Shown: positions 1 through 64,000 of the stretch, in pieces | How the letters are laid out: each line of letters opens with the position of its first letter | Numbering within the stretch: position 1 is the first letter of the stretch | The notes under the pieces: generated by a model | What the model was told of the DNA's origin: nothing | What the model saw: the letters and a program-made list of their open reading frames with translations, nothing else | Databases searched by the model: none | Position numbers and translations under genes: made by a program | Assembly (NCBI RefSeq): GCF_030269645.1 | Contig: NZ_BSTR01000018.1 | Location: 62,001 to 126,000, forward strand | Length of the DNA: 64,000 nucleotides | Direction: 5' to 3' | From: Actinokineospora sp. NBRC 105648 | Lineage (GTDB): Bacteria > Actinomycetota > Actinomycetes > Mycobacteriales > Pseudonocardiaceae

Positions 1-410
1 AGCGCCGGCCTGGTGCGGGCCATCGGGATCGTGTCGCCGGGGTTGAGCACGGCGTTCGGGTCGTAGCCCGGGCCCTGGCTGAGCGCGACGTAGCGCTGGC
101 CCACCAGGTTGCGGAACTTGATCTGCGCGGTGACCGAGGCGGGCAGCTTGCGGCCCGCGTCGACGGAGAAGGTGACCTGGGCCTGCGTGCGGTCGGCGAC
201 CGCGACCTCCTCGACCTGGCCCACCCGGACACCCGCGATGCGCACGTCGTCGCCGGGCAGCAGCAGCGTGGCGTCGGAGAAGCGCGCCGCGTAGCTGTTG
301 GTGGCGCTGAGGTTGGTGTTGGCGATGCTGATCGCGAGCACGCCGGTGGCCGCGATGGTGACCACCATGAACACGGCCAGCTTGATCAGCGGCGGGACGA
401 GGCTCCTCAC
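1..410 (-). CDS. MCE family protein MceB, N-terminal part (cut by window edge)
   Basis: Reading leftward from a GTG at 410, the frame stays open to the window edge. It gives an N-terminal signal/anchor helix (VFMVVTIAATGVLAIS) and the start of an MCE domain (LLLPGDDVRIAGVRVGQVEEV, then FRNLVGQRYVAL). MCE proteins are anchored outside the membrane and form the substrate tunnel of Mce lipid importers. The GTG overlaps the stop of the preceding mceA-type gene (GTGA), so the two are translationally coupled. Its position directly after the first mce gene makes it the MceB-type subunit. The C-terminus lies outside the window. Confidence 0.85.
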   Translation of the reverse strand, partial: MRSLVPPLIKLAVFMVVTIAATGVLAISIANTNLSATNSYAARFSDATLLLPGDDVRIAGVRVGQVEEVAVADRTQAQVTFSVDAGRKLPASVTAQIKFRNLVGQRYVALSQGPGYDPNAVLNPGDTIPMARTRPA

Positions 411-1768
411 CGGATGCTCACCTCCGCGCCGCGGAAGGCCGGGCCGAGCAGCAGCGTGCTCCAGCCGGGCACCTGCCGCGGGTCGTCGACCCCCAGGCCC
501 GGCGCGAGCAGCTGCTGCATGAAGGCGGCCTCCTGCGGGGAGTTGGCGATGCCCAGGCCGTCGGTGTCGGCCGCCGAGCTCGGCGAGGTCTGCCCGAGGT
601 TGGCGGTGTTCGCGCCGGGCAGCAGACCGTCCTGTGTGGAGCGGGCGGCCGCGGGGCTGGACGCGCCGTCCTTGAGCGGGCCGTCGGGCGGGGACTGCGG
701 GAACGGCGAGGGGAACTTGGTGAAGTCGTAGCAGCGCGGGCCGCGGTCCTCGTCGTAGCGCGGGGTGTCGACACCGGGCTTGTACGGGCCGCGGTTGACG
801 GTGATCTCGATCGTGGCGTGCAGACCGGGCTGGTTGGTGCCCTTGCCCAGCGCGGTGTCGAGGGCGTCGACGTCCTCGGAGAGCAGCTGCAGCAGGCACG
901 GGTACTCGGGCGAGTAGCGCGCCAGTGTCTCCAGCGTGGGCCGCGAGGAGTCGGTGAGCTGGATCAGGTTGTTCTTGTTGACCCGCAGGAACGACTCCAG
1001 GTCGCGCGCGGCGGTGGTCGTGGTGGCGAACAGCGAGTCGAGGTTCGCGCGCTGGTCGGCGACGGTCTTGGACGTCACAGTGAGGTCGGTGAGTGCCTGC
1101 ACGAGGTCGGGCGCGGCGTCGCTGTAGGTGTCGGTGACCGTGGCCAGCGTGCGCAGGTCCTGCTGCAGCTTGGGCAGGTGCGGGTTGAGGTCGCCGACGA
1201 GTTCGCCCAGGTCGGACAGGGTGTCACCGAGCGATTTGCCACGGCCCTCGAGGGCGGTGGAGATCGCGGTGAGCGTGCTGGACAGCTTCTGCGGCTGGAC
1301 CGCCTGGAGCACCGGCAGCAGGCTCTCCAACGCCTGCTCCAGCTCGACCGCCTTGACCGAGGTGTCCTGGGTGATCCGGTCGCCCGCGGCCAGCGTGGTC
1401 GGCGCCGCGTTCTCCGGGATCTGCAGCGCGACGTAGCGCTCGCCGAACAGCGTCTTGGGCAGGAAGCGGGCCGAGACGTTGCTCGGGATGACGTCGATCT
1501 TCTCCGGGTCGATCGCCAGGTCGAGCTCGGCGCCGGTCGCGGTCGGGGTGATCTTGCGGACCTCGCCGACGATCAGCCCGCGCACCTTCACATCGGAGTG
1601 CACGGCCAACTGGTTGCCGACCTTGTCGGTGGTCAGGGTGACCGAGTCGACCGCAGTGAACGCCTTGTTGTACATCGCGATGCTCAGGCTCACCAGGCCC
1701 GCGACCAGCGCGAGGAACGCCAGCCCGTAGAGCCTGCGCTTGATCACCTGCCCGAGGCCGCCGCTCAT
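407..1768 (-). CDS. MCE family protein MceA
   Basis: This 453-aa protein starts with a membrane anchor near residues 12-32 and continues into an MCE domain (SDVKVRGLIVGEVRKI, then LFGERYVALQIP). A long helical middle part (about 140-300) and a low-complexity tail follow. MceA-type proteins belong to the hexameric tunnel carrying lipids or sterols across the actinobacterial cell envelope to the YrbE permeases. The ATG overlaps the yrbE4B stop by 4 nt (ATGA), and the mceB GTG overlaps its own stop, so it sits inside a tightly coupled operon. The substrate (fatty acids, sterols or other lipids) cannot be told from sequence. Confidence 0.9.
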   Translation of the reverse strand: MSGGLGQVIKRRLYGLAFLALVAGLVSLSIAMYNKAFTAVDSVTLTTDKVGNQLAVHSDVKVRGLIVGEVRKITPTATGAELDLAIDPEKIDVIPSNVSARFLPKTLFGERYVALQIPENAAPTTLAAGDRITQDTSVKAVELEQALESLLPVLQAVQPQKLSSTLTAISTALEGRGKSLGDTLSDLGELVGDLNPHLPKLQQDLRTLATVTDTYSDAAPDLVQALTDLTVTSKTVADQRANLDSLFATTTTAARDLESFLRVNKNNLIQLTDSSRPTLETLARYSPEYPCLLQLLSEDVDALDTALGKGTNQPGLHATIEITVNRGPYKPGVDTPRYDEDRGPRCYDFTKFPSPFPQSPPDGPLKDGASSPAAARSTQDGLLPGANTANLGQTSPSSAADTDGLGIANSPQEAAFMQQLLAPGLGVDDPRQVPGWSTLLLGPAFRGAEVSIR

Positions 1769-2616
1769 CCCGCGATCCGCACCGTCGTGGTGGTGCCCCA
1801 GATCGCGAAGCCGATGAAGAAGTTGACCAGCGCGACGGTGACGATGGTGGTGCGCACCGCCCGGCCCACCGCGATGCCGACCCCGGCCGGGCCGCCGCTG
1901 GCGGTGTAGCCGTAGTAGCAGTGCGACAGGATGATGATCACCGCGAAGATCAGCACCTTGCCGAAGGACCAGAACACGTCCTCCGGGGGTAAGAAGAGGT
2001 TGAAGTAGTGGTCGTAGGTGCCCGCCGACTGGCCGTAGAAGTAGACGGTGATCGTCCTGGACGCGAGGTACGAGGTCAGCAGCCCGATGATGTAGAGCGG
2101 GATGACCGCGATGAAGCCCGCGATGATCCGGGTGGTCACCAGGAACGGCAGGCTGGGCACGGCCATCACCTCGAGCGCGTCGATCTCCTCGGAGATCCGC
2201 ATCGCGCCCAGCTGCGCGGTGAAGCCGGAGCCGACGGTGGCCGAGAGCGCCAGGCCCGCGACCAGCGGCGCGATCTCCCGGGTGTTGATGTAGGCCGAGG
2301 CGAACCCGGAGAACGCGGCGGTGCCGATCTGGTCGAGCGCGGCGTAGCCCTGCAGGCCGACCACGACCCCGGTGAACACGGTGAGCCCGACCATCACCCC
2401 GACCGTGCCGCCGATGACCGCGAGCGCGCCGCTGCCGAAGCTGACCTCGGCCAGCAGGCGCATGGTCTCGCGGGTGTAGCGGCGCAGCGCGCGCGGGATC
2501 CAGGCGATGGCCCGGATGTAGAAGGAGAGCTGGTCGCCGAGCTGGTCCAGCGTCTGGAGTGGACGGTCGATGGTCTTGCGCGCCGCGCGCCGGGCGGAGT
2601 TGCCGATCGAGGCCAT
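1765..2616 (-). CDS. YrbE4B/MlaE-type permease
   Basis: A 283-aa integral membrane protein of the MlaE/YrbE family, with about five hydrophobic segments and the family motif region around EEIDALEVMAVPSLPFLV. With YrbE4A it forms the permease core of the Mce importer. An in-frame open stretch continues upstream, but the ATG at 2616 gives the normal family N-terminus (MASIGNSARRAARK) and follows yrbE4A by 2 nt with a GGGGAG-type Shine-Dalgarno site. It contains one TTA codon (1990-1992, minus strand), the rare leucine codon of high-GC actinomycetes. Confidence 0.93.
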   Translation of the reverse strand: MASIGNSARRAARKTIDRPLQTLDQLGDQLSFYIRAIAWIPRALRRYTRETMRLLAEVSFGSGALAVIGGTVGVMVGLTVFTGVVVGLQGYAALDQIGTAAFSGFASAYINTREIAPLVAGLALSATVGSGFTAQLGAMRISEEIDALEVMAVPSLPFLVTTRIIAGFIAVIPLYIIGLLTSYLASRTITVYFYGQSAGTYDHYFNLFLPPEDVFWSFGKVLIFAVIIILSHCYYGYTASGGPAGVGIAVGRAVRTTIVTVALVNFFIGFAIWGTTTTVRIAG

Positions 2617-2618
2617 GC

Positions 2619-3416
2619 TCAGCTCCCCTTCGCCGGGACGACCTGCAGGTAGACCGCGGTCAGCACGAAGTTGACGAAGAACAGCAGCAGGAACGTGATC
2701 ACCACGGACTGGTTGACCGCGTCGCCGACGCCCTTGGGGCCGCCCTTGGGGTTGAGGCCGCGGTAGGCGGCCACCACCCCGGCGATGAAGCCGAAGATCA
2801 GCGCCTTGAGCTCGCTGATCCACAGGTCCGGCAGCTGGGCCAGCGCGGAGAAGCTGGCCAGGTAGGCACCCGGGGTACCGCCCTGGAGGACCACGTTGAA
2901 GAAGTAGCCGCCCATCACCCCGACCACGCTGACCAGGCCGTTGAGCAGCACCGCCACCAGCATCGCGGCCAGCACCCTGGGCACGACCAGCCGCTGCACC
3001 GGGGAGACGCCGAGCACCTCCATGGCGTCGATCTCCTCGCGGATGGTGCGCGAGCCGATGTCGGCGCAGATCGCCGAGCCGCCCGCACCGGCCACCAGCA
3101 GCGCGGTGACCAGCGGCGCGGCCTGCTGGATGATCGCCAGCACGCTGGCCGCGCCGGTGAACGACTGCGCGCCCAGCTGCACGATCAGCGTGCCCAGCTG
3201 CAGCGCCACGATCGCGCCGAACGGGATCGCGACCAGCGCGGTGGGCAGGATCGTCACGCTGGCGATGAACCAGCACTGCTGGATGAACTCCCGGGTCTGG
3301 AACGGGCGCCGGAAGATGTTGACCACGACGTCGAGGCCGAGCGCGAACAGCCGCCCGGTCTCGCGCAGCGCCCCCGCGCCCGGGAAGTCGGACTTCTTGG
3401 CGGCCCCGGCGGTCAT
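2619..3416 (-). CDS. YrbE4A/MlaE-type permease
   Basis: A 265-aa MlaE-family permease, partner of YrbE4B. It shows several transmembrane segments and the conserved family block EEIDAMEVLGVSPVQRLVVPR, which in MlaE couples to the ATPase. The start is the ATG at 3416 because it overlaps the ATPase stop (ATGA, 3413-3416). A longer in-frame extension upstream is only the shadow of the ATPase gene. Together with the ATPase at 3413-4573 it completes the energised part of the Mce transporter. Confidence 0.93.
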   Translation of the reverse strand: MTAGAAKKSDFPGAGALRETGRLFALGLDVVVNIFRRPFQTREFIQQCWFIASVTILPTALVAIPFGAIVALQLGTLIVQLGAQSFTGAASVLAIIQQAAPLVTALLVAGAGGSAICADIGSRTIREEIDAMEVLGVSPVQRLVVPRVLAAMLVAVLLNGLVSVVGVMGGYFFNVVLQGGTPGAYLASFSALAQLPDLWISELKALIFGFIAGVVAAYRGLNPKGGPKGVGDAVNQSVVITFLLLFFVNFVLTAVYLQVVPAKGS

Positions 3417-4573
3417 CCGCGACCACCGGGCGGTGACCAGCTCGTGCGGGGCAGCTCGGCGATCTCCTGGGTCTCCCCCAGGTCGCCGCTGAACTGCTCC
3501 GGCGCCTGCCGAGGCCAGGGGCTCGGCGACACGGGACTTGGAGAAACGGTGGCCGGGACCCGGTGGGAGTGCACGTTGTAGCGGGCGCGCTCGGCGTCGG
3601 TCAGCGAGGCGATGATGCCCTCCTGCGCCGCGGCGGGCAGCTCGTGCAGGATCCGCATGACCCGGTCCTTGCGGCGGCGCACGGCCTGGCGCTCCGGCAG
3701 CCCCGGGGTCGGCTCGATCTGCGGCACGATCCCGCGCAGGTCCTCGGTGGAGGAGCCGTCGGAGTGACCCGCGTCGGCGTGCGCCTGCTCCTGCGCCATC
3801 TGCGCGGCGTCCTTCTCCTCGGACATGCCGATCGGACCGAGGCGCCGGCCGTTGAGGAACTGCTCGACCACCGGCTCGTCGCTGGTCAGCAGCACCTCGC
3901 GCGGGCCGAACATGACCAGTTCTTTGCGGAAGAGCATGCCCAGGTTGTCCGGCACCGTCCGGGCCAGGTTGATGTTGTGCGTGACGATCAGGATGGTGGC
4001 GTCGATCTGGGCGTTGAGGTCGATCAGCAGCTGGCTCAGGTAGGCCGTGCGGACCGGGTCCAGGCCGGAGTCCGGCTCGTCGCACAGGATGATCTCCGGG
4101 TCGAGCACCAGCGCCCGGGCCAGTCCGGCGCGCTTGCGCATACCGCCGGAGATCTCACCGGGGAGCTTCTTCTCCGCGCCCTGCAGACCGGTCAGCTCGA
4201 GCTTGTCCAGCACGATCCGCTTGATCTCGGCCTCGGACTTCTTGGTGTGCTCGCGCAGCGGGAAGGCCACGTTGTCGAACAGGTTCATCGAGCCGAACAG
4301 CGCGCCGTCCTGGAACAGCACGCCGAAGAGCTTGCGGGTCTCGTACAGCTTCGCCTCGCTGCACGTCACGATGTCCACACCGTTGATGACGCACCGGCCC
4401 CGGTCGGGCTTGAGCAGGCCGATCATCGACTTGAGGAACACGGACTTGCCGGTGCCCGACGGCCCGAGCATGACCGAGACCTCACCGGGCGGCAGGGTCA
4501 GCGTGACATCCCGCCAGATGGCCTGGTTCCCGAAGGACTTCGTCAGCCCCTCGATGACCACCTCGGCGCCCAT
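3413..4573 (-). CDS. mkl: Mce transporter ATPase (MceG/Mkl)
   Basis: A 386-aa ABC ATPase. Walker A is GPSGTGKS (37-44), the Q-loop FQDG (87-90), the signature ISGGM (141-145) and Walker B IILCDEP (161-167). The MlaF/Mkl group is recognised by this signature and by a C-terminal extension; here residues about 250-386 are hydrophilic and proline-rich. It energises Mce lipid import. In Mycobacterium tuberculosis the single mkl gene lies near rplJ-rplL but away from the mce operons. Here the same neighbourhood is kept and the ATPase is the first gene of a complete yrbE-mce operon. Confidence 0.92.
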   Translation of the reverse strand: MGAEVVIEGLTKSFGNQAIWRDVTLTLPPGEVSVMLGPSGTGKSVFLKSMIGLLKPDRGRCVINGVDIVTCSEAKLYETRKLFGVLFQDGALFGSMNLFDNVAFPLREHTKKSEAEIKRIVLDKLELTGLQGAEKKLPGEISGGMRKRAGLARALVLDPEIILCDEPDSGLDPVRTAYLSQLLIDLNAQIDATILIVTHNINLARTVPDNLGMLFRKELVMFGPREVLLTSDEPVVEQFLNGRRLGPIGMSEEKDAAQMAQEQAHADAGHSDGSSTEDLRGIVPQIEPTPGLPERQAVRRRKDRVMRILHELPAAAQEGIIASLTDAERARYNVHSHRVPATVSPSPVSPSPWPRQAPEQFSGDLGETQEIAELPRTSWSPPGGRG

Positions 4574-4899
4574 CGAACCTCCCTCGTACCGCGGCGATGA
4601 CCGGCGTGGGCCTGATCACCGCTGTCACTGAGGTGCAACGACGGCGACCCGCACTGGTTACTCGCGAAGTTACTGCCGAGTTGGAAAAGTACTCGGATCC
4701 TTCCGCGATCGCCCATCTGGGTCTCACCACCCCCGGCCCCACCCCGGCCAGCCGCCCCCGTTCCCACCTCCGACCCCAGCCACCCCGCCGACCCGTCCCC
4801 ACCCCACCGGCCGGCCTCCGCTACGCACCCGCAGGCCGCCCACAAAACCCCACCCCGCCGACCACTCCCGCCCCTGCATCCCATACGCAGCCAAAAACA
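4574..4899 (-). promoter_or_regulatory. Upstream region of the mce operon
   Basis: About 330 bp without a convincing gene lie between the mkl start and the hairpin at 4900. The part next to mkl must hold the operon promoter. A partly palindromic element with repeated GTAAC units lies at 4657-4674 (GTTAC, then TCGCGA, then GTTAC on the plus strand) and could be an operator; no regulator gene is adjacent. The stretch 4725-4870 is C-rich low-complexity sequence in which I see nothing. Confidence 0.3.
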
Positions 4900-4956
4900 C
4901 GGGCTGTATCCCCTTGTCAAGGCATCTTTCCCGCCTTGACAAGGGGATACAGCCCG
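4900..4956. repeat. Perfect 24-bp inverted repeat (strong stem-loop)
   Basis: Arms 4900-4923 and 4933-4956 are exact reverse complements around a 9-nt loop (ATCTTTCCC). It lies downstream of the rplL terminator and upstream of the mce operon. It could be a second transcription barrier protecting mkl-mce from ribosomal read-through. There is no long U-run after either arm, so intrinsic termination is not certain. Confidence 0.7.
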
Positions 4957-5000
4957 TAGTCACACTTGGCGTAGGGGAAGCAGGGAACCCCGGGGCGCGG

Positions 5001-5048
5001 TGGCAAAAGAAACAGGGCCCGACACCGTGCGGTGTCGGACCCTGTTTC
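5001..5048 (-). terminator. rho-independent terminator of rplJ-rplL
   Basis: Arms 5009-5026 and 5031-5048 pair over 18 positions with a single mismatch around a GTGC loop. On the minus strand the stem is followed by TTTCTTTTG. It starts 16 nt beyond the rplL stop. Confidence 0.85.
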
Positions 5049-5064
5049 GAGCAGTGGGGCTAGA

Positions 5065-5451
5065 TCACTTGATGGTGATCTTGGCGCCAGCGGCCTCGAG
5101 CTTCTCCTTGGCGGCCTCGGCGGCCTCCTTGGCGACCTTCTCCAGGACGGCCTTCGGAGCGGCCTCGACCAGCTCCTTGGCCTCCTTGAGGCCCAGGCCC
5201 GAGACGACCTCGCGGACGACCTTGATGACCTGGATCTTCTTGTCGCCTGCGGCCTCGAGGACGACGTCGAACTCGTCCTGCTCCTCGGCGGCCTCGACCG
5301 GGGCAGCGCCCGGGCCTGCGGCGGCGATGGCGACCGGAGCGGCGGCGGTGACCTCGAAGGTCTCCTCGAACTGCTTCACGAACGCCGAGAGCTCGAGGAG
5401 AGTCATCTCCTTGAAAGCGTCGAGCAGCTCGTCGGTGCTGAGCTTCGCCAT
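5065..5451 (-). CDS. rplL: 50S ribosomal protein L7/L12
   Basis: A 128-aa acidic protein with the two L7/L12 parts: an N-terminal dimerisation region ([28 protein letters not shown]), an Ala/Pro hinge (about 45-60), and a C-terminal domain (DEFDVVL, then [11 protein letters not shown] and [10 protein letters not shown]). It forms the flexible stalk that recruits translation factors. The ATG at 5451 has a GAAAGG ribosome-binding site 7 nt upstream; an 8-residue upstream extension has no such support. It is co-transcribed with rplJ, 63 bp upstream. Confidence 0.98.
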
Positions 5452-5514
5452 GATGGCGTTCCTTTCACTAAACACACCCGGTCAAGCGGGCGCGGTCCAT
5501 TTCCGGGTGGTAAA

Positions 5515-6075
5515 TCAGCTCTCGGCTGCAGCGTCCTCGGCGGGAGCCTCGGCACCGCCTTCGGCGGCCTTCTTCTCCTGCAGGGCAGCGGCCAGGCGGG
5601 CGATCTGCGAGGCCGGGGCGTTGAACAGCCCGGCGGCCTTGGCGAGGTTGCCCTTCATCGCGCCCGCCAGCTTGGCGAGCAGGACCTCACGGCTGTCGAG
5701 GTCGGCGATCTGCGCGACCTCTTCCACCGTGAGCGCGCGGCCGTCCATGTAGCCGCCCTTGATGACCAGGCCCTTGTTGTCCTTCGCGAAGTCGCGGAGC
5801 ACCTTCGCGGCGTCCACCGGCTCACCCTCGACGAAGGCGATCGCGGTGGGGCCCAGGAACAGGCTGTCGAGGCCGGACACACCCGCGTCGGCGGCAGCCC
5901 GCTTGACGAGGGTGTTCTTGGCGACGCGGTAGGACGTGCCAGAGCCGAGAGCGCGACGCAGCGTGGTCAGCTGGGCCACGGTGAGGCCGGTGTACTCGGT
6001 GACGACGGTTGCCGAGCTGGAGCGGAACTTGTCCGCGATCTCGGCGACTGCACTCACCTTTGCGGGCTTCGCCAT
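5515..6075 (-). CDS. rplJ: 50S ribosomal protein L10
   Basis: A 186-aa protein with the L10 pattern: [18 protein letters not shown] near the N-terminus, [12 protein letters not shown], and a C-terminal helix that binds L7/L12 dimers ([17 protein letters not shown]). It anchors the L7/L12 stalk to 23S rRNA. The ATG at 6075 is preceded by GAGGAGG, so a long upstream in-frame extension is rejected. Expression is probably controlled by the leader described at 6076-6300. It forms a two-gene operon with rplL. Confidence 0.98.
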
Positions 6076-6300
6076 GGGTCGCCTCCTCTCGTGATGCGGG
6101 GGAAATCGCCGGCACCCGAGGGTCGTGCAACGACAAACGCCCCGGCGCAGATGGCACGGGGCGTGGGAGAGTGCTGGGCACTCACTACGAACCTCGTCCT
6201 CCTGCGCGGGCCGCCCGCTGCTGCGGGACCTTCGGCTCCGGCGCCTCGCGGCACTGGAGCAACCAGCGGTCTTCGGTGAACCAGGGGCAACAGTACGCCC
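6076..6300 (-). promoter_or_regulatory. Ribosomal protein L10 leader with attenuator-like hairpin
   Basis: The minus-strand transcript upstream of rplJ has features of the L10 autoregulatory leader. A CCGAAGACCGCTGG element, which resembles the kink-turn L10-binding arm, lies at about 6260-6278. A GCGCAGGAGGACGAGG strand lies at about 6191-6206. A GC hairpin follows (arms 6137-6144 and 6157-6164) with TTTGTCGTT downstream, consistent with an attenuator. By analogy, excess L10(L12) complex would bind and lower rplJL expression. The outer limits are approximate, and the assignment rests on position plus short motifs. Confidence 0.65.
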
Positions 6301-6339
6301 AGGCCGCCGCCGCCACCAAATCGGGGTCCCGGACACGGC

Positions 6340-7119
6340 ATGATGTTGGTCATGGCCGATCACGAGCACCCGGAACGCGACCAGCCGATCAGCGGCCCGC
6401 CCGCCATCCGGCCGCCGGGCCCGCCCCCGGCCGGTGTTCCCGGTGACGAGCAGTGGCGGCAGTTCCAGGAGTTCCAGCGCTTCCAGGAGTTCCAGCGGAC
6501 GCAGGGAGAGCTGCCGGAGGGCCCGTCGCCGCGCAGGCGCAGGCCGTTGTGGCTGCGCGTCCTGCTGAACCGCTGGTTCCGGCGGCTGGTGTTCCTGCTG
6601 GTCGTGCTGCTCGCCCTGTCCTGGGCCTACGACCACTACTTCGGCAACCCGGACGAGGACAAACCGGCGTCCGAGACCGGCGGCCAGCGGACGAAGAACA
6701 CCCTGCTCTTCGCCACCAGCGCCAAGGAGGCGGTGCGGGCGTTCTACGACAACGTCGCCCAGGACATCGCCAAGGACGCCTGCGGCAGGTTGGAGACCCT
6801 GGAGGTCGAGGACCAGTTCGCCCGCCACTTCAACGCCCCCGACTGCGTCTCGGCCATCCACCGGCTGCACGGCGAGGTGGAGAAGGGCCAGGTCAACAAC
6901 TACGCCGAGGTCCGCGTCCCGATCACGGTGGACCTGACGCCGGGTGCCGACGGCACGGTCGTGGTGAGCTCCTGCGACTTGGAGGTCGTCGGCGGCCCCC
7001 GCCTGGGGCGGTTCACGCTGCGGGTCATCCCGGAGTCGCGCGGCCAGCAGTGGATCATCTCCCGGCACGAGGCCGAGTCCTCGCCGTGCCCGGCTGACGC
7101 CAGCCCCCCAACCGGCTGA
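6340..7119 (+). CDS. Membrane-anchored protein of unknown function
   Basis: I do not recognise a named family. The 259-aa product has a Pro/Gln-rich cytoplasmic N-terminus containing a repeated FQEFQRF motif (about 42-53), a basic patch (RRRRPLWLR), one transmembrane helix (about residues 82-99: [18 protein letters not shown]) and an extracytoplasmic domain with three cysteines before the C-terminal one (about 154, 173 and 217). ATG 6340 is used; ATG 6352 is an alternative and neither has a good ribosome-binding site. It is transcribed opposite to the flanking ribosomal operons, between rplJ and rplA, so it interrupts the usual rplKAJL order. Confidence 0.7.
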
Positions 7120-7205
7120 GGTCGCACCCGTGCGTGCCCACGGGCAAGGTCGCCGACCGCCCTCTGGTGTCCCGCCGCTTGAGGTGCCCACAAGTGAAGA
7201 GGTGG

Positions 7206-7344
7206 GCTCGATCTGGTGGACTGCCTTTGTGCGGGGCCCCTAGGAACCCTGCGTGGGGAAAAAGGGAGGGGTGAAGGGATCCCCACGCCACAGCAAGTTT
7301 GCAGGGTCCCCCACCCCACACAAAGGCAGTCCACCAGATCGAGC
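7206..7344. repeat. 139-bp palindromic element with perfect 26-bp terminal inverted repeats
   Basis: The outer arms 7206-7231 and 7319-7344 are exact 26-nt reverse complements. A second hairpin is nested inside (7251-7259 with 7280-7288). Between them lie diverged but still similar halves (GGGG-rich, each ending in ACCCTGC). The element fills the gap between two converging transcription units, the 6340 gene and rplA. It may be a bidirectional terminator or a small non-autonomous mobile element of MITE type. I could not find a clear target-site duplication at its borders. Confidence 0.75.
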
Positions 7345-7433
7345 AGAGAGCGTCGGGGGCCGCCGGTACCAGCGGAGTCGACTTCTCTTCAAGAACCGCC
7401 GAGGGCTGCGGTCCTCCGGCTCCACCTTCTCGT

Positions 7434-7472
7434 GAAAAGCCAAAAGGGTGGTCCGCCGGAGCGGACCACCCT
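7434..7472 (-). terminator. rho-independent terminator of rplK-rplA
   Basis: A perfect 12-bp stem (7445-7456 with 7461-7472) and a 4-nt loop. On the minus strand it is followed by TTTTGGCTTTTC. It lies 15 bp beyond the rplA stop. Confidence 0.85.
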
Positions 7473-7487
7473 CTTGTGCCAGCGTGC

Positions 7488-8207
7488 TTAGACCGACGCG
7501 TCCTCTTCGAGGAGGTTGCGCAGGCGGGTCGGGTCGACCGGGATGCCGGGGCCCATGGTGGTGGAGAAGGTGATCTTGCGGAGGAACCGGCCCTTGGCCG
7601 CCGAGGGCTTGGCGCGCATGACCTCGTCGAGGGCGGCGGCGTAGTTCTCCACGAGCTTGGCCTGGTCGAAGGAGACCTTGCCGATCACCAGGTGCAGGTT
7701 GGACTGCTTGTCCACCCGGAAGTTGATCTTGCCGCCCTTGATCTCGTTGACCGCCTTGGTGACGTCCGGGGTCACCGTGCCGGTCTTCGGGTTCGGCATC
7801 AGGCCGCGCGGGCCGAGGATGCGGGCGATGCGACCGACCTTGGCCATCTGGTCGGGGGTGGCGATGGCGGCGTCGAAGTCGAGCCAGCCGCCCTGGATGC
7901 GCTCGATCAGGTCTTCGGAGCCGACCGCGTCGGCGCCCGCGGCCTCGGCCTCGGCGGCCTTGTCGCCGGTGGCGAAGACGATGACGCGGGCGGTCTTGCC
8001 GGTGCCGTGCGGCAGGTTGACCGTGCCGCGGACCATCTGGTCGGCCTTGCGCGGGTCGACACCGAGCCGGATGGCGACCTCGACGGTCGCGTCCAGCTTC
8101 ACCTTGGAGGTCTCCTTGGCGAGCTGGGCGGCCTCGAGCGGGCTGTAGAGCCGCTCGCGGTCGATCAGCTCGGCGGCCTCGCGATAGGCCTTGCTGCGCT
8201 TTGCCAT
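7488..8207 (-). CDS. rplA: 50S ribosomal protein L1
   Basis: A 239-aa protein of full L1 length, starting [18 protein letters not shown]. It shows the conserved stretches [20 protein letters not shown] and [14 protein letters not shown] that contact 23S rRNA at the L1 stalk. L1 also acts as a translational repressor of its own operon in many bacteria. The ATG at 8207 has AGGAA 6 nt upstream. It lies 107 bp downstream of rplK, probably on the same transcript. Confidence 0.98.
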
Positions 8208-8314
8208 TGCTGTTCCTAGTCTTGTGTGCGAGCCGGGACAGGAAGTACCCGGTCGTCGCGGATCAGTTGTGGTGCGAGCCGGCGCGTGGCCCTCCCACGG
8301 AGTGCGGGGTACTG

Positions 8315-8746
8315 CTATTCGACCGTGATGCCCATCGAGCGGGCGGTGCCGGCGATGATCTTGGCGGCCTGGTCGATGTCGATCGCGTTCAGGTCGGTCT
8401 TCTTGGTCTCGGCGATCTCGCGGACCTGGTCCCAGGTGACCTTGGCGACCTTCTTGACGTGCGGCTCGGCCGAGCCCTTCTCGATCCCGGCGGCCTTGAG
8501 CAGCAGCTTGGCCGCGGGCGGGGTCTTGAGCTTGAAGTCGAACGAGCGGTCCTCGAACACGGAGATCTCGACCGGCACCACGGTGCCCCGCTGCGACTCG
8601 GTCGCGGCGTTGTAGGCCTTGCAGAACTCCATGATGTTGACGCCGTGCTGGCCCAGCGCGGGGCCGACCGGCGGGGCCGGGTTGGCCAGGCCCGCCTTGA
8701 TCTGCAGCTTGATGATCGCTGCGAGCTTCTTCTTCTTGGGTGGCAT
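8315..8746 (-). CDS. rplK: 50S ribosomal protein L11
   Basis: A 143-aa protein with the canonical N-terminus [19 protein letters not shown], the proline-rich [20 protein letters not shown] segment (site of thiostrepton-type antibiotic action) and the RNA-binding C-terminal domain ([11 protein letters not shown]). ATG 8746 is chosen because AGGAAG precedes it by 6 nt; an 18-residue extension upstream is not supported. Confidence 0.98.
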
Positions 8747-8796
8747 TTCGTGCTTCCTGTTGCAGTCGGGTGCGCCGCCGCCAGGCGGCGCGATGT

Positions 8797-8828
8797 CCAC
8801 GGCGGGCGAATGGCTGCGCCCGCCGTGG
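8797..8828. other. Stem-loop between nusG and rplK
   Basis: Arms 8797-8808 and 8817-8828 are perfect 12-nt complements with an 8-nt loop. A second GC-rich palindromic stretch of the GCGCCGCC/GGCGGCGC type lies at about 8772-8791. They fall in the 106-bp nusG-rplK gap and could act as an attenuator or RNA-processing site. No U-tract follows. Confidence 0.5.
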
Positions 8829-8852
8829 CCGCCCGGTCCGTGCCCGGACCGG

Positions 8853-10242
<1,390 letters not shown>

Positions 10243-10467
10243 TCGCGGGCCACCAAGGGCTTGACCCACGTTCGGACACACACTTGACCATCCCCACCAT
10301 AGTAGCCACCACCGGATCAGCGCTGGAGGCGAGCCACCGCGGGGACGGTCAGGTCGTTCCAAGCACGGGAGCATACGGCACCGCCGCGCCCGCCTCGAAA
10401 TCGATCCCGCCGCGAGCTGCTGACCTGCCGGTTCGCCGCGACCGCGGTCACGGCGAACCGGCGCCGG

Positions 10468-11565
10468 TCAGCCCTGCAGCGAGCGCAGCGCCGCGGCCAG
10501 GCGGGAGACGCCCTCTTCGATCTGGTCGACGCGCACCCCCGAGTAGGCCAGGCGCAGGGTCGACTCCCCGCCCTCGAGCAGGAAGTCGGTGCCCTTGACG
10601 AAGGTGACCCCGAGCGCCTCGGCGGCCGGGAGCAGCTTGGCCACGTCGACGCCCTCGCCGAGGTCGACCCACATGAAGTAGCCGCCCTCGGGGGCGGTGA
10701 ACCTCGCCTGCGGCAGGTGCCGGGACAGCGCGTCGCAGAGGGTCTTGACCCGCTCGGCGAGCGCGGCGTTCACCACGGCCACCGACCGGTCGACGCCGCC
10801 GTCGGCGGTGAACCGGTGCACGATCGCCTGGGCGAGCATGTTCGGCGAGATGTAGGTGTTGGTCGCGCGCACGCGCACCCGGCCCACCAGCTCGGCCGAG
10901 CCGACGATGTAGCCGACCCGGACACCGGGGGCCACCGTCTTGGAGAACGAGCTGGCGTAGACCACGCGGCCGCGGCCCTCGTCGAGCTCGAGCATGGTCG
11001 GCAGCGGCTCGCCGGCGAAGCGGATCTTGACGTACGGGTCGTCCTCGAAGATGACGAAGTCGTACTGCCCGGCCAGCTCCAGCAAGCGCTTGCGCTTGGC
11101 CAGGCTCAGCGTGTAGCCGGCCGGGTTCTGGAAGTTCGGGATGATGTGGGCGAAGGTCGGGCGCAGGCCGCCCTCGAGCAGGCCCGCGAGCTCCTCGACA
11201 TCGATCCCGTCGACGTCCAGGGACACCGGGCGCACGTCGGCGTCGCGGTCGCGCAGGCCCAGCAGGGTGCGGTCGTAGGTGGGGCGCTCCACGACGACCG
11301 GCTGCCCCGCGACGACGAGCTCGTCGAAGAGGAACGCGTCGGCCTGCATGGAGCCGTTGGTGACCAGCACCTGGTCCTCGGCGACGCCGTGCCACTCGGC
11401 GAGCAGCTTGCGCAGCGGGGGGTAGCCGATCGCGGTGCCGTAACCGAGGGCACCGCCGGGGTCTTGCGTGAGTGCGGCGTCCGCGGCGGCCTTGAGGCCT
11501 GCCACATCGATGATGTCGAGGGAGGGGGCGCCGCGGGCGAAAGAGATGAGTTCAGATGCCGTCAC
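10468..11565 (-). CDS. PLP-dependent aminotransferase (class I/II)
   Basis: A 365-aa fold-type I aminotransferase. The PLP lysine is K209 in SSFSKTVAPGVRVGYIVGS, with NFQNPAGYTLS and FEDDPYVKIRF also in place. The pattern matches the 2-aminoadipate/LysN-like and MocR-aminotransferase-domain group, but there is no DNA-binding domain. Substrate cannot be assigned; an aromatic or branched amino acid or 2-aminoadipate is possible. The start is a GTG at 11565. It lies downstream of hadB after a terminator-like hairpin and is probably a separate unit. Confidence 0.85.
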   Translation of the reverse strand: MTASELISFARGAPSLDIIDVAGLKAAADAALTQDPGGALGYGTAIGYPPLRKLLAEWHGVAEDQVLVTNGSMQADAFLFDELVVAGQPVVVERPTYDRTLLGLRDRDADVRPVSLDVDGIDVEELAGLLEGGLRPTFAHIIPNFQNPAGYTLSLAKRKRLLELAGQYDFVIFEDDPYVKIRFAGEPLPTMLELDEGRGRVVYASSFSKTVAPGVRVGYIVGSAELVGRVRVRATNTYISPNMLAQAIVHRFTADGGVDRSVAVVNAALAERVKTLCDALSRHLPQARFTAPEGGYFMWVDLGEGVDVAKLLPAAEALGVTFVKGTDFLLEGGESTLRLAYSGVRVDQIEEGVSRLAAALRSLQG

Positions 11566-11583
11566 GCGTGAAATCTAGATGAA

Positions 11584-11611
11584 CCGCCCCCGGCGGATGA
11601 GCCGGGGGCGG
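11584..11611 (-). terminator. Terminator after hadB
   Basis: A perfect 11-bp GC stem (11584-11594 with 11601-11611) and a 6-nt loop lie 5 bp beyond the hadB stop. A moderately T-rich sequence (TTCATCTAGATTT) follows on the minus strand. Confidence 0.7.
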
Positions 11612-11616
11612 AGTGC

Positions 11617-12021
11617 TCAAGCGGGCCGGACGATCGCGATCGCCTTGCCCAGGACCGAGCGGCCGTCGAACTTGGCGTCCAGGTTGACCCGGACGGTGCC
11701 GTCGTCGTTGACCGCTCCGATCTTGCCGGTCAGCTCCAGCAGCGCGCCGGTGTCGTCGTTGGGGACCACCACGGGGCGGGTGAAGCGGGCCGAGTAGGTG
11801 ACCAGCTCGCCCAGCCCCCACGCGGTGAGCACCCGGCCCGCCAGGGCCATGGTGAGCATGCCGTGCGCGATCACGTCGGGCAGCCCGACGCCGCGGGCGA
11901 ACGCCTCGTTCCAGTGGATCGGGTTGAAGTCGAGCGCGGCCCCGGCGTAGCGCACGAGGTCGGCCCGGGTGATGTGGGTGGACAGCGGCGGCAGCACGTC
12001 GCCGACGGTGAGCTCGCTCAT
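11617..12021 (-). CDS. hadB: (3R)-hydroxyacyl-ACP dehydratase subunit HadB
   Basis: A 134-aa single hotdog-fold MaoC-type protein. The hydratase motif is D31-F-N-P-I-H36, followed by the helix GVGLPDVIAHGMLTMALAGR. With HadA it forms the dehydratase heterodimer of FAS-II; in mycobacteria this serves mycolic acid elongation, and in other actinomycetes fatty acid or envelope lipid elongation. The start overlaps the hadA stop by 4 nt. The rpmG-hadA-hadB order is conserved in actinobacteria. Confidence 0.93.
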   Translation of the reverse strand: MSELTVGDVLPPLSTHITRADLVRYAGAALDFNPIHWNEAFARGVGLPDVIAHGMLTMALAGRVLTAWGLGELVTYSARFTRPVVVPNDDTGALLELTGKIGAVNDDGTVRVNLDAKFDGRSVLGKAIAIVRPA

Positions 12022-12476
12022 TCGCCCGCCTCCTCGGCGTCGCGCACGACCAACTGCGCCCGCGCGGTGACCCGCGGTTCGCCGCCCTCGGTCGCGATGT
12101 CGGCCCGCAGGGTGATGAAGTCGTTGCCCGCCCGGCTCATGATCGCCTCGACGGTGCTGGTGACCAGCAGCCGGTCCCCGGCCACCACCGGCGAGTGGTA
12201 GGCGAAGCTCTGGTCGCCGTGCACCATCCGGCTGTAGTCCAGCCCGAGGTCCGGGTCGCTGACGATCCGGTTGATCGCCGCCAGGTTCACGATCGTGGTG
12301 AACGTCGGCGGCGCCACCACGTCGGTGTACCCGAGGGCCCGGGCGGCCTCGGCGTCGACGTACTCCGGCCGCGGGTCGCCGATCGCCTCCGCGAACTCGC
12401 GGATCTTGGCCCGCCCCACCTCGTACACCGACTCCGGCGGGTACGTCCGCCCCACAAACGACTGATCAAGCGCCAC
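12018..12476 (-). CDS. hadA: (3R)-hydroxyacyl-ACP dehydratase subunit HadA
   Basis: A 152-aa MaoC-N (FAS1-like) dehydratase, the non-catalytic or substrate-holding partner of HadB. Typical stretches are YEVGRAKIREFAEAIGDP, then VVAPPTFTTIV and HGDQSFAYHSPVVAGD. It lacks the D-x-N-P-x-H signature, as HadA normally does. The start is a GTG at 12476. It is coupled to hadB by a 4-nt overlap and lies downstream of rpmG. Confidence 0.92.
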   Translation of the reverse strand: MALDQSFVGRTYPPESVYEVGRAKIREFAEAIGDPRPEYVDAEAARALGYTDVVAPPTFTTIVNLAAINRIVSDPDLGLDYSRMVHGDQSFAYHSPVVAGDRLLVTSTVEAIMSRAGNDFITLRADIATEGGEPRVTARAQLVVRDAEEAGE

Positions 12477-12497
12477 GGACGAACCCTACCCAAGCCA

Positions 12498-12539
12498 CGA
12501 CGAGGGCCGGCCCACCCAGGGGTGGACCGGCCCTCGTCG
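12498..12539 (-). terminator. Hairpin between rpmG and hadA
   Basis: A 19-bp stem (12498-12516 with 12521-12539), with one non-Watson-Crick position and a CAGG loop, lies 21 bp beyond the rpmG stop. No U-tract is present, so it may only partly separate rpmG from hadAB. Confidence 0.65.
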
Positions 12540-12560
12540 AACTCGTGGGGAACTCGCAGG

Positions 12561-12725
12561 TCAGCGAGTTTCCTTGTGCAGGTTGTGCGTCTTGCAGTTC
12601 GGGCAGAACTTCTTCATCTCCAGGCGATCCGGGTCGTTGCGCCGGTTCTTCTTGGTGATGTAGTTCCGGTGCTTGCAGACCTCACACGCCAGCGTGATCT
12701 TCGGCCGCACGTCAGTAGAGGCCAC
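12561..12725 (-). CDS. rpmG: 50S ribosomal protein L33
   Basis: A 54-aa protein of normal length. Two CxxC pairs are visible ([14 protein letters not shown] and [14 protein letters not shown]), so this is the zinc-binding form rather than the zinc-free paralogue induced by zinc starvation. The GTG at 12725 with GGAAGG 8 nt upstream is the start; the reading frame continues further upstream only by chance. Confidence 0.97.
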
Positions 12726-12794
12726 GACAACACCCTTCCAAACTAGTGCCCGATCCCCGCCCGAACACCAGAGTCCCGGGAAGGCCGCCAGGCC

Positions 12795-12855
12795 GACCCC
12801 GGCGGGGGTCCGGGGGCTAGCCCCCGGCTGGGGGTCTGGGGGCTCGGCCCCCAGA
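12795..12855. repeat. GC-rich palindromic repeat cluster
   Basis: Two adjoining hairpins: a perfect 18-bp palindrome CCGGGGGCTAGCCCCCGG (12810-12827), and a stem with arms TCTGGGGG and CCCCCAGA (12835-12842 with 12848-12855). Strings of this kind recur between genes in many actinomycete genomes as REP-like elements. It lies between tRNA-Met and rpmG and may also terminate tRNA read-through. Confidence 0.6.
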
Positions 12856-12910
12856 ACAATGCCGAAGCGATCCAGTCGATGCTCTCCATCGACACAGGTC
12901 GCCCATCGCG

Positions 12911-12983
12911 TAGCGGTGGCCGGACTTGAACCGGCGACACAGCGATTATGAGCCGCTTGCTCTACCGACTGAGCTACACCGCT
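12911..12983 (-). tRNA. tRNA-Met (CAT anticodon)
   Basis: A 73-nt cloverleaf. The acceptor AGCGGTG pairs with CACCGCT, the anticodon loop is CTCATAA, the T-loop is GGTTCAAGTCC and the discriminator is A. The A-T first pair and elongator-type D-stem indicate elongator Met rather than initiator; a tRNA-Ile(CAT) cannot be excluded by eye. No CCA tail is encoded. Confidence 0.93.
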
Positions 12984-13045
12984 TTGACATGGATCAAGCC
13001 GCGCCACACCGCCGATGTTCCCGGTGTACCGCGGCCGAACCGTCG

Positions 13046-13118
13046 AGCCCCTTTACGGAATCGAACCGTAGACCTTCTCCTTACCATGGAGACGCTCTGC
13101 CGACTGAGCTAAAGGGGC
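13046..13118 (-). tRNA. tRNA-Thr (GGT anticodon)
   Basis: A 73-nt cloverleaf. The acceptor GCCCCTT pairs with AAGGGGC, the anticodon stem TCTCC/GGAGA encloses ATGGTAA (anticodon GGT), the T-loop is GGTTCGATTCC and the discriminator is T. It is the first of the tRNA-Thr/tRNA-Met/rpmG series on the minus strand. Confidence 0.96.
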
Positions 13119-13183
13119 CTTGTCCCTGGGGACGGGCGTAACTTTACACATACCCCCGCAGAGCTCCAAAACGGGGGGTGGGC

Positions 13184-15913
13184 CTAGGAGAGCAAGGTCA
13201 GCACGGTCTCGTCGCGCAGGCCCCTGGCCTGCGTGGTCCTGGCCTGCAGCCACGCTTCCAGCCTGCTCTCGGAGAGCGGGCGGGAGATCAAGTAGCCCTG
13301 CGCGACGTCGCAACCCATGCCCGCCAACTGGTCCCGGGCGGCGTCGTCCTCGACACCCTCGGCCACCACGGTCAGACCGAGTGAGTGACCGAGCTCCACG
13401 ATCGAGCGGACCACCGCCAGGTCGCCGAGATCGGTGCCCATGCCGAGCACGAAGCTCTTGTCGATCTTGACCTCGTCGACCGGCAGCTGGCGCAGGTAGG
13501 CCAGCGAGGAGTAGCCGGTGCCGAAGTCGTCCACGGCCAGCACCACGCCGAGGGCGTGCAGCCTGCGCAGCACCGGCAGGGCGCGCTGCGGGTCGGCCAT
13601 CACGCCCGACTCGGTCAGCTCCAGGGTGAGCAGCTCCGGCGGGACACCGTGCAGTTCCAGGGCCTCGGCGACGCGGTCGGGGAAGGCCGGGTCATCGAGG
13701 CTGCGCACGGACAGGTTGACCGCCGCGGCGATCCGCAGGCCGCGGTCCATCCACTTGCGCACCCGGATCAGCGACTGGTCCATCACGAACCCGGTGAGCG
13801 CGTCGACCAGGCCCGCCGCCTCGACCGCGGGCACGAACTCGTCCGGGTCGAGCCTGCCGAACTCGGGGTGGCGCCAGCGGACCAGCGCCTCCACGCCGAG
13901 CACCTGGCGGCTCGGCAGCGCGACCTTGGGCTGGTAGTGGACCTTGACCTGGCCGCTCTCCAGCGCCGAGCGGAACTGGGTGACCAGCTGGAAGCGGCGC
14001 AGGAAGATCTGGCCCATGGTGGGCAGGTAGGCGCGCACGGTGTCGCCGCCGGAGCGGGCCGCGCGCAGCGCCACGTCGGCGCGCTGGAGCAGGGCGTCGA
14101 CGTCGAGCTCGAGCGCCGCGCCGTCGCCCTCGCCCGAGCGCGGGGTGGAGTAGCCGACGACGGAGTTCGCCTCGACGGTGAGCCGGTCCACCGGGTACGG
14201 CGCGGCCAGCCCGGCGCGCAGCCGCTCGGCGATGGCCTGCGCCTCGTCGGGGGTGGTCTCGGTGAGCAGGACGGCGAACTGGCCGCCCTCGAGCCGGGCC
14301 AGCGGCACGTCCGGGCCGAGCGCGTCGCGCAGCCTGCGGCCCGCGGCGACGACCATCCGGTCGCTCCACGCGTAGCCGAGGGCGTCGCTGACGGTGGAGA
14401 GCACGTCGAGGTCGATGCGCAGCACGACCGACTCGTGGTGCTGGCGCAGGGGTTCGCCCGCGATGCGACGGAAGCCCGGGCGGTTGAGCAGGCCGGTCAG
14501 CGGGTCGTGGTAGGCGTCGTGGCGCAGGGTGGCGAGCAGCCTGCGGTTGTCCATCGCGGTGGCCAGGTGGCTGGCCATGGTGCCGATGAGCCGGTTGTCC
14601 GCCTGGCCGAAACCGCGCCAGCGGGAGAGCTTGTCGTGCGCCTCGACCACGCCGAGCAGGTGGCTCGCGCTGCGCAGCGGCACGACCAGGGCCTCGTCGG
14701 CGCCGCGGCGCAGCAGCGCGTGGCGGACCTCGGGGACCGAGTCGCCGCGGCGGAAGTGCCGCACGTGCGAGCCGGGCAGCCGCAGCAGCGCGTCGGCCCG
14801 GGAACCGGTGGCCTCGACCTGGTGGACGTCGGCGGGCAGCTCGTCGCCGGAGACCACGGTGTGCAGCGGCAGCTGCGGGTCGAAGCGCAGCCGCAGCACG
14901 ATCCGGGCGGCGCCGAGCTGGTCCTTGATCCGGTCGGCGATGACCTGCCACTCGTCGTTGTCGGTCACCTCGGCCAGCTCGGCCGGGTCGGCCAGGCCGA
15001 GGGACGGCTTGGCGGCGGCCTGGTGCCCGGAGCGGGCGACGACCAGGCTGACCTCGGAGAGCGCCTCGAGGTCGCGCTGCTCGCGGAGCAGCCCGGAGTA
15101 GGCGATGTAGAGCGCGGAGAGACCGCCGAGAGCGAGTACCAGCAGGGGCCAGCCAGCCTCGGCGTGCACCACGACCTGGTAGCCCACCACGCCCATCGAG
15201 GCGTTGACCAGGCCGAGGACCAGGGTGCGCAGGACCAGGCGGACGGCGGCGCCCAGGCGCATCCGGCGGCCGAGGATGCGGACGCAGACCAGCGCCAGCA
15301 GGGTGCTGGAGAGCGGCGCGGCCAGCGCGCCGGCGAGCACACCGGCCCAGGCGGGCCCGTAGCCCAGCGAGTTGACCCAGGCGGCCACGGCGAAGGCGCA
15401 GGTGATCTCGAAGACCATGGCGCCGGCGTTGTAGAGGATGCGGTCCTGGACCTTGCGGACCAGCAGGGTGCCGACGCCCGCGAGCAGGTGGGCGGCGAGC
15501 ACGACCTCGAACGGGGCGACGAACAGACCGATGACGAGCGGGATCTCGGAGAAGGAGATCGTCCAGGACACGCCGGTGCGGACGTCGACGTTGATCGCGA
15601 GCTGCTCGGCGAGCAGGAACCCGAGCGCCAGCAGCACCCCGATCCAGATGACCCCCGGGCGCTCCTGCGGCGCCAGCCGCCAGGAGACCAGCGCGGCGGC
15701 GGTGATCGCCGAGACCAGGATCAAGATGGAGAAGGCGAGGAAGCGGCGGTTGGGCGCGGGGTCCTCGACGAGCCACTGCTGGCCCTCGGGCTGCCCCTGC
15801 GCCGCTCGGCCCTCGGCCGGAACGCCTTGGGCCGGTTGGCCGCCGACCGGTCGGCCCACCGCGGTCGGCGCACCTGCCGGACGCTGATCGGCCGCGCCAG
15901 GGTGGTCCGGCAT
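13184..15913 (-). CDS. Membrane GGDEF-EAL protein (c-di-GMP phosphodiesterase with degenerate GGDEF)
   Basis: A 909-aa protein. Order: Pro/Gly-rich N-terminus; about eight transmembrane helices (57-275); a GAF-like region (about 320-455); a GGDEF domain (about 465-630) whose signature is EGGQF (542-546); and an EAL domain (about 650-890). The EAL residues look intact: E675-A-L, NLS (733-735), E767 in LTESG, DDFGTG (795-800), K816 in VKIDKS, EGVE (852-855). This predicts c-di-GMP hydrolysis at the membrane and no diguanylate cyclase activity; the altered GGDEF may bind GTP and regulate. It stands alone between the tRNA genes and phzF. Confidence 0.9.
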   Translation of the reverse strand: MPDHPGAADQRPAGAPTAVGRPVGGQPAQGVPAEGRAAQGQPEGQQWLVEDPAPNRRFLAFSILILVSAITAAALVSWRLAPQERPGVIWIGVLLALGFLLAEQLAINVDVRTGVSWTISFSEIPLVIGLFVAPFEVVLAAHLLAGVGTLLVRKVQDRILYNAGAMVFEITCAFAVAAWVNSLGYGPAWAGVLAGALAAPLSSTLLALVCVRILGRRMRLGAAVRLVLRTLVLGLVNASMGVVGYQVVVHAEAGWPLLVLALGGLSALYIAYSGLLREQRDLEALSEVSLVVARSGHQAAAKPSLGLADPAELAEVTDNDEWQVIADRIKDQLGAARIVLRLRFDPQLPLHTVVSGDELPADVHQVEATGSRADALLRLPGSHVRHFRRGDSVPEVRHALLRRGADEALVVPLRSASHLLGVVEAHDKLSRWRGFGQADNRLIGTMASHLATAMDNRRLLATLRHDAYHDPLTGLLNRPGFRRIAGEPLRQHHESVVLRIDLDVLSTVSDALGYAWSDRMVVAAGRRLRDALGPDVPLARLEGGQFAVLLTETTPDEAQAIAERLRAGLAAPYPVDRLTVEANSVVGYSTPRSGEGDGAALELDVDALLQRADVALRAARSGGDTVRAYLPTMGQIFLRRFQLVTQFRSALESGQVKVHYQPKVALPSRQVLGVEALVRWRHPEFGRLDPDEFVPAVEAAGLVDALTGFVMDQSLIRVRKWMDRGLRIAAAVNLSVRSLDDPAFPDRVAEALELHGVPPELLTLELTESGVMADPQRALPVLRRLHALGVVLAVDDFGTGYSSLAYLRQLPVDEVKIDKSFVLGMGTDLGDLAVVRSIVELGHSLGLTVVAEGVEDDAARDQLAGMGCDVAQGYLISRPLSESRLEAWLQARTTQARGLRDETVLTLLS

Positions 15914-16058
15914 GCAACCTCCTCGAACGGCCGATGAGTGGCCCCTGCTGGCCCGTACCCGCGCATGGCAGGTCCCCCGACGGCGAGCTGACTGTACCCC
16001 GATCAGGCGAAAGAGGCACGTGTGCTAGTTACTCCCGGACACCAACTTTTGTCCGGGC

Positions 16059-16844
16059 TCAGCAGGTGAGACGGCCGCTGAGAACGGTGACAGCGCGACC
16101 GGTGAGGCGTACGCGCGCGCCGTCGACGGCCACCCCGACGGTGCCGCCCCGGGCCGAGAGCTGCTTGCCGACCAGCAACGACTTGCCGAGTTCCGGCGCC
16201 CAGTAGGCGGCCAGGGTGCAGTGCGCCGAGCCGGTGACCGGGTCCTCGTCGACCCCGACCGCCGGGTAGAAGCAGCGGCTCACGAAGTCGGCGGGGTGAT
16301 CACCGGAAGCGGTGACAATCACTCCTCTGGCGGATTCCCGCGCGAACGCAGCGAGATCAGGTCGCAGGGCCCGCACCTCGTCGGCACTGGCGACCCGGAC
16401 CAGGAAGTCCTCCCGGCCGCGGGCGACCTGCTCGATGGTGACCCCGGGCAGCGCGGCGACCAGCACCGGCGGTGGCTCGACCGGCTGCAGCGTGTCGGCG
16501 GGGAGGTCGAGCTCGATGCCGTTCGCGGTCGGGGTGCAGGTCAGCACGCCGCTGCGGGTGGCGAACCGCCGCTCGCCGCCCAGCACGTGCGCCGCGGCCA
16601 GGGTCGCGTGGCCGCACAGGTCGACCTCGGCCACCGGGGTGAACCAGCGCAGCGGGATCGGGTCGGTCCCGCGCACGTCGGCGAACGCGGTCTCGGAGAG
16701 GTTGAGCTCGGCGGCCACGGCTTGGCGCCAGTCGTCGTCGCGGTCCTCGGTCAGCAGCACGACCCCGGCCGGGTTGCCGCGGAACGGTTGGTCGGTGAAC
16801 GCGTCGACGACGTGCACCTCGGGCGCTGTCCTGGGTCCGGCCAT
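16059..16844 (-). CDS. PhzF family isomerase/epimerase
   Basis: A 261-aa protein with the diaminopimelate-epimerase-like double fold of PhzF. The N-terminus is HVVDAFTDQPFRGNPAGVV, the catalytic glutamate is E51 in LNLSETAF, and RWFTPVAEVDLCGHATLAAAHVL and VDEDPVTGSAHCTLAAYW follow. PhzF itself isomerises a phenazine precursor; most genomic homologues have no known substrate. ATG 16844 gives the usual start, and upstream in-frame sequence is shadow. It is divergent from the GNAT gene 43 bp away. Confidence 0.9.
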   Translation of the reverse strand: MAGPRTAPEVHVVDAFTDQPFRGNPAGVVLLTEDRDDDWRQAVAAELNLSETAFADVRGTDPIPLRWFTPVAEVDLCGHATLAAAHVLGGERRFATRSGVLTCTPTANGIELDLPADTLQPVEPPPVLVAALPGVTIEQVARGREDFLVRVASADEVRALRPDLAAFARESARGVIVTASGDHPADFVSRCFYPAVGVDEDPVTGSAHCTLAAYWAPELGKSLLVGKQLSARGGTVGVAVDGARVRLTGRAVTVLSGRLTC

Positions 16845-16887
16845 GCCCGCGACGTTACTGCGCTCCGCTGACCCCGGTCGGCCGCGA

Positions 16888-17820
16888 ATGGCCTTGAATG
16901 TCGGGGTGCAGCCAGAGGAGATCGCCGAAGAGCACGCCGCGCGCCTGCTGGCGCTGGACCCGTTGCTGCCCGCGCCGCCGCCGCTGGCGCCCGGGGCGGG
17001 CACGCCGCTGAGCGTGCCCGGTGGGGCGGCGGTGGCCTGGTACCAGGAGTTGGCGGTGGGCACGGCGGCGCGGACGTGGGAACCGAGTCGCAAGCACAAC
17101 CTGGAGGTGCGGCTGGCCGGGGCGCACCAGGCGAGCAGCCTGGGCGCGTTGCTGGACCAGTGGTTCGACCTGGTCTACAGCTCGGTGGAGCCCGGTGACA
17201 CCGACTGCGCGGCGGTGGTCGAGCTGCCCAGCCGGGACACCGAGGCGGTGTTGGCGTTGGTGCGCCGGGGTTTCTCGCCGGTGAGCGTGATCGCGGTCCG
17301 GCGCGCGGGTCGCCCGGGACCTGCCGGGGATTCGGGCGCGCGGATCCGCGCCGCGACCGCGGCCGACCTGGACGCGGCGCTGGCGCTGAACCTTGAGGTA
17401 GTGGCCTACGACGCCCCCTTCGGCAAGATCACCCCGCGCGAAGACACCGCGGAGGCGCTGCGCAACCAACTGGTCTACCTGCTGGGGTTGGCCGAACCGG
17501 TGGTGTGGGTGGCCGAGCGGGACGGGCGGGCGGTGGGACTGGTGCACGTCCAACTGCCGCCGACCTCGTCGTGGGCGCAGCGCTACACCGCCGCCGACGG
17601 TGTGGGGTACCTGGCGTGCCTCGGGGTGACGGCGTCCGAGCGCGGCAGCGGGGTGGGCAGCGCGTTGGCCGCGCACGCGCACGCGGTCTTCGACGCAGCG
17701 GGCCTGCCGGTGACCTTGCTGCACCACGCGCTGCCCAACCCGCGCTCGACCCCGTTCTGGTACGCGCACGGCTACCGTCCACTGTGGACTACCTGGCTGC
17801 GTCGCCCGGTCCGCCGCTGA
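16888..17820 (+). CDS. GNAT family N-acetyltransferase
   Basis: A 310-aa protein. Residues about 145-305 form a GNAT domain: IRAATAADLDAALALNLEVVAYD, then VGYLACLGVTASERGSGVGSALAAHA (acetyl-CoA binding loop R-G-S-G-V-G-S) and FWYAHGYRPLW. The N-terminal half (about 1-140) is a diverged region that may be a second GNAT-like fold. Substrate unknown. ATG 16888 is used because upstream frame sequence overlaps phzF; GTG 16906 is possible. Its 3' end overlaps the converging gene at 17789-18754 by 32 nt. Confidence 0.82.
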   Translation: MALNVGVQPEEIAEEHAARLLALDPLLPAPPPLAPGAGTPLSVPGGAAVAWYQELAVGTAARTWEPSRKHNLEVRLAGAHQASSLGALLDQWFDLVYSSVEPGDTDCAAVVELPSRDTEAVLALVRRGFSPVSVIAVRRAGRPGPAGDSGARIRAATAADLDAALALNLEVVAYDAPFGKITPREDTAEALRNQLVYLLGLAEPVVWVAERDGRAVGLVHVQLPPTSSWAQRYTAADGVGYLACLGVTASERGSGVGSALAAHAHAVFDAAGLPVTLLHHALPNPRSTPFWYAHGYRPLWTTWLRRPVRR

Positions 17821-18754
17821 GGAAGCGGGCCAGGTCGGCGGCCTCGGCGGCGACGTCGACCGGCGGGTCGGTCAGCACACCGGCCCCGGTCTGCTTCCAG
17901 GTGGCGACCACCCGGCCGTCGACCAGGACGGTGGGCATGATGAACCCGCCTCCCGCCTGGACGCGCTTGGCCAGCTCCGGCGGGACAACGCCGTCGCGGG
18001 AGCGGTAACCGAGCAGGTAGCCGTCGAAGTGGCCGAGGAGCCGGACGGTGCGCCCGGGGTCCGGCGGGATCGGCGGTTGGTCGAGGCCGCGGAACGCCGT
18101 GCGCGCCTTGCCCAGCGGCAAACCGGACCAGGCGGCGAAGTCCTCGGCGGTGGCAGGCGCGTGGCCCGCGAGGTAGCGCTCGGCGAGGCGGGCGAGGGCC
18201 ACCGGTTCGTCCACCGCCGGCCCGGGGTCGAAGCGGACGTAGGTGGGCTCGGTGTCCGAGCGGTCCGGTCCGCGCCGGATCCGGCCGGTCATCGCGGCGT
18301 AGCTGATCAGGTGCGCCGGGGCCTGGGTCTTGGCGTCGAGGGCGATGCCCGCGGCGGCCAGGTCGGCGAGCAGCTCGGCCCGACTGCGCGGGACGTCGGT
18401 GGTGATCACCTCGGCGGCCTGCTCGACCAGGGCGTCGTCCAGGCCGAGGCGGTGGCGGCGACCGCGCAGACCGTGCGCGAAGCGCGGCCCGAGCAGCTGC
18501 ACGACCCAGCCCGCGTCCTCGGTGGCGAGCATGTGCAGGGTGCCGCGCATCGCCCAGGTGCGGACCACCGCGCCCGCGGCGCACGCATCGTCCACATCGG
18601 ACTTGACCAGCCCGCCCGTGCGCGCCCGCACCGCCAGCCGGGCGGCGCGCACGTCCTGCGACTGCACCGCGAGCACGCGCCGGACCGCCTCGACCGCGGT
18701 GCTCGACCGCGGCCCGGCCAAGCCCTGGGCCACCGTGCGGGCGACCAGGCTCAT
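17789..18754 (-). CDS. Winged-helix protein, AlkZ-like (HTH_42 family)
   Basis: A 321-aa member of the HTH_42 family, recognisable from RTWAMRGTLHMLATEDAGWVV and the C-terminal GHFDGYLLGYRSRDGVV, then GFIMPTVLVDGRVVATWK. The family includes AlkZ/YcaQ DNA glycosylases, which unhook bulky alkylation or interstrand crosslinks. The Q-x-Q motif expected in the AlkZ-like branch is visible as Q31-S-Q33. Activity is inferred from the family, and many members are untested. ATG 18754 overlaps the VOC gene stop. The tail converges on and overlaps the GNAT gene by 32 nt. Confidence 0.8.
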   Translation of the reverse strand: MSLVARTVAQGLAGPRSSTAVEAVRRVLAVQSQDVRAARLAVRARTGGLVKSDVDDACAAGAVVRTWAMRGTLHMLATEDAGWVVQLLGPRFAHGLRGRRHRLGLDDALVEQAAEVITTDVPRSRAELLADLAAAGIALDAKTQAPAHLISYAAMTGRIRRGPDRSDTEPTYVRFDPGPAVDEPVALARLAERYLAGHAPATAEDFAAWSGLPLGKARTAFRGLDQPPIPPDPGRTVRLLGHFDGYLLGYRSRDGVVPPELAKRVQAGGGFIMPTVLVDGRVVATWKQTGAGVLTDPPVDVAAEAADLARFLSGGPGDAAR

Positions 18755-19167
18755 CGGGCGAACAGCAGCCCGGGATCGGCCAGCGCCTTGAACTCCAGCG
18801 CGTTGCCCGCCGGGTCGCGCAGGAACATCGTCCACTGCTCCCCCGGCTCGCCGGCGAAGCGGACGTAGGGCTCGATCACGAACTCGGTGCCCACCGCGCG
18901 CAGCCGATCGGCGAGCTCGTGGAAGGCGGGCACGTCGAGCACCAGGCCGAAGTGCGGCACCGGCACGCCGTGGCCGTCGACCGGGTTGGTCGCGGCGTCC
19001 CCGCGCGCGGGTGCGAGGTGGGTGACGAGCTGGTGGCCCGCCAGGTCCCAGTCGACCCAGGTGTCGCTGTCGCGGCCCTGGGGACAGCCCAGGACGACGC
19101 CGTAGAAGTGCCGGGCCGCGGCGAGGTCGTCGACCGGTATGGCCAGGTGGAAGGCGGGCTTGCTCAT
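18751..19167 (-). CDS. VOC/glyoxalase family protein
   Basis: A 138-aa single-chain vicinal-oxygen-chelate protein with paired beta-alpha-beta-beta-beta modules: FHLAIPVDDLAAARHFYGVVLGC at the start and MFLRDPAGNALEFKALAD near the end. Metal ligands of the type H8 and E127 are plausible. Substrate unknown. ATG 19167 gives the family N-terminus; the open frame upstream lies antisense to the sigma factor gene. It is translationally coupled (4-nt overlap) to the AlkZ-like gene, which suggests a joint detoxification or repair role. Confidence 0.85.
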   Translation of the reverse strand: MSKPAFHLAIPVDDLAAARHFYGVVLGCPQGRDSDTWVDWDLAGHQLVTHLAPARGDAATNPVDGHGVPVPHFGLVLDVPAFHELADRLRAVGTEFVIEPYVRFAGEPGEQWTMFLRDPAGNALEFKALADPGLLFAR

Positions 19168-19203
19168 GGCCAGACGGTAGCGCGGAAGTTTTCCGCCGAC
19201 CTT

Positions 19204-19230
19204 GGCAACCTTTCCCGCCGCGGCACGGTC
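19204..19230 (+). promoter_or_regulatory. Possible ECF-type promoter upstream of the sigma gene
   Basis: GGCAACC (19204-19210) and GGTC (19227-19230) lie about 16-17 nt apart, resembling an ECF sigma promoter. It would place transcription start close to GTG 19237 and allow leaderless autoregulated expression. This is a weak single-site match. Confidence 0.3.
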
Positions 19231-19236
19231 TAGGGG

Positions 19237-19794
19237 GTGAACGGGAGCGACGGCGGGGGAGGTGGCGGTGTGCGGGGCGGCGATCTGGACTTCGACGGGT
19301 TCGTCCGCGAGCGCTACGACCAGCTGCTCCGCTACGCCGTCATGCTCACCGGCCGCCGGTGGGACGCCGAGGAGATAGTGCAGGAGGCGTTGCTGCGTTG
19401 TTTGCGGCGGTGGCGTCGGGTGCCGGCGGACAACGCGGTCGCTTATGCCCGTAAGGCGATCTATCACGAGTTCTTGCGGGTGGCGAAGCGGAAACCGCAG
19501 GTGCCGTTGGACGAGCTGACCGAGCAGCTGGACCTGGAGGACTTCTCCGGGGCGGTGGTCGACCGCGACCACGTCTTGATCATGTTGCAGCAGCTGCCGC
19601 CCCGGCAGCGGGCCGCGGTGCTCGCGCGGGTGGTGCACGACCTGTCCGAGGCGCAGGCCGCGGTCGAGCTGGACTGCTCGGTCGGCACCGTGAAGTCGCT
19701 GACCAGCCGGGGGATGGCCCGGGTCAGGCAGCTGTGGGGACAGGGGCAGTGGGGGCAGGAGCAGGCGGCCGCACCGGGAAGGAGGGGGTCATGA
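19237..19794 (+). CDS. SigE-family ECF RNA polymerase sigma factor
   Basis: A 185-aa sigma-70 family protein of the actinobacterial SigE group. Region 2 is FDGFVRERYDQLLRYAVMLTGRRWDAEEIVQEALLRC, written here as overlapping parts; region 4 is LQQLPPRQRAAVLARVVHDLSEAQAAVELDCSVGTVKSLTSRGMARV. Two GTG starts are possible: 19237 (perhaps leaderless) and 19270, which has GGGGAGG 7 nt upstream and would give 174 aa. The next gene starts inside its stop codon (ATGA), so sigma factor and membrane partner are made together. Confidence 0.92.
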   Translation: MNGSDGGGGGGVRGGDLDFDGFVRERYDQLLRYAVMLTGRRWDAEEIVQEALLRCLRRWRRVPADNAVAYARKAIYHEFLRVAKRKPQVPLDELTEQLDLEDFSGAVVDRDHVLIMLQQLPPRQRAAVLARVVHDLSEAQAAVELDCSVGTVKSLTSRGMARVRQLWGQGQWGQEQAAAPGRRGS

Positions 19795-21008
19795 TCGCTG
19801 AGGAGCAGGACCGCACCGTCAGCAGGCTGCGGCAGGAGCTGGGCACCGTGGACGTGCGCAGCAGGTCCGACCACCTCGACCGGGTGCTGCGGCAGGTGCA
19901 CGGGCGCAGGCGCGAGCAGCGCCAGCAGCGCTTGCAGATGCTGGCCGCGATGGCCGTCGTGGTGCTCGCCGTGGCGGGGGCGTTCGTGGTGATGTGGCGG
20001 ACCGCCGACGGCCCGGACCAGGTGGAGACCGCCTCGGTGCTGGACTGGCCGGTGCGCGGCGACCGGGCGGGCGACCAAGACCTGTTGTCCCGGGCCGAGG
20101 CCGCGTGGCGCGGGTCGGCGCGCGGTCCGGGCGGGCCGGTGCGCGCGGTGTACGCGGGCACCTCGCCCAACCGGGCGGCCAGTTTCCTGGTGGTGGCGCT
20201 GGTGTCGCCGGGCACCGCGGGCCGCGACCGGGTGGCGTTCGTGACCACCCCGGTGAGCGTGACCGGGAAGCCGGACGCGCGGCGGCTGCTGGTGCGGTCG
20301 GTGACCACGGTCGACGCGACCCAGCGCGGCATCGGCTTCCTGGCCGCGCACGCGGCGGGCGGCGACGAGCCGATCAGCGGCGGCGCCACCATCGGCGTGG
20401 CCATCGCCGCGCCGGGGGCCGCCGAGATCGAGGTGCGCACCTCCCTGCTCGACGACCAGGCCGACACCCCCGAGATCGAGCCGGGCGTGCTGTGGCCGGT
20501 GTTCGAGACCGGGGTCGGGGCGTGGAACTCCGGGATGACGGTGACCTCGGGCGGTCGGCCCGCGTCCTTCCGGCTCGCCGCCGGGGTCGACGACGCGCGG
20601 ACCGAGCCGGTGGCGCTGCGCACCGTGGACTCGACGCTGCGCGCGATCGGCGACGACGTGCGCCCCGGCGACCTGATCGCGACCCCCGAGGGGGTGCTGG
20701 GTGTGGTCCGCGACGCCACCGGCACGGTCGACACCCGGCTGACCGCGATCGGTCAGGTCGGCCTGGTCCGGTTGGCGATCTCCACCGTGCCCGGCCGCTT
20801 CGTCGACGGACCCGGTGGGACCACGCTGTTCGAGGCGACCGGGCCGGGTGAGTTCACCTCGGGCAACCGGGTGCTGCTGGTCGGGCGGGACCGCCCGGAG
20901 CTGTCGTTCAACGTCGCCCGGTTGTCCCGCTCGGGCGGTCTGTGGCAGGCCGAGCGGGTCGTCGACCCGCTGCGGACGAGCGCGGTGATGAGGATCGAGA
21001 ACCCATGA
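19791..21008 (+). CDS. Membrane protein coupled to the sigma factor (putative anti-sigma/sensor)
   Basis: A 405-aa protein. A cytoplasmic N-terminus of about 45 residues (RLRQELGTVDVRSRSDHLDRVLRQVHGRRREQ) is followed by one transmembrane helix (about 50-66, MLAAMAVVVLAVAGAFVVMW) and a roughly 335-residue extracytoplasmic domain I do not recognise. The ATG at 19791 has GGAAGGAGGGGG just upstream and overlaps the sigma gene stop. The arrangement is typical of SigE-family loci, where the second gene encodes a membrane protein presumed to modulate the sigma factor. No zinc-binding ZAS motif (HxxxCxxC) is visible, so an anti-sigma role is inference from context. Confidence 0.75.
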   Translation: MIAEEQDRTVSRLRQELGTVDVRSRSDHLDRVLRQVHGRRREQRQQRLQMLAAMAVVVLAVAGAFVVMWRTADGPDQVETASVLDWPVRGDRAGDQDLLSRAEAAWRGSARGPGGPVRAVYAGTSPNRAASFLVVALVSPGTAGRDRVAFVTTPVSVTGKPDARRLLVRSVTTVDATQRGIGFLAAHAAGGDEPISGGATIGVAIAAPGAAEIEVRTSLLDDQADTPEIEPGVLWPVFETGVGAWNSGMTVTSGGRPASFRLAAGVDDARTEPVALRTVDSTLRAIGDDVRPGDLIATPEGVLGVVRDATGTVDTRLTAIGQVGLVRLAISTVPGRFVDGPGGTTLFEATGPGEFTSGNRVLLVGRDRPELSFNVARLSRSGGLWQAERVVDPLRTSAVMRIENP

Positions 21009-21070
21009 GAAGACCACCGAGCAGGACGGGGACGGGGCGGCAGGGGCTGCCCCGCCCCCGGACCTGCCGA

Positions 21071-21622
21071 TCAGCTGGCCGAGGCCCAGCCGTTGCCCCA
21101 CACCCGGGCGCCGGGGCCCCAGTCCTTGGTGAGCTTGAAGAAGTGCTCGTGGTAGGGGTAGAGGCCGGTCCAGCAGTAGCCGTAGTAGCTGCCGTTGAGG
21201 GAGTAGCGGACCGGCACGCCGACCCGGGTGTCGGTGCCGAACGCGTTCCAGATCTCGACTCTGATCTCCTTGGCGAAGTAGGTCGGGTCGGTGCTGCCGG
21301 TGCCGCGCAGGCTCACGCACACCTTGCCGCCGCTGGTCGGCCAGAAGGTGCGCGAGGCCAGCGTGGAGCTGAAGTCGTAGGAGAAGTTGAAGGGCAGGCT
21401 GACCGCCTGGGCCGCCACCCCCGCGCCGGTGGGCCGGTCGGTGCCGTCGTCGGGCACCAGCGGCAGATCGGGTGCCCCGGGGATTGGTCGCCCCGCGGTG
21501 ACCTTGGCGACTTCGGTCGGGTCCTTGTCCTTGTCCCGCGGCTCGGCGGTGGCTTGGGCGGCGCACGCCAGAACCGCGAGTATTGACAGGACCAGGGCAG
21601 CGAAACGCTTTATCGATGACAT
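21071..21622 (-). CDS. Secreted protein of unknown function
   Basis: A 183-aa product with a classical signal peptide (MSSIKRF, then ALVLSILAVLACAAQA, with probable cleavage after ATA at about residue 26). The mature part is rich in aromatic residues and glycine (FNFSYDFSSTLASRTFW, then YSLNGSYYGYCWTGLYPYHEHFF), which suggests a small beta-rich extracellular domain; two cysteines (about 102 and 150) could form a disulfide. No family recognised. ATG 21622 has GGGGG 7 nt upstream. It converges with the sigma/membrane pair across a 62-bp gap. Confidence 0.7.
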   Translation of the reverse strand: MSSIKRFAALVLSILAVLACAAQATAEPRDKDKDPTEVAKVTAGRPIPGAPDLPLVPDDGTDRPTGAGVAAQAVSLPFNFSYDFSSTLASRTFWPTSGGKVCVSLRGTGSTDPTYFAKEIRVEIWNAFGTDTRVGVPVRYSLNGSYYGYCWTGLYPYHEHFFKLTKDWGPGARVWGNGWASAS

Positions 21623-22060
21623 GGGATAACCCCCGAACTTCGATTCCGGAAGACAGGAAAGGAAAGCTAGCCAGTGCACATGGTGGTCCACGTCCCGCAA
21701 TCGGGTGACACCGGCGTCAAATGTGCTATTGACCGGCAACAATGCAGCGAATGACGGAACCGGCAATGACCGACGAGAGTAGCCCGCGCGGCCGTTCGGC
21801 TGAATGGGTTTATTCTGTGAATTACCGGGAGCCACCACCGGCTGGGCCATGCGGGTCCGCGCGCCGCCCGACTGGCGCCCGGGGCGCGGCCGGGCCGGGT
21901 GCCAGTGTGGCCCACGCGGACCGACCTGCGGCTATTCGACGTATTCGGTTAAGGCAGCCCGCGGGTCCGGCCTGCTGAACCGCAAAGATTTCCGCCGGGT
22001 TGGCTCCCCCGCGGAAATCGCGCTCCCATCGCGCCGCCCTCGCGTGCGATGTGAGCGCGG
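21623..22060. promoter_or_regulatory. Intergenic region without a gene
   Basis: No convincing gene is present. The part next to 21622 should carry the promoter of the secreted-protein gene. A hairpin with 9-bp arms (21987-21995 with 22011-22019) is present; its role is unknown. Some short open frames occur but lack a plausible start signal and family likeness. Confidence 0.4.
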
Positions 22061-22097
22061 GGGACCGGCCGCACTGTGCAGGGGTGCGGCCGGTCCC
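22061..22097 (-). terminator. Strong hairpin downstream of the TetR gene
   Basis: A perfect 14-bp GC stem (22061-22074 with 22084-22097) and a 9-nt loop lie about 74 bp past the stop of the TetR gene at 22171. A U-tract is weak. Confidence 0.6.
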
Positions 22098-22170
22098 ACC
22101 ACCTTTCGTCGATTCACTGTGATCATTGTGAAAAGCCGCCCAGGGCCGTGGAAATCCCGACCGGAACGGG

Positions 22171-22794
22171 TCAGGCGTCCTCGAACCGGCTGCCCCACAT
22201 GCCCTCCGGGCTGAACCCGGTCGCGTCCGCGCCCGCCAGCGCGGGCAGCAGCATCCGCCACATCTCGGTCAGGCTGCGCGGGAGGTCGACGCCGTCGCGG
22301 CGGTGCCACCAGACCAGCTCCAGGCCGACGGCGACCGCGGTAACCAGGGTGGCCTGCAGCTCGACCGCGGGCGGGTCGGCCAGCGGCGAGTCCGCGGCCC
22401 GCAGGAAGTGGTCGACCGCGGCGCACCAGTGCTGCAGGAACGGGTCGCGGCGGTCACCGGCGCGGGCCAACCGCAGGCTGGCCCGCACGGTTGGCTCGCT
22501 CTGCAGCCAGCCGACCAGCGCGTGCGTCAGGTCGATCACCGACTGCAGCGCGGGCCGCTCGGCGGTGGCCAGCTTGCCGACCAGCTCGGCCACCAGGTCG
22601 CAGGCCTCGTTCTGCACGGCCCGGCAGATCTCGTCCTTGGAGGCGAAGTGGAAGTACAGCGCGCCCTTGGTGACCCCGCCCGCGCGGCAGATCCGGTCCA
22701 GGCTGGCACCGGCGTAGCCGTGCCGGGCGAACTCCTCGGCCGCGGCCTCCACCAGGTGCGATCGGGTGAGCTCGGAACGCGCCTGCCTCGGCAT
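22171..22794 (-). CDS. ScbR/ArpA-type TetR regulator (gamma-butyrolactone receptor or pseudo-receptor)
   Basis: A 207-aa TetR-family protein. The HTH (about 5-50) is RSHLVEAAAEEFARHGYAGASLDRICRAGGVTKGALYFHFASKDEI, given here as its overlapping parts; the GVTKGALYFHF helix is the hallmark of butyrolactone receptors. The ligand domain has the usual length. ATG 22794 starts the conserved MPRQARSELTR. An ARE-like operator lies about 80 bp upstream. With the neighbouring receptor it forms a receptor/pseudo-receptor pair as in scbR/scbR2 loci; which one binds the hormone is unknown. Confidence 0.88.
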   Translation of the reverse strand: MPRQARSELTRSHLVEAAAEEFARHGYAGASLDRICRAGGVTKGALYFHFASKDEICRAVQNEACDLVAELVGKLATAERPALQSVIDLTHALVGWLQSEPTVRASLRLARAGDRRDPFLQHWCAAVDHFLRAADSPLADPPAVELQATLVTAVAVGLELVWWHRRDGVDLPRSLTEMWRMLLPALAGADATGFSPEGMWGSRFEDA

Positions 22795-22873
22795 CAGCCC
22801 ACCCGCCGGATCGATAACGAGCCCAAGAAGTCCATCGCGGTCGCTCCCCCTGTCGGCACGTCGGGAGCACAGT

Positions 22874-22896
22874 ACAAAACCGACCGCGCGGTTTGT
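22874..22896. promoter_or_regulatory. ARE-like operator upstream of the 22171-22794 TetR gene
   Basis: An imperfect palindrome with left half ACAAAACCG and right half CGGTTTGT. This matches the autoregulatory-element pattern bound by butyrolactone receptors (ACAAACCG with CGGTTTGT). It lies between the two TetR genes, just beyond the stop of the second. Confidence 0.65.
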
Positions 22897-22906
22897 CAAG
22901 GCGGTC

Positions 22907-23536
22907 TCAGGCCGAGATGGCGGCCGCCCCTGACTCCACAATGGACTTGAAGCGGGCGCTGCGCCGGGGTGGGACCAGGCCGGGGAGCACGATCTGCCAC
23001 ATGTCGCGCATCCGGTCGGCCAGGTCCGCCCGGCCCGCGAGCACCTGCGAGGTGGTCTGCACCCCGGTGAACGAGGCGACCATGAACGCCGCGACCGCGT
23101 CCGGCTCGAGCCCCTCGCGCAGGTCGCCGTCCTGCTGGGCGGCGACCAGGCAGTCCCGGCACAGCGCGATCCACCAGCGGTAGGCGTCCGGCGCGGGCGA
23201 GGTGAAGGTGCCCTGCTCGATCACCAGCCGGATGCCCGCGCGCACCCGCACGTCCTCGCGCAGGCTCTCCGCCATCCGGAAGCTGAGCTCGATGAGCGTG
23301 CGCAGCCCGAGCTCGGCGCCCTGCGCGGTGTCCCAGACCCCGAACTGCTCGTCGATCAGCGCCTGGGCGAGCTCCTCCTTGGAGGCGAAGTGGAAGTACA
23401 GCGCGCCCTTGGTGACCCCGGCCTTGACCAGGATGTCCGATAGGCTGGCGGCCGCGAATCCGTGCTCGTCGAACACCGCCGCGGCCGCGTCCAGGATGAC
23501 CGCTCTGGTCCGCTCTGCCCGTTCTTGGCGTGGCAC
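22907..23536 (-). CDS. ScbR/ArpA-type TetR regulator, divergent from afsA
   Basis: A 209-aa gamma-butyrolactone receptor homologue. HTH stretches are RAVILDAAAAVFDEHGFAAAS and DILVKAGVTKGALYFHFASK; the ligand domain includes LRTLIELSFRMAE and AYRWWIALCRDCL. A tryptophan in that region is typical of A-factor-type ligand binding. GTG 23536 is chosen because GGAGGG lies 8 nt upstream and the product starts VPRQERAERTR like its relatives; the 13-residue extension upstream is not supported. It faces afsA across a 178-bp gap containing an ARE-like site. Confidence 0.9.
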   Translation of the reverse strand: MPRQERAERTRAVILDAAAAVFDEHGFAAASLSDILVKAGVTKGALYFHFASKEELAQALIDEQFGVWDTAQGAELGLRTLIELSFRMAESLREDVRVRAGIRLVIEQGTFTSPAPDAYRWWIALCRDCLVAAQQDGDLREGLEPDAVAAFMVASFTGVQTTSQVLAGRADLADRMRDMWQIVLPGLVPPRRSARFKSIVESGAAAISA

Positions 23537-23640
23537 AGGCCAATCCCTCCGAAAGTCCCTAACTGGGTTACCCACCGGTGGTGCAAGATGCGCGCGAAGC
23601 GCAACGCAGAGCGTAGCCCAAACTTCTGGCGAATCTTGAA

Positions 23641-23662
23641 AGAAAACCGTCCGGTAGGTATT
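23641..23662. promoter_or_regulatory. ARE-like operator in the tetR-afsA intergenic region
   Basis: The core AAAACCGTCCGGTAGGTATT (23643-23662) fits the AfsA/ScbR autoregulatory-element pattern: an AACCG half-site, a central CCGG and a GGTATT half. It lies 53 bp upstream of the afsA start and about 105 bp from the divergent receptor start, where a receptor could repress both. Confidence 0.7.
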
Positions 23663-23714
23663 AGCTTATTGGTGTCCCGCACGCCCAGGTGGGGCCAGGC
23701 ACGAGGGGGAACCG

Positions 23715-24665
23715 ATGGCGTCCATGATGGCGGACGAGAGAAACGGCGCCGCGGGGCCATTACCCCACGCGGGGCCGTCCATGTACGAACAGACGGTCCC
23801 GCGGCACCTCGTCCACCGTTCGGCGGTGTCGGAGGTGTTCCTGACCGGGTTCCAGCAGGTCGGCGTCGACACCTTCCACGTCGCGGCGCAGTGGCCGCGG
23901 GCCCACACCTTCTTCGGCCCGCGCAACCCGACCACGCACGACCCGCTGCTGTTCGTCGAGACCATCCGCCAGGCCGGGCTGCTGGTGGCCCACCGCGGCC
24001 TGGCCGTGCCCCTCGACCACCGGTTCCTCTCCCACCACAAGACCTACGACATCGACCCCGAGGGGCTGGTCGTGGGCAGGCGCCCGACCGACGTGCTGCT
24101 GGTGGTGACCGTGCCCGCGGGCCCGCCCGCGCAGGCCCGGCGGATGATGCGGTTCAGCTGCCACCGCGACGGCGAACTGGTCGCGACCGCGGCGGTGCAG
24201 TGGAGCTGCCTGAGCGACGGGTCCTACCGCCGGGTGCGCGGCGACCGGATCACCTGCGGCCAGACCCCGACCGAGCCCGCGGCGGGCCCGGTGCCGCCGC
24301 GGTCGGTGGGCCGCGTGCGCGCCGAGGACGTCGTGCTCACCCCGACGCCGGTCGACCGGGCCTGGTCGCTGCGGGTGGACACCCGGCACCCGGTGATGTT
24401 CGACCACCCCACCGACCACGTGCCGGGCATGGTGGCGGTGGAGGCGGCGCGGCAGGCGGCGATGCTCACCATGGGCACCCCCGACGCGCTGCCGGTGGCC
24501 GCGCGCTTCGGGTTCCACCGGTTCATCGAGTACGACGAGCCGTGCGTGGTGGCGGCCGATCCGCCGGTGGTCGTCGACCACGACCGCACGGAGGTCGCGG
24601 TGCGGCTCACCCAGGGCCGCGACGTCGCGGTGGACGGTGTCCTTACGCTTGTCAGGCATGACTGA
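23715..24665 (+). CDS. AfsA/ScbA-type gamma-butyrolactone synthase
   Basis: A 316-aa protein with two A-factor-biosynthesis hotdog repeats (about 30-150 and 195-310). Typical residues are TVPRHLVHRSAVSEVFLTGF, then HTFFGPRNPTTHDPLLFVETIRQAG in overlapping parts, and MFDHPTDHVPGMVAVEAARQAA. AfsA condenses a beta-ketoacyl-ACP with dihydroxyacetone phosphate, the key step to butyrolactone hormones. ATG 23715 has GAGGGGGA 4 nt upstream. Codon 16 is a rare TTA (23760-23762), which would be avoided only if translation began at ATG 23781. The stop overlaps the next gene by 8 nt. Confidence 0.93.
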   Translation: MASMMADERNGAAGPLPHAGPSMYEQTVPRHLVHRSAVSEVFLTGFQQVGVDTFHVAAQWPRAHTFFGPRNPTTHDPLLFVETIRQAGLLVAHRGLAVPLDHRFLSHHKTYDIDPEGLVVGRRPTDVLLVVTVPAGPPAQARRMMRFSCHRDGELVATAAVQWSCLSDGSYRRVRGDRITCGQTPTEPAAGPVPPRSVGRVRAEDVVLTPTPVDRAWSLRVDTRHPVMFDHPTDHVPGMVAVEAARQAAMLTMGTPDALPVAARFGFHRFIEYDEPCVVAADPPVVVDHDRTEVAVRLTQGRDVAVDGVLTLVRHD

Positions 24666-25650
24666 GTCTGCGCTGTTGAGTTGCCCCACCGACCTCGGGC
24701 AGGTCCTGGTGACCGGTGGCACCGGCTTCATCGGCTCGGCGGTGGTGCGCGCGCTGCTGGGGGCCGGGGTGAGTCCCGCCAAGACCAGGGTGCTCTCCCG
24801 GCGCGGCCTGCCGGAGTGGATGAGCGCGGTCGGCGTCCGGTCGGTGCGCGCCGACCTGCCCGATCCGTCCGGTGTGGACAGTGCGGTGGCCGGGGTGGAC
24901 ACGGTGCTGCACCTGGCCGCACACGTCGGCTCGGACCCGCGGCGCTGCGACGCGGTGAACATCGGCGGCACCCGGGCGATCCTGAGCGCGGCGCGCCGGG
25001 CCGGGGTGCGCCGGACGGTCCAGCTGAGCACGTCCTCGGTGTACGGCGAGTCCGTCCACAGAGGACACCGCGAGGTGGAGATCACGCCCGCGCCCGCCTC
25101 GGCCACCAGCCGCTCCCGGCTGGCCGCCGAGGAGGTGGCGCTCGGCGAGGGGTCGATCGTGCTGCGCCCGCACCTGGTCTACGGCGCGGGCGACCGGTGG
25201 TTCGTCCCCACCCTGGCCCGGGTGCTGCGCGCCGTCCCGACCTGGGTCGACGGCGGCACCGCGCTGGCCTCGCTGGTGGCGGTGGACGACCTGGGCGCGG
25301 CCATCGCGCGGCTGGCCGACCCGGCGGTGGACCTCGAGCCGGGCGCGATCCTGCACGTGAACCACCCGGTGCCGGTGAGCATGCGGTGGCTGATCAGCTC
25401 GCTGGCGGCGTGGACCGGCTTCCCGCTGCCGTCGGGCTCGCTGCCCCGCGCCGAGCACCGGGAGCGCACGCGGCGGGCGCTGCCGTGGCTGACCGACCAC
25501 CAGTTCTCGCTCTTCGCCGACGACCACTACTACGACAGCACCCGCATCTGGACCGCGACCGGCGTCGACCCCGGCCCCGGGCCCGGGGTGCGGCTGGCGG
25601 CGGCCGCGGGCTGGTACCGGGAGACCCTCGCGGGCGCCAACTCGAACTGA
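24658..25650 (+). CDS. NAD-dependent epimerase/dehydratase (butyrolactone reductase candidate)
   Basis: A 330-aa extended short-chain dehydrogenase. The Rossmann motif is VTGGTGFIGSAVVRALL, then STSSVYGES and downstream RPHLVYGAGDRWFVPTLARV. The catalytic Tyr of the YxxxK motif is replaced by a R-S-R-L-A-A context (ATSRSRLAAEEVAL), so chemistry may differ from classic epimerases. Its overlap with afsA implies joint translation; a reductase acting on the butyrolactone intermediate (as proposed for JadW2/BarS1-like enzymes) is the most likely role. Confidence 0.8.
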   Translation: MTESALLSCPTDLGQVLVTGGTGFIGSAVVRALLGAGVSPAKTRVLSRRGLPEWMSAVGVRSVRADLPDPSGVDSAVAGVDTVLHLAAHVGSDPRRCDAVNIGGTRAILSAARRAGVRRTVQLSTSSVYGESVHRGHREVEITPAPASATSRSRLAAEEVALGEGSIVLRPHLVYGAGDRWFVPTLARVLRAVPTWVDGGTALASLVAVDDLGAAIARLADPAVDLEPGAILHVNHPVPVSMRWLISSLAAWTGFPLPSGSLPRAEHRERTRRALPWLTDHQFSLFADDHYYDSTRIWTATGVDPGPGPGVRLAAAAGWYRETLAGANSN

Positions 25651-25659
25651 GGGTCATAA

Positions 25660-25671
25660 AGTTCTAGAACT
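25660..25671. promoter_or_regulatory. GntR operator copy 1, upstream of trpB
   Basis: A perfect 12-bp palindrome AGTTCTAGAACT. It has the same central CTAG and half-site layout as operators of HutC/DasR-type GntR regulators (for example GGTCTAGACC). It lies upstream of the predicted -35 of the trpB promoter. Confidence 0.75.
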
Positions 25672-25679
25672 CTTGGCGG

Positions 25680-25707
25680 TTGTGAGCTACCGTCTGCGTC
25701 ATAGAGT
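25680..25707 (+). promoter_or_regulatory. Predicted promoter of trpB-trpA-gntR
   Basis: A TTGTGA (25680-25685) and TAGAGT (25702-25707) pair is separated by 16 nt. Operator copy 2 covers the end of the -10 box, so repressor binding would block the polymerase. Confidence 0.5.
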
Positions 25708-25716
25708 TCTAGAACT
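25705..25716. promoter_or_regulatory. GntR operator copy 2, upstream of trpB
   Basis: This is an exact second copy of AGTTCTAGAACT, 45 bp centre-to-centre from the first. It overlaps the predicted -10 and ends 15 bp before the trpB GTG. Two identical sites 45 bp apart suggest cooperative binding by one dimeric repressor. Confidence 0.75.
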
Positions 25717-25731
25717 TTAAGGGAGGCTCCC

Positions 25732-26931
25732 GTGCGTGACGCACCCGCGGTGGATCGCATCCGCGCTGGTCAGATGGCCGAGCCCAGCACGGCGGGCCGC
25801 TTCGGCGGGTTCGGCGGCCGGTTCGTGCCCGAGTCGCTGGTACCCGCGTGCCAGGAGGTCGAGCGGGCCTTCCGCGAGGCGTGGGCCGACCCCCGCTTCC
25901 GCGGCCAGCTGGACCGGCTGCTCGCCGGCTACGCGGGCAGGCCCACGGCGCTGACCCCGGCGTGGCGGCTCTCGGGTGACCTCGGGATCACCCTGCTGCT
26001 CAAGCGCGAGGACCTGGCGCACACCGGGTCCCACAAGATCAACAACGTCCTCGGCCAGGCGCTGCTGGCCCGGCGGATGGGCAAGACCCGGCTGATCGCC
26101 GAGACCGGCGCGGGCCAGCACGGTGTGGCCACCGCGACCGCCGCCGCGCTGCTGGGGATGCGCGCCACGGTGTTCATGGGCCAGCGGGACATCGAGCGGC
26201 AGGCGTTGAACGTGTTCCGGATGGAGATGCTGGGCGCCGAGGTCGTGCCGGTCACCTCCGGCAGCCGCACGCTCAAGGACTCGTGCAACGAGGCCATGCG
26301 GCACTGGGTGGGCGCCGTCGAGGACTCCTACTACTGCATCGGCTCGGTCATGGGACCGCACCCGTACCCGTGGATGGTCCGCGAGTTCCAGCGGGTCATC
26401 GGCGACGAGGCCCGCACGCAATGCGCGACGGAACTCCCCGCTGCCGTCCCGGACTACGTGGTCGCCTGCGTCGGCGGCGGGTCGAACGCGGCGGGCACGT
26501 TCGCCGGGTTCGTCGACACCTCGGCCCGGCTGATCGGCGTCGAGGCGGCGGGCGGTGCCGCGATGACCGATGGCGCCGTGGGTGTCCTGCACGGCTTCCG
26601 GTCCCGGGTGCTGCAGGACGACCAGGGGCAGATCGCCGAGGCGCACTCCGTCGCCGCCGGACTCGACTACCCGGGGATCGGGCCGGAGCACGCACATCTG
26701 GGTGAACTCGGTCGAGCGACATACGTGACCGTCGGCGACGACGAGGTGGTCGCCGCCGTGCACCGGCTGGCCCGCAGCGAGGGCATCCTCTGCGCGCTGG
26801 AGTCGGCCCACGCCGTCGCCTGGGTCATCCGCGCCGCCGAGTCGGGAGAGCTGCCACCGGGGGCGACCGTGCTGCTCACGCTGTCCGGCCGGGGCGACAA
26901 GGACATGAGCGCACTGATGGAGCTGGCATGA
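25732..26931 (+). CDS. trpB: Tryptophan synthase beta chain
   Basis: A 399-aa TrpB. The PLP lysine is K102 in HTGSHKINN, with ETGAGQHGVATATAAALLGM, the phosphate-binding GGGSNAAGTF, and LHGFRSRVLQDDQGQ all conserved. It condenses indole and serine to tryptophan. GTG 25732 has GGGAGG 5 nt upstream. It starts a trpB-trpA-gntR operon without trpC/trpD/trpF, so it is probably a secondary trpBA set under dedicated control. The codon and residue conservation argue for a working enzyme. Confidence 0.95.
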   Translation: MRDAPAVDRIRAGQMAEPSTAGRFGGFGGRFVPESLVPACQEVERAFREAWADPRFRGQLDRLLAGYAGRPTALTPAWRLSGDLGITLLLKREDLAHTGSHKINNVLGQALLARRMGKTRLIAETGAGQHGVATATAAALLGMRATVFMGQRDIERQALNVFRMEMLGAEVVPVTSGSRTLKDSCNEAMRHWVGAVEDSYYCIGSVMGPHPYPWMVREFQRVIGDEARTQCATELPAAVPDYVVACVGGGSNAAGTFAGFVDTSARLIGVEAAGGAAMTDGAVGVLHGFRSRVLQDDQGQIAEAHSVAAGLDYPGIGPEHAHLGELGRATYVTVGDDEVVAAVHRLARSEGILCALESAHAVAWVIRAAESGELPPGATVLLTLSGRGDKDMSALMELA

Positions 26932-27698
26932 CCCTCGAGACCCACCTGCGCGCCGTCCGGGAAGGCGGCCGCACCGCACTGGTCCCCTACGTCACCGGCG
27001 GCATCACCGAGTCGTGGACCGATCTCCTGGCCGCGTACGAGGCGGCGGGCGCGGACGCGATCGAGATCGGCCTGCCGTTCTCCGACCCCATGCTCGACGG
27101 CGTCACCATCCAGGAGGCATCGGACCGGTCACTCGCCCGGGGGACCACGGTCGAGTCGATCCTGTCCGACCTGGCGGGGATCTCGGTCGGCATCCCCTTG
27201 ATCGCCATGACCTACGCCAACCTGGCCCTGCGGGACGGCTTCTGCGCCCGGCTGCGCGCCGCGGGCGTCGTGGCCCTGGTGGTCCCGGACGTCCCGTTGG
27301 ACGAGGTGTCGGACCTGGAGCGGTCCGCGGCGGCGGCAGGGGTGGAACTGGTCCTGTTGGCCGCACCGTCGACCCCGCCCGCCAAACTCCCGGAGATCGC
27401 CACCCGCAGCCGAGGTTTCCTGTACGCAATCAGCCGCATGGGCACCACCGGCGAAGCAGGTGAACTCGCCGAGTCGGCCACCGTCCTCGCGGACGCGATC
27501 CGCAACGCGACAGATCTCCCGGTCCTGGTCGGCTTCGGCGTCTCCACCCCCGCGCACGCCGTCCACGCGGCCCGCCACGCCGACGGCGTCGTGGTCGCGT
27601 CCACGCTGATGCGCGCGCTCCTCGACGGCGCCACGCCGAGCGAAGTCGGGGCCCGAGTGGCGGCGATGCGCACCGCCCTGGACACAATGGCCCCATGA
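26928..27698 (+). CDS. trpA: Tryptophan synthase alpha chain
   Basis: A 256-aa TIM-barrel TrpA. The catalytic acids E46 (AIEIGLPFSDP) and D57 (MLDGVTIQ) are present; the usual ADGPVIQ loop reads LDGVTIQ, a diverged form. The phosphate-binding loop SRMGTTGEAG and VGFGVSTPAHA are near normal. It cleaves indole-3-glycerol phosphate and channels indole to TrpB. It overlaps trpB by 4 nt and the GntR gene by 4 nt. Its divergence supports a specialised rather than housekeeping copy. Confidence 0.92.
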   Translation: MTLETHLRAVREGGRTALVPYVTGGITESWTDLLAAYEAAGADAIEIGLPFSDPMLDGVTIQEASDRSLARGTTVESILSDLAGISVGIPLIAMTYANLALRDGFCARLRAAGVVALVVPDVPLDEVSDLERSAAAAGVELVLLAAPSTPPAKLPEIATRSRGFLYAISRMGTTGEAGELAESATVLADAIRNATDLPVLVGFGVSTPAHAVHAARHADGVVVASTLMRALLDGATPSEVGARVAAMRTALDTMAP

Positions 27699-28447
27699 GC
27701 GAACGGCGGCGTACCCCCAAGTACGCCGCCATCGCCGAAGACCTGACCACCAAGATCCACAACGGCGAGTACGCCCCGGGCACGGCACTGCCCGGCCAGC
27801 ACGAGCTGAGCGCCCACTACGGCGTCACCCTCATGACCCTCCGCCAGGCCTTGAGAGTGCTGGCGGACGACGGGTTGATCTCCCAGGAACCCGGCCGCGG
27901 CACCTTCGTACGGTCCCCCACCGCCGCCTACCGCTTGGAGTCCCTGCGCAGCATCGGCGACGACCTGCGCGCCCAAGGTCTGCCGTTGACCACCCGCGTT
28001 ATCCACCGGAGCGTGCGCGCCCTCCCGGTGGGGATCGCCGACATCTTGGCCGCGCCAGGCGGTACCGGCCTGCGCCTGGAACGCGTCCGCGAGATCGGCG
28101 GGCGGCCAGCCGTGCACCAGGTCTCGTGGGTCCCCGCCCCGCACGGCCCCACCATCCGCGACCAGGACTTCACCGCGGTGTCGCTGTACGAGGCCTTGGC
28201 ATCGGTGGGCGCCCAGGTCCACACCGCCACTGAACGCCTGATCCCGGTGGCCCTGCCCGCGCCGGTCGCCGCGCTGCTGGACCGGCCCCCGGGCACCCCG
28301 ACCTTCCAGAGCAACCGCACCACCCACGCCGCCGACGGCACCCCACTGGTCCACGACCAGGCCACCATCCTCGGCGACCTCATGGAAATCCGCACCGAGC
28401 GCTCCGTCCACACCCAAACCGTGCACTGGACCCCCGCCACGCCCTGA
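27695..28447 (+). CDS. GntR/HutC-family repressor of the trpBA operon
   Basis: A 250-aa protein. The winged helix (about 8-74) is KYAAIAEDLTTKIHNGEYAPGTALPGQHELSAHYGVTLMTLRQALRVL, seen as overlapping parts, then GLISQEPGRGTFVRS. A UTRA ligand domain follows (about 95-245). It is the last gene of the trpB-trpA-gntR operon (ATGA overlap). The two AGTTCTAGAACT palindromes upstream of trpB fit this family's operators, so negative autoregulation is likely. The effector is unknown; tryptophan, indole compounds or a sugar phosphate are possible. Confidence 0.88.
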   Translation: MSERRRTPKYAAIAEDLTTKIHNGEYAPGTALPGQHELSAHYGVTLMTLRQALRVLADDGLISQEPGRGTFVRSPTAAYRLESLRSIGDDLRAQGLPLTTRVIHRSVRALPVGIADILAAPGGTGLRLERVREIGGRPAVHQVSWVPAPHGPTIRDQDFTAVSLYEALASVGAQVHTATERLIPVALPAPVAALLDRPPGTPTFQSNRTTHAADGTPLVHDQATILGDLMEIRTERSVHTQTVHWTPATP

Positions 28448-28453
28448 GGACAG

Positions 28454-29170
28454 TCACAGCCCAACCGGCACCATCCCCAAGCCGGGCGGAAGGTGCAGCC
28501 AGGCCGTGGACTCCGCGTCCCACCCGGTCAACACCGCCGCCCCACACGGTGCGACAACCGGGACGTACTGCGCGGTGAGAAGACCGCTTACAGTCAGATG
28601 CACGGCATCGATGTCCTCGGCCGCTTGAGCCCAGTGCACCCGGGTGCTGCCGTTCACCGAGCGCGGATAGTGGTTCACGAGGCGCTCGTAGTCGGCCGGG
28701 GACCCGATGGTGAACACCCTGACGGCCGCCGGGTCGAAGGTGACGGTGAACAGCTGCCTGTCGTGGCCGAACTCCGCCCACTCGCCCCACTGCCAGGTGC
28801 TGGTCCCGTCGGGGAGGAACGAGGAGGTCCACAGCGCGCCACCCGGCTTGTCGTCAGCCGCGGTTCCGTCGACCAGCGAGATCGCACGCGGGGCCGCGTC
28901 GTCGGCGAACCGCGATTGAGGCGAGCGCAGCGCGGCGTCGCCGAGGGGACCGGTCGACACGCGCCGCAGGACGGCCGCGGCCATGTCCTCGATCTCGGGC
29001 GCGGGCCGGGCGGTGAACTCGCGGCCGGAGTGCCGCAGGGACGCCGCGAAGGTGACGTGCCGGTAGAGGTCAACGTCGGCGAGGTGGTCGACCTGGTCGG
29101 TGTCGGCGAGGAAGTCGCGCAGGAGCAGGCACAGTTCGATGAGCACGGGACTGCGGACGTGATCGACCAC
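28454..29170 (-). CDS. Protein of unknown function
   Basis: I do not recognise a family. The 238-aa soluble product lacks a signal peptide or membrane segment and has features of a globular alpha/beta protein (RQLFTVTFDPAAVRVFTIGSPADYERLV, then VHWAQAAEDIDAVHLTVSGLL, ending in TAWLHLPPGLGMVPVGL). GTG 29170 is preferred because GAGGG lies 6 nt upstream; a TTG two codons earlier is the alternative. It converges on the GntR gene (6-bp gap). Confidence 0.7.
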   Translation of the reverse strand: MVDHVRSPVLIELCLLLRDFLADTDQVDHLADVDLYRHVTFAASLRHSGREFTARPAPEIEDMAAAVLRRVSTGPLGDAALRSPQSRFADDAAPRAISLVDGTAADDKPGGALWTSSFLPDGTSTWQWGEWAEFGHDRQLFTVTFDPAAVRVFTIGSPADYERLVNHYPRSVNGSTRVHWAQAAEDIDAVHLTVSGLLTAQYVPVVAPCGAAVLTGWDAESTAWLHLPPGLGMVPVGL

Positions 29171-29176
29171 GAGCAA

Positions 29177-29447
29177 CCCTCGAAGTGCCTAGGCGGCTGG
29201 AGTACCCGACTGTAGCCACGCGGGGCGCGGGGCATCGCACGCTCGCTCGCACCCCGCGGCGGACTAGCAACTGACGGGCACGATCCCGTCTGGCGGCTGT
29301 GCTCGTGCCGCCGCCGCTTTGGGCTCCAGTCCCAATACCTCTTCATGCCTTTACAGTTGATCACCACGCTGCTGGTCGCGTTACCTGCGTCCACGAGCAA
29401 TTCGATCCCGCGCTAATGTCGCCCAGAGTCGGAACGCGGAGGAATAC
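29177..29447. promoter_or_regulatory. Divergent intergenic region
   Basis: About 270 bp between the divergent genes at 29170 (minus) and 29448 (plus). GC content is somewhat lower than around it (CTTCATGCCTTTACAGTTG near 29340-29360), which fits promoters. No gene or strong repeat was seen. Confidence 0.4.
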
Positions 29448-29837
29448 GTGGACGAGGATTGGTCGGCGGTCGCGACGGCCATCAAGTCGCGGTTGCGTGA
29501 ACTCAATCTGGGCCAGCGGAAGCTCGCGGAGCGGTCGCAGGTCTCGCAGGCCATCATCCGCGAACTGGAGAACCACACAGTCGAACGCCGCCGCAACACC
29601 AAGACCCTCGAAGCGCTGTCCCTCGCCCTCGAATGGCACCCCGGCCACCTGGCCGCCGTGCTGTCGGGCCGGACACCGCTCAAGCCCGGCGAGACCGGCG
29701 ACATGACCAGCGACCTGATCCTGTCCAGACTGGAGGCAATCCAAGATCGCCTCGACGACATGAACGACCGCCTCGAAGCACTCACCACGGACGTCATCAG
29801 CCTGGTTCACCAGAACGAGCAGCCCGACCGCCGGTAG
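29448..29837 (+). CDS. XRE-type helix-turn-helix protein with coiled-coil tail
   Basis: A 129-aa protein. An N-terminal HTH (about 8-65) shows IKSRLRELNLGQRKLAERSQVSQAIIRELENH (seen as overlapping parts). The C-terminal heptad-like segment is MTSDLILSRLEAIQDRLDDMNDRLEALTTDVISLV (about 88-122), a probable coiled coil for oligomerisation. GTG 29448 has GGAGG 5 nt upstream. The target is unknown. Such small XRE proteins are common in actinomycete differentiation loci, usually beside a DUF397 gene, which is absent here. Confidence 0.82.
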   Translation: MDEDWSAVATAIKSRLRELNLGQRKLAERSQVSQAIIRELENHTVERRRNTKTLEALSLALEWHPGHLAAVLSGRTPLKPGETGDMTSDLILSRLEAIQDRLDDMNDRLEALTTDVISLVHQNEQPDRR

Positions 29838-29940
29838 GCCGTACCTCCGGGAAACTCGCCGGTCTGGACGCCCTGCGGGGCTGACGGGCCTACAGGACTT
29901 CGGCCACCCATGGCCTGCCGGTTCTGGTCAGACAGCGCGA

Positions 29941-29982
29941 AAAGCCCCTGTGACTTAAAAGCACAGGTCACAGGGGCTTTTG
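29941..29982 (-). terminator. Bidirectional terminator after tRNA-Tyr
   Basis: A perfect 15-bp stem (29941-29955 with 29968-29982) whose ends are AAAA/TTTT, giving a U-run on both strands. It lies 8 bp past the tRNA-Tyr 3' end and 103 bp past the XRE gene. Confidence 0.85.
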
Positions 29983-29990
29983 GCTGGCGT

Positions 29991-30071
29991 GGCGGGTAGA
30001 GGATTCGAACCTCTGTAGCTTTCGCGACGGATTTACAGTCCGCTCCCATTGGCCGCTCGGGCAACCCGCCG
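29991..30071 (-). tRNA. tRNA-Tyr (GTA anticodon)
   Basis: An 81-nt type II tRNA with a long variable arm. The acceptor GGCGGGT pairs with ACCCGCC, the anticodon loop is CTGTAAA (anticodon GTA), the T-loop is GGTTCGAATCC and the discriminator is A. No CCA tail is encoded. Confidence 0.96.
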
Positions 30072-30223
30072 GGTGTCCGGTGCGACCGGACGGCAGGAAC
30101 CTTACCCAACCGATCGGGGGGACTTCCACGGGGTACCCCCTGCGCGGCGCGGGGGTGGGTGGGGGTGGCGGCGGTAGCATGCGGGCCGTCCTGAGATCCC
30201 CTGATCGCGGAGGTGCGTGGCAC

Positions 30224-30715
30224 GTGGCGGACCCGTCATTCGACGTGGTGAGCAAGGTCGACCGGCAAGAGGTGGACAACGCGCTCAACCAGGCGGCGAA
30301 GGAGTTGGCCACCCGGTTCGACTTCCGCAACACCGGGGCGCAGGTGAGCTGGTCGGGCGAGGAGGCGATCGCCTTCGAGGCCGAGACCGAGGAGCGGTGC
30401 GCGGCCGCGATCGAGGTGTTCAAGGAGAAGCTGATCAAGCGCGGCATCTCCCAGAAGGCCTTCGACATCGAGGAGCCCGCGCTCTCCGGCAAGGTCTACA
30501 AGGTCACCGGCACGCTCGTGCAGGGCATCTCCTCGGAGAAGGCCAAGGAGATCGCCAAGAAGGTCCGCGACGAGGGCCCCAAGGGCGTCCAGGCGCAGAT
30601 CCAGGGCGACCAGCTCCGGGTCACCGGCAAGAAGAAGGACGCGCTGCAGGACGTCATCACCCTGCTCAAGGGCGCCGACTTCGGGATCGCGATCCAGTTC
30701 ACCAACTACCGCTGA
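30224..30715 (+). CDS. YajQ family nucleotide-binding protein
   Basis: A 163-aa protein, exactly the length of E. coli YajQ. Conserved ends are [20 protein letters not shown] and [14 protein letters not shown]; the middle has ATRFDFRNT and [14 protein letters not shown]. It has two ferredoxin-like repeats. Family members bind nucleotides, and a Xanthomonas YajQ homologue binds c-di-GMP. GTG 30224 matches the family start with GGAGG 10 nt upstream. The window also holds an EAL protein, but no direct link is shown. Confidence 0.95.
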
Positions 30716-30959
30716 CCGGCGGGGGCGGCGGTCTCGGGACCTGAGACCGCCGCGTCACCCGGCTGCCGTGCAGGCACGTGGCGAGGGACTCGTAACTCCA
30801 CGCTCCGTGAGGACGATTCACTCAGGGGTGTGGGGACGAACAGGGGTCGACAAGGGCTGCCGCGGCAACCGGACGCGTCGGTAGCCTCGACGGCGGAACC
30901 CGTGCCCGAGCCGCGCTGAGCACTCTCGGCGCGGGTCCAGCCACGACAGGAGCCGTGTG

Positions 30960-31841
30960 ATGAAGGGCATCGTCCTCGCAGGTGGTAGCGGGACCAGGCT
31001 GCACCCGATCACCCAGGCGGTGTCCAAGCAGCTGCTCCCGGTCTACGACAAGCCGATGATCTACTACCCGCTCTCGGTGCTCATGCTGGCCGGGATCCGG
31101 GAGATCCTCATCATCTCGACCCCGGCGGACCTGCCGAACTTCCGCCGCCTGCTGGGCGAGGGCACCCAGTACGGGCTGAGCTTCTCCTACGCCGAACAGG
31201 CCCACCCGAACGGTCTGGCCGAGGCGTTCATCATCGGCGACGAGTTCATCGGCGACGACGACGTGGCCCTGGTCCTGGGCGACAACATCTTCTTCGGCAC
31301 CGGGTTCTCGCAGCTCATGCAGGCCAACATCAGCGCGATCGACGGCGCGGTGCTCTTCGGCTACCCGGTCAAGGATCCCGAGCGCTACGGCGTCGGCGAG
31401 GTCGACGAGACCGGCACGCTGCTCTCGATCGAGGAGAAGCCCGCCGTGCCCAAGTCGAACCGGGCGATCACCGGGCTGTACTTCTACGACAACGACGTGG
31501 TCAAGATCGCCAAGAACCTCACCCCGTCCGCGCGCGGCGAGCTGGAGATCACCGACGTCAACCTGGAGTACCTGCGCCAGGGCCGGGCCAAGCTGCTCGA
31601 CCTCGGTCGCGGTTTCGCCTGGCTGGACACCGGAACGCACGACTCGCTGCTCGAGGCCGGGCAGTTCGTGCAGGTCCTGGAGCACCGCACCGGCGTGCGG
31701 GTGGCGTGCCTGGAGGAGATCGCGCTCGACCGCGGCTACATCACCGCGGACGAGTGCTACGCGCTGGGCGCGAAGCTGGCGAAGTCCGGCTACGGCGAGT
31801 ACGTGATGAACCTGGCCAAGGCCGCGGGCGCCACTGGCTGA
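30960..31841 (+). CDS. rmlA: Glucose-1-phosphate thymidylyltransferase
   Basis: A 293-aa RmlA of normal length. The nucleotide-binding N-terminus is [20 protein letters not shown] with [37 protein letters not shown] and [15 protein letters not shown] are all conserved. It makes dTDP-glucose, the first step to dTDP-rhamnose and deoxysugars. ATG 30960 is preferred to the adjacent GTG because AGGAG lies 7 nt upstream. It stands alone, without rmlB/C/D. Confidence 0.95.
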
Positions 31842-31846
31842 CCGGA

Positions 31847-32710
31847 TCAGAGCCGGTCGTCGGCCATCCGCTCCAGGCGGGCGACGCGGTCGGCGATCGG
31901 CGGGTGCGTCGAGAAGTGCCGGGAGAGGCCCTCGCCGGGGCGGAACGGGTTCGCGATCATCAGGTGCGACTGCGCGGCGACCGCGGGTTCCGGCGCAAGA
32001 GGGGCCAGCTGCGTACCTGCGTCGAGTTTGCGAAGAGCGGACGCGAGCCCTAAGGGGTCTCCGGTGAGCTGAGCACCGGATTCGTCGGCCTGGTACTCGC
32101 GGGAACGGCTTACCGCCATCTGCACGATGGTGGCGGCGATGGGCCCTAAGAGGGCCACGAGGATCAGCGCGATGGGGTTGGCTCGGTCTTCGTCGTCGTC
32201 ACCGAAGATGCCCGCGAACATCGCGAGGCTTGCGAGCATGCTGACGACGCTCGCCAGCGCGCCAGCGACGCAGGAGATCAGGATGTCGCGGTTGTAGACG
32301 TGCGAAAGCTCGTGCGCCAAGACTCCGCGTAGTTCGCGTTCGTCAAGCAGGTCTAAGAGGCCGGTGGTGCAGCAGACGGCGGCGTTGCGCGGGCTGCGGC
32401 CGGTAGCGAAGGCGTTGGGGGCCTCCGTGGGGCTCAGGTAGAGCCGCGGCATCGGCTGGCGGGCGGTGGTGGCCAGTTCACGGACTATCCGATACAGAGC
32501 GGGCTGCTCGGCCTGGGAGACCGGCCGCGCGTGCATCGCGCGCAGGGCCAGCTTGTCGGAGTTGAAGTAGGTGAAGCCGTTGACCCCGAGGGCCAGGACG
32601 ATGCCGATCATCAGGGCAGTGCGGCCGAACAACGAGCTGACCAGCAGGATCAGCGCCGTCATACCGCTCAGGAGGAGTGCGGTCTTCAGCCCGTTGAAAT
32701 GCCCGTGCAC
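31847..32710 (-). CDS. htpX: Membrane zinc metalloprotease HtpX
   Basis: A 287-aa M48 protease. Two N-terminal transmembrane helices (10-28, 32-48) precede the catalytic HELSH at 133-137 ([10 protein letters not shown]). Two more helices follow (about 145-170 and 180-205), and the third zinc ligand is in [17 protein letters not shown]. It degrades misfolded membrane proteins. GTG 32710 has GGAGGAGGGG just upstream. It carries at least three TTA leucine codons (32354-32356, 32147-32149, 32051-32053), unusually many for this GC content. It converges with rmlA (5-bp gap). Confidence 0.95.
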
Positions 32711-32795
32711 ACGCCCCTCCTCCGGTGTCAAGTCGCCGTGTGGCCCGGAAGGTTCAACGCCCACAGCGGGTGAGAAGTTCCAACCGGACAGTCGC

Positions 32796-33578
32796 TCAGT
32801 TGCCGCTCTCGCCCAACCGCCAGTACGTCGTCGGACGTACCCGTTGGCGCGGGTAACCGCGTTCGTCCAAGAGGTGCGCTCTTATCGCCAGCATCGCCGT
32901 GCGCTCACCGGCCATCCACACTTCCGGTAGCCCATCTGGCAGCAACGCGGCTCTTATCGCGTCCACCAAGACCGTGCTCTCGCCAGCGGCTGCGCCATCA
33001 CGGTGCAGCCAGGTAACCCCCGCGATCGACTGCTCTTCGGCAGAATCGGCTACCTCCACGAACGCCAAAGCGCGCTTACCGTCGGGGAGAGCGCTAAGAA
33101 TCGCCGTAATCGCCGGTAGCGCTGTCTCGTCTCCAGCAAGCAGGTACCAGTCCGCTGCGGGGTCCGGCTGGTAGGCGGGCGAGGGACCCACGAAGATCAT
33201 CTCGTCGCCGGGCACCACGCGCTCGGCCCAGGCGGACGCGGGGCCCGAGTCGCCGTGCAGGACGAAGTCGAAGTCGACCTCGTTGGTCGCCGGGTCGTGC
33301 CTGCGGATGGTGTAGGTCCTGGTCAGCGGCCTGACCTGGGACCACAGCGCGCGGGCCGACTCGAGCGTGAGCGGTTCCGGCAGGTCGGTGCCCGGCGGGT
33401 AGAAGTAGAGCATCACGTTCTGGTCGGTGCCCGCGCCCGCGAGATCGGCCAGGGAGTCGTGCTGGACGGTGACCCGCGCGAAGTGCGGGGTCACGCGCTC
33501 GACGCGGATGACGGGGACGCGCCAGAGGCGGGTCTCCTGCCTGCGGGAGCGCCTGCGGGCTTCGGGTCTCGTGCTCAT
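32796..33578 (-). CDS. Siderophore-interacting protein (FAD-binding ferric-siderophore reductase)
   Basis: A 260-aa protein. The FAD-binding domain is [18 protein letters not shown], then [37 protein letters not shown] in overlapping parts. The C-terminal SIP domain has [22 protein letters not shown] and ends [12 protein letters not shown]. It reduces ferric siderophores to free iron in the cytosol. ATG 33578 has AGGA 8 nt upstream. It is divergent from the amidase gene, sharing a region that contains a TetR-type palindrome. Confidence 0.9.
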
Positions 33579-33623
33579 CGCCACCATCCTCGCGCCCGTG
33601 ACACGGCTGCTGCGGCCGGGTTA

Positions 33624-33643
33624 CTGTTCGTTCGAACGAACAG
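33624..33643. promoter_or_regulatory. 20-bp perfect palindrome, predicted TetR operator
   Basis: CTGTTCGTTC followed by its reverse complement GAACGAACAG forms a perfect palindrome. It lies between the divergent siderophore-interacting gene (start 33578) and the amidase (start 33660). The GTTCGTTCGAACGAAC core is a typical TetR-family site. The TetR gene at the end of the amidase unit is the obvious candidate to bind it. Confidence 0.8.
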
Positions 33644-33659
33644 ATCTCGGGAGGCACGG

Positions 33660-34991
33660 ATGACCGGGCTGGAGACGTCAGTTCAGCTGCTGGCCGATGG
33701 TGCGGTCAGTTCCGTGGAGTTGGTCGACCAGGCTCTTACGGCTATCGAGAAAACCCAGCCGACGGTCAACGCATTCCGGCGAGTGCGCACGGAGGCAGCT
33801 CGTACGGAGGCTCTTGGTGCAGACGCTCGTCTAGCCGCAGGTGAACGGCTTCCCCTGCTCGGCGTGCCTATCGCGATCAAAGACGACGTGGACATCGCAG
33901 GCGAGCCGACGGCGTTCGGTTGCGCGGGGGACTTCCCGGTAGCGCAGACCGACTGCGCGCTCGTCGGAAAGCTCAAAGCGGCTGGCGCGGTGATCGTCGG
34001 TAAGACGAACACGCCCGAGTTCGGTCAGTGGCCTGTCACCGAGGGGTCCGCGTTCGGCGCTACACGCAACCCGTGGGATCTCTCGCGATCTCCAGGCGGC
34101 TCGTCCGGCGGGTCAGCCGCCGCGGTGGCGGCAGGCATCGTGCCTGCGGCGGTCGGGTCCGATGGGGCCGGTTCTGTGCGGATCCCGGCAGCGTGGACGC
34201 ACTTGGTCGGCATCAAGCCACAACGCGGCCGTGTGTCCAGCGAAGAGCTCTTCCACGGCATCACTACCGACGGCGTCCTCGCGCGCACCGTCGCCGACGC
34301 GGCTCTCCTGCTGGGAGTCTTAGCGGATAAGCCCTACCGGGCAGCGGTAGACCGCACGCCAGGGCGGCTACGGATAGGACTATCCCTCCGACCAGCGTTT
34401 ACCGGTGTCCGCGGAGTGGTCTTGGACCCTCTTGTGCGCTCGTCGGTGATCCGACTCGCACGAGTGCTGCGGTCTCTTGGGCACGAGATCGTCGTCGCGA
34501 ACCCGGCCTATGGGCTGATCGGCCTCAACTTCCTCCCGCGGTCCCTGGGCGGCGTGCACGACTGGCATGGCCGTGTGCCAGACCAGCTGTTGCTCGACCC
34601 CCGAACGCGCGGCAACGGGCGTGTCGGGAAGCTCTTACGCGGACGCGCGCTAGGGGTATCTCGAGCGACTCTTGGCGCGTTCCAGCGTCAGGTGGCGCGG
34701 GTGTTTGACCGAGTGGACGTGCTTTTAGCGCCGACGACCGCTCAGGTACCGCTGCGGGTGGGCGCGATCGACGGGCTGACCGGCTGGCAGACCGACCAGG
34801 CGATCATCCGGGCCTGCCCGTACGCATGGCCGTGGAATGTGCTGGGGTGGCCGGGGATCAACGTGCCCGCGGGCCACGCGCCGCTGCCGGTGGGCGCGCA
34901 ACTGCTCGGGCCGTCGGACAGCGAAGAGCTGCTGATCGCTCTCGCGGCGCAGCTGGAGGGTGTGGAGAGGTGGCATGAGCGATACCCGTGA
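33660..34991 (+). CDS. Amidase signature family enzyme
   Basis: A 443-aa protein with the Ser-Ser-Lys amidase core: the catalytic Lys in GVPIAIKDDVDIAGEPT, the signature SPGGSSGGSAAAVAAGI, and the nucleophile Ser in GSDGAGSVRIPA (the usual TGG before the Ser reads AG). It hydrolyses an amide; the substrate is unknown. ATG 33660 has GGAGG 5 nt upstream. Three in-frame TTA codons (34320-34322, 34635-34637, 34725-34727) and less GC-biased third positions distinguish it from the neighbours. The stop overlaps the TetR gene. Confidence 0.88.
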   Translation: MTGLETSVQLLADGAVSSVELVDQALTAIEKTQPTVNAFRRVRTEAARTEALGADARLAAGERLPLLGVPIAIKDDVDIAGEPTAFGCAGDFPVAQTDCALVGKLKAAGAVIVGKTNTPEFGQWPVTEGSAFGATRNPWDLSRSPGGSSGGSAAAVAAGIVPAAVGSDGAGSVRIPAAWTHLVGIKPQRGRVSSEELFHGITTDGVLARTVADAALLLGVLADKPYRAAVDRTPGRLRIGLSLRPAFTGVRGVVLDPLVRSSVIRLARVLRSLGHEIVVANPAYGLIGLNFLPRSLGGVHDWHGRVPDQLLLDPRTRGNGRVGKLLRGRALGVSRATLGAFQRQVARVFDRVDVLLAPTTAQVPLRVGAIDGLTGWQTDQAIIRACPYAWPWNVLGWPGINVPAGHAPLPVGAQLLGPSDSEELLIALAAQLEGVERWHERYP

Positions 34992-35517
34992 GCGCATCCT
35001 GCGCGCGGTGCTGCGCGTGATCGCCGAAGAGGGCGTCGCGGGCGTGACCAATCGCCGCGTCGCGCGGGAGGCAGCGGTGTCGTTGGGGTCGATCACGTAC
35101 CACTTCGCCACGCAAACAGACCTGCTCAGGGACAGTCTGCTGCTATTCGTGGGCGAGGAGACCACCCGCCTGGCAGCCCTGGCCGAGGCACAGCGTGGCG
35201 CGGCGGTGACCGTCGAGCAGGCGGCAGTGCTGGTGCAGCGCGTGGCGGAGACCCTGCCGTCGGAAATCGCGCCGCTAGAGCTCTACCTGCACGCCGGTCG
35301 TGACCCAGCACTGCGGGGCGCGGCCGCGGCGTGCTTCGCGGCCTACGACCAGCTGGCTGTGGAGGTGTTGACCGCGCTCGGCGTGCCGTCACCCGATCGA
35401 TTGGCTGGTCCGGTGGTCGCCCTGGTGGCCGGGACGCAGCTGCGCGCACTGGCGACGGGGACCGCCCCGGCCGTGGCCGACGCGCTGTTGTTGCTGGTCA
35501 GCCCTGCGGCGCGCTGA
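34975..35517 (+). CDS. TetR-family repressor of the amidase unit
   Basis: A 180-aa regulator. The HTH is RERILRAVLRVIAEEGVAGVTNRRVAREAAVSLGSITYHFATQTDLL, read here as overlapping parts (about 4-50), and the C-terminal ligand domain has a TetR_C-like pattern. ATG 34975 has GGAGAGG 4 nt upstream and overlaps the amidase end by 17 nt. Autoregulation and control of amidase and perhaps of the divergent siderophore-interacting gene through the palindrome at 33624-33643 is likely. The inducer may be the amidase substrate. Confidence 0.87.
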   Translation: MSDTRERILRAVLRVIAEEGVAGVTNRRVAREAAVSLGSITYHFATQTDLLRDSLLLFVGEETTRLAALAEAQRGAAVTVEQAAVLVQRVAETLPSEIAPLELYLHAGRDPALRGAAAACFAAYDQLAVEVLTALGVPSPDRLAGPVVALVAGTQLRALATGTAPAVADALLLLVSPAAR

Positions 35518-35644
35518 ACACCGGGATCGCGATGGCGGTCCGCTGCACCGGAATGGTCTCAACCTCCGGCGGCGCGACCTCGGCCACCGCGGTGCTCTGG
35601 AAGACGGGGGTCTGCGGCTTCGGCCGGGGGGTCTCGTTGTGCAT
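35498..35644 (-). CDS. Possible small peptide gene (48 aa)
   Basis: The reading frame starts at an ATG with AAGGA 5 nt upstream, which is a good ribosome-binding site. The product is hydrophilic then Val/Ala/Pro-rich (MHNETPRPKPQTPVFQSTA, then PPEVETIPVQRTAIAIPVFS, ending APQG). Two loose internal repeats are visible (PVFQSTAVA and PVQRTAIA). No signal peptide, no cysteines. Its 3' end overlaps the convergent TetR gene by 20 nt. It could be a RiPP-like precursor or a small cytoplasmic protein, but no modification enzyme is nearby and it may be a chance frame. Confidence 0.4.
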   Translation of the reverse strand: MHNETPRPKPQTPVFQSTAVAEVAPPEVETIPVQRTAIAIPVFSAPQG

Positions 35645-35846
35645 GTGTGTCCTTAGATCCGGGGGGTGCCGCCTCCGGAGTGCCCAGTCGAGGGCCGTCC
35701 GTAACGGCGTCAGGAGCATTCGATCACCGGGGTACGACAACTCCCGGCCCACCCATCGAAAGCCCGGCGCCGGGCGGTGGCGCTGTACTGCCTGCCGTGA
35801 GCGTAGCCGCCATTGGGGCCGCTGTCGCGGGTCTTTGGTACCTGGG

Positions 35847-36278
35847 ATGAACGAGCCCTCCCCGCGCGGGGACGCGCCCGGGCAGACTGTGCCGATGACA
35901 GACCCTGCTGCGCCGATCACAGACCCTGGCAAGGCCTTCGCGGAGGCCCTGGCGGCCAAGGACCCCACCGCCATCCGCGCCCTGACCACCCCTGACCTGG
36001 ACTTCCGCGCGATGACTCCGGGGAAGTTCTGGCAGACCTCCTCACACGAGGACCTCTTGGACGTCCTCTTCACCTCTTGGCTGGAACCAGCGGATGAGGT
36101 ACTCGCCCTCTTATCCACGGAGACCGGAGACATCTCTTCCCGAAGACACGTCTCTTACCGCATGCGGATACGCAACGGGGACGGCGAGTTCTTGATGGAG
36201 CAACAGATGTACTACCAACTGGACGGCAACAAGATCTGCTGGGCACGCGTGATGTGCTCGGGGTTCATCCCCGTATAG
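35847..36278 (+). CDS. NTF2-like/SnoaL-fold protein
   Basis: A 143-aa product of the cone-shaped NTF2-like superfamily by pattern: FAEALAAKDPTAIRALTTPDLDFRAMTPGKFW (in overlapping parts), then HVSYRMRIRNGDGEFLMEQQMYYQLDGNKICWARVMCSGF. No catalytic residues can be assigned. ATG 35847 gives 143 aa; ATG 35895 is an alternative, and neither has a clear ribosome-binding site. One TTA codon (36111-36113) is present. Confidence 0.7.
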   Translation: MNEPSPRGDAPGQTVPMTDPAAPITDPGKAFAEALAAKDPTAIRALTTPDLDFRAMTPGKFWQTSSHEDLLDVLFTSWLEPADEVLALLSTETGDISSRRHVSYRMRIRNGDGEFLMEQQMYYQLDGNKICWARVMCSGFIPV

Positions 36279-36352
36279 AACAAGAGGCGGACGGCTCGGA
36301 CTCGGCCAGGAAACTCACCATCACGCGTTATCGGTGGCGGTGGCGGAGTTGA

Positions 36353-36793
36353 GTCGAAATCCGCTCACTGGGTTCAACTCCAGGGAGCCGGTGGGAGCAA
36401 CCGGCGCTCAAGCGGCGGGCTGCGGGTGCCGTGGGGGAGGTTCCGATCCAGCCTGAACTGGTGGGGCACCAGGACCGGTTCGGGGTCACGTGGGATGGGC
36501 GGCTCTTCCGGGGACAGCAGAAGAGCGAGCCGCTAACCCCTGCCGTCTACACCGACGCTTGGCAGCGGGCTCGGGTGATCGGACTCGGGGAACAGGCGAA
36601 ATCACCGCTGGCGAAGCGGCTGTACGGCCAACGGCACGCGGCAGTGTCCACCTGGCTGGCGGCTGGAGTGCCGGTCGCGGAGGTCGCCGAGCGGGCGGGG
36701 CACGCGGTGGACGTGTTGCTCAAGGCGTACGCGAAGGGCCTGGATGGGCAACTGGACGGCTCGAACAGCCCGATTGACGACTGGCTCTCGTGA
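36353..36793 (+). pseudogene. Tyrosine-recombinase (phage-type integrase) remnant, C-terminal half
   Basis: The frame reads VEIRSLGSTPGSRWEQPALKRRAAGAV, then GEVPIQPELV, DGRLFRGQQ and SPLAKRLYGQRHAAVSTWLAAGVPVAEVAERAGHAVDVLLKAYAK, here in overlapping parts. This is the C-terminal catalytic domain of actinomycete integrases (normally SPLARRPYDLRHAAVSLWLNAGVP). The R-x-x-H, GH and final Tyr remain. The N-terminal domain and first catalytic Arg region are missing: a stop lies at 36350-36352 and a short segment after PELV is deleted. A GTG at 36431 could give a 120-aa product, probably inactive. It marks an old mobile-element insertion. Confidence 0.8.
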
Positions 36794-36806
36794 CGAAAAC
36801 GCACGT

Positions 36807-36841
36807 GAACGGCTCCCGAGTGGTCGACTCGGGAGCCGTTC
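36807..36841. terminator. Hairpin downstream of the integrase remnant
   Basis: A perfect 15-bp stem (36807-36821 with 36827-36841) and a 5-nt loop lie 14 bp beyond the remnant's stop. No U-tract follows. It may be the original terminator or part of an attachment site; no tRNA is adjacent. Confidence 0.6.
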
Positions 36842-36997
36842 GGCGTTCCGTGATGGTTCCGTGGGCAGCCACATTTCGCGCCGGCGATGGACGGACAGTC
36901 ACAGACGACCGTCCATACCGGAAAGCGAGATCACTGCTGGTCAGAAAGCTAAACAGTCACCATGCAGTGCGACCGAAAGTCACGCTGGGTAGCTGAT

Positions 36998-37870
36998 TTA
37001 TCCCCTGAGTTCCATCGTGCAGCACTTGGGGCCGCCGCCGGATTTGCGGAGTTCCGAGATGTCCACGAAGTGGGGCTGGTAGCCCTGGGCCGCGACCTCG
37101 GCGGCCAGGTGGGTCGCCTCTACCGGGAGTACCACGTTGTGGCCGTCCGAGACGGCGTTGAGGCCCAGGCAGGCGGCGTCGGCTTCGGTGGCGAGGATGG
37201 CGTTGGGGTACAGGCGGCGAAGGGCGCGTTGGGTGCCCGGGGAGAACGCTCCGGGGTAGTAGGCGATGTGGGCGCGGGAGGTTCGGGTCGCGTTCTGCAG
37301 CACGAACAGGGCGACATCCAGGTGGTAGTAGCGGGGGTCCACCAGGTGTAGCGACACCACCGGCACGCCTAGGACTTCCTGGGCTTCGGCGTGGGCGCCG
37401 GGGTCGGTGCGGAAGCCCGTTCCCGCCAAGAGGACATCTCCCGTCCAGACGAGGTCGCCTTCCGCCTCGTTGACGCGGTCGGGCATCACGACGTCGCGGT
37501 AGCCCTTGTCCAGGAACCACTTGCGGTAGAAGTCGGCCTCGGCCGCTCGCTGGGGGGCTCGGAAGCGGGAGCCCAGGACGACGCCGTCGATGACCGTGCC
37601 GGAGTTGGCCGCGAAGACCATGTCCGGGAGCGCCGGCTGCGGCTGGATGGTCTCGACCTGGTGGCCGAGGCGCTCGTAGGTCTCCTTCAGGGCCGTCCAC
37701 TGCCGGACCGCCAGCTCCGTCGACACCGGGCGGTTCGGGTCCATCCACGGGTTGATCGAGTACTCGACCGTGAAGTACCTGGGCTCGCACATTAGGTACC
37801 TGCGGGCCGTGGGCACGCGGTCCTGCACTGCGGGGGCCGGGACGGTGAGCCGTACAGGTGCCGATGTCAT
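36998..37870 (-). CDS. Dimethylarginine dimethylaminohydrolase-like (amidinotransferase-fold) enzyme
   Basis: A 290-aa guanidine-modifying enzyme. MCEPRYFTVEYSINPWMDP, PDMVFAANSGTVI, LHLVDPRYYHLDVALFVL (catalytic His region) and the C-terminal GGGPKCCTMELRG (nucleophilic Cys) are present. Members hydrolyse dimethylarginine or related guanidines to citrulline-type products. ATG 37870 lacks a strong ribosome-binding site. It is divergent from an AsnC-family regulator, the same pairing as Rv2323c/Rv2324 of M. tuberculosis, which supports a role in arginine-type catabolism. Confidence 0.87.
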   Translation of the reverse strand: MTSAPVRLTVPAPAVQDRVPTARRYLMCEPRYFTVEYSINPWMDPNRPVSTELAVRQWTALKETYERLGHQVETIQPQPALPDMVFAANSGTVIDGVVLGSRFRAPQRAAEADFYRKWFLDKGYRDVVMPDRVNEAEGDLVWTGDVLLAGTGFRTDPGAHAEAQEVLGVPVVSLHLVDPRYYHLDVALFVLQNATRTSRAHIAYYPGAFSPGTQRALRRLYPNAILATEADAACLGLNAVSDGHNVVLPVEATHLAAEVAAQGYQPHFVDISELRKSGGGPKCCTMELRG

Positions 37871-37936
37871 GGATCGAAATGTATGGTCCCGCCCCTACCA
37901 CGATCAATGTCGCTTCGATGCCCTCTTACATGCAGA

Positions 37937-38395
37937 ATGTTGCGCGTGGACGTCATCGATCAGCGAATCATTTCGCAGCTTGTCGCCGATGCCCGGTCTA
38001 GCTACGCCGAGATCGGCAAGGCCGTCTCGCTGTCCGCCCCGGCCGTCAAACGGCGGGTGGACCGGCTGCTGGAGACCGGCGTGCTGCGCGGTTTCACCGC
38101 CGTGGTCAACCCCGAGGCCCTGGGCTGGGGCACCGAGGCCTTCGTCGAGGTGCACTGCCAGGGCAACGTCTCGCCCGACCGCATCCGCCAGCGCCTCGAG
38201 CCGTTGCCGGAGGTGGTGGCCGCCTACACCGTGTCCGGGGCCGCGGACGCCATCGTGCACCTGCGCGCGGCCAACATCCACCACCTGGAGGACGCGCTGG
38301 AGCGACTGCGGGCCGTCGACATGGTGTCGCGCACCGTTTCGACCGTGGTGTTGTCCACGCTCCTGGAGCGACCGCCCGCGCCGGAGCCCGGCTAG
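37937..38395 (+). CDS. Lrp/AsnC-family regulator
   Basis: A 152-aa protein. The N-terminal HTH is VIDQRIISQLVADARSSYAEIGKAVSLSAPAVKRRVDRLLETGVLRGF in overlapping parts, and a C-terminal RAM ligand-binding domain follows (about 65-140). ATG 37937 gives the family N-terminus MLRVDVIDQRI. It is likely to control the divergent guanidine hydrolase gene, 66 bp away, in response to an amino acid. The intergenic gap contains AT-rich half-sites but no clean palindrome. Confidence 0.9.
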   Translation: MLRVDVIDQRIISQLVADARSSYAEIGKAVSLSAPAVKRRVDRLLETGVLRGFTAVVNPEALGWGTEAFVEVHCQGNVSPDRIRQRLEPLPEVVAAYTVSGAADAIVHLRAANIHHLEDALERLRAVDMVSRTVSTVVLSTLLERPPAPEPG

Positions 38396-38406
38396 GGTTT
38401 GGGGAC

Positions 38407-39180
38407 ATGAGCGCCGACCACGTCCTGCTCGACCGCCGCGACGGGGTCGCCGTGATCACCCTCGACGACCCGGACCGGCGCAACGCGCTCACACTGCCGA
38501 TGTCGGCGCGGCTGGCCGAGCTGGTCACCGCCTGCGAGGACGACCCCGAGATCGGCGCTGTCGTGGTCACCGGCACCCCTCCCGCCTTCTGCGCGGGCGC
38601 GGACCTCACCGTCCTGGGCGAGTCGCGTGAAGAGGGCCTCAGGGCCATCTACGCGGGGTTCCTGGCCGTCGCGCGCTGCACGCTCCCCACGATCGCCGCG
38701 GTCGGTGGGGCCGCGGTCGGCGCGGGGCTGAACCTGGCGCTGGCCGCCGACGTGCGCATCGCCGGGCCGCGGGCCCGGTTCGACTCCCGCTTCCTGCAGC
38801 TGGGCATCCACCCCGGTGGCGGGATGACCTGGATGCTGCAGCGCCTCGTCGGCCCGCAGACCGCCACGGCGATGACCTTGTTCAAGCACGTGCCCGACGC
38901 CGCCGAGGCGCTGCGGCTGGGGCTGACGATCGGGACCGTCGACGGTGACCACGCCGCGCTCGTCGACGCCGCTGTCGCGTTGGCCGGGCCCGCCGCCCGC
39001 GGTCCGCGAGAACTCGTCACCTCGATAAAGAAAACCTTGCGCGCGACCGCGAACCTCGATGCGCACGACGACGCGATCGAGACCGAGCTCGCGGCCCAGG
39101 TGCGGTCGATGGACACCCCGGAGTTCGCGCAGCTCCTGGCCGCGATGAAGGCGAAGATCTCCGCCGCGGGCGTCTCGTAG
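38407..39180 (+). CDS. Enoyl-CoA hydratase/isomerase family protein (catalytic Glu residues replaced)
   Basis: A 257-aa crotonase-fold protein: CAGADLTVLG (oxyanion region), GGAAVGAGLNLALAADVRIAG and RFLQLGIHPGGGMTWMLQRLVG. The two glutamates needed for hydration in rat enoyl-CoA hydratase (E144, E164) correspond to about N109 and F129, so classic hydratase activity is doubtful. It may act as another acyl-CoA enzyme. It lies 11 bp beyond the AsnC gene, probably in one unit. Confidence 0.85.
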   Translation: MSADHVLLDRRDGVAVITLDDPDRRNALTLPMSARLAELVTACEDDPEIGAVVVTGTPPAFCAGADLTVLGESREEGLRAIYAGFLAVARCTLPTIAAVGGAAVGAGLNLALAADVRIAGPRARFDSRFLQLGIHPGGGMTWMLQRLVGPQTATAMTLFKHVPDAAEALRLGLTIGTVDGDHAALVDAAVALAGPAARGPRELVTSIKKTLRATANLDAHDDAIETELAAQVRSMDTPEFAQLLAAMKAKISAAGVS

Positions 39181-39417
39181 ACTGGGAGTGGCATCCACGG
39201 ACCGGAAGGCGCCGCCCACCATCCGGGATACCTGTAACCTACGGTTACACTTAAATCAGGTCCCCGTCAGCCCCATACCCGATACTTTTGAACCGGGTCG
39301 CGGGTACGACTGTGATCTGTAGCGCGTTGCGCGGGCCCGGGGACCGCCGGTGCCTACCGTTGAACGCGACACGACCAGCCACAGCACGGGTGTCAGGAGA
39401 GAGGGATCGGCGAGCTC
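39181..39417 (+). promoter_or_regulatory. Promoter region of korA-korB
   Basis: 237 bp without a gene. A small palindromic stretch TGTAACCTACGGTTACA (39235-39251) stands out (7-nt arms TGTAACC/GGTTACA) and may be an operator. Confidence 0.45.
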
Positions 39418-41316
39418 ATGAGCACAGGTGTGGACGGTGGCACTGCGGCCACTGGGGCCCAGCGACCGCCAGCGGTCACCAAACTCGACCGGGTGGTGAT
39501 CCGGTTCGCGGGGGACTCCGGTGACGGCATGCAGCTCACCGGCGACCGCTTCACCTCGGAGGCCGCTGCCTTCGGCAACGACCTGTCGACGATGCCCAAC
39601 TTCCCGGCGGAGATCCGCGCGCCCCAGGGCACCATCCCGGGCGTCTCCAGCTTCCAGGTGCACTTCGCCGACTACGACATCCTCACCCCCGGCGACCGGC
39701 CGGACGTGCTGGTCGCGATGAACCCCGCCGCGCTCAAGGCGAACATCGCCGACCTGCCCGCGGGTGGCACGCTGATCGTCAACACCGACGAGTTCATCAA
39801 GCGCAACCTGACCAAGGTCGGGTACGCGGCGAACCCGCTCGAGGACGACTCGCTGGCCGCCTACCAGGTGCACCAGGTCGCGATGGCCACCATCACCCAG
39901 GGCGCGCTCGCCGACACCGGGCTGGGCAAGAAGGACGCCGAGCGCTGCAAGAACATGTTCGCCCTCGGCCTGCTGTCGTGGATGTACCACCGGCCCACCG
40001 AGGGCACCGAGCGGTTCCTGCGCGAGAAGTTCGCCAAGAAGCCCGACATCGCCGAGGCCAACGTGCTCGCGTTCCGCGCGGGCTTCTACTACGGCGAGAC
40101 CACCGAGGCGTTCGCGGTCACCTTCGAGGTGGCCCCGGCCAAGCTCGCCCCGGGCACCTACCGCCAGATCACCGGCAACACCGCGCTGGCCTACGGGCTG
40201 GTGGCCGCCGCGCAGCAGTCGAAGCTGCCGGTGCTGCTGGGCACCTACCCGATCACCCCGGCCTCGGACATCCTGCACGAGCTGTCGAAGTACAAGCAGT
40301 TCGGCATCACCACGTTCCAGGCCGAGGACGAGATCGCGGGCATCTGCGCGGCCCTGGGCGCCAGCTACGGCGGCGCGCTGGGGGTCACCTCGACCTCCGG
40401 GCCGGGCGTGGCGCTCAAGTCCGAGACCATCGGCCTGGGCGTGATGACCGAGCTGCCGCTGGTGGTCATCGACGTGCAGCGCGGCGGGCCGTCCACCGGT
40501 CTGCCGACCAAGACCGAGCAGGCCGACCTGCTGCAGGCGATGTTCGGCCGCAACGGCGAGTCGCCGGTGCCGATCGTGGCCCCGCAGTCGCCCGCCGACT
40601 GCTTCGCCGCGGCCCTGGAGGCCACCCACATCGCGCTGAAGTACCGCACCCCGGTGCTGCTGCTCTCCGACGGCGCGGTCGCCAACGGCTCCGAGCCCTG
40701 GCTGATCCCGGACGTCGACAGCCTGCCCGACCTGACCGTCGAGTTCGCCACCGAGCCCAACGGGCCGGACGGCACCTTCTGGCCCTACGTGCGCGACCCG
40801 GAGACCCTCGCCCGCGCCTGGGCGATCCCTGGCACCCCCGGCCTGCAGCACCGCATCGGCGGCCTGGAGAAGGCCGACGGCTCGGGCAACATCTCCTACG
40901 AGCCGGACAACCACGAGCGGATGGTCCGGCTGCGCCAGGCCAAGATCGACGGCATCGAGGTGCCCGACCTGACCGTGCACGACCCCTCGGGCAAGGCGCG
41001 CGTGCTGGTGCTGGGCTGGGGCTCGTCCTACGGCCCGATCGGCGCGGCCTGCCGCCGGGTGCACAAGCGCGGGCACGCGGTGGCCCAGGCGCACCTGCGC
41101 AACCTCAACCCGTTCCCGAAGAACCTGGGCGAGGTCCTGCGCTCCTACGACAAGGTCGTCGTGCCGGAGATGAACCTCGGGCAGCTCGCGCTGCTGCTGC
41201 GGGGGAAGTACCTGGTCGACGTCATCAGCTACACCAAGGTGGCCGGACTGCCGTTCAAGGCCGAGGAACTGCAGGACGTGCTCACCGACATCGTGAAGGG
41301 GGTTGACGCCGCATGA
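39418..41316 (+). CDS. korA: 2-oxoglutarate:ferredoxin oxidoreductase, alpha subunit
   Basis: A 632-aa fused gamma-alpha subunit. The N-terminal gamma domain (about 20-205) has VVIRFAGDSGDGMQLTGDRF. The alpha part has LLGTYPITPASDILHELS, FQAEDEIAGICAALGASYGG, VTSTSGPGVALKSETIGLG and ending VVVPEMNLGQLALLLRGKYL. With KorB it oxidises 2-oxoglutarate (or another 2-oxoacid) to the acyl-CoA with ferredoxin as acceptor, an alternative to the dehydrogenase complex. The start follows GAGAGAGGG by 12 nt. It overlaps korB by 4 nt. Confidence 0.93.
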   Translation: MSTGVDGGTAATGAQRPPAVTKLDRVVIRFAGDSGDGMQLTGDRFTSEAAAFGNDLSTMPNFPAEIRAPQGTIPGVSSFQVHFADYDILTPGDRPDVLVAMNPAALKANIADLPAGGTLIVNTDEFIKRNLTKVGYAANPLEDDSLAAYQVHQVAMATITQGALADTGLGKKDAERCKNMFALGLLSWMYHRPTEGTERFLREKFAKKPDIAEANVLAFRAGFYYGETTEAFAVTFEVAPAKLAPGTYRQITGNTALAYGLVAAAQQSKLPVLLGTYPITPASDILHELSKYKQFGITTFQAEDEIAGICAALGASYGGALGVTSTSGPGVALKSETIGLGVMTELPLVVIDVQRGGPSTGLPTKTEQADLLQAMFGRNGESPVPIVAPQSPADCFAAALEATHIALKYRTPVLLLSDGAVANGSEPWLIPDVDSLPDLTVEFATEPNGPDGTFWPYVRDPETLARAWAIPGTPGLQHRIGGLEKADGSGNISYEPDNHERMVRLRQAKIDGIEVPDLTVHDPSGKARVLVLGWGSSYGPIGAACRRVHKRGHAVAQAHLRNLNPFPKNLGEVLRSYDKVVVPEMNLGQLALLLRGKYLVDVISYTKVAGLPFKAEELQDVLTDIVKGVDAA

Positions 41317-42371
41317 CCGCCATCGACCTGGGCCTCCCGGGGCTCGCGGGCGTCCCGACGACCGACGAGCCGCAGAAGGCCAAGGACTACAAGTCCGACC
41401 AAGAGGTGCGCTGGTGCCCGGGCTGCGGTGACTACGTGGTGCTCAACGCCGTGCAGTCGTTCCTGCCGTCGCTGGGCCTCAAGCGCGAGAACATCGTGTT
41501 CGTCTCCGGGATCGGCTGCTCGTCGCGGTTCCCGTACTACATGAACACCTACGGCATGCACTCCATCCACGGGCGGGCCCCGGCGATCGCGACCGGCCTG
41601 GCCACCGCGCGCCCGGACCTGTCGGTGTGGGTGGTCACCGGCGACGGCGACGCGCTCTCCATCGGCGGCAACCACCTGATCCACACGCTGCGGCGCAACG
41701 TGAACCTCAAGATCCTGCTGTTCAACAACCGGATCTACGGGCTCACCAAGGGCCAGTACTCGCCCACCTCCGAGCCGGGCAAGGTCACCAAGTCCACCCC
41801 GATGGGCTCGCTGGACCACCCGTTCAACCCGGTCTCGCTGGCCCTGGGCGCCGAGGCGACCTTCGTCGGGCGCGCGCTGGACAGCGACCGCAAGGGGCTC
41901 ACCGAGGTGCTGCGCCAGGCGGCCGAGCACCGCGGGTCGGCCCTGGTGGAGATCTACCAGAACTGCCCGATCTTCAACGACGGCGCCTTCGACGTGCTCA
42001 AGGAACCGGGCGAGGCCGCCCAGCGGCTGATCGACCTGGAGCACGGCAAGCCGATCCGGTTCGGCGCCGAGGGCGAGTTCGGCGTCGTGCGGGCCGGTTT
42101 CGGGTCGCTGGAGGTGGCCAAGGTCAGCGAGGTCGGCGAGGACGCGCTGGTGGTGCACGACGCGCACCTGGAAGACCCGTCGTACGCCTTCGCGCTGTCG
42201 CGGCTCTCGACCCAGGACCTGAGCCACACGGTCACCGGCGTGTTCCGCTCGGTGCGCCGGGCCACCTACGACGACCAGGCCCGGGCGCAGGTCGAGGACG
42301 CCAAGGCGGCCAAGCCCGCGGACCTCGCGGCGCTGCTGCGCGGCAAGGACACCTGGACCGTCATCGCCTGA
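41313..42371 (+). CDS. korB: 2-oxoglutarate:ferredoxin oxidoreductase, beta subunit
   Basis: A 352-aa TPP-binding subunit. The cluster/TPP region is RWCPGCGDYVVLNAVQSFLP; GIGCSSRFPYYMNTYGMHSIHGRA, and the TPP motif GDGDALSIGGNHLIHTLRRN with NNRIYGLTKGQYSPTSEPG, are conserved. Cysteines CPGC and C50-type positions serve the [4Fe-4S] cluster. It forms the alpha-beta enzyme with KorA and is translated from an ATGA overlap. A hairpin terminator follows. Confidence 0.94.
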   Translation: MTAIDLGLPGLAGVPTTDEPQKAKDYKSDQEVRWCPGCGDYVVLNAVQSFLPSLGLKRENIVFVSGIGCSSRFPYYMNTYGMHSIHGRAPAIATGLATARPDLSVWVVTGDGDALSIGGNHLIHTLRRNVNLKILLFNNRIYGLTKGQYSPTSEPGKVTKSTPMGSLDHPFNPVSLALGAEATFVGRALDSDRKGLTEVLRQAAEHRGSALVEIYQNCPIFNDGAFDVLKEPGEAAQRLIDLEHGKPIRFGAEGEFGVVRAGFGSLEVAKVSEVGEDALVVHDAHLEDPSYAFALSRLSTQDLSHTVTGVFRSVRRATYDDQARAQVEDAKAAKPADLAALLRGKDTWTVIA

Positions 42372-42387
42372 GGTCCCCGCTCGACTG

Positions 42388-42420
42388 GAACCCCGTCCGC
42401 GCTCGCCGCGGGCGGGGTTC
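42388..42420 (+). terminator. Terminator of korA-korB
   Basis: A 13-bp stem with one G-U pair (42388-42400 with 42408-42420) and a 7-nt loop lie 16 bp beyond the korB stop. A short T-containing sequence follows. Confidence 0.7.
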
Positions 42421-42629
42421 TGGCCGTTCGGGGCGGTTGAGACCGGACCGCCGATCGAGGTGACCCGACTCGAACAGCTCGGCCGGGCCGAACGCGCACC
42501 GCAACGGCCGCGGCCGCGTTCTGGAGCGCACGTGTCGACCGCACCGGGAGACTGTCCGCCTGCCGCAGCCGCTCTTGACCACGGATCCGGGGCGGAGGCC
42601 ACCGGGGGTCTCCGCGCTGAGCCTCGGGT

Positions 42630-42998
42630 CTACTCGGCGTTCCAGGCAACGAAGCCGGCGCGTTCGGCGTCGGTGACCGTCTTGAACCAGACGGTGGCGG
42701 TGATCTGGGGGTAGTCGGGGGACTCGGTGGTGTGGAAGACGCCCTGGATGCCCTTGACGGTGTACTCGTCCGAGGGGGCCAGGCCGTCGGGGCCCGCGGC
42801 GGCGGCCTCGTGCAGGGCGTCGTCGAGGGTGCCGGAGTGGCGGGTGACCTCGTCGTCGGCGAGCACCGGGATGCGGCCGGTGGGGGTGTCGTCGACCCAG
42901 GCCTTGTCGTCCACAGTGGACTGCCGGGAGCGCAGCCACCAGGTGGCCGCCGCACCGAGCAGGAACGAGAGCACGCACCACAGAACCGGTCGCCTCAC
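42630..42998 (-). CDS. Small membrane protein with sunset-like C-terminal domain
   Basis: A 122-aa protein. One N-terminal transmembrane helix (about 5-22, LWCVLSFLLGAAATWWL) is followed by an acidic linker and a roughly 50-residue domain ending DEYTVKGIQGVFHTTESPDYPQITATVWFKTVTDAERAGF. The last part matches the C-terminus of the 1016-aa neighbour (SSEYTIKA, then VAEVWFRSVADAERVGF). The domain resembles the sunset domain of ArfC-type channel accessory proteins, from memory of that family. The start is a GTG at 42998 with GGAGG 10 nt upstream. The same strand and a 73-bp gap suggest one unit with the neighbour. Confidence 0.8.
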   Translation of the reverse strand: MRRPVLWCVLSFLLGAAATWWLRSRQSTVDDKAWVDDTPTGRIPVLADDEVTRHSGTLDDALHEAAAAGPDGLAPSDEYTVKGIQGVFHTTESPDYPQITATVWFKTVTDAERAGFVAWNAE

Positions 42999-43071
42999 CG
43001 GGGATCCTCCCCGCGGCCGGGATTGGGCAGGCCGCGAGACCCTTGTATCACCCCGGGTGGATCACTGCCAC

Positions 43072-46000
43072 TCAGGCGAGCGGGCGGAAGCCGACCCGCT
43101 CGGCGTCGGCGACCGAGCGGAACCAGACCTCGGCGACCGTGCGGTCGAACTTCGGCGAGTCCGGGGAGCAGTAGCGCAGCGCGGTCACGCTGGCCTTGAT
43201 CGTGTACTCGCTCGACGGCGAGCGGCCACCGGGCAGCGGCATGGCCGACCCCGGGCCGAACGGGCCGGGCGGCACGAACGGGTCGACACCGGAGGACGAC
43301 TGCTGGAACGTGCGGGCACCGCGCAACCGGTGCGGCGGCGGCGGGACGGCCTTCGCCTCGGCGGCGGCCTCGTCCGCGGGCAGGATGGGCTCGAAGAGCG
43401 ACCGCTCGCGGTCGGGGGTCCTCGGCGCCGACGAGGTGACCGGGGCCGCGGCGGTGGCCGACGCGGCGGGCGCGGGCTGGGGTGCGGTGGCGGGAACGCT
43501 GGGCGTCGGCGCGGGGGCGGCGGTGGGCGAGGTCTGCACGCCGAAGGGGAAACGGTTCTGCGGCTTGGACGGAATCCGCTTGGGCAACACGTTCGACGTC
43601 CTTCCCGGCTGCGCCTGGCCATAGGCGGCGGTGGGCGAAATGGGCTGCTGGAACCCGGTCTGCTCGACCGCCCCGGCGTGCGCGTGGGCAGGCTCGGCGA
43701 CCTCGGTCGCGGCGTGCGCGGGCCCGCTCGGCTCGACCTCGGCCGCGGGCTCCTCCTCGGACTCGCCGTACCGCGGCTCGGAAGACGGGTCGGTGTACCC
43801 GGAACCGGCGTAGCGGCCCGCGGTGCGCGACTCGGGATCGGCGTAGCGGCCGGTGGACTCGGCGGCGTCAGCGGACTCGGTGTCGGCCTGGGCGTAGCGC
43901 CCGACCGGGTGGCGGTTACCCGGGCGGCCCGTGGCGGGCCGCGGGTCGGCGTAGCGGCCGGACTCGGCGGGATCGGTGTCCGGCTGCGCGTAGCGGCCCG
44001 ACAGGTCGGACTGGCGCGTGCCGGAATCGACGTGCTGGGCCGCGGCGGACTGGGCCTCGGGTTCGGCGTAGCGGCTGGACTCCGCGTGGTCGGCGGAGTC
44101 CGCCTCGGACCGCGCGTAGCGGGCGGCCAGGCCCGACTGGCGACTGCCGGAATCGGTGTAGCCGGGCTGGCGGGTAGCGGACTCGGACTCGACCGCATCG
44201 GCTTCCGACTGCGCGTAGCGAGCGGCCAGGCCCGACTGACGGCTACCCGGACCGGCGTAGCCAGCGTGGGTGGCGGACTCGGACTCGACCGCGTCGGGCT
44301 CGGACTGCCCGTAGCGACCCGCCCGACCCGACTGCCTGCCACCAGGATCGGCGTAGCCGGCCCCGTGAGTGGTGGACTCGGTGTCGACCGCGTCGGCCTC
44401 GGACCGCGCGTAGCGACCCACCCGGCCCGACTGCGGGCCACCAGGATCGGCGTGCTGGGCGCCGGGGGCGGTCTCGTCCACATCGGACCGCGCGTAACGG
44501 CTGGTCAGACCAGATTCGCGGCCACCCGACTCGGCATAGCCGGGCGCGGCGGACTCGGACTCGACCGGATCGGCCTCCGACCGCGCGTAGCGTGCGGCCG
44601 GGCCCGACTGGCGGCTACCCGGATCGGCGTAGCCGGCCTCGTGGGCGGCGGGCTGGTCTGCCTGCTCCTCGTCGGGCTGGGCGTAGCGGTCCGGGTCGGC
44701 GTAGCCGGTGCTGGACTCGGCCTCGTCGGTGTCCTCGACCGGGTCCGCGACGGGCTGGGTGTAGCGGCGGGCGCCGGGGTCGACGTACCGAGTGGCCTCC
44801 GCCTCCGGTTCACCGGTGGACTCGGCCGCGTCGACGGGATCGGCGTAGCGGCTGGTCTGGGCGGCGGAGTCGGACAGGTGCTGGGCGTAGGCGCTGTCGG
44901 ACTCGCCGTACGCGGTCGCCGGGTCGGCGTAGCGGTTCGCGCGGGACGGGGTGTCCTCGGCGTAGCGGTGGGTCGGCTCGACCTTGGGCTCGGTGAAGCG
45001 GGCGACCACCGGGTCGGCGTAGCGGCGCGTCAGCGCGGGCGCGGTCTCGGACTCGGCATAGCCGCCGGTGTCGCCGGGGCGCTCGGGGTCGTCACGGCGG
45101 TAGCGGTCGGCCAGGCTCGGCTCGGGCGCGTAGGGCTGCTCGTCCTCGGCGCGGACCGGCTCGACGTACTGGGTCTCGGTCGCGTCCGGCTGCTGGGCGC
45201 GGACCGGCTCGACGAACGCGGTGGCGTCGACCGCGGCGATCGCGGGCGCCTCGTCGGCGGTGTCGTCGTCGTAGTGGCCGCCGAGGACGCCGCTGTTCGC
45301 GTAGCCGTCGGCCGCGGGCACCTCGTCCAGCTCGCCGTCCAGCTCATCGTCGAGGTCGTCGACCAGGGCGTGGTCCTCGGCCTCGGCCTTGCCCTCGGCA
45401 TCGATGCGGCGGATCAGCTCACCCGGGATCGGCGTGGTGTGCTGGGTGAAGATCGTGCCCGTGTCGTCGCCGTAGTGGTGGTCGGACTCGTGCTCGGGCT
45501 CGTAGTCGGCGGCCTCGTCCGCCGCGTCCTCGTCCCCTTCGGCGAGAGCGGCGGGCTCGGTCTCGTCGGTCTCGTCGGCTTCGTCGCCCGCGGCCTCGTC
45601 GAGGTCGTCGACCTCGGTGCCGTCGAGGTCGTCGACCAGCTCGGCGTCGTCGCGGTCGCCCACCCACTCGGGCCGGTCCGGTTCGAGCTCGGAGCGGTCG
45701 GTGGCCGGGATGTACTGCGTGGCCTCGGACCGGGACAGGTCGACCGGTTCGAACCCGGAGTCGGTGTGCGAGTCGGCGGCGGGCGCGGGCAACGCGCGCA
45801 GACCGTCCTCGTCGTCGTCGGGCAGCGTGAGCAGACCGCGGCGGATGTCGTCGGCGCCGTCGCGGTCGGCCGCGGGCTCGCCGACCGGGCGCAGGTCGTC
45901 GTGCGTCCCGAAACCGGGGACCAGCGAGGACGGGCCGCGCTCGCGCGTGGTCGGCTCCGGGTCGGCGGCAGGCGTGGCCTCGCGCTTGCGCGCGCCCGCC

Positions 46001-46122
46001 AGCCTGCCCTCCAGCTCGGTGACGCGCTTGCGGGCGGGGTTGGCGATCAGCGCCCAGCAGAGCACCGCGCCGACCAGGAAACCGGCGAGGCTCCACACCC
46101 ACACCTGCCCGAAGAACGGCAT
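43072..46122 (-). CDS. Large acidic repeat protein with membrane anchor and sunset-like C-terminal domain
   Basis: A 1016-aa protein. Order: transmembrane helix (about 8-28, VWSLAGFLVGAVLCWALI); basic stretch; very acidic low-complexity region (about 50-300); Ser/Arg/Asp/Tyr-rich tandem repeats (about residues 497-720); Pro/Ala/Thr linker; and a C-terminal domain of about 50 residues related to the neighbour's. The repeats share the core YADPGSRQSGLAARYARSE. The order suggests an elongated or disordered protein anchored at the membrane. ATG 46122 has GGAGGG 11 nt upstream; an 18-residue extension before it is not used. Function unknown. Confidence 0.8.
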   Translation of the reverse strand: MPFFGQVWVWSLAGFLVGAVLCWALIANPARKRVTELEGRLAGARKREATPAADPEPTTRERGPSSLVPGFGTHDDLRPVGEPAADRDGADDIRRGLLTLPDDDEDGLRALPAPAADSHTDSGFEPVDLSRSEATQYIPATDRSELEPDRPEWVGDRDDAELVDDLDGTEVDDLDEAAGDEADETDETEPAALAEGDEDAADEAADYEPEHESDHHYGDDTGTIFTQHTTPIPGELIRRIDAEGKAEAEDHALVDDLDDELDGELDEVPAADGYANSGVLGGHYDDDTADEAPAIAAVDATAFVEPVRAQQPDATETQYVEPVRAEDEQPYAPEPSLADRYRRDDPERPGDTGGYAESETAPALTRRYADPVVARFTEPKVEPTHRYAEDTPSRANRYADPATAYGESDSAYAQHLSDSAAQTSRYADPVDAAESTGEPEAEATRYVDPGARRYTQPVADPVEDTDEAESSTGYADPDRYAQPDEEQADQPAAHEAGYADPGSRQSGPAARYARSEADPVESESAAPGYAESGGRESGLTSRYARSDVDETAPGAQHADPGGPQSGRVGRYARSEADAVDTESTTHGAGYADPGGRQSGRAGRYGQSEPDAVESESATHAGYAGPGSRQSGLAARYAQSEADAVESESATRQPGYTDSGSRQSGLAARYARSEADSADHAESSRYAEPEAQSAAAQHVDSGTRQSDLSGRYAQPDTDPAESGRYADPRPATGRPGNRHPVGRYAQADTESADAAESTGRYADPESRTAGRYAGSGYTDPSSEPRYGESEEEPAAEVEPSGPAHAATEVAEPAHAHAGAVEQTGFQQPISPTAAYGQAQPGRTSNVLPKRIPSKPQNRFPFGVQTSPTAAPAPTPSVPATAPQPAPAASATAAAPVTSSAPRTPDRERSLFEPILPADEAAAEAKAVPPPPHRLRGARTFQQSSSGVDPFVPPGPFGPGSAMPLPGGRSPSSEYTIKASVTALRYCSPDSPKFDRTVAEVWFRSVADAERVGFRPLA
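43950..44634 (-). repeat. In-frame tandem repeat array, about 93-99 bp units
   Basis: Seven recognisable units begin at 44634, 44541, 44454, 44358, 44262, 44163 and 44034 (minus strand), a spacing of 87, 93, 96, 96 and 99 bp with a final 129. Each encodes a variant of YADPGSRQSGLAARYARSE plus VESES-type acidic linkers. Similar copies nearby suggest growth by unequal crossing-over; repeat number may vary between strains. Confidence 0.85.
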
Positions 46123-46267
46123 CGCCGACGTCTCCCTCCCGGCCGCGCCAAGGCGGCGCGTCACACGGTTGTCCAAGCCTAGGGGAGGTTACTGCCGTCC
46201 AAGGGACGACTGGCAGCGCGCCGCGCAATTCAACGGTACGTCACAGTCCGTTGAAGAAATCTGTGCC

Positions 46268-47281
46268 TTACCGGGTTCGCTCGACTACATAACGTGTCAG
46301 CAGTTCCAGTGCGTCACGAGCCGGTCCCTCGGGCAACGAGAAGAGTTCGGCGTGGGCGCGGTCGGCGTAGGAGTCCAGCGTCCGGCGCGCGCGCTCGAGA
46401 CCCGAGGACCCGCGCAGCAGGGTCAGCGCCTCCTCGACCTCGGCGTCGTCGGTGATCGGGCCCGCCAGCAGCTGGGTGAGCCGCGGGTCGGCGCCGTCGG
46501 CCAGCGCGTAGAGCATCGGGAGCGTGCGCACGCCCTCGCGCAGGTCGGTGCCGGGGGTCTTGCCGGACTCGTCGGCGGGCGAGGCGATGTCGATGACGTC
46601 GTCGGAGATCTGGAACGCCGCGCCGAGGACCTCGCCGAAGCGGTACAGGGCGGCGACCTGCGCGGCGGGGGCACCGGAGAACATGGCGCCGTAGCGGGCC
46701 GCGGTGGCGATCAGCGACCCGGTCTTCTGGCCGATCACCGACAGGTAGTGCTCGATCGGGTCGTCGTCGCCGGGGCCGACCGTCTCGCGCATCTGGCCGG
46801 TGACCAGCTCGCGCATCGTCTCGGCGATCACCCGGGTGGCCAGCGCGCCGAGGTCGGCGACCAGCATCGAGGCGTGCGCGAAGAGGAAGTCGCCGGTCAG
46901 GATCGCCACGGAGTTGTTCCACCGGACGTTGGCGCTCTCGTCGCCGCGGCGCATGGTGGCCTCGTCCATGACGTCGTCGTGGTAGAGCGTGGCCAGGTGG
47001 ACCAGTTCGACCGCGGCGGCGGAGGCGATCACCTCGTCGGTGCTGCCGTCGTTGAGCTGCGCGGCGAGCAGGGTGAACAGCGGCCGAAAGCGCTTGCCGC
47101 CCGCCTTGACCAGGTGCAGCGCGGCCTCGTCGACGAAGTCGAAGTCGCTGTGCACGACGGACCGCAGCAGGTCCTCGACCCGGACGAGGCCGTCGTTGAT
47201 CAGCTGGACCAGTGCCGGGTCGGCGTGCTCGAGGCCCAGTGATCTGGACAGCGCTCCGACGGAGTTCTCGGTGGCAGTCAC
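46268..47281 (-). CDS. Long-chain polyprenyl diphosphate synthase
   Basis: A 337-aa trans-prenyltransferase. The first aspartate-rich motif is DDVMD (102-106, LYHDDVMDEATMRRG), the second is DDVID in AFQISDDVIDIASP, and GGKRFRPLF is conserved. A small Ala at the fifth position before the first Asp suggests long-chain products, as for menaquinone side chains. GTG 47281 has AGGAG 10 nt upstream. It lies directly downstream of nuoN, matching the link between menaquinone supply and complex I seen in actinobacteria. Confidence 0.92.
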   Translation of the reverse strand: MTATENSVGALSRSLGLEHADPALVQLINDGLVRVEDLLRSVVHSDFDFVDEAALHLVKAGGKRFRPLFTLLAAQLNDGSTDEVIASAAAVELVHLATLYHDDVMDEATMRRGDESANVRWNNSVAILTGDFLFAHASMLVADLGALATRVIAETMRELVTGQMRETVGPGDDDPIEHYLSVIGQKTGSLIATAARYGAMFSGAPAAQVAALYRFGEVLGAAFQISDDVIDIASPADESGKTPGTDLREGVRTLPMLYALADGADPRLTQLLAGPITDDAEVEEALTLLRGSSGLERARRTLDSYADRAHAELFSLPEGPARDALELLTRYVVERTR

Positions 47282-47359
47282 GTCAGCGGCACTCCTGATC
47301 AGCTGTGGCTCTTGACTCCCGAGCGTACTTGCCCGCACCCGCGCACCTGCCCCGGATGT

Positions 47360-47400
47360 CTCGAAGGCCACCTCCGCGAACCGCGGAAGTGGCCTTCGAG
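47360..47400 (-). terminator. Hairpin after nuoN
   Basis: A 19-bp stem (47360-47378 with 47382-47400) with one G-U pair lies 18 bp beyond the nuoN stop. It separates the nuo operon from the polyprenyl synthase gene. A U-tract is lacking, so it may only attenuate read-through. Confidence 0.7.
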
Positions 47401-47417
47401 TGGGAAGAACAGTGGAA

Positions 47418-49010
47418 CTAGCGGATCGCGAACACGGCCCCGGAGGCCCAGTCGAGCGCGAACGCGGGCGCGACGCCCAGCAGCAGGGTGACCAGCACAC
47501 CCAGGGTGATCGCGGCGGTGGTGAAGGCGCCGGGCACGGTGACCGTGGGGCCGTCGGCGGCGGGCTCGCTGAAGTACATCAGCACGATCACCCGCAGGTA
47601 GAAGAACGCCGCGACCGCGGAGGCGACCAGGCCGACCACGACCAGCGGGGCCATGCCGTCGTCGATCGCCGCCTCGAAGACCACGAACTTGCCGACGAAC
47701 CCGCTGGTGAGCGGGATCCCCGCCAGCGCGAGCAGCAGGAAGGTGAACACCGCGGCCACCAGTGGCGAGCGCTTGGCCAGGCCCGCCCACTGCGACAGGT
47801 GCGTCGCCTCGCCGGAGGCGTCGCGCACCAGGCTGATCACGCCGAAAGTGGCCAGCGTGGTGAAGCCATAGGTGAGCAGGTAGAACAGCGTGCCGGACAG
47901 GCCCTTCTCGGTGAGCGCGATCGAGCCGATCAGCAGGAAGCCCGCGTGCGCCACCGAGGAGTAGGCGATCATGCGCTTCACGTCGGTCTGGGTCAGGCCG
48001 AGGACGGCGCCGATGACCATGGACACGATGGCCACGCCCCAGAGCACGCCGCGCCACTCCCAGTTGGTCGATTGGAACGCGACCTGCAGCACGCGCAGGA
48101 TCCCGCCGAACGCGGCGACCTTGGTGCAGGCGGCCATGAACGCGGTGACCGGGGTCGGCGCGCCCTGGTAGACGTCCGGGGTCCAGGTGTGGAACGGGCC
48201 GACCGACGCCTTGAACAGCAGGCCGACGACCAGCAGGCCCATGCCCGCGAACAGCAGCGTGTCGGAGCGGTCGGTGCCCGCGGCGGCGGCGGAGATGTCG
48301 GCCAGGCGCACCGAACCCGCGTAGCCGTAGAGCAGCGCGACGCCGTAGAGGAAGAACGCCGAGGCGAACGCGCCGAGCAGGAAGTACTTGACCGCGGCCT
48401 CCTGCGAGAGCAGGCGGCGACGGCGGGCCAGGCCGCACATCAGGTACAGCGGCAGCGACAGCACTTCCAGCGCGATGAACATCGTCAGCAGGTCGTTGGC
48501 CGCGCAGAAGATCATCATGCCGCCGAGCGCGAACAGCGTCAGCGGGAAGACCTCGGTCTGCATCCCGGTCGAGGCGACCTGCGCGCGGTCCTGCACGGTG
48601 CCCGGCCGGATCGCCGCGCTGGCCACGAACGCGCCGCCCGGCTCGACCGAGCGGTCGGCGATCAGCAGCACCGCGCCCAGCGAGAGCGCCAGCAGCGTGC
48701 CCCACAGGAACAGCGCGGGGCGGTCGACCGCGAGGGTGCCCTTCATGGCCAGCTCACCGGCCGCGGGGGCGTCGGTGGCGTAGGCCACCAGCGCGATACC
48801 CGCGCCGACGACGGTCAGCAGCGAGAGCACGACCTGCGCGGGCCAGCGCTGGTGCCGGGGCAGGAACGCCTCGAACAGCACGCCGACGCACGCCGCCCCG
48901 AGCACGATCAGGATCGGCCAGATCGCGCCGACCGGTGGCGCCTCCACCTTGGCGGGCGCGGTCGGCTGCTGCTCCTGCGCGAGCAGGAGCACCGAAGAGA
49001 TCACGGACAC
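47418..49010 (-). CDS. nuoN: NADH-quinone oxidoreductase subunit N
   Basis: A 530-aa antiporter-like complex I subunit with about 14 transmembrane helices. Proton-channel residues are seen in MFIALEVLSLPLYLMCGL, SQEAAVKYFLLGAFASAFFLYG and VGPFHTWTPDVYQGAPTPVTAFMA, in overlapping parts. GTG 49010 has GAGG 8 nt upstream and overlaps nuoM by 10 nt. It is the last nuo gene. Confidence 0.95.
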   Translation of the reverse strand: MSVISSVLLLAQEQQPTAPAKVEAPPVGAIWPILIVLGAACVGVLFEAFLPRHQRWPAQVVLSLLTVVGAGIALVAYATDAPAAGELAMKGTLAVDRPALFLWGTLLALSLGAVLLIADRSVEPGGAFVASAAIRPGTVQDRAQVASTGMQTEVFPLTLFALGGMMIFCAANDLLTMFIALEVLSLPLYLMCGLARRRRLLSQEAAVKYFLLGAFASAFFLYGVALLYGYAGSVRLADISAAAAGTDRSDTLLFAGMGLLVVGLLFKASVGPFHTWTPDVYQGAPTPVTAFMAACTKVAAFGGILRVLQVAFQSTNWEWRGVLWGVAIVSMVIGAVLGLTQTDVKRMIAYSSVAHAGFLLIGSIALTEKGLSGTLFYLLTYGFTTLATFGVISLVRDASGEATHLSQWAGLAKRSPLVAAVFTFLLLALAGIPLTSGFVGKFVVFEAAIDDGMAPLVVVGLVASAVAAFFYLRVIVLMYFSEPAADGPTVTVPGAFTTAAITLGVLVTLLLGVAPAFALDWASGAVFAIR

Positions 49011-50638
49011 TGCAGTTGCCTCTCTGCGGACTGGACCGGGTCGACCAGGCCCGCCGCGCACATCGTGGCGTCCACGGTCGGGGTCACGGTGTCGAGCACG
49101 GGCTTGGGGAACAGGCCCAGGCCGACGATCAGCAGGATCAGCGGCGCGAGGACCGCCTTCTCCCGGAGGTTCAGGTCGAGGATCGCCTTCTTCGCGCCGA
49201 CGGCCGAGTCCACCAGGGTGCCGACGCCGCCCGCGGTGCCGGTGCTCGGACCCGCGAGCGGCTCCTCGCCCACCAGCGCGTTGCCGCGCAGCGGGCCCTG
49301 CATGATCCGCTGGTAGAGCCAGAGCACGTAGAGCGCGGCGAAGATCATGCCGACGGTGGCGATGATGGTGTAGACGGGCGCGTTCGGGTACGAGCCGATG
49401 AGCACCAGGAACTCGCTGACGAAGGAGTTGGTGCCCGGCAGCGACAGCGAGCTCAGGCCCGCGATCAGCAGCACGCCCGCCAGCAGCGGGGTCAGCTTGG
49501 CCATGCCGCCGTAGTCGGCGACCCGGGAGGAGCCGCCGCCGCGGCTGATCACCATGCCGACCACCAGGATCAGCATGCCGGTGGCGATGCTGTGGTTGAT
49601 CATGTAGGTGACCGAGCCGGTCATCGCCTGCGAGCTGAACGCGAAGATGCCCAGCGCGATGAAGCCGAAGTGGGCGATCGAGACGTAGGCCAGGAAGCGC
49701 TTCATGTCCCGCTGCCCGGTCGCCAGCAGCGAGCCGTAGATGACCCCGGCGACCGCGAGCACCAGCACCAGCGGCGCGAGTTCCTTGCTGGCCAACGGGA
49801 ACATCGGCAGCAGGTAGCGCAGGAAGCCGAAGGTGCCGACCTTGTCCAGGATGCCGACCAGCAGCACCGCGACGCCGATCGGCGCCTCGGCGGTGGCGTC
49901 GGGCAGCCAGGTGTGCACCGGCACCAGCGGCGCCTTGATCGCGAAGGCGACGAAGAAGCCGAGGAACAGCCAGATCTGGGTGGACAGCGGCGCGTCGTGC
50001 ACGACCTGGACCAGGGTGGCCCAGTCGAAGGTGCCCTTGCCCAGCTCGTCCCCGGCGAGCACGTAGCAGCCGATGACCGAGGCCAGCATGATCAGGCCGC
50101 CGAGGAAGGAGTACAGGAAGAACTTGACCGCCGCGTACTGCCTGCGGGCGCCGCCGTAGGAGCCGATCAGGAAGTACATCGGGATCAGCATGATCTCGAA
50201 GAGCACGTAGAACAGGAACACGTCGGTGGCCGCGAACACCCCGACGGTCAGCGCCTGCTCCAGCAGGATCAGCGAGAAGAAGCCGCCCTTGGTGCGGCCC
50301 TCGGGCAGCTTGTCCGCCCAGCCCGCGCCGATCACCAGCGGCACCAGCAGCCCGATGACCGCGATCATCACCAGCGCGATGCCGTCGATGGCGAAGGAGA
50401 TGTGCACGCCGAAGGCGGGGATCCAGTCGAACGAGAACGACTGCTGCAGGCGGGCGCCGCCGGGCTCGAAGTTGGCCCAGGACACCAGCGCCACGACGAA
50501 CTCGGCGACCGAGAAGCCGAGCGCGGCGAGCTTGGCGGTGCGGTCGTTGCCGCGCAGCGCGACCACGACCGCAGCGCCGACCAGCGGCAGCAGCAGCAAC
50601 GCCGCCAGCAGCCAGGAACCGGTCCCGGACGTGGTCAT
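49001..50638 (-). CDS. nuoM: NADH-quinone oxidoreductase subunit M
   Basis: A 545-aa antiporter-like subunit, about 14 transmembrane helices. Key segments: [15 protein letters not shown] (conserved Glu), [16 protein letters not shown] (Lys), and [22 protein letters not shown]. It forms one of three proton-pumping modules. It overlaps nuoL by 4 nt and nuoN by 10 nt. Confidence 0.96.
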
Positions 50639-52590
50639 GCGAACCTCACCATCAGCAGTGCGGCGATCACCAGGATCGACCCTCCGAGCATGGACAGCGC
50701 GTAGGAGCGCACGAAGCCGGTCTGCAGCCTGCGCAACCGGCCGGAGCTACCGCCCAGGCCCGCCGCGATGCCGTTGACCAGCCCGTCGACGCCGCGGTTG
50801 TCGACGAACACCAGGAACCTGGTGAGCCAGACGCCGGGGCGGGCGAACAGCGCCTCGTTGAGGTGGTTGCCGTAGAGGTCGGCGCGCGCGGCGCGGACCG
50901 GGAAGGACACCCGCGCCGGGCGGGTGACCGGCTGCTCGCGGCGGCCGAACACGACGAAGGCGGTGGCCGCGCCGATGGCCGAGATGGCCACCGTCAGGAC
51001 CGCGATCAGGGTGTGCGAGAGCGGACCGTGCTCCTCGACCAGCTCGCCGATCGAGGGGGTCAGCCACTCCGGGAGGATGCCGGAGAGGATGGCACCGGCG
51101 CCGACCGAGCCGACCGCCAGGACGATCATCGGCAGCGTCATGGTCCAGCCGGACTCGTGCGGGTGGTAGGCCCGGCCGTCCTCGCTCTTGAGGTTCTCCC
51201 AGCGCGGCTTGCCCAAGAACACCAGGATCAGCAGGCGGGTCATGTAGAACGCGGTCAGGCCGGCGCCCAGCAGCGCGATGCCGCCGAAGACCCAGCCGCG
51301 GCCGCCGCCCTCGCTGAACGCGGCGGCGATGATGGCGTCCTTGGAGAAGTAGCCGGACAGGAACGGGAAACCGATCAGCGCCAGGTAGCCCAGCGTCCAG
51401 GTGACGAAGGTGATCGGCATCTTGCGGGCCAGCCCGCCGAGGCGGCGGATGTTGCCCTCGTCGTTCATCCCGTGCATCACCGAACCGGCGCCGAGGAACA
51501 GCCCGGCCTTGAAGAAGCCGTGCGTGAGCAGGTGCAGGATGCCGAAGGCGTACCCGGCCGGGCCGAGGCCCACGGCCAGGATCATGTAGCCGATCTGGCT
51601 GACCGTCGAGTAGGCCAGCACCTTCTTGAAGTCGTCGTAGGCGCAGCCGATCACGCAGCCGATCAGCAGCGTCACCGCGCCGACGATCATCACGACCAGC
51701 CGGGCGTCCTCGGCCTGCGGCAGCGAGTACAGCGGGCTGGAGCGGGCGATCAGGTAGACGCCCGCGGTGACCATCGTCGCGGCGTGGATCAGCGCGGAGA
51801 CCGGAGTCGGGCCCGCCATCGCGTCCGGGAGCCAGGCCTGCAGCGGGAACTGGCCCGACTTACCGCAGGCGCCGAGCAGCAGCAGGATGCCGATCGAGAC
51901 CACGGTGGCGGTCGACTGGTTGCCGATCTGGGCGAACACCACGTCGTACTGGGTGCTGCCCATGGTCTTGAACATGATGAAGATCGCCAGCGCCAGGCCG
52001 ACGTCGCCGACCCGGTTCATCAGGAACGCCTTCTTCGCCGCGGTGGCCGCGAAGTCCTTGTCCTGGTACCAGCCGATCAGCAGGTAGGAGGCGAGGCCGA
52101 CGCCCTCCCAGCCGAAGTAGAGCGTCACGAACCCGTTGCCCAGCACCAGCAGCAGCATCGCCGCGACGAACAGGTTCAGGTAGGCGAAGAAGCGCCGCCG
52201 GTTCCGGTCGTCGGACATGTAGCCGATGGAGTAGATGTGGATCAGCGAGCCGACCCCGGTGATCAGCAGCACGAACGTCAGCGACAGCGGGTCGACCCGC
52301 AGTCCGAACTCGACGTCGAGGGCGTTGACCGGGATCCAGTCGAACAGGTGGACATCGCGCAGCCGGTCCTCGGCGCCCAGGGACTTGGTGTCCAGGAAGA
52401 GCACCACGCCGTAGACGAAGGCGGCGATGACCGTCGCGCTGCCGAGCAGGTGCCCCCACTTGTCGGTCCGCTTGCCGCCGATCAGCAGCACCGCGGCCCC
52501 GAACGCGGGGAGCACGAGCAGCAGCCAGGCCATGCTCGCGACCCCGGATGCCTGCTGGACCTCAGCAGCCAGGTTCATGGTTCCCGTCAC
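50635..52590 (-). CDS. nuoL: NADH-quinone oxidoreductase subunit L
   Basis: A 651-aa subunit, the largest antiporter-like part of complex I, with about 16 transmembrane helices and the long C-terminal lateral helix region. Conserved: [32 protein letters not shown], and [38 protein letters not shown] in overlapping parts. GTG 52590 with GAGGGG 7 nt upstream is preferred; ATG 52578 would be 4 residues shorter. Confidence 0.95.
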
Positions 52591-52601
52591 CGAGTGTCCC
52601 C

Positions 52602-52901
52602 TCAGTACTTCAGCAGGTTGGAGTCGTCGACCGAGGCCGTCCGGCGGGTGCGGAAGATCGACATGATGATCGCCAAGCCGACCACGACCTCGGCGGCGGC
52701 GACCACCATCACGAAGAACGCCATCACCTGGCCGGACAGCGAGCCGTTGATCCGCGCGAAGGTCACCAGCGACAGGTTCACCGCGTTGAGCATCAGCTCG
52801 ACGCACATGAACACCACGATGGCGTTGCGGCGCACCAGGACGCCGACCGCGCCGATGGTGAACAGCAGGGCGGACAGCAGCAAGTAGTACGTAGGGGTCA
52901 T
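52602..52901 (-). CDS. nuoK: NADH-quinone oxidoreductase subunit K
   Basis: A 99-aa subunit with three transmembrane helices and the buried glutamate of the proton path in [16 protein letters not shown] (E36 of E. coli type), plus [18 protein letters not shown] 52901 gives the family start [14 protein letters not shown]. It follows nuoJ by 4 bp. Confidence 0.96.
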
Positions 52902-52905
52902 GCTC

Positions 52906-53736
52906 CTACTTCTCCTTACCGGGTGCGAGCGCACGGGCGTCGGGCCCAGGCAGGGTGCCTGCGACGGCCTTGCGCTCCTCGTCGAGCTTCTCCGAGGCGG
53001 TGGCGTCGATGAGCCGCGAGAGCGACTCCTCGGCGACCGAGCCGTCGGGCAGCAGCGCCGGGGTGGCGACCGAGTTCGAGGTGGCGAACACGCCGGGGCC
53101 GGGCAGCGGCGACGGGCGGTCGTGCTCGCCGCGGAAGCGGGCCTCGACCAGCTCCTTCTGCGTCCTCTTGCCGCGCAGGTGCCGGTCGACGTAGCCCAGC
53201 ACCATCGCGCCGACGGCGGCGGTGATCAGCAGCGCCGAGGTCAGCTCGAACGGGAACAGGTACTCGTCGAAGATGCTCAGGCCGATGTTGGCGACGTTGC
53301 CCTTGCCGCCGTTGGCCTGCTCACCGGCCAGGCCGACCGCGGTGACGTCGGTGAACGCGCGGCCGACCGCGGCCACGATCAGCACCGCGAGGCCGACGCC
53401 GAGCACACCGGCCCACAGCCGCTGGCCGCGCAGCACCTCGACCACCGAGTCCGAGGAGTCGCGGCCGACCAGCATCAGCACGAACAGGAACAGCATCATG
53501 ATCGCGCCGGTGTAGACGATGATCTGCACGAAGCCCAGGAACGGCGCCTGCTGCACCATGTAGATCACGCCCAGGCTGAGCATGGTCATCACCAGGAACA
53601 GCGCCGAGTGCACGGCGTTGCGGGCGAAGATCATGCCGAGGCCACCGGCCAGGGCCAGCGGGCCGAGCACCCAGAAGGCCACCGCCTCGCCGGTGCTCAC
53701 CTGGTTCGCGGCCTGGGCCAACACCATCGCGCTCAC
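52906..53736 (-). CDS. nuoJ: NADH-quinone oxidoreductase subunit J
   Basis: A 276-aa membrane subunit. Five helices are in the first ~185 residues; [22 protein letters not shown] and [21 protein letters not shown] are conserved. The C-terminal ~90 residues form a charged tail ([16 protein letters not shown] and following) longer than in E. coli NuoJ. GTG 53736 with GGAGG 7 nt upstream overlaps the nuoI stop (GTGA). Confidence 0.94.
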
Positions 53737-54260
53737 TTGCCGGCCTCCGCGTTCCGGGCCAGCTGCGGGCCGTTGACGTAGTAGTCCTGCTCGTTCTCGC
53801 CCAGGCGCATCGGGTGCGGCGGCTGCTCCATGCCCGGCAGCAGCGGCGCGAGCAGCTGCTCCTTGGTGTAGATCAGCCGCTGCCGGTCGTCGTCGGCGAG
53901 CTCGAAGTCGTTGAGCATCGTCAGCGAGCGGGTCGGGCAGGCCTCGATGCACAGGCCGCAGCCGATGCAGCGCAGGTAGTTGATCTGGTAGTCGGCGCCG
54001 TAGCGCTCGCCCGGGGAGTAGCGCGCGTCCTCGGTGTTGTCGCCGCCCTCGACGAAGATCGCGTCGGCCGGGCAGGCCCAGGCGCACAGCTCGCAGCCGA
54101 CGCACTTCTCCAGCCCGTCCGGGTGCCGGTTGAGCTGGTGGCGGCCGTGGTAGCGCGGTGCGGTGCCGGGGAAGTTCTCCGGGTACTCCTCGGTGACGAC
54201 CTTCTTGAACATCGTCGAGAAGGTGACGCCGAAGCCCTTCAGGGGGTCGAAGATGCTCAC
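53733..54260 (-). CDS. nuoI: NADH-quinone oxidoreductase subunit I
   Basis: A 175-aa protein carrying two [4Fe-4S] clusters: [16 protein letters not shown] and [16 protein letters not shown]. These pass electrons towards NuoB near the quinone site. It overlaps nuoH by 4 nt. Confidence 0.97.
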
Positions 54261-55558
54261 TGCTCAGTCTCCTTGTCGGCGCCCGCACCCGCGCCGACGG
54301 CGGCGGTCTGCCGCCTGCGGCGCACCCGGGGCTTGGCGTCTTCCTTGCTCGGGACCTTGAGGTCCAGCGGTGGCACCGGGTAGCCGCCACCGGTGACCGG
54401 GACCCGCTCGGCGTCGTCGGGGACCTGCCGGTCGGGCAGCAGGAAGGAGAGCCCGATGAGGATCACCAGGATCACCCCGCCGATGACGAAGACCGTGGTC
54501 GTGGAGATGTCGGCCTCGTTGCGCACCGCGCGCAGCGCGACCACCGCGACGATCCAGACCAGGTTGGCCGGGACCAGGACCTTCCAGCCCAGCCGCATGA
54601 ACTGGTCGTAGCGCAGCCGGGGCAGCGTGCCGCGCAGCCAGATGAAGACGAACAGGAACACCCAGGTCTTGCCGAAGAACCACAACAGCGGCCACCAGCC
54701 GGTGTTGAAGTAGTTGTCGTCGATCAGCGAGATCGGCCACGGAGCCATGTACCCGCCGAAGAACAGCGTGGTGCAGAAGGCCGAGACGATGACCATGTTG
54801 ACGTACTCGGCGAGGAAGAACAGCGCGAACTTCATCGAGCTGTACTCGGTGTGGAAGCCGCCGACCAGCTCCGACTCGGCCTCCGGGAGGTCGAACGGGG
54901 CCCGGTTGGTCTCGCCGATCATCGAGATGAAGTAGATGACGAAACTCGGGATCAGCAGGAAGAAGTACCAGCCGCCGCGTTGCGCGTCGACGATGTCGCC
55001 GGTGGAGAGCGACCCGGTGTAGAGGATCACCGCGACGATGGACAGGCCCATCGCGATCTCGTAGGAGATCACCTGGGCCGCCGAGCGCAGACCGCCGAGC
55101 AGCGGGTACGGCGAGCCGGAGGCCCAGCCCGCCAGCACGATGCCGTAGACGCCCATCGAGGAGCAGGCCAGCACCACCAGCACGCCGACCGGCAGGTCGA
55201 CCAGCTGCAGCACGGTGCGCTCGCCGAAGATCGAGACCTCCGGGCCGAACGGGATCACCGAGAAGGCCAGGAAGGCCGGGATGGTGGACATGATCGGCGC
55301 CAGGAAGTAGACCTTCCGGTCGGCCGTGTCCGGGATGATCTGCTCCTTGAACGGCAGCTTGATCGCGTCCGCGATGGACTGGAACCAGCCGTTCGGGCCG
55401 ACCCGGTTGGGGCCGGGGCGGTGCTGCATCCTGGCGACGATCTTGCGCTCCAGGATGATCATCGCCATGGTCGCCACCGCGCCGAGCAGCAGCAGCACCA
55501 CGGCCTTGATCAGGATGAGCCAGATCGGGTCGTCGGCGAGGAGTTGGGCCCGGGTCAT
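54257..55558 (-). CDS. nuoH: NADH-quinone oxidoreductase subunit H
   Basis: A 433-aa membrane subunit with about eight transmembrane helices, forming the quinone-binding interface: [36 protein letters not shown] in overlapping parts, [26 protein letters not shown], and [15 protein letters not shown]. The C-terminal extension (about 390-433) is charged. ATG 55558 overlaps the nuoG stop. Confidence 0.97.
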
Positions 55559-58002
55559 GCGTTGCCTCCAGTAACCGTCACCACGGCGCCGTGGCCCGCG
55601 CCGAGCACCCGGCGCAGCGGGGTGCGCCCGGAGTTGCCGGGCAGCCACACCACACCGTCGGGCAGGTCGGCGATCTGGACCGGCACCGACACCGCACCGC
55701 GCTCGGTGGCCACCCGGGCGGTGCCCGCGACGGAGACGCCCAGGTCGGTCGCGGTCTTGAGGGAGAGCCGCGCGTACACCGGCCGGGCGGTGCCCGCCAG
55801 GTGCGGCTCGTCGTCCTGCAGCGACCCGTTGTCCAGCAGCATCCGCCAGCTGGCGAGCACCGCCTGGCCCGCCGCCGGACTCGCCGGGTCGGCGCTCACC
55901 CGGGGGGTGGTGGCGGTCCGGGCCACGGCGGGCAGCCGGGCCAGGTCGGCCGCGCTGGCCGCCGGGGTCTGGGTGTAGAGGTCGACGTCGAGCTCGACGG
56001 CGAGCGAGTCCAGGACCCGGCCGTCGGGCAGCGCGCCGGTGCCCTCCAGGGTGTGGCCGAACGCGCGGGTGCGGCCCTCCCAGTTGAGGTAGCTGCCGGA
56101 CTTCTCGGCCGCCGGGGCGACCGGGAGCACCACGTCGGCGAGCTCGGTGACCGCGCTGTGCCGCAGTTCCAGGCTCACCACGAACCCGGCCTCGGCGATC
56201 GCGCGCAGCGCGAGCTCCGGGTCGGCCAGGTCGAACGGGTCGACCCCGCCGATCACCAGTCCGTCGAGCTTGTGGTTGTCGGCGGCGGCGAGGATCGCGT
56301 CGGTGTCGCGGCCGGGCGCGGCGGGCAGCGAACCCTCGGCCAGGCCCCAGGTCCGCTCCACCACGGCGCGGGCCGCGTCGTCGGTGACCAGGCGACCACC
56401 GGGCAGCAGCGTGGGCGCGGCACCGGCGTCGAGCGCACCGCGCTCACCGGCCCGGCGCGGGATCCAGGCGATCTTGGCACCGGTGGACTCGGCCAGCCGC
56501 AGGACCGAGCTGAGCAGACCGGGCACCTGGGCGGCGCGCTCGCCGACCAGGATCACCGCGCCGGGCGCGCCCAGCGCGGCGGTGACGTCCGGGGCGTGCG
56601 CGGCCAGGCCGTCGAGCGCGGCGGGCTCGGCACCGGGAACGCAGGCGAGCAGCGTGGCGTTGGTCTTGGTGACGCTCGGGCTCGTCCACTGGCCGAGGTG
56701 GAAGACCTTCGTCCGGTTCTTGCGGGCCGCCTTGCGCAGCCGCAGGAACACGATCGGGGCCTCTTCCTCCGGCTCGAAGGCCACCAGCAGCGCGGCCGGG
56801 GCCGCCTCGATGGCGCGGAAGGTCACGCCGGTCTCCGGCGTGGTGCCGACCACGGTCGAGGCCAGGAAGTCCAGCTCCTCGGCCGAGTGCGGCCGGGCGC
56901 GGAAGTCGATGTCGTTGGTGCGCAGCGCGAGCCGGGCGAACTTGGCGTAGGCGTAGGCGTCCTCGACGGTCAGCCGACCGCCCGCGAGCACCCCGACACC
57001 CTTGCCGTCGCGGGCCTTGGCCAGGCCCTCGGCCGCGATCTGCAGCGCGTCGGTCCAGCTGGTCTCGACCAGCTCGCCGGTCTTGGCGTCGCGGACCAGC
57101 GGCCTGCGGACCCGGTCACCGGCGGTGGCGTAGCGGAACGCGAAGCGGCCCTTGTCGCAGATCCACTCCTCGTTGACCTCGGGGTCGTCGCCCGCGAGCT
57201 TGCGCATGACCTTGCCGCGCCGCCAGTCCGTGCGCTCGGCACAGCCCGACGAGCAGTGCTCGCACACGCTCGGGGTGGACACCAGGTCGAACGGGCGGGA
57301 GCGGAACCGGTAGGCCGCGCTGGTGAGCGCGCCGACCGGGCAGATCTGGATGGTGTTGCCGGAGAAGTAGCTCTGGAACGGCTTCTCCTCGGCGATCCCG
57401 ATCTGCTGCTGGGCGCCGCGCTCGAGCAGCTCGATGAACGGGTCGCCCGCGATCTGCGCGGAGAACCGGGTGCAGCGCTGGCAGAGCACGCAGCGCTCCC
57501 GGTCCAGCAGCACCTGGGTGGACACCGGGATCGGCTTGGCGAAGGTCCGCTTGGTCTCGACGAACCGGGACTCGGTGCGGCCGTGCGCCATCGCCTGGTT
57601 CTGCAGCGGGCACTCACCGCCCTTGTCGCAGATCGGGCAGTCCAGCGGGTGGTTGATCAGCAGCAGCTCCATCACGCCCTGCTGCGCCTTGTCGGCCACC
57701 GGCGAGGTCAGCTGCGTCTTGACCACCATGCCGTCGGCGACGGTGATCGTGCAGGAGGCCTGCGGCTTGGGCATCGGGCGCCCGCCCATCTCGACCTCGA
57801 CCAGGCACTGGCGACAGGCCCCGGCCGGTTCGAGCAGCGGGTGGTCGCAGAACCGCGGGATCTGGATGCCCAGCCGCTCGGCGGCCCGGATGACCAGCTC
57901 GCCCTTGGGCGCGTCGATCTCGTGGCCGTCGACGACGAGCCGCACGTGCCCCTCGGGCACCGGGGCCTTCTCGGTCGTCGGGTTCTCCGGCGCGATGGTC
58001 AT
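55555..58002 (-). CDS. nuoG: NADH-quinone oxidoreductase subunit G
   Basis: An 815-aa iron-sulfur subunit. The N-terminal [2Fe-2S] domain has [21 protein letters not shown]. The His-Cys cluster and further clusters follow in [21 protein letters not shown] and [11 protein letters not shown], with [19 protein letters not shown] and a molybdopterin-oxidoreductase-like region (about 245-690) without evident Mo cofactor function. ATG 58002 gives [14 protein letters not shown]. It overlaps nuoF by 4 nt. Confidence 0.96.
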
Positions 58003-59309
58003 GAGTGCGCTCCTGCGAGGGCGGGGCGGTTCTGCTCGCACAGGGCGAGGAACTCGTCGCGGAAGTACTTGATGCCGCTGGTGATCGGGCTGACCGCGCC
58101 GTCACCCAGCGCGCAGAACGAGCGGCCGAGGATGTTGTCGCAGATGTCGAGCAGGGTGTCGATGTCGGACTCGGTGCCCTTGCCCTCGACCATCCGCTCC
58201 AGGATCCCGGTCAGCCAGTAGGTGCCCTCGCGGCACGGCGTGCACTTGCCGCACGACTCGTGCTCGTAGAACTGGGTCCACTTCATGACCGCCCAGGGCA
58301 CCGACACGGTCTCGTTGAAGACCATCACCGCGGTGGTGCCCAGCATCGAGCCCGCCGCCGCGGCGCCCTCGAAGTCCAGCGGGACGTCGAGGTGCTCGGC
58401 GGTGAACATCGGCGTGGACGAACCGCCCGGGGTCCAGAACTTCAGCGGGACGCCGTCCTTCATGCCGCCCGCCAGCTCCAGCAGCTCGCGCAGCGTGGTG
58501 CCCAGCGGCGCCTCGAACTGGCCGGGGTTGGTGACGTGGCCGGAGATCGAGTAGATCTTCGGGCCGGGCGACTTCTCGGTGCCCATGGTGCGGAACCAGT
58601 CGGAGCCGCCGTTGACGATGAACGGCACGCTCGCGATGGTCTCGACGTTGTTCACCGTGGTCGGCGCGGCGTAGAGGCCCGCGGCGGCGGGGAACGGCGG
58701 CTTGAGCCGCGGCTGGCCGCGACGGCCCTCCAGCGAGTCGAGCAGCGCCGTCTCCTCACCGCAGATGTAGGCGCCCGCGCCCGCGTGCACGGTGATCTCC
58801 AGGTCGAACCCGGAGTCGAGGATGTTCGCGCCGAGGTAGCCCGCCGCGTGCGCCTCGCGCACCGCGGCGTTGAGCCTGCGGATGCAGTGCAGGGCCTCAC
58901 CGCGGACGTAGATGAAGCAGTGGTGCGACCGCATCGCGTACGAGGCGATGACGCAGCCCTCGATGAGCGAGTGCGGGTCGGCCATCATCAGCGGGATGTC
59001 CTTGCACGTGCCCGGCTCGCCCTCGTCGGCGTTGATCACCAGGTAGTGCGGCTTGTCCTCGTTGGGGGGCATGAAGGACCACTTGATGCCCGCCGGGAAA
59101 CCGGCGCCGCCACGGCCGCGCAGGCCGGAGGCCTTGACCAGCTCGACGAGCTGCTCGGGGGTGCCCGCGAGCGCCTTGCGCAGCGCGGTGTAGCCCTCCA
59201 GCTGCTCGTAGGTCTTGATCGACCACGAGGTCGGGGACAGCCAGCGCTTGGTCAGCACCGGGGTGACCGGTGCGGGCTTGTTGACCGGTGTCGTGTTCGG
59301 AGTGGTCAC
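57999..59309 (-). CDS. nuoF: NADH-quinone oxidoreductase subunit F
   Basis: A 436-aa FMN/NADH-binding subunit: [20 protein letters not shown] (NADH), [18 protein letters not shown] (FMN), [19 protein letters not shown], and the [4Fe-4S] motif [15 protein letters not shown] with a fourth Cys in [10 protein letters not shown]. It receives electrons from NADH. GTG 59309 overlaps the nuoE stop. Confidence 0.97.
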
Positions 59310-60166
59310 TTCTTCTCCACCTCCGGAAGCGGCGGGTTCGGCATGGACGGAGCGGTCCAGCCGCGCTCTTCGGCCAACCGCGCGCCGCGCAAGGTTTCCA
59401 CGGCGGCGCTCGGGCCGTCCACAGTGGACCGGTAACCGGCCTCGTCCTCGGGCCAGAACCCGGCCAGCTCCAGCTCCGCGGTGCGGAAGTCGCGCAGCGG
59501 GGCGCCCCGGGTCGGCGCGGGCTTGCCGCCCGCGCGCAGCGAGTCGACCAGCGCGACCGCGGACCCCGGGGTCTGGTTGTCGTAGAACTCGTAGTTGACC
59601 TGGATGACCGGCCCGAGGTCGCAGGCCGCCAGGCACTCGGCGTGCTCCAGGGTGATCGAGCCCGGCGCACCCGGCTCGCCCGCGGTCTCGTTGTGCCCGA
59701 GGCGCTTGCCGTCCTGGCCCAGGTGCTCGCCGAGCTGCTGGTAGATCTCGTCGCCGCCCAGCACCGCGCACAGCGTGTTGGTGCACACGCTCACCAGGTG
59801 CTCACCGCAGGTCTTGCGCTTGTACATGGTGTAGAAGGTCGCGACCGCGCTGACCTCGGCGGCGGTCAGGTCCAGCTGCAGCGCGCAGAACTGGATGCCC
59901 GCCTGGCTGACCCGACCCTCCACCGACTGCACCAGGTGCAGCATCGGCAGCAGCGCGGAGCGCGCCTGCGGGTAGCGGGCGATGATCGCCTGCGCGCGCT
60001 CGACGGTGAGCGCGTCGAACACGCTCAGGTCCTCGGCGACGTCGGTCACCAGGTGCTCGGCCTCGACCGGCGAGACACCGAGCACGTCGGTGTCGCCCAC
60101 CGTCGACTGGTGCGTCCGGCCCGCGCCGACGCTGGAGCCACCGTATGTGGAACCGGTGCTGCTCAA
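59306..60166 (-). CDS. nuoE: NADH-quinone oxidoreductase subunit E
   Basis: A 286-aa thioredoxin-like [2Fe-2S] protein: [31 protein letters not shown] in overlapping parts, then [22 protein letters not shown], holding the four cluster cysteines. The start is an unusual TTG (60166-60164) overlapping the nuoD stop (TTGA). The C-terminal ~90 residues are an extension typical of actinobacteria. Confidence 0.94.
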
Positions 60167-61497
60167 CGGTCACACCCCCCCATCACCGGGTCGATCGAGG
60201 CGACGGCCGCGATCACGTCGGCGACCATGCCGCCCTCGGACATCGCGGGCATCGCCTGCAGGTTCACGAAGCTTGGGTCGCGCACGTGCACCCGCAGCGG
60301 CCGGGTGCCGCCGTCGGAGACCACGTGGTAGCCCAGCTCGCCGCGCGGGGACTCGATCGGCACGTACACCTGGCCCGCCGGGACGTGGAAGCCCTCGGTG
60401 ACCAGCTTGAAGTGGTGGATCAGCGACTCCATCGACTGACCCATGATCTTCTGCACGTGCTCGAGCGAGTTGCCCATGCCGTCCGGGCCGATGGTCAGCT
60501 TGGCGGGCCAGGCGACCTTCTGGTCGGCGACCATCACCGGGCCGGGCTCGAGCTTCTTGAGCGCCTGGTTGATGATCCGCAGCGACTGGTGCATCTCCTC
60601 CAGCCGCAGCAGGTAGCGGGCGAACGAGTCGGCCGCGGTCGAGGTCGGGACCTCGAAGTCGTACTCCTCGTAGCCCAGGTACGGCTCGGTCTTGCGCAGG
60701 TCCCAGGCCAGGCCCGCGGAGCGCAGGATCGGGCCGGTGATGCCCAGCGCCAGGCAGGCGTCGACCGGGAGGTAGCCGACGTCCTTGAGCCGGTTCTTCC
60801 AGATCGGCTGGCCGGTGAGCAGCTTGTCGTAGTCCGGCAGGCGCTTGTTCATCACCTGCAGGAACTCTTTGACCTTGACCTCGTAGTCGTCCGGCAGGTC
60901 CTGGGCGACGCCGCCGGGGCGGATGAACGCGTGGTTCATCCGCAGGCCGGTCAGGTGCTCCAGCAGGTGCAGCGCCTCTTCGCGCTCCCGGAAACCGGCG
61001 GTCATCGCGGTCAGCGAGCCCAGCTCCATGCCGCCGGTGGCCAGCGCCACCAGGTGCGAGCTGATCCGGTTGATCTCCAGCAGCAGCACCCGGATGACCT
61101 GGGCGCGCGGCGGGACCTCGATGCCGAGCAGCTTCTCCACCGACATGCAGTAGGCGGCCTCGTTGGACAGCGGCGCCAGGTAGTCCATCCGCGTCACGAA
61201 GGTGACGCCCTGGGTCCAGTTCCGGTACTCGCAGTTCTTCTCGATGCCGGTGTGCAGGTAGCCGATCACCGACCGGGCCTGGGTGACCGTCTCGCCCTCG
61301 AGCTCGAGCACCAGCCGCAGCACGCCGTGCGTGGACGGGTGCTGCGGACCGAGGTTGATGATGATCCGCTCGTCGTGGACGGCGTCTTCCAGGACGGTGT
61401 CCCAGTCGCCGCCGGTGACGGTGTAGACCCGTCCCTCGGTGGTCTCCCGGCTCGCCGCGGGGACGGCCGACTCGGTGTCGTTGTGGCTGGTGGTCAC
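60163..61497 (-). CDS. nuoD: NADH-quinone oxidoreductase subunit D
   Basis: A 444-aa subunit of the hydrogenase-large-subunit fold, part of the quinone cavity: [22 protein letters not shown] (conserved His), [32 protein letters not shown] in overlapping parts, and the C-terminal [18 protein letters not shown] 61497 overlaps the nuoC stop. Confidence 0.97.
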
Positions 61498-62303
61498 GAG
61501 TACGACCTCCGCTGGTCGGGCGGAGGGATCTCCGCGCCCTTGTACTCCACCGGGATGCCGCCCAGCGGGTAGTCCTTGCGCTGGGGGTGTCCGTCCCAGT
61601 CGTCCGGCATCAGGATCCGGGTCAGCGCCGGGTGTCCGTCGTAGACGATGCCGAACATGTCCCAGGCCTCGCGCTCCTGCCAGTCGGCGGTCGGGTAGAC
61701 CGCGACGACCGAGGGGATGTGCGCGTCCTCGACGTCCACCGCGACCTCGAGCCGGATCCGGCGCCGGAAGGTCATCGAGGTCAGGTGGTACACCGAGTGC
61801 AGCCGCTGCGGGACGTCCACCCCGTAGTCCACACCGGAGACCGAGCTGCACAGCTCGAAGCGCAGCACCGGCTCGTCGCGCAGCGCCTGGCACAGCGCCA
61901 CCAGGTGCTCGCGGTGCACGTAGAAGGTGATCTCGCCGCGGTCGACGGTGACCTGCTGGACCGCCTCGGCCGGGATGCCACGACTGGCCATGGCGGCGTT
62001 GAGGTCGTCGGTGAACTCGTCGAACCAGCCGCCGTAGGGCCGCTCGGCCGGGGCCGGGCTGTAGGCGGGCAGCACCAGGCCGCCGAAGCCGGAGGTGTCG
62101 CCGGTGTCGGCGACGTTGAACATGCCCTTGCGGGTGCGGCCTGCCTGCACCGGCTCGGCCGGGACCGGCGCGCGGTGCTCGGCGACCGCGCCGGGCTCCG
62201 GCTGGTCCTGCAGGCCGTCGGCGGGCTGCTGGGCGCTGGAGTGCGCCGCGCCCGTCGGCTTGCCCGCGTCTGCCTCGGGGGTGGTGGGGGTGTCGTCAGC
62301 CAT
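61494..62303 (-). CDS. nuoC: NADH-quinone oxidoreductase subunit C
   Basis: A 269-aa 30-kDa-type subunit: [21 protein letters not shown], then [46 protein letters not shown] in overlapping parts. The first ~65 residues are an extra hydrophilic tail. It joins the peripheral arm and is not fused to NuoD as in some bacteria. It lies 8 bp after nuoB. Confidence 0.96.
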
Positions 62304-62311
62304 CGCTCAGA

Positions 62312-62863
62312 TCACTTCTTCTTGGCGAACTTCACGGAGGACGCGATCAGCTCGGTGCGCGCGCCGCTGGCCGCGCGGATGGCGGCCCGGGTGGCGTTGA
62401 TCGGCTCGTCCTGGATCTTGGCGTGCAGCTTGAGGATCGCGTCCAGCAGCATCTCCGGGCGCGGCGGGCAGCCCGGCAGGTACATGTCGACCGGGACGAT
62501 GTGGTCGACGCCCTGCACGACGGCGTAGTTGTTGAACATGCCGCCGGAGGAGGCGCACACGCCCATCGCCAGCACCCAGCGCGGCTCGGCCATCTGGTCG
62601 TAGATCTGGCGCAGCACCGGGGCCATCTTGTTGGTCACCCGACCCGCGACGATCATCAGGTCGGCCTGCCGCGGCGAGGCCCGGAAGGCCTCCATGCCGA
62701 AGCGGGCGATGTCGTAGCGGGGGCCACCGGTGGTCATCATCTCGATGGCGCAGCAGGCGAGGCCGAACGTGGCAGGCCACAGCGAGTTCTTGCGCCCCCA
62801 GTTCACCAGCTTCTCCAGGCTGGCCAACATGATGCCGTTGGGCAGCTTCTCTTCGATCCCCAT
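62312..62863 (-). CDS. nuoB: NADH-quinone oxidoreductase subunit B
   Basis: A 183-aa subunit carrying cluster N2: [25 protein letters not shown] and [15 protein letters not shown] hold the four cysteines. It delivers electrons to quinone. ATG 62863 is used; upstream in-frame residues overlap the 16-bp gap to nuoA. Confidence 0.97.
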
Positions 62864-62879
62864 GGCGTCTGCCCTCCCT

Positions 62880-63287
62880 TCAGTTCCAGTCGAGCCCGCC
62901 GCGCCGCCACACATAGGCGTAGGCGAAGCCGACCGTGGCGATGAACAAGAAGATCTCGACCAGTCCGAACAGCCCGAGGACGTCCGCCGACACCGCGAAC
63001 GGGTAGAGGAAGACCATCTCGATGTCGAACAGGATGAACAACATGGCCGTCAGGTAGTAGGCGACCGGGACGCGGCCGCCACCGATCACCGGCTGCGGCG
63101 ACGGCTCGATGCCGCACTCGTAGGCCTGGAACTTGGCCCGGTTGTAGCGGCTGGGGCCCAGCAGCGGGCCGAGGAGCGCACTGAACACGGCGAACGCGCC
63201 TGCCAGCGCGAACATGACGACCAGGGGTAGGTAGACCCCCAGGTTCGACGACACATCCGAAGACTGGGCTAGCGATCCAGCGAGCAT
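62880..63287 (-). CDS. nuoA: NADH-quinone oxidoreductase subunit A
   Basis: A 135-aa subunit with three transmembrane helices (about 17-36, 76-95, 101-122) and the family motif [16 protein letters not shown] with [27 protein letters not shown] in overlapping parts. ATG 63287 has GAAGG 5 nt upstream. It is the first gene of the 14-gene nuo operon; the Rex-type sites lie about 100-150 bp upstream. Confidence 0.96.
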
Positions 63288-63388
63288 GGGCACCTTCGTC
63301 GTCCTTTCCCCGCGTCCTCCGGTCGGAACCCTATGGGTCATGGGTCACAGCACTGCTTGTTAGGCAGTCCTAACCGACCGTGCGAAGT

Positions 63389-63406
63389 TTGTGAAAACAT
63401 TCACAA
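63389..63406. promoter_or_regulatory. Rex operator 1 (TTGTGAA-N4-TTCACAA)
   Basis: A perfect 18-bp match to the consensus of the redox regulator Rex, TTGTGAA-aaca-TTCACAA, 102 bp upstream of nuoA. Rex senses NADH/NAD+ and represses respiratory genes, including nuo and cyd in Streptomyces. No rex gene is in the window. Confidence 0.88.
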
Positions 63407-63420
63407 GCTCAACCGTCGAG

Positions 63421-63438
63421 TTGTGAACGGCTTCACAC
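63421..63438. promoter_or_regulatory. Rex operator 2 (TTGTGAA-N4-TTCACAC)
   Basis: A second site, TTGTGAA-cggc-TTCACAC, one mismatch from the perfect palindrome. It is 32 bp (about three helical turns) centre-to-centre from site 1, on the same side of the nuo promoter. Confidence 0.82.
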
Positions 63439-63720
63439 GCATCGCGGCCAGTGTAGGACCTTCCTCACAGGCCTGGACTCGACCCCCTCGGCAACTCTCC
63501 GTTAACAACCGGTGGTCCATTCGCGAGCGGGTCCACCAGGCCTGACCAGCGCTAACCCAGTGCTTGCGGTAGCTAACAGACCACTTCGGCGAGTTCTGGG
63601 AACAATGGGGACGGACTATTCGACGATCACGCTTTCGGGTGTTCACGAGCGGGTGCCGGGTAGCGGGTGAGCCGAATTCGCCTCCGATGGACGGTGGGCG
63701 AGTCGTGCTGGCCGGGACGG
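63439..63720. promoter_or_regulatory. nuo upstream region
   Basis: About 280 bp between the Rex sites and the reductase gene. No gene is present. GC falls relative to the surroundings, fitting a promoter; a terminator for the reductase is expected on the minus strand but I could not identify one. Confidence 0.4.
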
Positions 63721-64000
63721 TCAGGCGCTGGGGGTGAGCTTGGTGGCCGCGGTGATGACGCGGTCGTAGGCGTCGCCGTCCTTGGGGTCGTAGAGACCCG
63801 CCAGGAGCTTGAGCACCAGCTTCATCAGCGTCTTGCGGGGCAGGCCGTACTTGGTGGCCAGGCCCATCACCGTCGGGTTGCCGATCAGCTTGGAGAACAC
63901 GTTCCCCAGCCGGTAGTAGCTGCCCAGCGCCTGCTTGAGCGCCACCGGGTAGCCGTGCAGCGCCCGCTCCCGCGCGGGACCCTCGGCCCGGGCCAGCGCC
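63721..64000 (-). CDS. Geranylgeranyl reductase family FAD-dependent enzyme (C-terminal part)
   Basis: This frame is open from the stop at 63721 to the window edge. It gives ALARAEGPARERALHGYP followed by VALKQALGSYYRLGNVFSKL, then GNPTVMGLATKYGLPRKTLMKLVLKLLAGLYDPKDGD in overlapping parts. This C-terminal pattern matches actinobacterial geranylgeranyl reductases such as MenJ, which saturates one isoprene of the menaquinone tail. The N-terminal FAD domain lies outside the window, so the enzyme cannot be fully checked. It lies next to nuoA, a common actinobacterial arrangement. Confidence 0.82.
   Translation of the reverse strand, partial: ALARAEGPARERALHGYPVALKQALGSYYRLGNVFSKLIGNPTVMGLATKYGLPRKTLMKLVLKLLAGLYDPKDGDAYDRVITAATKLTPSA

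Follow-up and report, generated by a model that had tools for sequence, protein, structure and literature searches.

The hormone island of the window (by which we mean the whole 64-kb stretch of DNA that was analyzed) is best read as an intact gamma-butyrolactone-type loop that comes from a family of SARP-containing cassettes, has had its SARP gene deleted to a 13-codon stub, and regulates only itself locally. We put the probability of this reading at about 0.68. The genes, the operator-like sites and their geometry can be read directly from the sequence, as can the lack of a SARP in the island; the deletion, the translational coupling, the binding by repressors and the signal we infer. Gamma-butyrolactone signalling sets of this type are known, usually with a SARP, an activator of antibiotic genes. 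The SARP usual in the cassette is missing here, apparently leaving the stub behind, a feature that did not form part of the original prediction for this DNA.

In the proposed mechanism, the AfsA synthase and the reductase would produce a signal, and TetR_A, perhaps together with TetR_B, would be an ARE-binding repressor that is released by this signal. The ancestral cassette would have carried a SARP activator gene under an ARE promoter, adjoining tetR_B. Deletion of the SARP down to the stub would have left the ARE promoter driving a short leader ORF that is translationally coupled to tetR_B. Site 1 would then control tetR_B and site 2 would control tetR_A and afsA, so that, with the SARP reduced to a stub, the island would act locally on itself only. 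Any output would have to reach distant genes through one of the two TetR proteins.

The island (positions 22171 to 25650; Table 1) comprises two ScbR-family TetR genes, an ScbA/AfsA-type synthase gene and a reductase gene that overlaps the latter by 8 bases. All four genes are open and score above the curated family cutoffs, which bears out the gene assignments originally made. Within the genome, only tetR_A and tetR_B pass the NF041196 cutoff. The start of tetR_A was corrected to a GTG at 23536 that is preceded by GGAGG, and the best solved relatives of its product are the gamma-butyrolactone receptor AvaR1 and CprB. PF03756 matched the afsA product in two stretches, corresponding to two AfsA hotdog domains, and alignment with relatives revealed that the conserved E..RQ motifs are intact. 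The reductase was aligned with its counterparts from 22 relatives. The usual Tyr-xxx-Lys pair would place a Tyr at a position where this reductase has none, and this residue is likewise absent from 22 of 22 readable rows (1 of the 23 rows is gapped); this is therefore a family trait, and the notion of a broken reductase was rejected. A signal made by AfsA and the reductase and bound by the receptor is predicted from these genes.

Table 1. Features of the hormone island and of the neighboring operon (window coordinates)
Feature	Position	Strand	Description
tetR_B	22171..22794	-	ScbR-family regulator, 207 aa; NF041196 169 bits vs cutoff 150
13-codon leader ORF MDFLGSLSIRRVG*	22794..22835	-	probable SARP stub; stop overlaps tetR_B start (TGATG); one TTA codon
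ARE site 1	22876..22895	-	spans 17-base spacer of promoter TTGACA-N17-TGTACT reading towards tetR_B
tetR_A	22907..23536	-	ScbR-type receptor, 209 aa; NF041196 219 bits vs cutoff 150
ARE site 2	23643..23662	.	between tetR_A and afsA; TTGAAA-N17-TATTAG towards afsA
afsA	23715..24665	+	ScbA/BarX-type butyrolactone synthase, 316 aa; NF041195 314 bits vs cutoff 200
NAD-dependent reductase/epimerase	24658..25650	+	330 aa; PF01370 95.5 bits vs cutoff 20.9
twin perfect palindromes AGTTCTAGAACT	25657..25719	+	outside hormone set; probable GntR operator of trp operon
trpB-trpA-gntR operon	25732..28447	+	neighbor outside hormone set; gntR is a GntR/UTRA gene

ARE palindromes are present in the receptor and synthase promoters, the promoter boxes at both sites having been read by eye (a strict promoter scan found none for site 1). 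A pattern search that allowed up to 3 mismatches returned exactly 2 sites in the 64-kb window; shuffled sequences averaged 0.04, and 0 of 100 reached 2. The palindromic pattern was drawn up after both sites had been seen, and the independent test is a matrix built from relatives only, with the window left out, which gave the two sites 25.8 and 25.3 and no other window site more than 14.6. The two palindromes originally reported are thus the only strong ones in the 64 kb by either approach. Together with the family scores, these scans support the description of the locus as a signalling island of the gamma-butyrolactone type that has two operators. The assignment of one ARE to each TetR promoter stands for site 1, at the tetR_B promoter, but site 2 lies 52 bases before afsA and 106 bases before tetR_A, in their divergent region, and because of this placement probably serves both genes. 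It is the family scores, the two strong ARE sites and the intact AfsA motifs that lead us to read the loop as intact.

The reading that a SARP was lost draws on a comparison of 20 loci, the grouping of AfsA, and the likeness of the leader peptide and of the tetR_B promoter to their SARP counterparts. In 15 related loci the gene order is SARP, tetR_B, tetR_A, afsA, reductase, and in four loci (L140 to L143) an adjacent SARP-tetR_B pair lies two genes away from tetR_A. Among the 20 loci with a recognized tetR_B near afsA, the window alone is without a SARP; 7 of 46 loci in which a simple gene caller recognized no afsA stand outside these counts. The SARP cassettes of the Pseudonocardiaceae (Actinokineospora enzanensis L035/L239, A. 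bangkokensis L036/L249, Lentzea flava L109/L237, Amycolatopsis and others) have in common with the window the four genes, the afsA-reductase order and an ARE in the tetR_A-afsA interval. They differ in that the SARP lies there under an ARE promoter, whereas the window island has no SARP gene next to tetR_B under such a promoter and its tetR_B is inverted. In the codirectional cassettes L227, L237, L238 and L249, tetR_B lacks a separate ARE, which is what sharing of the SARP promoter would predict.

The leader ORF has a ribosome site, AGGGGGAG, recognized by eye. When its peptide was compared with SARP N termini, the score was reached by 3 of 11,749 start peptides (itself, one true SARP start and one unrelated peptide), the SARP starts of several loci having been corrected for this comparison, and by 0.1% of 5,000 shuffles. 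With the gene caller's uncorrected SARP starts, background peptides reached it in 0.3% of 6,000 cases and shuffles in 1.2%. The TTA codon of the leader, with a six-base gap allowed, coincides by eye with a TTA of L108, L121 and L140 to L143. At the DNA level the match to SARP was mixed: of 5,000 background stretches, 0.1% attained the mean score and 5.5% the best score. Over 36 bases, the window tetR_B promoter had a mean of 23.7 and a best of 30 against 19 SARP promoters, versus a mean of 21.2 and a best of 24 against 9 tetR_B promoters. In a larger, overlapping promoter set, SARP promoters again scored best (30), with tetR_B promoters at 23 or less. SARP promoters differ widely among themselves, several being no nearer to that of the window than tetR_B promoters are (many rows at 16 to 23 of 36).

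In the AfsA tree of 31 rows, the window belongs to a group of 19 (99/98), in which each of the other 18 comes with a SARP next to tetR_B. With Streptomyces rows added, it is one of three basal branches of unsettled order in the SARP group (94/88), the sister group being 17 Streptomyces rows classed as without an adjacent SARP; no starred set of at most half the rows contains the AfsA of the window. The window tetR_B groups with tetR_B of SARP cassettes (100/100), with a program warning of long branches meeting; branch lengths were 0.85 for tetR_B and 0.81 for AfsA. The trees do not prove that the SARP was lost by deletion, and an ancestral SARP-less state would be compatible with the Streptomyces-added tree. 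The shortness of the stub (13 residues), the mixed DNA match, the long tetR_B branch, the variation among SARP promoters and the fact that the arrangement is known from one genome only all count against a deletion.

The island could instead be an ordinary SARP-less gamma-butyrolactone cassette, as found in several Streptomyces, in which an ancestral arrangement was kept and the leader ORF arose by chance. We regard this as a minority possibility. It is in keeping with the Streptomyces sister group and with 9 loci, every one from Streptomyces, out of 80 named loci, that have tetR_B, tetR_A, afsA and the reductase and no SARP; the 80 are the best among the matches listed in a search with alignment A2, and the count covers four genes before and three after afsA, with some loci ending early. 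(A named-genome search with a single AfsA protein gave no match.) In L250 and L281, too, tetR_B and tetR_A point the same way beside afsA, Streptomyces tetR_B promoters can likewise have an ARE, and a best DNA match reached by 5.5% of the background is not unusual. This explanation leaves aside, however, that the leader peptide looks like SARP starts, that the window promoter is nearest to SARP promoters, and that both AfsA and tetR_B group with the SARP cassettes of the Pseudonocardiaceae. That the island is a decaying remnant, its output lost and the loop heading towards loss of function, appears doubtful to us. The SARP is gone, the AfsA and tetR_B branches are long and no distal target is certain, as such decay would have it, but the four open genes above their cutoffs, the intact AfsA motifs and the strong operators argue the other way.

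No biosynthetic cluster was seen beside the island, in agreement with the original prediction; the wider neighbors were read by eye from their sequences, and family models were run on ten proteins. A distant or unknown target had been suggested, along with a genome search for further ARE sites. That search gave five distal sites scoring at least 20, compared with 2 in the seven other genomes of the genus Actinokineospora with pattern hits scored (3 if one site seen only by a second model is included), so a distant target is possible. The excess is slight, however, and of the five sites three are inside genes and one between gene ends; because three of the five lie in coding sequence and the second model gave little excess of distal sites, none is established as a target. 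Control of distant genes by the loop, with a cyclitol/nucleoside-like cluster on contig C3 (99 to 114 kb) as the best candidate, is in our judgment rather unlikely. The predicted site there, C3:111917, scores 24.9, near the island sites, and no site of at least 24 arose in two simulations, each ten genome lengths long. The AdoHcyase-like protein of this cluster has at most 38% identity elsewhere among the matches listed from 297 family genomes. Yet the site lies within a GMC oxidoreductase gene, 90 bases in, at a divergent junction whose intergenic promoter itself has no ARE, the simulations ignore codon structure, and under model R1 it scores 15.8, barely above the best site of G003 (15.0). 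ARE-like sites on C8, C27 and C28 are probably due to chance, two being inside coding sequence and one between two convergent gene ends. A displaced SARP acting in trans was also considered: 24 SARP-like matches occur elsewhere in the genome (best, 47% identity), and ARE scores did not support it, none exceeding 11.8 within 1.5-kb flanks at the 20 stronger of the 24 loci. Quite improbable, finally, is the combined scheme in which deletion of the SARP made a closed hormone loop out of an antibiotic switch, what had been the SARP start was kept as a translated, TTA-containing leader coupled to tetR_B, and the TetR proteins were re-aimed at the distant, genome-specific C3 cluster.

The original prediction had named trpBA-gntR as the only close metabolic neighbor, and a hormone link to it was rejected. 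Its promoter contains no ARE and has its own twin palindromes, which are probably the GntR operator of the trp operon; the exact 14-base form, AAAGTTCTAGAACT, occurs in the genome only at the two places in the trp promoter. The operon was within five genes of afsA at 0 of 38 other loci with a recognized afsA, and neither trpA nor trpB was near afsA at any of the 80 best-matching named loci. The genome has three trpA copies, including this one. By eye, TrpA has the Glu and Asp of its motif, so trpBA is apparently an ordinary extra tryptophan synthase.

Most work on gamma-butyrolactone systems concerns those with an antibiotic cluster alongside. A set without a local activator but with synthase, receptors and operators would make it possible to ask whether such a loop is kept for another target, and, if the leader is a relic of a deletion, whether a leftover leader peptide can come to control a repressor gene. 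ScbR/ScbA of S. coelicolor, BarA/BarX/BarS of S. virginiae and ArpA/AfsA of S. griseus resemble the window set in their receptor and synthase families and in ARE autoregulation; they act on known targets, whereas those of the window set are at most candidates. For SfbR and SfbR2 of S. filipinensis, a receptor and a pseudo-receptor, AREs are reported within the GBL cluster but not in antibiotic-gene promoters, and an indirect effect on filipin was shown by experiment (PMC7480387). While that effect is experimental and the window is read from its DNA alone, the system is similar to ours in having a receptor pair and AREs within the GBL cluster.

The genome holding the window is 8.43 Mb in 149 contigs and 100% complete. 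Core genes, e.g., those for ribosomal proteins and the nuo genes (identified by eye from the sequences), surround the island, and the window carries four tRNAs. Outside the set scanned with family models, gene calls came from a simple script based on codon composition. The original prediction of a hormone island with two ScbR-type TetR genes and an AfsA-type synthase was borne out by family models: tetR_B and tetR_A passed the ScbR-family cut-off, which no other gene of the genome did, and the synthase scored above the ScbA/BarX cut-off and kept every invariant position of its alignment to 10 relatives. The closest solved structures to TetR_A were AvaR1, a gamma-butyrolactone receptor and CprB, and each of the two TetR proteins carries a Trp close to the position (assigned by eye) of the ligand-binding Trp of CprB. 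A Tyr-xxx-Lys pair is usual in short-chain dehydrogenases; Tyr was found at the expected place in none of the 22 readable cassette reductases, from the window and relatives. Because ScbA-type matches over the cut-off occurred in only 4 of 16 genomes of the genus (this one counted) and 54 of 297 of the family, the set is an accessory system. Outside Streptomyces, IM-2-type signal production is reported for an Amycolatopsis strain (PMC4748050), and the A. bangkokensis draft genome paper (PMC6273641) lists a butyrolactone cluster whose position is that of our locus L036.

Coordinates of the genes, operators and distal ARE-like sites
Feature	Position	Matrix score	Setting
Window	C18, 62001-126000		
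ARE site 1	window 22876-22895		tetR_B promoter
ARE site 2	window 23643-23662		106 bases upstream of tetR_A
Reductase gene	window 24658-25650		
trpBA-gntR operon	window 25657-28447 (with the palindromes)		
C3 site	C3:111917	24.9	90 bases into a GMC oxidoreductase gene
C3 cluster (L067, L190)	C3, 99-114 kb		
C28 site	C28:84685	22.0	between convergent gene ends
C8 site	C8:41173	21.4	within coding sequence
C27 site	C27:81734	21.4	within coding sequence
C2 site	C2:297292	20.1	~80 bases before the gene of a secreted hydrolase
C69 site	C69:19191	19.4	
A. enzanensis site (L153)	G006:C3:282879	24.3	between divergent genes
trpCBA set (L149)	G000:C50:13500-33499		
A. bangkokensis cluster (L036)	scaffold 9, 112,144-123,172		

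An ARE matrix was trained on 82 sites from 27 loci, most of which carry an ARE in the tetR_A-afsA interval. With the window's sites withheld from training, these two scored 25.8 and 25.3 and the next best in the 64 kb scored 14.6, which upholds the predicted pair of ARE-like operators. Site 1 covers the spacer of TTGACA-N17-TGTACT ahead of tetR_B, and site 2 covers TTGAAA-N17-TATTAG ahead of afsA (boxes placed by eye); neither pair was detected in a strict promoter scan.

Forty-six loci, the window included, were examined, and afsA was recognised in 39. The complete order SARP (antibiotic activator)-tetR_B-tetR_A-afsA-reductase was present in 15 of these 39; at four more, L140-L143, a SARP-tetR_B pair lies two genes away from tetR_A and afsA is not followed by a reductase gene. 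Of the 20 loci bearing tetR_B, the window alone lacks a SARP gene and alone has tetR_B in reverse orientation behind tetR_A; among all 39, no other locus has trpBA-gntR alongside afsA. A second comparison took the best 80 named loci among the matches listed, some from genomes that also bear G handles here, and inspected four genes before afsA and three after. All five gene kinds were present among the inspected genes at 21 loci, four kinds without SARP at 9 (all Streptomyces), and trpA or trpB at none. At three other loci, L042 (C12 of this genome), L038 (G005) and L039 (G009), AfsA-domain genes have, by eye, a SARP-like gene and enzymes of KAS III type as neighbours. No ScbR-like gene was recognised in the stretches examined there, and the AfsA domain may serve another purpose at these loci.

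Downstream of the ARE promoter, a 13-codon open reading frame, MDFLGSLSIRRVG, leads into tetR_B with a TGATG overlap and has AGGGGGAG ahead of it (by eye); the SARP genes of relatives start with MDIELLGPLAVRVGG, MDVEVLGPLAARLGG and similar. The score of the leader peptide against 19 SARP N termini was attained by 3 of 11,749 start peptides of the genome, among them the leader itself and one genuine SARP. The DNA likeness is weaker: 0.1% of 5,000 background stretches attained the mean score against SARP starts and 5.5% the best score. Both on average and at best, the tetR_B promoter was nearer to SARP promoters than to relatives' tetR_B promoters, with many individual SARP promoters no nearer than tetR_B promoters are. 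Cassettes with co-directional genes lack a separate ARE for tetR_B. The AfsA tree placed the window within a 19-row group (99/98) whose remaining 18 rows all have SARP beside tetR_B, and the tetR_B tree grouped it with the tetR_B of those cassettes, subject to a long-branch warning. When Streptomyces was added to the AfsA tree, support fell to 94/88 and the window became one of three unresolved basal branches. The sister group there comprised 17 Streptomyces rows that we classed as without adjacent SARP, and at five of its loci (L240, L241, L244, L245 and L246) a SARP-like gene lies two genes beyond the reductase. The trees alone leave both loss and no loss standing; taken together, the leader peptide, promoter, co-directional cassette and tree results favour the reading that the SARP gene was lost by deletion and left the leader as a probable stub.

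The genome has three copies of trpA. By eye, the primary trp operon is on C14, and a trpCBA set lies close to aromatic-pathway genes on C50; the third copy is in the window's operon with a GntR/UTRA regulator. The neighbours on C50 are anthranilate-synthase-like, glutamine-amidotransferase-like, trpD-like and DAHP-synthase-like genes (by eye), and the locus looks like the tryptophan-supply part of a biosynthetic cluster. Two perfect AGTTCTAGAACT palindromes lie in the window's trp promoter. In its exact 14-base form, this palindrome is absent from the rest of the genome, and 2 of 294 genomes have it; the other case is in 58% GC DNA, and no trp gene was recognised there. The original observation is confirmed, and its reading held in part, for the hormone set with its two operators; the trpBA-gntR operon, which it had noted as the only close metabolic neighbour, has palindromes of its own and is best read as self-regulated and unconnected with the set.

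The search for further ARE sites proposed originally was run with patterns and a second model, R1, on this genome and the genus, and the matrix was applied to the resulting sites. It returned five distal sites scoring at least 20, three in coding sequence and one between gene ends; only the C2 site lies ahead of a gene. Seven genomes of the genus taken irrespective of receptor genes served for comparison (G001, G003, G005, G008, G009, G010 and G011, of which G005 has an AfsA match over the cut-off), with all pattern hits scored and identical copies counted once; they gave two sites of at least 20, plus one in G003 by R1 only. Sites of G002, G006 and G007 fall at TetR or cassette loci, with a further 20.4 site elsewhere in G007. 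In G006 (A. enzanensis), L153, ~85 kb from the cassette, is a possible distal target. G004 (a single pattern hit) and G012-G015 were left out. Simulated sequence, which ignores codon structure, gave 0.2 to 0.3 such sites per genome. The positions inside genes or at gene ends, and the small R1 margin (15.8 for the C3 site versus 15.0 for the best G003 site), count against a regulon.

The C3 site is the leading candidate among the distal sites; the gene that it enters diverges from an MFS gene in what is a cyclitol/nucleoside-like cluster, with an AdoHcyase-like/cupin protein, a luciferase-like enzyme, an oxidoreductase, a myo-inositol-phosphate-synthase relative, a PfkB kinase, a purine phosphorylase and a HAD hydrolase. 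Its gene content presumably resembles that of aristeromycin-type carbocyclic nucleoside clusters. Among the matches listed from 297 family genomes, none to the AdoHcyase-like protein elsewhere exceeded 38% identity. Work on aristeromycin-type clusters is cited in PMC12648386.

Literature searches joining gamma-butyrolactone, ScbR and Pseudonocardiaceae, or butyrolactone receptor, pseudo-receptor, SARP and Amycolatopsis, yielded no paper that combined all terms, and among the papers listed by these and related searches there was no report of a cassette with SARP shrunk to a leader. In S. filipinensis (PMC7480387), five AREs were located within GBL-cluster genes and the filipin-gene promoters had none, and control of filipin is therefore taken to be indirect. 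A GBL set without AREs at its own antibiotic genes thus has a precedent.

Follow-up and report, generated by a model that had tools for sequence, protein, structure and literature searches.

A compact γ-butyrolactone (GBL) signalling island lies at 22061–25731 of the window, the 64,000-nucleotide stretch of Actinokineospora sp. NBRC 105648 DNA that was analysed. It comprises the following genes and sites:

22171–22794, minus strand: tetR1, a ScbR-family TetR gene, pseudo-receptor-like paralogue of the R1 clade and the neighbour of the SARP gene in relatives
22794–22835, minus strand: a 13-codon ORF encoding MDFLGSLSIRRVG and a stop codon, with GGGGGAG upstream, a TTA codon, and the stop overlapping the tetR1 ATG (TGATG)
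22873–22898: ARE1, in the 17-nt spacer between TTGACA (22899–22894) and TGTACT (22876–22871), reading towards tetR1
22907–23536, minus strand: tetR2, a ScbR-family TetR gene, receptor-like paralogue, divergent from afsA
23640–23665: ARE2, in the divergent region between tetR2 and afsA, in the 17-nt spacer between TTGAAA (from 23636) and TATTAG (from 23659), towards afsA
23715–24665, plus strand: afsA, an afsA/scbA-type butyrolactone synthase gene with two hotdog halves
24658–25650, plus strand: SDR, an NAD-dependent epimerase/SDR gene

The earlier note on this DNA had read two ScbR-type TetR genes, an AfsA-type synthase and an overlapping reductase here, and these assignments are borne out. 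TetR1 and TetR2 score 170 and 219 bits against the NCBIfam ScbR-family model NF041196 (cut-off 150; TetR2 scanned as 22907–23575, its start having been picked by family with GTG at 23575 as the alternative), and AfsA scores 314 bits against NF041195 (ScbA/BarX; cut-off 200), with the Pfam AfsA domain matched in two stretches. The SDR, probably a hormone-tailoring enzyme, matches Pfam Epimerase at 96 bits, and its gene overlaps afsA by 8 nt. AfsA carries two ExxRQ motifs, whose E82 and E243 are invariant in an alignment of four sequences and are presumably glutamates with a catalytic role. TetR2 scores about 130 bits against AvaR1 and against a GBL receptor held in the PDB, and TetR1 falls inside a 30-row R1 clade with a support of 100/100. 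A ligand-pocket tryptophan is described as conserved in ScbR-type receptors (PMC7480387); W123 of TetR1 and W122 of TetR2 occupy the same column as the tryptophan present in 30 of 30 R2 rows and 23 of 30 R1 rows, the window's own rows counted. An acidic to neutral pI is expected for receptors and a basic one for pseudo-receptors, with exceptions listed in the same article; the values here are 5.8 for TetR1 and 5.2 for TetR2, against family medians of 6.1 (R1) and 5.8 (R2).

The two ARE-like palindromes of the earlier note are both real. Their 18-mers (22877–22894 in ARE1 and 23644–23661 in ARE2) fit one degenerate pattern exactly, and with up to two mismatches this pattern, which was built around the same two sites, gave five strand matches in the window against 0.36 expected, four of them being ARE1 and ARE2 on both strands. 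Across the whole genome, a similar pattern with up to one mismatch gave 23 strand matches, compared with three for the reversed pattern. The proposal of one ARE per TetR promoter fits ARE1 and tetR1; ARE2 lies between tetR2 and afsA, and its flanking hexamers, which were fitted by eye, face afsA. A stricter promoter scan of 22700–25800 returned no sigma-70-like site.

The GBL cluster sfbR-sfbR2-sfbA-sfb5 of Streptomyces filipinensis, with the SARP gene sfb7, likewise unites a receptor and a pseudo-receptor with a synthase of the AfsA type, a reductase of the epimerase type and AREs, and its pseudo-receptor gene adjoins a small SARP gene; the sfb cluster also holds SARP genes, a P450 and a StrR-type regulator (PMC7480387), whereas neither a SARP nor a P450 was found in the island of the window. 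The bacterial family itself has SARP-tetR1-tetR2-afsA-SDR islands, for example in Herbihabitans, Amycolatopsis, Saccharothrix, Lentzea and Actinokineospora, which share related SDR and tetR1 genes and AREs of the window's type (L071–L073, L119–L144 and L158–L162, together with named loci among L163–L178 and L185). Among named genomes, an AfsA scan with a single query sequence gave no relative, and its repeat with alignment A1 yielded 80 loci out of 387 relatives. Across 29 family islands, identity to the window is 50–71% for TetR2 (a 100% row being a locus compared with itself) and 40–52% for AfsA, and an SDR is labelled near afsA in 25 of the 29. In all 29, tetR1 and tetR2 lie on opposite strands; the window has both on one strand. 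For A. bangkokensis, two 'butyrolactone' regions are listed (PMC6273641).

The usual output of such GBL islands is a SARP activator. Such a gene was seen in 34 of the 35 loci that were fetched from the bacterial family and have both TetR types close to afsA; it lay near tetR1 in 29 of 30 and then in five of five more, the sole exception being L153, whose R1 label is weak. In 29 of 29 family islands, an ARE precedes the SARP gene by no more than 400 nt. In contrast, the window lacks this gene: tblastn found no island SARP on its 132-kb contig (best E 0.02), and within the island no SARP gene stands under an ARE as in a GBL-receptor-SARP cascade, the 42-nt ORF being the sole candidate trace. A SARP elsewhere in the genome as a relocated output was rejected: among 22 own-genome matches, 11 distinct SARPs were placed in the tree, none inside the two island groups, and the best match was 47% identical to one island SARP. 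One of them, on contig C70, forms a long branch adjoining the group of operon SARPs (89/80). The gene caller overlooks some genes, such as the L159 SARP, and the assembly consists of 149 contigs, so a SARP could lie in an assembly gap.

The surroundings of tetR1 hint at where such a gene may once have stood. ARE1 is closest to the AREs of five SARP operons (L071, L138, L142, L143 and L144), with 24–25 of 26 bases identical, and the next-best match (23 of 26) is the ARE of a divergent-type SARP. Promoter-like hexamers, fitting at eight or more of 12 positions with the best of several offsets taken, flank the ARE in all 11 SARP-operon promoters, and among these the hexamers of L142–L144 are the most similar to those of ARE1. 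The peptide MDFLGSLSIRRVG resembles a SARP N-terminus fused to a SARP C-terminus; its score, from an alignment requiring a two-codon gap, was reached by none of 300 shuffles and one of 1288 other mini-ORFs. The leucine aligned with its TTA codon is also TTA in five of 11 operon SARPs, and TTA makes up seven of 18454 codons in the called genes of the window. From these sequence likenesses we propose that the 13-codon ORF may be the deletion scar of a SARP gene. The DNA-level backing is modest: scores against SARP starts as high as that of the leader occurred in two of 62 gene starts, 55 of 2000 random stretches and 66 of 6000 start-codon-centred stretches, and in 10 of 168 of the latter with a ribosome-site-like stretch.

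The island is thus best explained, with a probability of roughly 0.6, as the known receptor, pseudo-receptor, AfsA and SARP module of GBL signalling from which an internal deletion has removed the SARP. Operon-type relatives would transcribe SARP and tetR1 together from an ARE1-like promoter; in the window, this unit appears to have been inverted relative to tetR2 and its SARP reduced to about a dozen codons. The former SARP promoter, ribosome site and start would thereby have come to serve tetR1, by way of a 13-codon leader with a stop codon that overlaps the start of tetR1. As judged from their families, AfsA and the SDR would produce a butyrolactone-type signal, and TetR2, and probably TetR1 too, would occupy both AREs within the promoter spacers and keep tetR1, afsA-SDR and perhaps also tetR2 repressed as long as the signal does not release the proteins. 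The expected outcome is a self-regulating signal loop deprived of its local activator. A more speculative extension, which we consider unlikely, is that the SARP fossil now serves as a regulatory leader, a hormone-inducible, TTA-containing ORF ahead of tetR1; pseudo-receptor synthesis would then need both release of ARE1 and a rare-leucine tRNA of the bldA type, and developmentally gated negative feedback would replace the activator output. A search of mostly open-access literature gave no title about a GBL island with a deleted SARP.

A rather improbable alternative is that no SARP ever belonged to the island in this lineage. It would then be a SARP-less variant of the kind seen in Streptomyces and Kitasatospora (L186, L187, L191, L201 and others), where TetR genes adjoin afsA and the flanks that were fetched hold no SARP, and the 13-codon ORF would be a chance occurrence. 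No SARP was found by tblastn in the fetched flanks of 16 of 16 chosen loci of this type, some of which share the gene order of the window (L186, L191 and L225, with tetR1 and tetR2 both pointing away from afsA), and the weak DNA-level likeness of the leader to SARP starts fits as well. Against it, the window's tetR1 clusters with L071 and divergent-type rows of the SARP-bearing family islands (89/85, below star level), ARE1 fits SARP-operon AREs best, and the 13-codon ORF has its peptide match and TTA codon. The tree unites 16 Streptomyces R1 rows in a clade that leaves out the window's tetR1; L191, L225 and L226 lie outside that clade, with the R1 of L191 and L225 on the family's side. A very improbable output is the adjacent trpBA-gntR, reached by read-through from the ARE2-controlled afsA promoter. 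The trpB gene has the same direction as SDR and starts 81 nt after the SDR stop, with no terminator-like site found, but trpBA-gntR looks like a separate cassette because its own pair of palindromes occurs at no other place in the genome and G014, a genome without an afsA match, also has trpB-trpA-gntR. In the family loci assessed, no gene up to five places from afsA has a trp label, and trpBA was rejected as the output.

The earlier note had suggested a distant or unknown target, in keeping with the lack of an antibiotic cluster beside the island; that lack is supported, as none of the 14 called genes above 480 residues on the contig is a PKS or NRPS by Pfam. An active GBL system rewired so that TetR1 and TetR2 bind AREs elsewhere and control genes directly would be compatible with SARP loss, and is a possible, if doubtful, reading. 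Outside the island, 19 strand matches with at most one mismatch were counted in the genome, compared with five to 14 in ten genus genomes without a tetR2 match (G003–G005, G007, G008, G010, G011 and G013–G015). The search for further AREs that the earlier note had called for gave four perfect places (on C3, C8, C27 and C28), so an output may exist elsewhere, against none in the seven of these ten genomes with matches listed. Another four places, each with one mismatch, precede a called gene by about 100 nt or less (C2:297293, C3:259465, C4:176244 and C55:26618), and outside sites score above ARE2 in four cases by weight matrix and two by a sequence-only model. In G001, a tetR2 relative accompanies a perfect ARE before a PKS gene, with no SARP nearby. 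However, none of the four perfect places is in a clear promoter, three being inside called genes and one between convergent gene ends, and the pattern was designed on the window's own two sites. With 150 candidates scored per genome, the sequence-only model gave outside sites up to 15.8 bits here, against bests of 14.8, 14.4 and 12.6 in three island-less genomes. By gene context, seven of 16 outside places are in called genes, seven are intergenic and two have no called gene within 600 nt; two more from the sequence-only model (on C7 and C69) are intergenic.

Other partial states occur in the genus. G009 has the TetRs and SARP with no synthase match, G001 has its TetR but likewise no synthase match, and G002 and G012 hold full islands. 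The usual view of a GBL system is that of a switch acting on antibiotic activators. The apparent loss of the SARP from the module raises the question of whether synthesis and sensing persist without the activator because they serve self-control, neighbours or other targets, and the genus could be a natural series of the dismantling or rewiring of a hormone circuit.

The island in the window is read here as a GBL receptor/pseudo-receptor/AfsA/SARP module whose SARP activator gene was probably lost by internal deletion. Its genes lie in the order tetR1, tetR2, afsA, and SDR:

22171-22794, minus strand, tetR1 (ScbR-family model, 170 bits against a curated cut-off of 150)
22907-23536, minus strand, tetR2 (ScbR-family model, 219 bits against a curated cut-off of 150)
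23715-24665, plus strand, afsA (ScbA/BarX model, 314 bits against a cut-off of 200)
24658-25650, plus strand, SDR gene (NAD-dependent epimerase-type protein; 8-nt overlap with afsA)

An earlier note had described two ScbR-type TetR genes, an AfsA-type synthase, and an overlapping reductase, and the family scores and the gene overlap bear this out. Its two ARE-like palindromes, ARE1 and ARE2, were recovered as well, accounting for four of the five strand matches to the ARE pattern in the window at up to two mismatches, against 0.36 expected. The nearest solved relatives of TetR2 are AvaR1 and a GBL receptor, and TetR2 is receptor-like; TetR1 appears pseudo-receptor-like from its clade and SARP linkage.

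At E 1e-30, 70 of 390 Pseudonocardiaceae genomes, the strain's own among them, had a match in the AfsA search; 19-20 kb was fetched around 45 AfsA loci, and shorter stretches around five further loci. Three of the 45 (L074, L147, L148), in which a simple gene caller found no afsA, were set aside, and 12 carried at most one labelled TetR of the ScbR kind near afsA. The remaining 30 had proteins labelled tetR1 and tetR2 near afsA, and a SARP gene lay near tetR1 in 29 of them, on the tetR1 strand in 11 (operon-type) and divergently in 18; L153 alone lacks one, and its tetR1 label is weak and lies on the far side of the SDR gene. All five further loci also carry a SARP, that of L159 being detected by tblastn only and missed by the gene caller. 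In all 29 islands the SARP has an ARE in the 400 nt before it, and the test used put none of their 90 ARE places (at most one mismatch) within any of the four genes. The two TetR genes are on opposite strands in every one of these islands (29/29), whereas in the window they share a strand.

The candidate remnant of the SARP gene lies in the 112-nt gap between tetR2 and tetR1, which on the minus strand contains TTGACA, a 17-nt spacer containing ARE1, TGTACT, GGGGGAG, and a 13-codon leader ORF, MDFLGSLSIRRVG*, whose TGA stop overlaps the tetR1 ATG. ARE1 is identical at 24-25 of 26 bases to the SARP-operon AREs of five family islands (L071, L138, L142, L143, L144), and the best match in other classes, a divergent-type SARP ARE, reaches 23/26; the class means (SARP-operon 20.1, divergent SARP 19.1, divergent tetR1 17.7, tetR2/afsA 16.7) lie closer together than the best matches do. 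Hexamers fitting at least 8 of 12 positions (best over offsets) occur in 11/11 operon SARP promoters versus 9/29 afsA promoters. Operon SARPs begin with MD(I/V)xxLGPL, and three of the 11 (L073, L128, L138) end in VG*. The combined N- and C-terminal score of the leader is 32, a value reached by none of 300 shuffles; 308 kb of the strain's own DNA supplied 1288 other mini-ORFs, one of which reached it. The leader's leucine TTA falls opposite codon 9 of the operon SARPs, a TTA in 5/11 of them, and TTA is rare in the called window genes (7 of 18454 codons). The similarity to SARP is weaker at the DNA level than at the peptide level, an alignment score at least as high being obtained for 2/62 gene starts, 55/2000 random stretches, and 66/6000 start-centred stretches (10/168 among those with a ribosome-site-like stretch). 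Taken together, the leader is likely, though not proven, to be a SARP deletion scar.

No island-type SARP was found on contig C18, which holds the window at C18:62001-126000, by tblastn with the 29 island SARPs (best E 0.02). The whole genome (8.43 Mb, 149 contigs) gave 22 matches to one island SARP, the best at 47%. Twelve loci were taken into a SARP tree, two being the same gene, and 11 matches stayed outside it; none of the 11 genes placed fell inside the operon-type or divergent-type island group, although a long branch places the C70 gene beside the operon-type group (89/80).

A less likely reading is that the island never had a SARP. Among 80 named loci, many of those from Streptomyces and Kitasatospora carry TetR genes and afsA but no labelled SARP, and tblastn found none in the fetched flanks of 16 chosen such loci (13 with two TetR labels, three with one). 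The window order, with both TetR genes leftward and afsA rightward, recurs in L186, L191, and L225. In the tetR1 tree, which left out the short row of L188, 16 Streptomyces rows formed a clade (100/99) with the window tetR1 outside; none of these loci has a labelled SARP adjoining tetR1, though in six of them one lies at another place in the locus. The tetR1 of L191, L225, and L226 fell on the family's side, and that of the window grouped with L071 plus four rows of divergent type, with support (89/85) that does not reach the star level of the tool. SARP loss in the lineage of the window explains this more simply, without being the sole reading.

The earlier note had also suggested a distant target, and the TetRs could possibly act through AREs outside the island. 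At up to one mismatch the genome has 23 strand matches, 19 of them outside, compared with 5-14 in ten control genomes of the genus without a tetR2 match (G003 12, G004 10, G005 11, G007 5, G008 8, G010 7, G011 6, G013 11, G014 13, G015 14); G006 (13, no tetR2 match) was left out for its own ARE-flanked TetR gene. Four outside places are perfect (C3, C8, C27, C28), and none was among the matches listed for seven of the ten controls (G003, G010, and G011 left out). A sequence-only model scoring 150 candidates per genome gave 20.0 for ARE1, 15.2 for ARE2, and 15.8 and 15.7 for the best outside sites, the best in three island-less genomes being 14.8, 14.4, and 12.6; a weight matrix placed C28, C27, C69, and C2:6979 above ARE2. 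This result goes partly against the main reading. However, three perfect places lie inside genes and one between convergent gene ends, and the 16 outside places with up to one mismatch comprise seven in called genes, seven between genes, and two without a called gene within 600 nt. Four one-mismatch sites (C2:297293, C3:259465, C4:176244, C55:26618) lie about 100 nt or less upstream of a called gene. Distant targets are thus possible, and none is convincing.

Two of the four perfect outside sites (L039:10036, C27:81735; L040:9822, C28:84686) touch genes for GGDEF-like (diguanylate cyclase) proteins, one site lying within the gene (GGDEF by eye) and the other immediately behind it (GGDEF by Pfam), a contact that may be coincidence. 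The ARE-like palindrome at C4:176244 (L014:1501-1518) is AT-rich, has one mismatch, and sits between divergent genes, 6 nt upstream of a 259-residue ORF; a different regulator may use it as its operator.

Beside the island, the absence of an antibiotic cluster was supported, no PKS/NRPS being found among all 14 called C18 genes above 480 residues. A trpB-trpA-gntR unit begins 81 nt after SDR; its trpB is one of three genome copies over the cut-off, and the unit recurs in G014, which lacks an afsA match. Two AGTTCTAGAACT palindromes precede it (window 25653-25719), with none elsewhere in the genome (16-base pattern, up to two mismatches), and probably serve the GntR protein as operators at this third trpBA copy. 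Elsewhere in the strain's genome, a second AfsA-domain protein (66 bits to Pfam AfsA) is encoded at 9435-10268 of L041 (G000:C12:112500-132499), with a SARP-like gene downstream on the other strand.

A tetR2 relative (E 1e-25) occurs in five of 16 genus genomes, the strain included, and G002 and G012 carry full islands. The G009 locus (L276, G009:C14:157500-176500) has tetR2, a SARP, tetR1, and three AREs; the genome search gave no afsA match, and it is possibly a listener without its own signal. In G001 (L264, G001:C9:28000-47000), a tetR2 relative accompanies a perfect ARE at 9709 directly before a type I PKS gene (9835-14373; 1512 residues), while the genome gave no afsA match and the 19 kb fetched contained no SARP. 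This looks like a receiver coupled directly to a biosynthetic gene. In G006, without an afsA match, a divergent TetR gene (L265, G006:C1:2209500-2228500, at 9307-9993) is flanked by two perfect ARE-like sites and adjoins two genes SDR-like by eye.

From family knowledge, above all the S. filipinensis system (PMC7480387), AfsA and SDR would make the hormone, TetR2 and TetR1 would repress through AREs in promoter spacers, and the hormone would free these promoters from both. With the SARP absent, the ARE1 promoter would yield only TetR1.
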